A DNA stretch of 20,000 nt from Neocallimastix lanati (nom. inval.) (lineage: Eukaryota > Neocallimastigomycota > Neocallimastigomycetes > Neocallimastigales > Neocallimastigaceae), in the NCBI GenBank assembly GCA_016946835.1, contig JACVTC010000072.1, forward strand, positions 677,501 through 697,500, read 5' to 3'. Positions within the stretch are counted from its first letter, which is position 1; each line of letters begins with the position of its first letter. The translations under genes and the position numbers were made by a program. The notes beneath the pieces are model-generated. The model saw only the letters and a list, made by a program, of their open reading frames with translations, had not been told where the DNA came from and did no database searches. Shown one piece after another: positions 1-20,000 of this stretch.

Positions 1-19
1 ATTCCATTTTTTTTTTTTT

Positions 20-145
20 CTAAATCCCTACACCTTTCCTTTTGTAATCATTATATAATAGATTATTTAAATAATTATTGAAAGATTCGAATGATGCATT
101 ATTGGTTAGATGTTCTATTTTTGTTACAATAATTCCATTTTTCAT
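20..145 (-). CDS. Short minus-strand coding-like frame, unknown product (fragment or last exon)
   Basis: An ATG on the minus strand at 145-143 opens a 41-codon frame ending in TAG at 22-20. The peptide has balanced composition (includes TKIEHLTNNASFESF and a basic end, YKRKGVGI), unlike the Lys/Asn/Ile/Phe peptides that random AT-rich DNA here gives. An in-frame TAA lies just upstream of the ATG, so this is a fragment, a last exon or a tiny gene. Less convincing minus-strand pieces continue towards 290. It lies outside the reductoisomerase array and marks its left flank. I do not recognise the family; a piece of a transposase or of an unrelated gene is possible. Confidence 0.3.
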   Translation of the reverse strand: MKNGIIVTKIEHLTNNASFESFNNYLNNLLYNDYKRKGVGI

Positions 146-428
146 AATTTTTTAAATAGTTTTTTTTTTTTTTTTTTAAGATATTCTTAAAATTTCAAAA
201 ATCGATCATTATTATTTGTTTTACACCAATTTTTACTATAAATATTAATTATTTAATTATAAAGTCAGGATTTACAAAAGATAAAGTCCGAAATCACTTT
301 ATATCATATTAATTATTAATCAAACTAAAATTTTTTATTAATATTAATTTTATAATATTAAACAATAAAAATATTTTTAACATAAGAAAATATTTATTTT
401 TTAAAGATATATTTAATATAAAATTAAA

Positions 429-473
429 ATTATATAATTTTCAAAGAAATAAAACAAATACATAATAAATAAA
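429..473 (+). promoter_or_regulatory. Conserved leader/core promoter of reductoisomerase copy 1
   Basis: An AT-rich, TATA-like segment (ATTATATAAT) is followed by TCAAAGAAATAAAACAAAT and an A-rich run into the ATG. The same block precedes every copy, at 3301-3347, 6179-6225 and 9089-9133, and stays nearly invariant even where the sequence further upstream of copy 4 differs. Copies 1 and 4 share ATTTTCAAAG; copies 2 and 3 share AACTTTCAAAG. It probably contains the transcription start and 5' leader. No transcription-factor site can be named. Confidence 0.45.
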
Positions 474-521
474 ATGGTTAAAACAATAAATTTTGGAGGT
501 GTTGATGAAACCGTTTTATGA
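474..521 (+). other. Native start of copy 1, broken by one extra T
   Basis: The ATG at 474 sits in the same context as the starts of copies 2-4 and the first 14 codons read the same. A run of four T at 514-517 replaces the three T of the other copies. The frame then hits TGA at 519-521, giving a 15-codon frame. If the extra base is real, this becomes an upstream open frame overlapping the ATG at 505. The lesion is in a homopolymer, so an assembly or read error is a serious alternative. Confidence 0.8.
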
Positions 522-1533
522 AAGATCAGATTTTCCTCAACAAAAACTTAATGAAATATTTAAGAATGATACTTTCGCTGTTATCGGTTATGGTACTCAA
601 GGTCGTAATCAATCTCGTAATTTAAGAGATAAAGGATTTAAAGTGGTCATTGGTCTTCGTAAAGGTCCTTCTTGGGATCTTGCTAAAGAAGATGGATGGA
701 TAGAAGGTGAAACTCTTTTCGAAATTACTGAAGCTTGTAAAAAGGGTACAATCATTATGTATCTTCTTTCTGATGCTGGTCAAAAGGCTGCATGGAATAG
801 TATTAAAGATTTAATTCATGGAAAAACTTTATATTTCTCTCATGGATTCTCTATTGTTTTCAAAGATAAAACAGGAGTAATTCCTCCAAATGATTGTGAT
901 GTTATCATGGTTGCTCCAAAGGGTTCAGGTACTACCGTTCGTTCTCTTTTCTTAGAAGGTCGTGGTATTAATTCATCAGTTGCCATTTTCCAAGATTGGT
1001 CTGGTAAAGCAGAAGAAAGAGCATATGCCACAGGTATTGCTATTGGATCAGGTTATCTTTATCCAACTACCTTTGAAAGAGAAACTTATTCAGATCTTAC
1101 AGGAGAACGTGGAACACTTATGGGATGTATTCAAGGTATTTTCAAAGCTCAATTTGAAGTTTTAATTTCAAATGGTCATACTCCTTCTGAAGCATTCAAT
1201 GAAACCGTTGAAGAAGCTACTCAATCTCTTTATCCTCTTATTGGCAAGAATGGGATGGATTGGATGTATAATAATTGTTCTACCACTGCTCGTCGTGGAG
1301 CCCTTGATTGGATGGATAAATTTTATTCTGCTACTAAACCAGTATTTGAAGAATTATATGAATCAGTTCGTAATGGTACAGAAGCTGAAAATACTTTAAT
1401 TGCTAATTCTAAACCAGATTATCGTGAAAATCTTTCTAAAGAACTTAAAGAACTTCGTGAATCACAATTATGGCAAACGGCAGTAACTGTTCGTTCACTT
1501 CGCCCTGAAAATCAAAAAATTGAAAATAATTAA
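505..1533 (+). CDS. ILV5: Ketol-acid reductoisomerase copy 1, altered N-terminus
   Basis: This is the same enzyme as the three copies downstream: NADPH-dependent reduction and isomerisation of acetohydroxy acids in isoleucine and valine synthesis. Because of the extra T at 514-517, the main frame can only be entered from the ATG at 505. That gives 342 residues in which the first 14 (through the conserved NFGG and ETV) are replaced by MKPF before YERSDF. The Rossmann loop, metal ligands and C-terminus are all kept, so a working protein is conceivable. The TTG at 493 is not needed as a start. Distinct residues are Gln in place of Glu (PQQ), Ala before VIGYG and Ile in the last segment. The 5' half shares many silent bases with copy 4; the 3' end and downstream spacer match copy 2. 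It is either a functional paralogue with an altered start, a very young pseudogene, or an intact gene with a sequencing error. Confidence 0.8.
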   Translation: MKPFYERSDFPQQKLNEIFKNDTFAVIGYGTQGRNQSRNLRDKGFKVVIGLRKGPSWDLAKEDGWIEGETLFEITEACKKGTIIMYLLSDAGQKAAWNSIKDLIHGKTLYFSHGFSIVFKDKTGVIPPNDCDVIMVAPKGSGTTVRSLFLEGRGINSSVAIFQDWSGKAEERAYATGIAIGSGYLYPTTFERETYSDLTGERGTLMGCIQGIFKAQFEVLISNGHTPSEAFNETVEEATQSLYPLIGKNGMDWMYNNCSTTARRGALDWMDKFYSATKPVFEELYESVRNGTEAENTLIANSKPDYRENLSKELKELRESQLWQTAVTVRSLRPENQKIENN

Positions 1534-3347
1534 ATTATATAAAATAATTATCCTTACAAAAAAAAATTATATATAATAATTATAATTTAATGAATATATT
1601 AAATAGAATTGAAATAATTTAAATAATACATAATATATGGATATAATATATAATAATAATATATTTTAAAATTTAATATAAAAACATTAATAAATACACT
1701 TTAATTATATTATTCTAATTAGTACATTTAAAAAATATATGTAAAATTCATAAAAATATTAAAAATTAATAAATAAAAATAAAAAAAAATTATAATATAA
1801 AAAAAAAAAAAATAAATATATATTAACAAATGATTTATAATTCTATTATTACTATTTTTTTTTTCAATTGGAAGTTTTATTGCTAAATTTTATTTTATTT
1901 TATTTTTTATTTTATTATTTTTTTTTTAAATATTTTTAATAGAGCCTTATCGTCAATTTTATTATCAATTTAATTGTTTATTTAATACTATAAATAATAC
2001 CTTTAATATTATTTTAAATTTAAATGAATGAATAACTGCTAGATAAAAAGAAATACTGACAAAAATTAAAATAAAATGTTAATTCTAATTATAATTTAAT
2101 TATGCCTTGATTCTTAAAATATATATATATTTTGGTTATTTTTTAATAAAAAATTGTTTAATGTTAAAATCATGCAATAAAATAAAAATAATAATAATGC
2201 TACTACTACTACTATTACTACTACTAATAATAATAATAACTAATTAAAAAATATAATATATAAATATAAATATATATTTAATATATAATCATAATTCTTA
2301 ATATAGAAAAAGTGTAATACAAAAAAAATTAATATGATTAAAATTATCAAAATAAAATAATAGTTAATTATTATTAATATATAAATTAATTTTTGTTTTC
2401 TTATATATTAACGATTTCGTTTAAAAAACATTTAAAAAAATTTTAAAGATTAATTATGAAATATAAAAAATTATTAATTAAAGAAATCGTTTTTTAAAAA
2501 ATAATTCCTTTTTATCATATTATTTGTATAATTATAATTAATTTAAAATTATATATATATATATATATACAATTTATTGGTTTATTTTTATTTGATTTTA
2601 TAAATAAGTATTTATTAGATCAATTTTAATATGTAATACATAAATAATATCAGTTATTTTAAATTTAAATGTTAGTTTTTGATTATTATGTATATTATGT
2701 TAAAATTAATGTTAATTAAATACAATATAATAAACTATTTTTTTTTTTTTATTATATAAAGTGTGTATATTTTATTATATTGTATAATATTGTATTTTTA
2801 TTTTATCTTAATAGTTACATAAAGTAAATTTTATTATAAATGCTAAAGAAATAAAGAAAATATTTTTATAAATTACAAAATTGTTAAGTATAATTTTTTT
2901 AAAAATAGATATATAAGGATTTATATTGTGTGGAATAGTTAAGATCAAATATTTTTGATTGTTTAAATTTATTTAGGATAAATTTATGTGGAATGGATAT
3001 ATAATTAAATTTTAATTTAAAAGATCAATATAAATGTTGTATATATATATATATATTATAATATAAATTAATATATTAAAATTTAAAAATTTTTAATTCA
3101 TTATTTTTTTATATATTTTTATTTTTTATATAAATATAAAGGAATTTTCTTTTATTTTTTATTTATTTACTTTTATTTCACATCAGTAACTAATCAAAAT
3201 AAAATTTTTATTAATATTAATTTTATAATATTAAACAATAAAAATATTTTTAATATAAGAAAATATTTATTTTTTAAAGATATATTTAATATAAAATTAA
3301 AATTATATAAACTTTCAAAGAAATAAAACAAATACATAATAAACAAA
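1534..3347. repeat. Spacer between copies 1 and 2 (spacer type X)
   Basis: About 1.8 kb of very AT-rich DNA; I find no credible gene on either strand. It is almost identical to 4407-6225. It contains a CTA/TAA trinucleotide run (about 2198-2240), TA runs (about 2555-2570 and 3042-3056) and a widely spaced inverted repeat, AACGATTTC at 2410-2418 against GAAATCGTT at 2483-2491. A segment around 2097-2180 (starting TTAATTATGCCTTGATTC) and one around 2928-2999 are also recognisable in the diverged third spacer, so they may be under constraint. The last 150 bases are the promoter region of copy 2. Confidence 0.85.
2928..2999 (+). promoter_or_regulatory. Conserved block with paired GTGGAAT, upstream of copy 2
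   Basis: Two GTGGAAT heptamers at 2930-2936 and 2988-2994, 58 bases apart, flank a segment with AAGATCAAATATTTTT and TTTAGGATAAAT. The block starts about 420 bases before the ATG of copy 2. It recurs at 5800-5871 and, despite divergence of the surrounding spacer, at 8666-8738. It could be an upstream activating region or a 3' element of the preceding gene. The role is inference. Confidence 0.35.
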
Positions 3348-4406
3348 ATGGTTAAAACAATAAATTTTGGAGGTGTTGATGAAACCGTTTATGAAAGATC
3401 AGACTTTCCTCAAGAAAAATTAAATGAAATATTTAAAAATGATACTTTCGTTGTTATCGGTTATGGTACTCAAGGTCGTAATCAATCTCGTAATTTAAGA
3501 GATAAAGGATTTAAAGTAGTCATTGGTCTTCGTAAGGGTCCTTCTTGGGATCTTGCTAAAGAAGATGGATGGATAGAAGGTGAAACTCTTTTCGAAATTA
3601 CTGAAGCTTGTAAAAAGGGTACAATCATTATGTATCTTCTTTCTGATGCTGGTCAAAAGGCTGCATGGAATAGTATTAAAGATTTAATTCATGGAAAAAC
3701 TTTATATTTCTCTCATGGATTCTCTATTGTTTTCAAAGATAAAACTGGAGTAATTCCTCCAAATGATTGTGATGTTATCATGGTTGCTCCAAAGGGTTCG
3801 GGTACTACCGTTCGTTCTCTTTTCTTAGAAGGTCGTGGTATTAATTCATCAGTTGCCATTTTCCAAGATTGGTCTGGTAAAGCTGAAGAAAGAGCATATG
3901 CCACAGGTATTGCTATTGGATCAGGTTATCTTTATCCAACTACTTTTGAAAGAGAAACTTATTCAGATCTTACAGGAGAACGTGGAACACTTATGGGATG
4001 TATTCAAGGTATTTTCAAAGCTCAATTTGAAGTTTTAATTTCAAATGGTCATACTCCTTCTGAAGCATTCAATGAAACCGTTGAAGAAGCTACTCAATCT
4101 CTTTATCCTCTTATTGGCAAGAATGGGATGGATTGGATGTATAATAATTGTTCTACCACTGCTCGTCGTGGAGCCCTTGATTGGATGGATAAATTTTATT
4201 CTGCTACTAAACCAGTATTTGAAGAATTATATGAATCAGTTCGTAATGGTACAGAAGCTGAAAATACTTTAATTGCTAATTCTAAACCAGATTATCGTGA
4301 AAATCTTTCTAAAGAATTGAAAGAACTTCGTGAATCACAATTATGGCAAACGGCAGTAACTGTTCGTTCACTTCGCCCTGAAAATCAAAAAAATGAAAAT
4401 AATTAA
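3348..4406 (+). CDS. ILV5: Ketol-acid reductoisomerase (acetohydroxyacid reductoisomerase), copy 2
   Basis: This 352-residue class I enzyme converts 2-acetolactate and 2-aceto-2-hydroxybutyrate to the dihydroxy acids, using NADPH and Mg2+, in valine, leucine and isoleucine synthesis. The sequence follows yeast Ilv5 from its mature start: INFGG at 5-9, ETVYER at 12-17, Rossmann loop GYGTQG at 38-43, RK at 62-63, catalytic Lys149 in APKGSG, metal ligands Asp207/Glu211 in SDLTGERG and Glu243/Glu247 in NETVEEA, substrate Ser269 in CSTTA, ending RPENQ plus a short Asn-rich tail. There is no mitochondrial presequence, so the enzyme is probably cytosolic. The gene has no intron. Codons (CGT for Arg, GGT, CTT) suit high expression and differ from THOC5 in the same window. 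The start is fixed by the shared leader and by alignment. The base pattern is mosaic: 5' part like copy 3, last codons and spacer like copy 1. Confidence 0.97.
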   Translation: MVKTINFGGVDETVYERSDFPQEKLNEIFKNDTFVVIGYGTQGRNQSRNLRDKGFKVVIGLRKGPSWDLAKEDGWIEGETLFEITEACKKGTIIMYLLSDAGQKAAWNSIKDLIHGKTLYFSHGFSIVFKDKTGVIPPNDCDVIMVAPKGSGTTVRSLFLEGRGINSSVAIFQDWSGKAEERAYATGIAIGSGYLYPTTFERETYSDLTGERGTLMGCIQGIFKAQFEVLISNGHTPSEAFNETVEEATQSLYPLIGKNGMDWMYNNCSTTARRGALDWMDKFYSATKPVFEELYESVRNGTEAENTLIANSKPDYRENLSKELKELRESQLWQTAVTVRSLRPENQKNENN

Positions 4407-6225
4407 ATTATATAAAATAATTATCCTTACAAAAAAAAATTATATATAATAATTATAATTTAATGAATATATTAAATAGAATTGAAATAATTTAAATAAT
4501 ACATAATATATGGATATAATATATAATAATAATATATTTTAAAATTTAATATAAAAACATTAATAAATACACTTTAATTATATTATTCTAATTAGTACAT
4601 TTAAAAAATATATGTAAAATTCATAAAAATATTAAAAATTAATAAATAAAAATAAAAAAAAATTATAATATAAAAAAAAAAAAATAAATATATATTAACA
4701 AATGATTTATAATTCTATTATTACTATTTTTTTTTTTCAATTGGAAGTTTTATTGCTAAATTTTATTTTATTTTATTTTTTATTTTATTATTTTTTTTTT
4801 AAATATTTTTAATAGAGCCTTATCGTCAATTTTATTATCAATTTAATTGTTTATTTAATACTATAAATAATACCTTTAATATTATTTTAAATTTAAATGA
4901 ATGAATAACTGCTAGATAAAAAGAAATACTGACAAAAATTAAAATAAAATGTTAATTCTAATTATAATTTAATTATGCCTTGATTCTTAAAATATATATA
5001 TATTTTGGTTATTTTTTAATAAAAAATTGTTTAATGTTAAAATCATGCAATAAAATAAAAATAATAATAATGCTACTACTACTACTATTACTACTACTAA
5101 TAATAATAATAACTAATTAAAAAATATAATATATAAATATAAATATATATTTAATATATAATCATAATTCTTAATATAGAAAAAGTGTAATACAAAAAAA
5201 ATTAATATGATTAAAATTATCAAAATAAAATAATAGTTAATTATTATTAATATATAAATTAATTTTTGTTTTCTTATATATTAACGATTTCGTTTAAAAA
5301 ACATTTAAAAAAATTTTAAAGATTAATTATGAAATATAAAAAATTATTAATTAAAGAAATCGTTTTTTAAAAAATAATTCCTTTTTATCATATTATTTGT
5401 ATAATTATAATTAATTTAAAATTATATATATATATATATATACAATTTATTGGTTTATTTTTATTTGATTTTATAAATAAGTATTTATTAGATCAATTTT
5501 AATATGTAATACATAAATAATATCAGTTATTTTAAATTTAAATGTTAGTTTTTGATTATTATGTATATTATGTTAAAATTAATGTTAATTAAATACAATA
5601 TAATAAACTATTTTTTTTTTTTATTATATAAAGTGTGTATATTTTATTATATTGTATAATATTGTATTTTTATTTTATCTTAATAGTTACATAAAGTAAA
5701 TTTTATTATAAATGCTAAAGAAATAAAGAAAATATTTTTATAAATTACAAAATTGTTAAGTATAATTTTTTTAAAAATAGATATATAAGGATTTATATTG
5801 TGTGGAATAGTTAAGATCAAATATTTTTGATTGTTTAAATTTATTTAGGATAAATTTATGTGGAATGGATATATAATTAAATTTTAAATTAAAAGATCAA
5901 TATAAATGTTGTATATATATATATATATATATATTATAATATAAATTAATATATTAAAATTTAAAAATTTTTAATTCATTATTTTTTTATATATTTTTAT
6001 TTTTTATATAAATATAAAGGAATTTTCTTTTATTTTTTATTTATTTACTTTTATTTCACATCAGTAACTAATCAAAATAAAATTTTTATTAATATTAATT
6101 TTATAATATTAAACAATAAAAATATTTTTAATATAAGAAAATATTTATTTTTTAAAGATATATTTAATATAAAATTAAAATTATATAAACTTTCAAAGAA
6201 ATAAAACAAATACATAATAAACAAA
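4407..6225. repeat. Spacer between copies 2 and 3 (second copy of spacer type X)
   Basis: Near-identical to 1534-3347. Differences I can see are lengths of homopolymers and of the TA run near 5914-5932, plus AATTTTAAATTAAAAG in place of AATTTTAATTTAAAAG near 5880. The CTA/TAA run lies near 5073-5112. The paired GTGGAAT heptamers lie at 5802-5808 and 5860-5866, and the TATGCCTTGATTC segment near 4974. No gene is seen. Such near identity in non-coding DNA shows that this unit was copied very recently. Confidence 0.85.
5800..5871 (+). promoter_or_regulatory. Conserved block with paired GTGGAAT, upstream of copy 3
   Basis: GTGGAAT at 5802-5808 and 5860-5866, 58 bases apart, identical in layout to the block before copy 2. 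On its own it shows only recent duplication; its value comes from comparison with the version before copy 4. Confidence 0.3.
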
Positions 6226-7284
6226 ATGGTTAAAACAATAAATTTTGGAGGTGTTGATGAAACCGTTTATGAAAGATCAGACTTTCCTCAAGAAAAATTA
6301 AATGAAATATTTAAAAATGATACTTTCGTTGTTATCGGTTATGGTACTCAAGGTCGTAATCAATCTCGTAATTTAAGAGATAAAGGATTTAAAGTAGTCA
6401 TTGGTCTTCGTAAGGGTCCTTCTTGGGATCTTGCTAAAGAAGATGGATGGATAGAAGGTGAATCTCTTTTCGAAATTACTGAAGCTTGTAAAAAGGGTAC
6501 AATCATTATGTATCTTCTTTCTGATGCTGGTCAAAAGGCTGCATGGAATAGTATTAAAGATTTAATTCATGGAAAAACTTTATATTTCTCTCATGGATTC
6601 TCTATTGTTTTCAAAGATAAAACTGGAGTAATTCCTCCAAATGATTGTGATGTTATCATGGTTGCTCCAAAGGGTTCAGGTACTACCGTTCGTTCTCTTT
6701 TCTTAGAAGGTCGTGGTATTAATTCATCAGTTGCAGTTTTCCAAGATTGGTCTGGTAAAGCAGAAGAAAGAGCATATGCCACAGGTATTGCTATTGGATC
6801 AGGTTATCTTTATCCAACTACTTTTGAAAGAGAAACTTATTCAGATCTTACAGGAGAACGTGGAACACTTATGGGATGTATTCAAGGTATTTTCAAAGCT
6901 CAATTTGAAGTTTTAATTTCAAATGGTCATACTCCTTCTGAAGCATTCAATGAAACCGTTGAAGAAGCTACTCAATCTCTTTATCCTCTTATTGGCAAGA
7001 ATGGGATGGATTGGATGTATAATAATTGTTCTACCACTGCTCGTCGTGGAGCCCTTGATTGGATGGATAAATTTTATTTGGCTACTAAACCAGTATTTGA
7101 AGAATTATATGAATCAGTTCGTAATGGTACAGAAGCTGAAAATACTTTAATTGCTAATTCTAAACCAGATTATCGTGAAAATCTTTCTAAAGAATTGAAA
7201 GAACTTCGTGAATCGCAATTATGGCAAACAGCAGTAACTGTTCGTTCACTTCGTCCTGAAAATCAAAAAGTTGAAAATAATTAA
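6226..7284 (+). CDS. ILV5: Ketol-acid reductoisomerase copy 3
   Basis: Intact 352-residue enzyme with the NADPH loop, catalytic Lys149, acidic metal ligands and CSTTA Ser all present as in copy 2. Residue differences from copy 2 are Ser for Thr80, Val for Ile171, Leu for Ser285 and Val for Asn349. Leu285 lies in the segment after ALDWMDKFY and is unique to this copy. Upstream DNA and the first part of the gene match copy 2 base for base or nearly so. The last codons (TCG CAA, ACA GCA, GTT GAA) and downstream DNA resemble copy 4. It therefore sits at the junction between the two spacer types of the array. Confidence 0.97.
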   Translation: MVKTINFGGVDETVYERSDFPQEKLNEIFKNDTFVVIGYGTQGRNQSRNLRDKGFKVVIGLRKGPSWDLAKEDGWIEGESLFEITEACKKGTIIMYLLSDAGQKAAWNSIKDLIHGKTLYFSHGFSIVFKDKTGVIPPNDCDVIMVAPKGSGTTVRSLFLEGRGINSSVAVFQDWSGKAEERAYATGIAIGSGYLYPTTFERETYSDLTGERGTLMGCIQGIFKAQFEVLISNGHTPSEAFNETVEEATQSLYPLIGKNGMDWMYNNCSTTARRGALDWMDKFYLATKPVFEELYESVRNGTEAENTLIANSKPDYRENLSKELKELRESQLWQTAVTVRSLRPENQKVENN

Positions 7285-7928
7285 ATTATATAAAATAAAT
7301 ATCTTTACAACAAAAAAAATTAATAATATAATTCTAATTTAATATATAAACTACTAAAATGAACATAATTTAAATAATTTAAATAATTAATACATAATAT
7401 ATAGAAATACTATATAAAAATATTTTTTTTTAAATTTTAATATAAAAATATTAATAAATTCTCTTTATTATTCTATTTATATTATTAATATTAACAATAC
7501 ATATATATGTAAAATTCATAACTAAATTAATGATTAATAAATAAAAATAAAAATAATTTAATAAAAAAATAAATATATTTTAAATGATGATTATTTTTTT
7601 TCTTTTTTTTTTTTTTTTTTTTTTTTTATATTAGAATTATATTTTATTTTATTTTATTTTTTTTTTTTTGAGCTTTATTGCCAATTTTATTATTATTATA
7701 ATCGTTTATTTAATAAGATAAATAATATTATTAATATTATTATTTTATAATTTAAATGAATGAATAATTGTTATAATATAAAGAAATACTACCAAAAAAT
7801 AAAATAAAATATCATTTTTTAATATATAATTTAATTATGCCTTGATTCTAAATATATATATATTTGGTTATCTTTTAATAAAGAACTGTTTAATGTTGAA
7901 ATCATACAATAATATTAATAATAATAAT

Positions 7929-7963
<35 letters not shown>

Positions 7964-9133
7964 AAATAAAAATAATAATAACAACTAATTAAAATATATA
8001 TATTTATATTTATTCATAATTTTTAATATAGAAAAAGTTTAAAAATAAAAAAATAATATAATTAAAATTATTAAAACAGTTAATTACTATTTATTAGTAT
8101 ATTAATTTTTGTTTTATTATATATTAAAGATTTCTCTTAAAAAAACATTTAAAAATTATAAAAAAAAAAAATTTAAACAATTAGTTATGAAATATAAAAA
8201 ATTATTAATTATTAATTAAAGAAATCGCCTTTTAAAAAGGAATTTCTTATTATCATTTAATATTTAAAATTATAATTAATTTTAAATTTTATATATATAT
8301 ATATATACAATTTATTGGTTTATTATTATTTGCTTTAATAAATAAACTTTTATTAGATCAATTTAAATATATAAAACAATAATAATATCTTTGATTTATT
8401 TAAATATAAATTTTCGCTTTTAATAATTATATATGTTTTGTTAAAATTAATTTGGATTAAATACAATATATAATAAACTATATTTATATATTATATATAT
8501 TATATATATTGTATTATATTGCATTATATTGTATTTTTATTGTATCTTTATAGTAAAAGAAAGTAAGTTTTATTATTAGCGATAAAGAAATAAAAAAATA
8601 TTTTTCTTTAATACAAAAATGTAAGGTATAATTTTTTTAAAAATAGATATATAAGAATTTATTTTGTGTGGAATAGTTTAAGATCAAATATTTTTTATTG
8701 TTTAAATTTTTTTAGGATAAATATATGTGGAATGGATATAAATTAATTTTAATTTAAAAGATCAATATAAATATTATATATATCTATATATTATACTATA
8801 AATTAATATATTAAAATTTAAAAAATTTAACTCTTTTTTTTTTTTTATATTTTTATTTTAATATAAATAAAGAAATTTTCATTCTTTTTTTTTTTTTTTT
8901 TTTTTTTTATTATTTCTTTAATTCTATATCATATCAATTATTAATCAAACTAAAATTTCTTAATAATATTAATTTTATAATATTAGTCAATAAAAATATC
9001 TATTATATAAATAATTATTGATAAAAATTATTTATTGAATATTTTAAAAATAAAATAAATTTAATTAAAATTAAAATTTTAGATTAAAATTATATAATTT
9101 TCAAAGAAATAAAACAAATACATAATAAACAAA
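7285..9133. repeat. Spacer between copies 3 and 4 (diverged spacer type Y)
   Basis: It has the same order of elements as the other spacers but many substitutions and indels. It holds a long T tract (about 7603-7627), a TAA/AAT microsatellite (about 7912-7983) in place of the CTA run, the TATGCCTTGATTC segment near 7837, TA runs near 8290-8306, and T tracts near 8832-8846 and 8886-8908. The inverted repeat near 2410 is only partly kept (GATTTCT near 8129 and GAAATC near 8221). No gene is visible. It is the older spacer, useful as a built-in comparison for what is conserved. Confidence 0.8.
8666..8738 (+). promoter_or_regulatory. Conserved block with paired GTGGAAT, upstream of copy 4
   Basis: GTGGAAT at 8668-8674 and 8727-8733, 59 bases apart, with AAGATCAAATATTTTT and TTTAGGATAAAT between them. 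It has stayed close to the other two copies within a spacer that has otherwise drifted. No such block is found before copy 1, whose homologous upstream DNA is only about 170 bases long. Confidence 0.4.
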
Positions 9134-10192
9134 ATGGTTAAAACTATAAATTTTGGAGGTGTTGATGAAACCGTTTATGAAAGGTCAGATTTTCCTCAAC
9201 AAAAATTAAATGAAATATTTAAGAATGATACTTTCGTTGTTATCGGTTATGGTACTCAAGGTCGTAATCAATCTCGTAATTTAAGAGATAAAGGATTTAA
9301 AGTGGTCATTGGTCTTCGTAAAGGTCCTTCTTGGGATCTTGCTAAAGAAGATGGATGGATAGAAGGTGAAACTCTTTTCGAAATTACTGAAGCTTGTAAA
9401 AAGGGTACAATCATTATGTATCTTCTTTCTGATGCTGGTCAAAAGGCTGCATGGAATAGTATTAAAGATTTAATTCATGGAAAAACTTTATATTTCTCTC
9501 ATGGATTCTCTATCGTTTTCAAAGATAAAACTGGAGTAATTCCTCCAAATGATTGTGATGTTATCATGGTTGCTCCAAAGGGTTCAGGTACTACCGTTCG
9601 TTCTCTTTTCTTAGAAGGACGTGGTATTAATTCATCGGTTGCAGTTTTCCAAGATTGGTCTGGTAAAGCAGAAGAAAGAGCATATGCCACAGGTATTGCT
9701 ATTGGATCAGGTTATCTTTATCCAACTACCTTTGAAAGAGAAACTTATTCAGATCTTACAGGAGAACGTGGAACACTTATGGGATGTATTCAAGGTATTT
9801 TCAAAGCTCAATTTGAAGTTTTAATTTCAAATGGTCATACTCCTTCTGAAGCATTCAATGAAACCGTTGAAGAAGCTACTCAATCTCTTTATCCTCTTAT
9901 TGGCAAGAATGGGATGGATTGGATGTATAATAATTGTTCTACCACTGCTCGTCGTGGAGCCCTTGATTGGATGGATAAATTTTATTCTGCTACTAAACCA
10001 GTATTTGAAGAATTATATGAATCAGTTCGTAATGGTACAGAAGCTGAAAATACTTTAATTGCTAATTCTAAACCAGATTATCGTGAAAATCTCTCTAAAG
10101 AACTTAAAGAACTTCGTGAATCGCAATTATGGCAAACAGCTGTAACTGTTCGTTCACTTCGCCCTGAAAATCAAAAAGTTGAAAATAATTAA
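9134..10192 (+). CDS. ILV5: Ketol-acid reductoisomerase copy 4
   Basis: Intact 352-residue enzyme with every catalytic and cofactor-binding feature listed for copy 2. It differs from copy 2 in Gln for Glu23, Val for Ile171 and Val for Asn349. It has the most private silent changes (for example ACT at codon 4, AGG at codon 17, GGA-CGT in EGRG, CTC near the end), as expected for the oldest lineage in the array. Many 5' bases are shared with copy 1 (CAA for codon 23, AAG, GTG, AAA, ACC). The 46-base leader before the ATG is conserved but sequence further upstream differs from copies 1-3. Downstream DNA is the incomplete last spacer. Confidence 0.97.
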   Translation: MVKTINFGGVDETVYERSDFPQQKLNEIFKNDTFVVIGYGTQGRNQSRNLRDKGFKVVIGLRKGPSWDLAKEDGWIEGETLFEITEACKKGTIIMYLLSDAGQKAAWNSIKDLIHGKTLYFSHGFSIVFKDKTGVIPPNDCDVIMVAPKGSGTTVRSLFLEGRGINSSVAVFQDWSGKAEERAYATGIAIGSGYLYPTTFERETYSDLTGERGTLMGCIQGIFKAQFEVLISNGHTPSEAFNETVEEATQSLYPLIGKNGMDWMYNNCSTTARRGALDWMDKFYSATKPVFEELYESVRNGTEAENTLIANSKPDYRENLSKELKELRESQLWQTAVTVRSLRPENQKVENN

Positions 10193-10943
10193 TTTATAAA
10201 AAATAAATATCTTAATAACAAAATAAAAATAAAGTAATAAAAATAATAATTTAATGAATAAATTACTAAATAAACATAATTTAAATAATTTAAATAATTA
10301 ATACAAAATATATTGAAATACAATATAAAGATATAATATTTTAAATTTTAATATAAAAATATTAATAAATATACTTTTATTTATACTATTCATATTATTA
10401 ATATTAACAAGATATATATGTAAAATTCATAAAATTATTAAAAATTAATAAATAAAAAAATAATATAATAAAATATATATATATATACATATATTAGATA
10501 ATCATATTAATAATTTTTGTTGTTAATGTTTATTTTATTTTATTTATTATTTTTTTTTTTTAAATTATAATTTTTGTTATTTTTTTTTTTTTTTTTATTG
10601 AAAATTTGTTATTATTTTAATTTTTTATTTAATAAGATAAATAATAATTTTTGTTTATTATAATTTCAGAATTTAAATAAATGAATAATGTTATAATATA
10701 AAGAAATACTAACAAAATTTAAAATAAAATATTAACATTAATAATGTAATTTAATTATACTTAATTCATAATTAAAATAAATAATTAATTAAATAATAAA
10801 AATCATTTTGGAAATAAGTAAATCTTTAAATATTTTATTATAAAATAATTTTAAATAAATAAATAAATAATAAATAATAAATAATAAATAATAAATAATA
10901 AATAATAAATAATAGATAATGAATAATAAATACTAAATAATAT
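10193..10943. repeat. Right edge of the array: partial spacer and a 7-base repeat
   Basis: The first 570 bases are related to the spacer after copy 3: matching islands include TTTAATAAGATAAATAAT and TATAAAGAAATACTA near 10700. Similarity is lost near 10770. From about 10857 to 10915 there is a tandem AATAAAT heptamer run (roughly seven units), then degenerate copies. No gene is seen. The array ends here because the paired GTGGAAT block and the next promoter are absent. Confidence 0.7.
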
Positions 10944-11528
10944 TTAATTATTAAAGTTCTTTAGAAACACAATATATAAAAGGGATGCAAAAACTAAAGC
11001 TAAAACTAATCCCATTTAGAAAAAATCCTTCAATTCAAGTATAACCCTGTATTAACTTAGTGTCTCTCTACTTCTCGTTCTTTCTTTCTTTGTTATGATC
11101 CAAATAGAGGTGCATAATACGAAACTTGCCCCAATTACTAGAGCAGAAAATAACATAGGTTTATAAGGGGGATAGGAATACAAATATGAGGATTCTTTAA
11201 GAAAAAAAAATTTTTATGGGGGAAAGTGCCCTTCTCTAACTTTATTTATTCATTCTCTTTATGATCGGTTTTCAGCTTTAAATCATTTGAAGAAGAGTAC
11301 ACCTAAGTAGGCATAGCAAATTCGTTTTAGATGACTCTTGTCTTGAAAGATAAAAAAAGGTAGGGTTACACGACTATCACGAAATCTTTGAAACTTTATG
11401 CCCCCCCTCGTACTATTAAACTAGCACATTTATTGAAATCAAATTTGTATTTTCATTATTTGTAACCCATCTTCTAGCAAACTTTAACAATTTCTTAAAA
11501 TGAAAAAAAAAAAATTTTTTTTTTTTTT

Positions 11529-11694
11529 GATTATAGTATTATGGCTATATTTATTAATTTTTTTTTTTTGATTATAGTATTATTGCTATATTTACTATAT
11601 TTATTAACTTTTTTTTTTGATTATAGTATTATTGCTATATTTACTATATTTATTAACTTTTTTTTTGATTATAGTATTATTGCTATATTTATTA
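11529..11694. repeat. Minisatellite, about 48-bp unit, four copies
   Basis: The core GATTATAGTATTATTGCTAT starts at 11529 (one mismatch), 11570, 11619 and 11667, followed by TTTACTATATTTATTAAC (lost in copies 1 and 4) and a T run. Spacings are 41, 49 and 48. Read on the minus strand, one unit is 16 codons, NKYSKYSNNTIIKKK plus one residue, preceded by KEQATYKMLFEEIKKNA, so it may be a repeat inside the decayed coding region. Length variation of the A/T run shifts the frame between units. An A12/T-run palindrome lies just before it at about 11503-11528. Confidence 0.8.
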
Positions 11695-11760
11695 GCATTT
11701 TTTTTTATTTCTTCAAATAGCATTTTATAAGTAGCTTGTTCTTTATTTTTTTTTTTTTTT

Positions 11761-11826
11761 TAATATTTATATATAATTGTATTAAAAAGATTCATAATAT
11801 TTATATATAATTGTATTAAAAAATAT
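11761..11826. repeat. Direct repeat of about 32 bases, two copies
   Basis: TAATATTTATATATAATTGT followed by ATTAAAAA occurs at 11761-11788 and again at 11795-11822, separated by GATTCA. It is simple local duplication in AT-rich DNA between two coding-like pieces of the minus-strand relic. No function is evident. Confidence 0.8.
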
Positions 11827-12280
11827 TAAAAAAATTTATGAACGCCAGGTTGTGAAATGCACCACATCTGATGATTATAGGGTTAGTGGTATTTTTTGTT
11901 TTGTACTTTATACTGACTGTTAGGAGTAGAAGAGGTACTTTTATCAGTTGTTTGATTTATTTCATCTTCAGTATTTTATGGTGATTTGAACAAAGAAAAG
12001 TAAAATTTAAAATTAAAATTTAATTAAACTCTATAATTGCTATAAATATATATATATACAAATACTAAATAAGGCTTTATAGGGGGCTATATGTAGCATA
12101 TCATATATATTATGTAGTGTGTTCAAAATGAACATTGACAATAATATACGGGATTCTTTTATGTGCTATTAATTTTTACTTAGTATAATGATTTTTTTTT
12201 TTTTTAATATTAATATTTTCTACCCTAGAAATTAACAAAGTGTTAACCCCAGTTTAATAATTAGGCAAAGAATTGGTTAT

Positions 12281-12394
12281 TACTAAGATTATTTACATAT
12301 AAATTTATAGCTTAATAAATAAACTAAATATAAAATAATAATGTATTAATAATATAACAATGTAAATAAGAAATTATTTCAAAAATTATTATTA

Positions 12395-12426
<32 letters not shown>

Positions 12427-12742
12427 TTATTATTTAATAATATAATTATTATTAAATTTACAAAAAAATATACAAATATGTTGTTATACATATTTTATAT
12501 TAACAATGCTTAATAAATAAATATATATACAAATATTTTAATTTTTATATTACTTAAGATCTATTTTAATATTTTTTTTGTTCAATATTTTAATATGATT
12601 TACTTTGTAAACCTGAATCACTGATTCTATTATTAATATTAATGTTATTAATCAAAAATATAACCTTTTTTTATTACTATTATTATTATTATTAATGTAT
12701 TAATTATTATTGATTTATTAATTATTGATTATTAATTATTAA
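12281..12742. other. AT-rich intergenic DNA without visible gene
   Basis: Contains a TA run near 12406-12426, a TTA/ATT microsatellite near 12674-12695 and an ATTAATTATTGATT-rich stretch just before the long minisatellite. I see no open frame of coding character on either strand. Confidence 0.6.
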
Positions 12743-12845
12743 TTTGTTATATATAATCTTTTTATAATAATAATAATAATAATTTGATATATATAATCTT
12801 TTTATAATAATAATAATAATAATAATTTGTTATATATAATCTTTT

Positions 12846-12881
<36 letters not shown>

Positions 12882-13222
12882 TTGTTATATATAATCTTTT
12901 TATAATAATAATAATAATAATAATAATTTGTTATATATAATCTTTTTATAATAATAATAATAATAATAATTTGTTATATATAATCTTTTTATAATAATAA
13001 TAATAATAATAATTTGTTATATATAATCTTTTTATAATAATAATAATAATAATTTATATAATCTTGTTATATATAATAATATTTTTTTATAATAATAATA
13101 ATAATAATAATTTGTTATATATAATCTTTTTATAATAATAATAATAATAATAATTTGTTATATATAATCTTTTTATAATAATAATAATAATAATAATAAT
13201 AATTTGTTATATATAATCTTTT

Positions 13223-13258
<36 letters not shown>

Positions 13259-13320
13259 TTGTTACATATAATCTTTTTATAATAATAATAATAATAATAA
13301 TTTGTTATATATAATCTTTT

Positions 13321-13356
<36 letters not shown>

Positions 13357-13375
13357 TTGTTATATATAATCTTTT

Positions 13376-13408
<33 letters not shown>

Positions 13409-13447
13409 TTGTTATATATAATCTTTTTATAATAATAATAATAATTA
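12743..13447. repeat. Compound minisatellite: fixed core plus variable TAA run
   Basis: A core reading TTTGTTATATATAATCTTTT and then TA is followed by a TAA run of variable length. Fourteen clear cores start at 12743, 12783, 12826, 12881, 12927, 12970, 13013, 13111, 13154, 13203, 13258, 13301, 13356 and 13408. One degenerate copy lies near 13051-13090. Adjacent spacings are 40, 43, 46, 49, 52 or 55, all differing by multiples of three, so units vary by whole TAA triplets while the core stays fixed. Core variants are TTTGATAT in copy 2 and TTTGTTACAT at 13258. No coding or hairpin function is evident. Confidence 0.95.
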
Positions 13448-13835
13448 AATATTAATTATGATAAAATAATAATTTAATTTTTTGTTTTCTTATAAAAATA
13501 ATTTATCCACCAATATAAATTTATTCAATTTTTTTTTTTTTTTTTTTTTATTTATTTATTTTAAATTTTAAATTTTAATTATTATTATTATTTTTTTTTT
13601 TTAATTATATATAAGTAAATTAAATATTTAATTTAAATAAAAAAAAAATGATAATAATAAATAAATAAGTAAATAAATAAAGCAACGTTTTAGGAATTTT
13701 TTTTCTCCCTTCTTTTTTGTTTAAATTAAAAAAAAAAGTTATTATGATAATAAGCACATATATTGATTAATCCATATTGATAATGATAAGTGATGATGTA
13801 AATAATAAATTATAATAATATATAATAAAAGTAAA

Positions 13836-13880
<45 letters not shown>

Positions 13881-14097
13881 CCAATCCGTTAAAATGTCAA
13901 TAAAAAAAAAATAAAAAAAATAAAAAAAAAAAAAAAAACATAAAAATTTTTAGTATTATTTATAACAACATAAATAATAATATAAAATTTAAATAGATTA
14001 ATATTTACACTATTTAATACCTATTAATATATATCTATTTTTTTTATAAGTATTTATTTAAAATTATTTTTTATTTAAAATTTATTTTAAATAATTA
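13448..14097. other. AT-rich intergenic DNA with homopolymers, no gene seen
   Basis: Holds a T tract near 13531-13549, an A tract of 37 bases at 13842-13878, further A-rich runs to about 13938 and scattered TAAATAAA repeats. A small less AT-rich patch near 13680-13715 (AGCAACG, CTCCCTTC) shows no open frame I would trust. Confidence 0.6.
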
Positions 14098-14623
14098 TTA
14101 TAATTTTATATCAGTGGTTAATTTACCATTGGAAGATAATTCTAATGGTGAAATAAAACTTTCAATAAATGCCATCTCAATAGCTTATTTTGCAATTTTA
14201 TTAAAGTCAGATGTATTTATAAAGGCATTTGCTGAAGAAAATCTTGATGAAATATTAATACCAGTATTATTTTTAATTATAAAGGCATTTACTGTAGGAA
14301 CTCTTGTTGCAATACTAATATCAGTATTTTTCCTTAATTATTATTTTAAGTAATTCAAAACTATATTTATATACCTCCTCATACATATAATTTATATAAT
14401 TTCTCAATTCTATAGCATTAACATATCCCAAACAAACAATCGAATTAAATTTTTCGTTAGCTTCATTAGAATTTAAATCAATTAAACGTTTAATGATATA
14501 TGAAATTTCTGATAGGCCTGGTGCCTCATAAATAATAATATTTTCATTTTTAAGATGATAGTTATCTATCAGACATTATTTTAATTCGTTTGCATAACTG
14601 ATTTCTATGTCATTTTTAATATA
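14098..14623 (-). pseudogene. Minus-strand gene relic, unknown family, with stops and a frameshift
   Basis: The minus strand reads as ordinary protein across about 525 bases with three breaks. The first frame opens at 14623 and passes a TAA at 14578-14576. It then runs through ENIIIYEAPGLSEISYIIKR and AIELRNYINYMYEEVYKYSF to TGA at 14323-14321. A one-base shift before that stop continues as TDISIATRVPTVNAFIIKNN and GINISSRFSSANAFINTSDF, then FNKIAK, a TAA at 14187-14185, and AIEMAFIESFISPLELSSNG to a TAA at 14100-14098. The two phrases with VNAFI and ANAFI come from a 60-base internal tandem duplication (20 residues each, near 14218-14340). The plus strand here offers only a hydrophobic frame without ATG, typical of an antisense shadow. 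I do not recognise the family. Confidence 0.5.
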
Positions 14624-14668
14624 TTATTTTTCAATTAAATAATAAATAAGTTAGAAATATAATCTTCG

Positions 14669-14709
<41 letters not shown>

Positions 14710-14719
14710 AAAAAAAAAA
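14669..14719. repeat. TA run followed by an A/T palindrome
   Basis: A TA dinucleotide run of about 28 bases is followed by 11 T then 12 A, which can fold on itself. It lies between the minus-strand relic and the GC-richer insert. Simple sequence, common in this window. Confidence 0.85.
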
Positions 14720-14747
14720 GTAGTATATATATTTATATATGCATATA

Positions 14748-14976
14748 TATGATTTTAAATGATTGGAATTCTGATGCTCGTGGTCAATAGAGATATATGT
14801 AGGAACGTTAGGAATGCATCTCCGGGCAGTGTGTAACGACGATTGAGAGCGGCGAAGCTGTTACAGTATGCCAATAACTCATCACCTTACAGTTAATTAA
14901 TAACTGTATGGCCATATGGGAGATGGGTACCCATATGTGCAAGTCTATGTTTTTTTTTTTTATGATTTTAAATGAT
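14748..14976. mobile_element. Probable inserted element flanked by 16-bp target-site duplication
   Basis: The 16-mer TATGATTTTAAATGAT occurs at 14748-14763 and again, perfectly, at 14961-14976. The 197 bases between the two copies are compositionally foreign: by hand count about 44% G+C up to the T tract, against flanks that are almost all A/T. The insert ends in 11 T (14950-14960). A long perfect direct repeat hugging a foreign insert is the signature of target-site duplication, and this length suits retroposition driven by a LINE-type endonuclease. A retroposed RNA gene or a SINE would fit. No other copy is present in this window, and no terminal inverted repeats are seen, which argues against a DNA transposon. 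Confidence 0.6.
14764..14960 (+). ncRNA. Candidate structured RNA inside the insert, T-tract terminated
   Basis: Four local hairpins are visible by eye. (1) GAGATATAT 14790-14798 with ATGCATCTC 14814-14822, one mismatch. (2) GGCA/TGCC then TGTAAC/GTTACA, arms 14825-14837 and 14860-14872, with a symmetric 3+3 internal loop and an inner AGC/GCT stem closing GGCGAA. (3) TACAGTTA 14888-14895 with TAACTGTA 14901-14908, perfect, 5-base loop. (4) CATATGGG 14913-14920 with CCCATATG 14930-14937, perfect, 9-base loop. The T tract that follows would act as an RNA polymerase III terminator on the plus strand. I could not match it to U1-U6, 5S, SRP, RNase P/MRP, U3 or a tRNA. No long open frame is present. 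No clear internal B box is seen, so transcription by Pol III is unproven. Confidence 0.45.
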
Positions 14977-15707
14977 GTTTACTACAATTAGTACTAGCAT
15001 AAACAATTAAAATTTTATAATTAGATGCATTAATATTTTTTTTACTAAAGTAAATTCAATTTTTTGACTCATTAGTCTTATTTCAGTTGTTAAATATTTA
15101 TTAACAATTATTTATTTTTAAAGATAATTTAAAATAAAGTAATATATATATACTAGTAAAAAAAAATGTAATAAAAAAAAAAAAAAAAAAAAAACTACTT
15201 ATTTAAATAATTTTTTTTTTCAGGATTACTTTCAATATTACTATATGTATTAATAATTATCTTTTTATTTTATCTATGACGAATATTTAAAAAAAAAAAG
15301 AAAAAAAAAAAATTTTTATAATATTATTAATTTTATAGGATAAATTTGGAGTGGTGAAAAGAATATATCAATTATATATTTGGCCATAGTATATGTACAT
15401 TAATAATACAAAATAATGGAATGATAAAAAATTAATTAAAAGAATAAAAAAAATTAATTAATAGAATAAATAATGTTAATAATTATTAAATATATATTTT
15501 TATGAAAGGTCCTTTTTTTTTTTTTTTTTATTTCTTCATCTATATCTGTATTTGATACTTTATTTTTTTAGAAAAAAAAAAAAAAAATATATGTGCTAAA
15601 ACTAATCCTAATCCTAAATTTTAATATCAATATATCATATTTTATTATTTTTTTTCTCTCTAAGTAAAAATATTGTAAAAATTAAGTAATTATAATATTA
15701 AAAAAAT

Positions 15708-15751
<44 letters not shown>

Positions 15752-16423
15752 TAAAAAAAAAAAAGATATATATATTTATGATAATTATATTTTACCTCTT
15801 TTTTTTTATTTATTTTTTTTTTTTTTTTAATTAGAACTAAAACTTTAAATTTTTAATTAATTGATCATCTATAAAATTTAAGCATAGATTTATAAAAAAA
15901 AATTATGATATAAAACAAATAGGTGTAGTAACATATTTGTATATTTAATGATTATTATTAAATTTTATATTTTTTTGATAATAATTATTTTATTTTATTT
16001 TTTATTTCAATATGTATGATTATAATTATAATAATTATAATACTTTAATTCATATAAAATTAATTAGATCTATATATTAGAATATATAATTAATATAATA
16101 CCTATTTCTTATAAATAGATTAGATTATTTATATTAGAAATAGAGGACTCTGCTTATAAATTATTGCACATAAAAGGTATAATATAATCATATGAATATT
16201 GCATGTGATATACTTAAATATATTATAATTTACATATATCTATATAATATTGATTCTAATAAAAACTTTTAAGAAATAATTAATTTATTAATATATATTT
16301 TTTTTTTTTTACATTACTTAATAAAATTTCATATAATATATTATAAAAAAAAAAAAAAAAAAAAATTACATATATATATCTTTATATTTTAAATTATTTT
16401 AAAGGAAAAAATTAAATATAAAG
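14977..16423. other. Long AT-rich region upstream of THOC5
   Basis: No gene can be supported. Two short less AT-rich patches look like possible exon remnants: 15224-15280, directly after a T tract and CAG, which in one frame gives a hydrophobic stretch LLSILLYVLIIIFLFYL; and 15340-15391, after TTTATAG, giving DKFGVVKRIYQLYIWP and a TAG. Both are too short to name. The rest is homopolymers, a tandem AAAAATAAAAAAT-type run near 15699-15765 and TA runs. The last 200 bases before 16424 should hold the THOC5 promoter but show no distinctive site. Confidence 0.5.
15699..15765. repeat. A-rich tandem repeat (13-base unit AAAAATAAAAAAT type)
   Basis: Alternating five- and six-A blocks separated by single T repeat about five times and end in a pure A run. 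Low-complexity DNA with no visible role. Confidence 0.85.
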
Positions 16424-18480
16424 ATGTTGTCAAAAGAAGAAAATTCAAGAAATATTAAAGTTTTAGAGGATACTTGTCAAAGTTTGAGAAAATTATTAGA
16501 TGAATTATTTCAGGAAAGGGAAAAGAGATTAATGGTATTATATAAAAAATTTATAATACATTTAAAATATTAATTATTTAGAGATAATTGATTGTTAAAT
16601 TATTTCATAAATATTATTAAGAAATATAAATATATATATATTTTTATGAAATAAACAATATATATATATATATATATATAAATATTTATTGATAATATTT
16701 TATAATTAATAAAATAAAAAATCTTTTTATTATAAAAAAAAAAAAAAAATGAATATGAAAAAAATTTTTTAATAAAAAAAAAAAAAAAGAATAATGAACC
16801 TATTGAAAATATACCTGAGGATATTTTAACTACTAGTTCATTATTAACAATGGATTTAAAACAAATAAATAGAACGCTTTATATTGATAATAGGAATATA
16901 AAACAAGTCACACAGGATGAAAAACAAAAAATGGATAAATTAAATTTGGAATTAAAAAATTTGGATTATGAAAGACTTCATTTGAAAAAAGAAATTGAAA
17001 AATGTAGTCAATTAAAGTATATATTATTATTATTATTATTATTATTATTAAGATTAAAGTTTATATATAAATATATGAATTTATATAAAATCAACATATT
17101 ATGTATATAAATATATTATTTAATATTTACTAAGGATATAAAATTATAAAATTTTTTTGAAATTTAAGAACTACATATCAAGATATAGACATGATACCAT
17201 TAGAGGAATTTTTGGAAGTGGCACCAGATTCATTAAAAAATGGTAATGATAATCCACATAGACAAATGATTAATAGATTAAGTTTTGAGCTCGAAGAGAG
17301 AAAAAGGTAAAAAAAAATTTTTTTATAATTGAAATTTCATTTTAATAATAAGATTCTTTACTATTATTATTATTATTATTATTATATCTTTTGTATTAAT
17401 ATATTAATGATATTAATTTATTAAGATTATCAAAAGCTGAAAAGGAATTAATTGATGATAAAAAAAAAATAAATGAAAAATTAATTAAACAAAAGGAAAA
17501 ATTAAATCAAATTGATGAACAATTAGAACAAATGATTAAGGTATTTCATTGGAATATTTATATATATATATATTTGAACTAATTAAATTGAATAAAAATT
17601 ATTAAATTTACAATATATATATATATATTTTCTTTAAATAAATCGAAAAAATAAAAATAAAATAAAAAAAAAAAAAAAAAGAATTCATTTACTCTTCAAG
17701 AAAGTTTGAAGTTACCACAAACTTATGTAAGGAAACAAAATGAAATATCATTATTATTACCTGAACCTTTATTTATATTATATAAACAAGCCATTGGTTA
17801 TCAAGAAGCATATGGTAAATATATGAATTATATATATATATATATAATCTTTAATAATAATAATAATATTTTTATAATTATTATTATTATTATAATTATT
17901 ATTATTATTATTATTATTATTATAAATAAAATATTATTATTATTATTATTATTGTTATAAATACAATGCTATTATTATTCAGAAAATTTAATATAAAAAT
18001 AAAATTTATAATTTTTAAAATACTTATTTATAAATAATTAATATTTATTTAAACATTTTTATTTATTTATATATGTATATATAAATATATATAGATAACA
18101 AAATTTCAACTGAAATATTAGGTGATCCATCAATGGTTTCATCCTTTATTCAAAAAGGAAAATCTAAGAAAGATAATAATGATACTAATAGTAATTCTCG
18201 TGCATCACCAATAAGTTCTGTTCATTCAAGTCCATCCTTAGGTCCAAAGAAAAAGCATAATCGTCATAGTTCTAGTACCTATGTTTCGAGTGCCACATCC
18301 AAAAGCAATTCATTATATAAAATATTCCCATTACGAATTCAAATTAAATTTAAAAGTAAATATTTATACACAAAAGATACTAAAAAAGGATATTAAAATA
18401 AATTCATAATATTTAATATTTAATTATAATTTTTTAAAAATTAAAAAAATTATTTATTTATTTATTAATATTAATATTAA

Positions 18481-18525
<45 letters not shown>

Positions 18526-19332
18526 TTATTTATTTATTTATTATATTATATTATATTTTATTTTATTATTTAAAGCTATTGATGTAATATTTTCTTATCT
18601 TCCAGAATTAAATATTGTAACCGTTGTGCCAGTGGTACAAAATAAATTCAAAAGTATATCTTCATTATCATTTTTATCTTGTTTATTTAAAAATGATACG
18701 GGTGAAGTATCACCAAATCCAGCAAATGCCTTATTATTTATTCAGTAAACTATCAAAATAAATTAATATATATATACATATATAAGTTTTTTAATTATAT
18801 TATTTTTATTATTGTTATTTTTTTTTTTTTAAAAAAAATATTTAATTTATAAATTTAATTTATTTATTTGCTTATTTATTTATGTATTTATTTATGTATT
18901 TATTTATGTATCTATTTATTTATTTATTTATATTTGTATTTATATATTATTTTTATTTTTTTATTTTTTTTTTTTTTTAATTTTGGATTGCTTCCATAAT
19001 TATAATGAATATTATTAGTAAGGAAGATAAAAAAACATTTTCATTCCAACCAGATAAGGAATATGGTTATGCTTATTCATGGGCTCAAGTTATTTGTGGA
19101 TTAGATTTTGCTCCTATTATTAGCTATGAAAAAAATATTGTATTCAGCGATAATAATAACGAAATTGATGATCCTCATAAACTTATGAGATATCCATGTT
19201 TTGCAGAAATTGTTGATTTAATTGAAGAAAGAGTTCATTCTATAGAAGCTTTGGAAAATCAAATCAGTCAGTTATCAGGTAATACATTTATATATATTAT
19301 AATATTATTGTTTTTTTTAATATTAAATAATT

Positions 19333-19370
<38 letters not shown>

Positions 19371-19650
19371 GTTATTATTATTAATTATCAAATTCTTTTT
19401 ATAATATATATATTAAAAATTTTATGTTATAATAATCATAGATGGTAAATTCATAGTAGAATCTCATATAAATATAAAAGAATTACCTGTTAAATTATTA
19501 TATTTAAAGATGAATGATTTAAATAATTTTGATATTGTTATTAGTATAAATGAAGGTAGGAAAAAAATATATTTATATATATATATATATTAAATATAAA
19601 AGCTTTAAATATAATATTATTAATATATTTATGATATTCAATTATAAAAA

Positions 19651-19695
<45 letters not shown>

Positions 19696-20000
19696 ATTTA
19701 AAATATTACTACCTTTTATTTGATAATGTCTAATGAATAAACTTATTAATAAATAAATTAATAAATAAATAACTTTTCACATAGGATTATCTATAAGAGC
19801 TGATTTAAATATACCTAATAGCTATCCAGATTCGATTATCACCTTCAAATTATTAAAATATAATATTAAATTAAATAATGAAGAAAGTTCAGAAAAAGCT
19901 TATCAAAGTTCAGTCAATGAAGATGATTCCATGATGGAAGTGGATGATGAAAATGATATCATCTCCGTTAAATTAAAATCAATTGAAGAAAAAATAAATA
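16424..20000 (+). CDS. THOC5: THO complex subunit 5 (THOC5), ten exons, 3' end outside window
   Basis: THOC5 is a subunit of the nuclear THO/TREX complex that couples transcription to mRNA export. Exons: 16424-16534, 16790-17016, 17169-17306, 17426-17540, 17682-17814, 18095-18355, 18576-18744, 19019-19278, 19442-19555, 19785-20000 on. All phases join cleanly, giving 581 residues so far; human THOC5 is 683. Landmarks aligning with human THOC5: LHLKKEIEKC; IDMIPLEEFLEVAP (human IDLVSLEEFYKEAP); NPHRQMINRLSFELEERKRL (human [20 protein letters not shown]); LLLPEPLFILYKQAIGYQEA (human LPPPLYVLFVQATAYGQA); SPNPANALLF (human TPNPANQYQF); and YSWAQVICGLDF (human LWVQKLGGLHF). The N-terminal part is a Lys/Glu/Leu coiled coil. 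Exon 6 adds a Ser/Asn/Lys/His-rich linker; exon 10 has an acidic stretch (EDDSMMEVDDEND). Leu is mostly TTA and Arg mostly AGA, unlike the enzyme genes. ATG at 16424 is the first in frame of a complete coiled-coil start. Confidence 0.9.
17872..17955. repeat. ATT/TTA microsatellite in THOC5 intron 5
   Basis: A run of ATT triplets with a few interruptions, inside the intron between the exon ending at 17814 and the one starting at 18095. It leaves the upstream frame open for about 48 further codons, mostly Ile and Leu, which is an artefact unless the intron is retained. Confidence 0.9.
18487..18523. repeat. 37-base T tract in THOC5 intron 6
   Basis: Pure T homopolymer followed by TTTA repeats to about 18540, some 50 bases upstream of the acceptor at 18575. 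It may serve as an exaggerated polypyrimidine tract. Length in the assembly is unlikely to be exact. Confidence 0.95.
18860..18930. repeat. TTTA/TGTA tetranucleotide repeat in THOC5 intron 7
   Basis: TTTATTTATTTGCTTATTTATTTATGTATT-type tetranucleotides with G interruptions (in short: TTTA units with TGTA variants), within the intron 18745-19018. No role visible. Confidence 0.85.
19653..19694. repeat. 42-base A tract in THOC5 intron 9
   Basis: Pure A homopolymer in the intron 19556-19784, on the transcribed sense strand. It is a likely site of internal oligo-dT priming in cDNA libraries and of read-length error in assembly. Confidence 0.95.

Follow-up and report, generated by a model that had tools for sequence, protein, structure and literature searches.

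A 5′-truncated insert assigned to a tRNA-derived, T-tailed SINE family

Described SINEs, the host and the family at this locus

The plant p-SINEs and Au-like SINEs are tRNA-derived, and the hosts of the fungal SINEs MgSINE, Foxy, AfuSINE2 and SINE2-1_BG are ascomycetes. The accessible part of PMC3747384 describes p-SINEs and Au-like SINEs as ending in poly(T), and as possibly mobilised by unidentified LINEs that recognise poly(U); poly T is likewise named among SINE tails in the accessible part of PMC8825457. For the fungal elements, the accessible part of PMC5063351 gives a length of 472 bp and ca. 100 copies for MgSINE and ca. 160 copies for Foxy, and reports that AfuSINE2-1a ends in ACT repeats and has a 3′ sequence in common with a Tad LINE.

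The 197-nt insert considered here lies in a 20,000-nucleotide stretch of DNA, hereafter the window. It is very probably part of a tRNA-derived, T-tailed SINE, a non-autonomous retrotransposon, of which it represents a 5′-truncated and promoterless copy. The family appears to be a new one of a known kind. The plant p-SINEs and Au-like SINEs also end in T tracts (PMC3747384, accessible part), a likeness of description across kingdoms. With MgSINE, Foxy, AfuSINE2 and SINE2-1_BG the family has in common a tRNA-related head and a similar size or copy number (PMC5063351, accessible part), whereas its T tail differs from the ACT repeats of AfuSINE2-1a; here too the likeness is one of description.

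The genome searched is one 199-Mb assembly of 762 contigs that contains the window. All 150 scored candidates for PF02013, which we take to be the fungal dockerin domain (Pfam name CBM_10) and a mark of gut fungi, match in this genome (1440 candidates at first look), and none was found in 14 prokaryote control genomes. Dockerin-domain expansion is known from anaerobic gut fungi, and the expansion seen here fits such a host and agrees with the first-pass annotation, which had guessed at Neocallimastigomycota. Searches of viral contigs with two patterns and of prokaryote genomes with one pattern returned no match, in collections from which records near this genome may be excluded. In the open-access literature we found no description of a SINE in Neocallimastigomycota; most subscription papers and the repeat databases lie outside that scope, and the negative is therefore no proof of an undescribed family. 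The accessible part of PMC8778642, which treats Neocallimastigomycota, retrotransposons, repeats and the genome, contains no SINE, and that of PMC6416283 names no gut fungus.

The family is of interest for its host lineage and because its tail is of T and its duplications are T-led. A young SINE in an anaerobic gut fungus would mean that fungal SINEs also occur in a deep branch of the fungi whose genomes are very rich in A and T. It would further provide an example of a T-tailed SINE that was active not long ago and whose T-led duplications fit priming on poly(U). For annotation, some 400 GC-richer, hairpin-bearing islands are not to be mistaken for RNA genes.

The window copy and the full-length element

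The insert occupies positions 14764-14960, between two exact copies of TATGATTTTAAATGAT at 14748-14763 and 14961-14976, as the first-pass annotation had placed them. It is GC-richer than its surroundings, as also claimed there, at 41.1% G+C against 14.0% in flanks of ~1 kb on each side, a value somewhat below the ~44% counted by hand. The two perfect 8-bp stems and the terminal T tract reported earlier are likewise present. Against the emphasis on a hairpin-rich insert, it folds no better than its shuffles (z 0.12; 108 of 200 shuffles as good), and its hairpins are unexceptional. Exact 16-mer pairs 150-300 nt apart are frequent in this window, numbering 1984, of which 481 are not simple by our own measure; the ten listed all lie near 12.7-13.2 kb. 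Because such pairs are common in a window of low complexity, the 16-mers alone do not prove an insertion, and with the fold being ordinary as well, the decisive evidence is comparative and comes from the other copies. The stretch at ~12740-13250 consists of AT-rich repeats in which TAATTTGTTATATATA recurs several times, with a G+C content of ~4-8%.

Read on the forward strand, the window copy opens with the left target-site duplication (14748..14763), which is followed at the 5′ truncation junction by a 5-nt filler, TGGAA (14764..14768). The filler belongs to neither the duplication nor the element: it is absent from the family consensus at this point, and the other copies match from 14769. 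From there to 14949 runs the 3′ part of the SINE, equivalent to consensus 262-442 and 98.9% identical to it over 182 nt, with 2 differences. These are a T>A change at consensus 280 (14787) and an A>T change at consensus 354 (14861). Both are common to L056 and L071 and are found also in L093, and they therefore serve as diagnostic bases that place the window copy in an older subfamily. One perfect 8-bp hairpin lies in the body at 14888..14908, where TACAGTTA (14888-14895) faces TAACTGTA (14901-14908), and is paired in the minimum-energy folds. The other adjoins the 3′ end at 14913..14937, where CATATGGG (14913-14920) faces CCCATATG (14930-14937), and this pairing is not the one adopted in the minimum-energy fold of the insert. 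The element closes with GTCTATG (14943..14949), containing a GTCTA word that also stands before the tail at A-tailed, LINE-type 3′ ends of the same genome, and then with a tail of 11 T (14950..14960); it is ambiguous where this tail gives way to the right duplication (14961..14976, same as the left), which itself starts with T. The window copy is thus an ordinary, 5′-truncated member of the older subfamily that retains the last 181 nt and the tail; as it lacks the head, it has no promoter of its own.

Copies of the insert are numerous in the genome. With 14748-14976 as a DNA query, 544 candidates were found at first look, and all 40 that were scored match; the 39 copies other than the window's have 97-99% identity and match from query position 22 on. 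A core 22-mer is found at 407 places with up to 3 mismatches; the figure is 364 for a 3′ 24-mer and 243 for a 28-mer from the head. Each control (reversed in the case of the core) has 0 places, and these pattern counts miss divergent copies. The full length was sought in ~9.9-kb stretches upstream of 20 copies; the core is present in all but L044, whose stretch is too short, which leaves 19 readable stretches. The element starts at the same base in 17 of them, preceded by differing flanks; of the two exceptions, L042 begins ~16 nt later and L047 is interrupted. Counted as far as the first T of its tail, the full element measures 443 nt. It starts with GCCATGTTGGTCCAGTCGGTTAGGAC, passes through GGTTCGAATCC and ..GGCATGGCACCA, and ends in ..GTGCAAGTCTATG followed by T. 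Its longest stop-to-stop frame, in the antisense direction, has 71 codons. The copies are therefore many, dispersed, short and non-coding, as expected of a SINE (407 places; 443 nt; no frame above 71 codons). The proposal of a new SINE made from the insert is supported in this form, although the insert is only the 3′ 181 nt and tail of a 443-nt element, and the tRNA-like head sits in the 5′ part that is missing from the window.

Many tRNA-derived SINEs have heads that end in CCA, and the head of this element does so too. Under permissive settings the head in L031 scores 38.0 bits against the Rfam tRNA model, whose gathering score is 29; default Rfam filters gave no match in seven sources, including the full copy L012. 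ARAGORN calls a tRNA in 16 of 17 heads, L042 being the miss and L033 contributing two copies to the set. It reads no anticodon, and the anticodon arm is ~2 nt short. Within this tRNA-related 5′ head we read by eye, against the known motifs, what are presumably the A and B boxes. The parent tRNA gene was sought through words of the D arm and T arm: one search had no match and the other had 227 places, and among the matches listed (100) all have the spacing of the SINE, with no ordinary tRNA gene. A search with RF00005, in which 63 of 9278 candidates were scored, returned 57 matches with an identical score of 69.8 bits. On contig C555, 31 of these 57 lie on one strand at ~170-400 kb, partly ~540 bp apart, and further tRNA matches are on C78, C93 and other contigs. 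One 69.8-bit match and two lower-scoring ones from other contigs read as tRNA-Arg(TCT), and the whole looks like an amplified tRNA array.

Duplications, age and rival readings

We aligned 61 copies, comprising the window copy, 20 from the top of the match list and 40 in contig order. The 40 come from exact core matches, drawn among the matches listed (100 of 407) with places already fetched skipped. Both sources are biased towards close copies and by construction leave out any copy truncated past the core. Duplications were scored in 58 of the 61; L056, L071 and L086 were left out for matches that stop short of the last position. A first score that required exact repeats of at least 10 nt and T-only tails found a duplication in 39 of the 58, against 2.2% of 11,425 shuffled left-right pairings. 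The tail-tolerant score, adopted after misses with tails such as TTTTGTT, allows T/G tails and one mismatch; it finds a duplication in 49 of the 58 copies, compared with 10 of 1143 shuffled pairings. Copies L024 and L025 count as two in these totals and have the same duplication and flank, so that they are likely one insertion on two contigs, and the duplication of L084, one of the 49, is doubtful because it rests on a poly(A) flank. The nine copies with no duplication by the tail-tolerant score are L055, L057, L064, L066, L069, L073, L074, L077 and L087. The duplications are 14-17 nt long in 42 of the 49, and the tail that precedes them, sometimes interspersed with G, varies from 0 to 38 nt. 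At their start the mean T run is 2.96, compared with 0.77 T before a non-T base in the flanks. Target-site duplications of variable length and a simple 3′ tail of variable length, both typical of SINEs, are therefore found together (49/58; T tail 0-38 nt). The first-pass annotation had held that many copies with different flanking duplications would show a SINE, and this is what the 407 core places and the 49 of 58 copies with a duplication provide. Of the 40 copies sampled in contig order, 22 begin at position 1 and the other 18 are 5′-truncated, with recurrent truncation starts at 19, 119/120 and 173/174.

The 61 copies differ from their consensus by 0.58% on average (median 0.45%), and 14 of them are identical to it over their own length; the family has therefore moved recently. 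Older relatives (L105 to L111) have 68-80% identity over the aligned parts. One of them, L111, comprises head, body and a 3′ part that can still be recognised; ATTAAGAATTTA is repeated in its flanks. Another old copy, L106 (C446:759890-760380), has a long T run in mid-body and then continues into unrelated sequence, as if it had ended there. L107 and L108 (C112 and C39) are old copies with practically identical flanks and are probably a segmental duplication. At one site in the body, all six non-duplicate old copies aligned have TTTT where the young consensus has TTT. As an idea, and not a result, loss of this weak internal terminator may have set off the young burst.

Of the other readings, that of a 3′-UTR fragment of a 5′-truncated LINE, with no SINE involved, has points in its favour: 5′ truncation, duplications and a 3′ tail are all LINE-like, and the GTCTA before the tail is common to LINE-type ends. 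It is nevertheless very unlikely, because full-length copies with their own duplications end after 443 nt at a tRNA-like head, with no reverse transcriptase frame, and because the LINE-type 3′ ends observed in this genome have A tails, mostly AATAAA, and a different sequence. As to LINE membership itself, the full-length copies encode no reverse transcriptase in their 443 nt, the longest frame being of 71 codons.

The first-pass annotation also considered a retroposed RNA gene, that is, a structured RNA with one functional parent. Hairpins are present, the insert is GC-rich compared with its flanks, and the young family and its old relatives show weak conservation of a body hairpin. This origin is highly improbable given 407 dispersed places with many independent duplications and a fold of ordinary energy. 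Rfam places no family in the insert, as the first-pass comparison with common RNA families had suggested: the window has no match above a gathering score, the sole permissive match reaching 14.9 bits against 90, and in a full copy the tRNA head alone rises above the cut-off.

A DNA transposon or other short cut-and-paste element would also be a short, non-coding, dispersed repeat with flanking duplications. Here the duplications have no fixed length, the element closes in a homopolymer tail that differs from copy to copy, and many copies are 5′-truncated. There are no terminal inverted repeats: when the first 40 nt are compared with the last 40 in reverse complement, the longest word in common has 4 nt. 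We give this reading hardly any credence. Lastly, an ordinary GC-richer stretch might lie between local low-complexity repeats that only look like a target-site duplication, 16-mer pairs at such spacing being common in the window, but this is scarcely credible when the insert recurs elsewhere with unrelated flanks and 49 of the 58 scored copies have a duplication of their own.

Mechanism, partner LINE and RNA structure

Target-primed reverse transcription by LINE machinery is recognised by 5′ truncation, duplications of 14-17 nt and a tail of variable length, and Pol III transcripts end in U runs. For the SINE reading, the duplications led by T imply that the nicked strand ended in A residues able to pair with a 3′ U run. 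T tail and T-led duplications together therefore suggest priming on poly(U), and since Pol III transcripts end in U runs, we infer a second role for the terminator, that of primer-binding tail. Full-length copies would be transcribed by RNA polymerase III from the A and B boxes of the head, and the genomic T tract would give the transcript a terminal U run. The endonuclease and reverse transcriptase encoded by a LINE would nick A/T-rich DNA, a 3′ end in A residues would pair with the U run and prime cDNA synthesis, and slippage would set the length of the tail. At the window copy, reverse transcription would have proceeded only ~180 nt in from the 3′ end, 5 extra bases being added when the break was joined. 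A Pol III unit is expected to contain no internal TTTT. The consensus has none before the tail, which is also true of 17% of shuffles and so not significant.

LINE-like frames exist in the same genome. For PF14529, 150 of 485 candidates were scored and at least 78 places match; a frame in L039 contains RVT_1. Three A-tailed ends downstream of LINE-like frames (L095, L097, L098) and a similar end, L048, have GTCT directly before the tail, and so GTCTA, most with AATAAA upstream; from their position and mutual likeness they appear to be LINE ends, with no frame read through to them. The LINE in L039 ends in a variant, CTGTCTAAT followed by an A run. These A-tailed ends resemble the SINE in GTCTA and differ from it in their A tails and, mostly, in AATAAA. 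Directly before A runs of at least 12, GTCT occurs in 5 of 321 cases (224,724 bases) where 0.30 would be expected; the sharing of GTCTA, a short word picked out in hindsight, is a lead only. Two tail patterns were used to look for a LINE ending in the same 3′ sequence: the 24-mer, with its 364 places and control of 0, and a 17-mer ending in T8, with 156 places and a control of 2. Six places of the T8 17-mer that are absent from the exact-match list of the 24-mer search are all SINE copies, and no 3′ sharing between a LINE of this genome and the SINE was found beyond the short GTCTA word at the tail. One tentative and rather doubtful proposal is that the SINE uses the U run of its Pol III terminator as the primer-binding tail together with LINE machinery that recognises GTCTA and not the homopolymer, so that A-tailed LINEs and the T-tailed SINE would be moved by the same enzyme.

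The full element folds slightly better than shuffles (z -1.21; 13 of 100 as good). We aligned the young consensus with six old relatives (7 sequences, L108 being dropped as a near-copy of L107). For the hairpin after the head, alifold gives -7.8 against a column-shuffle mean of -2.6, and 2 of 200 shuffles are as low, in shuffles that do not keep dinucleotides. Pairs 13-84, 19-78 and 21-76 change on both sides, but 2 of the 7 sequences break two of these three, and breaks occur at several further pairs. Taken together, the alignment lends weak support to a body hairpin conserved from the old relatives to the young family. One old relative, L105 (C46:1200520-1201050), has a long, nearly perfect body hairpin (AGCACTGAGATTTTCTGT .. 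ACAGAAAATCTCAGTGCT), and other copies have shorter, imperfect ones.

Elsewhere in the window, positions 298-10946 hold four tandem copies of a ketol-acid reductoisomerase gene, in repeat units of ~2.9 kb that align at 87-91%. In the one copy tested (352 aa), both KARI_N and KARI_C were found; the listed frame of the first copy begins with TTG and has a different N-terminus.
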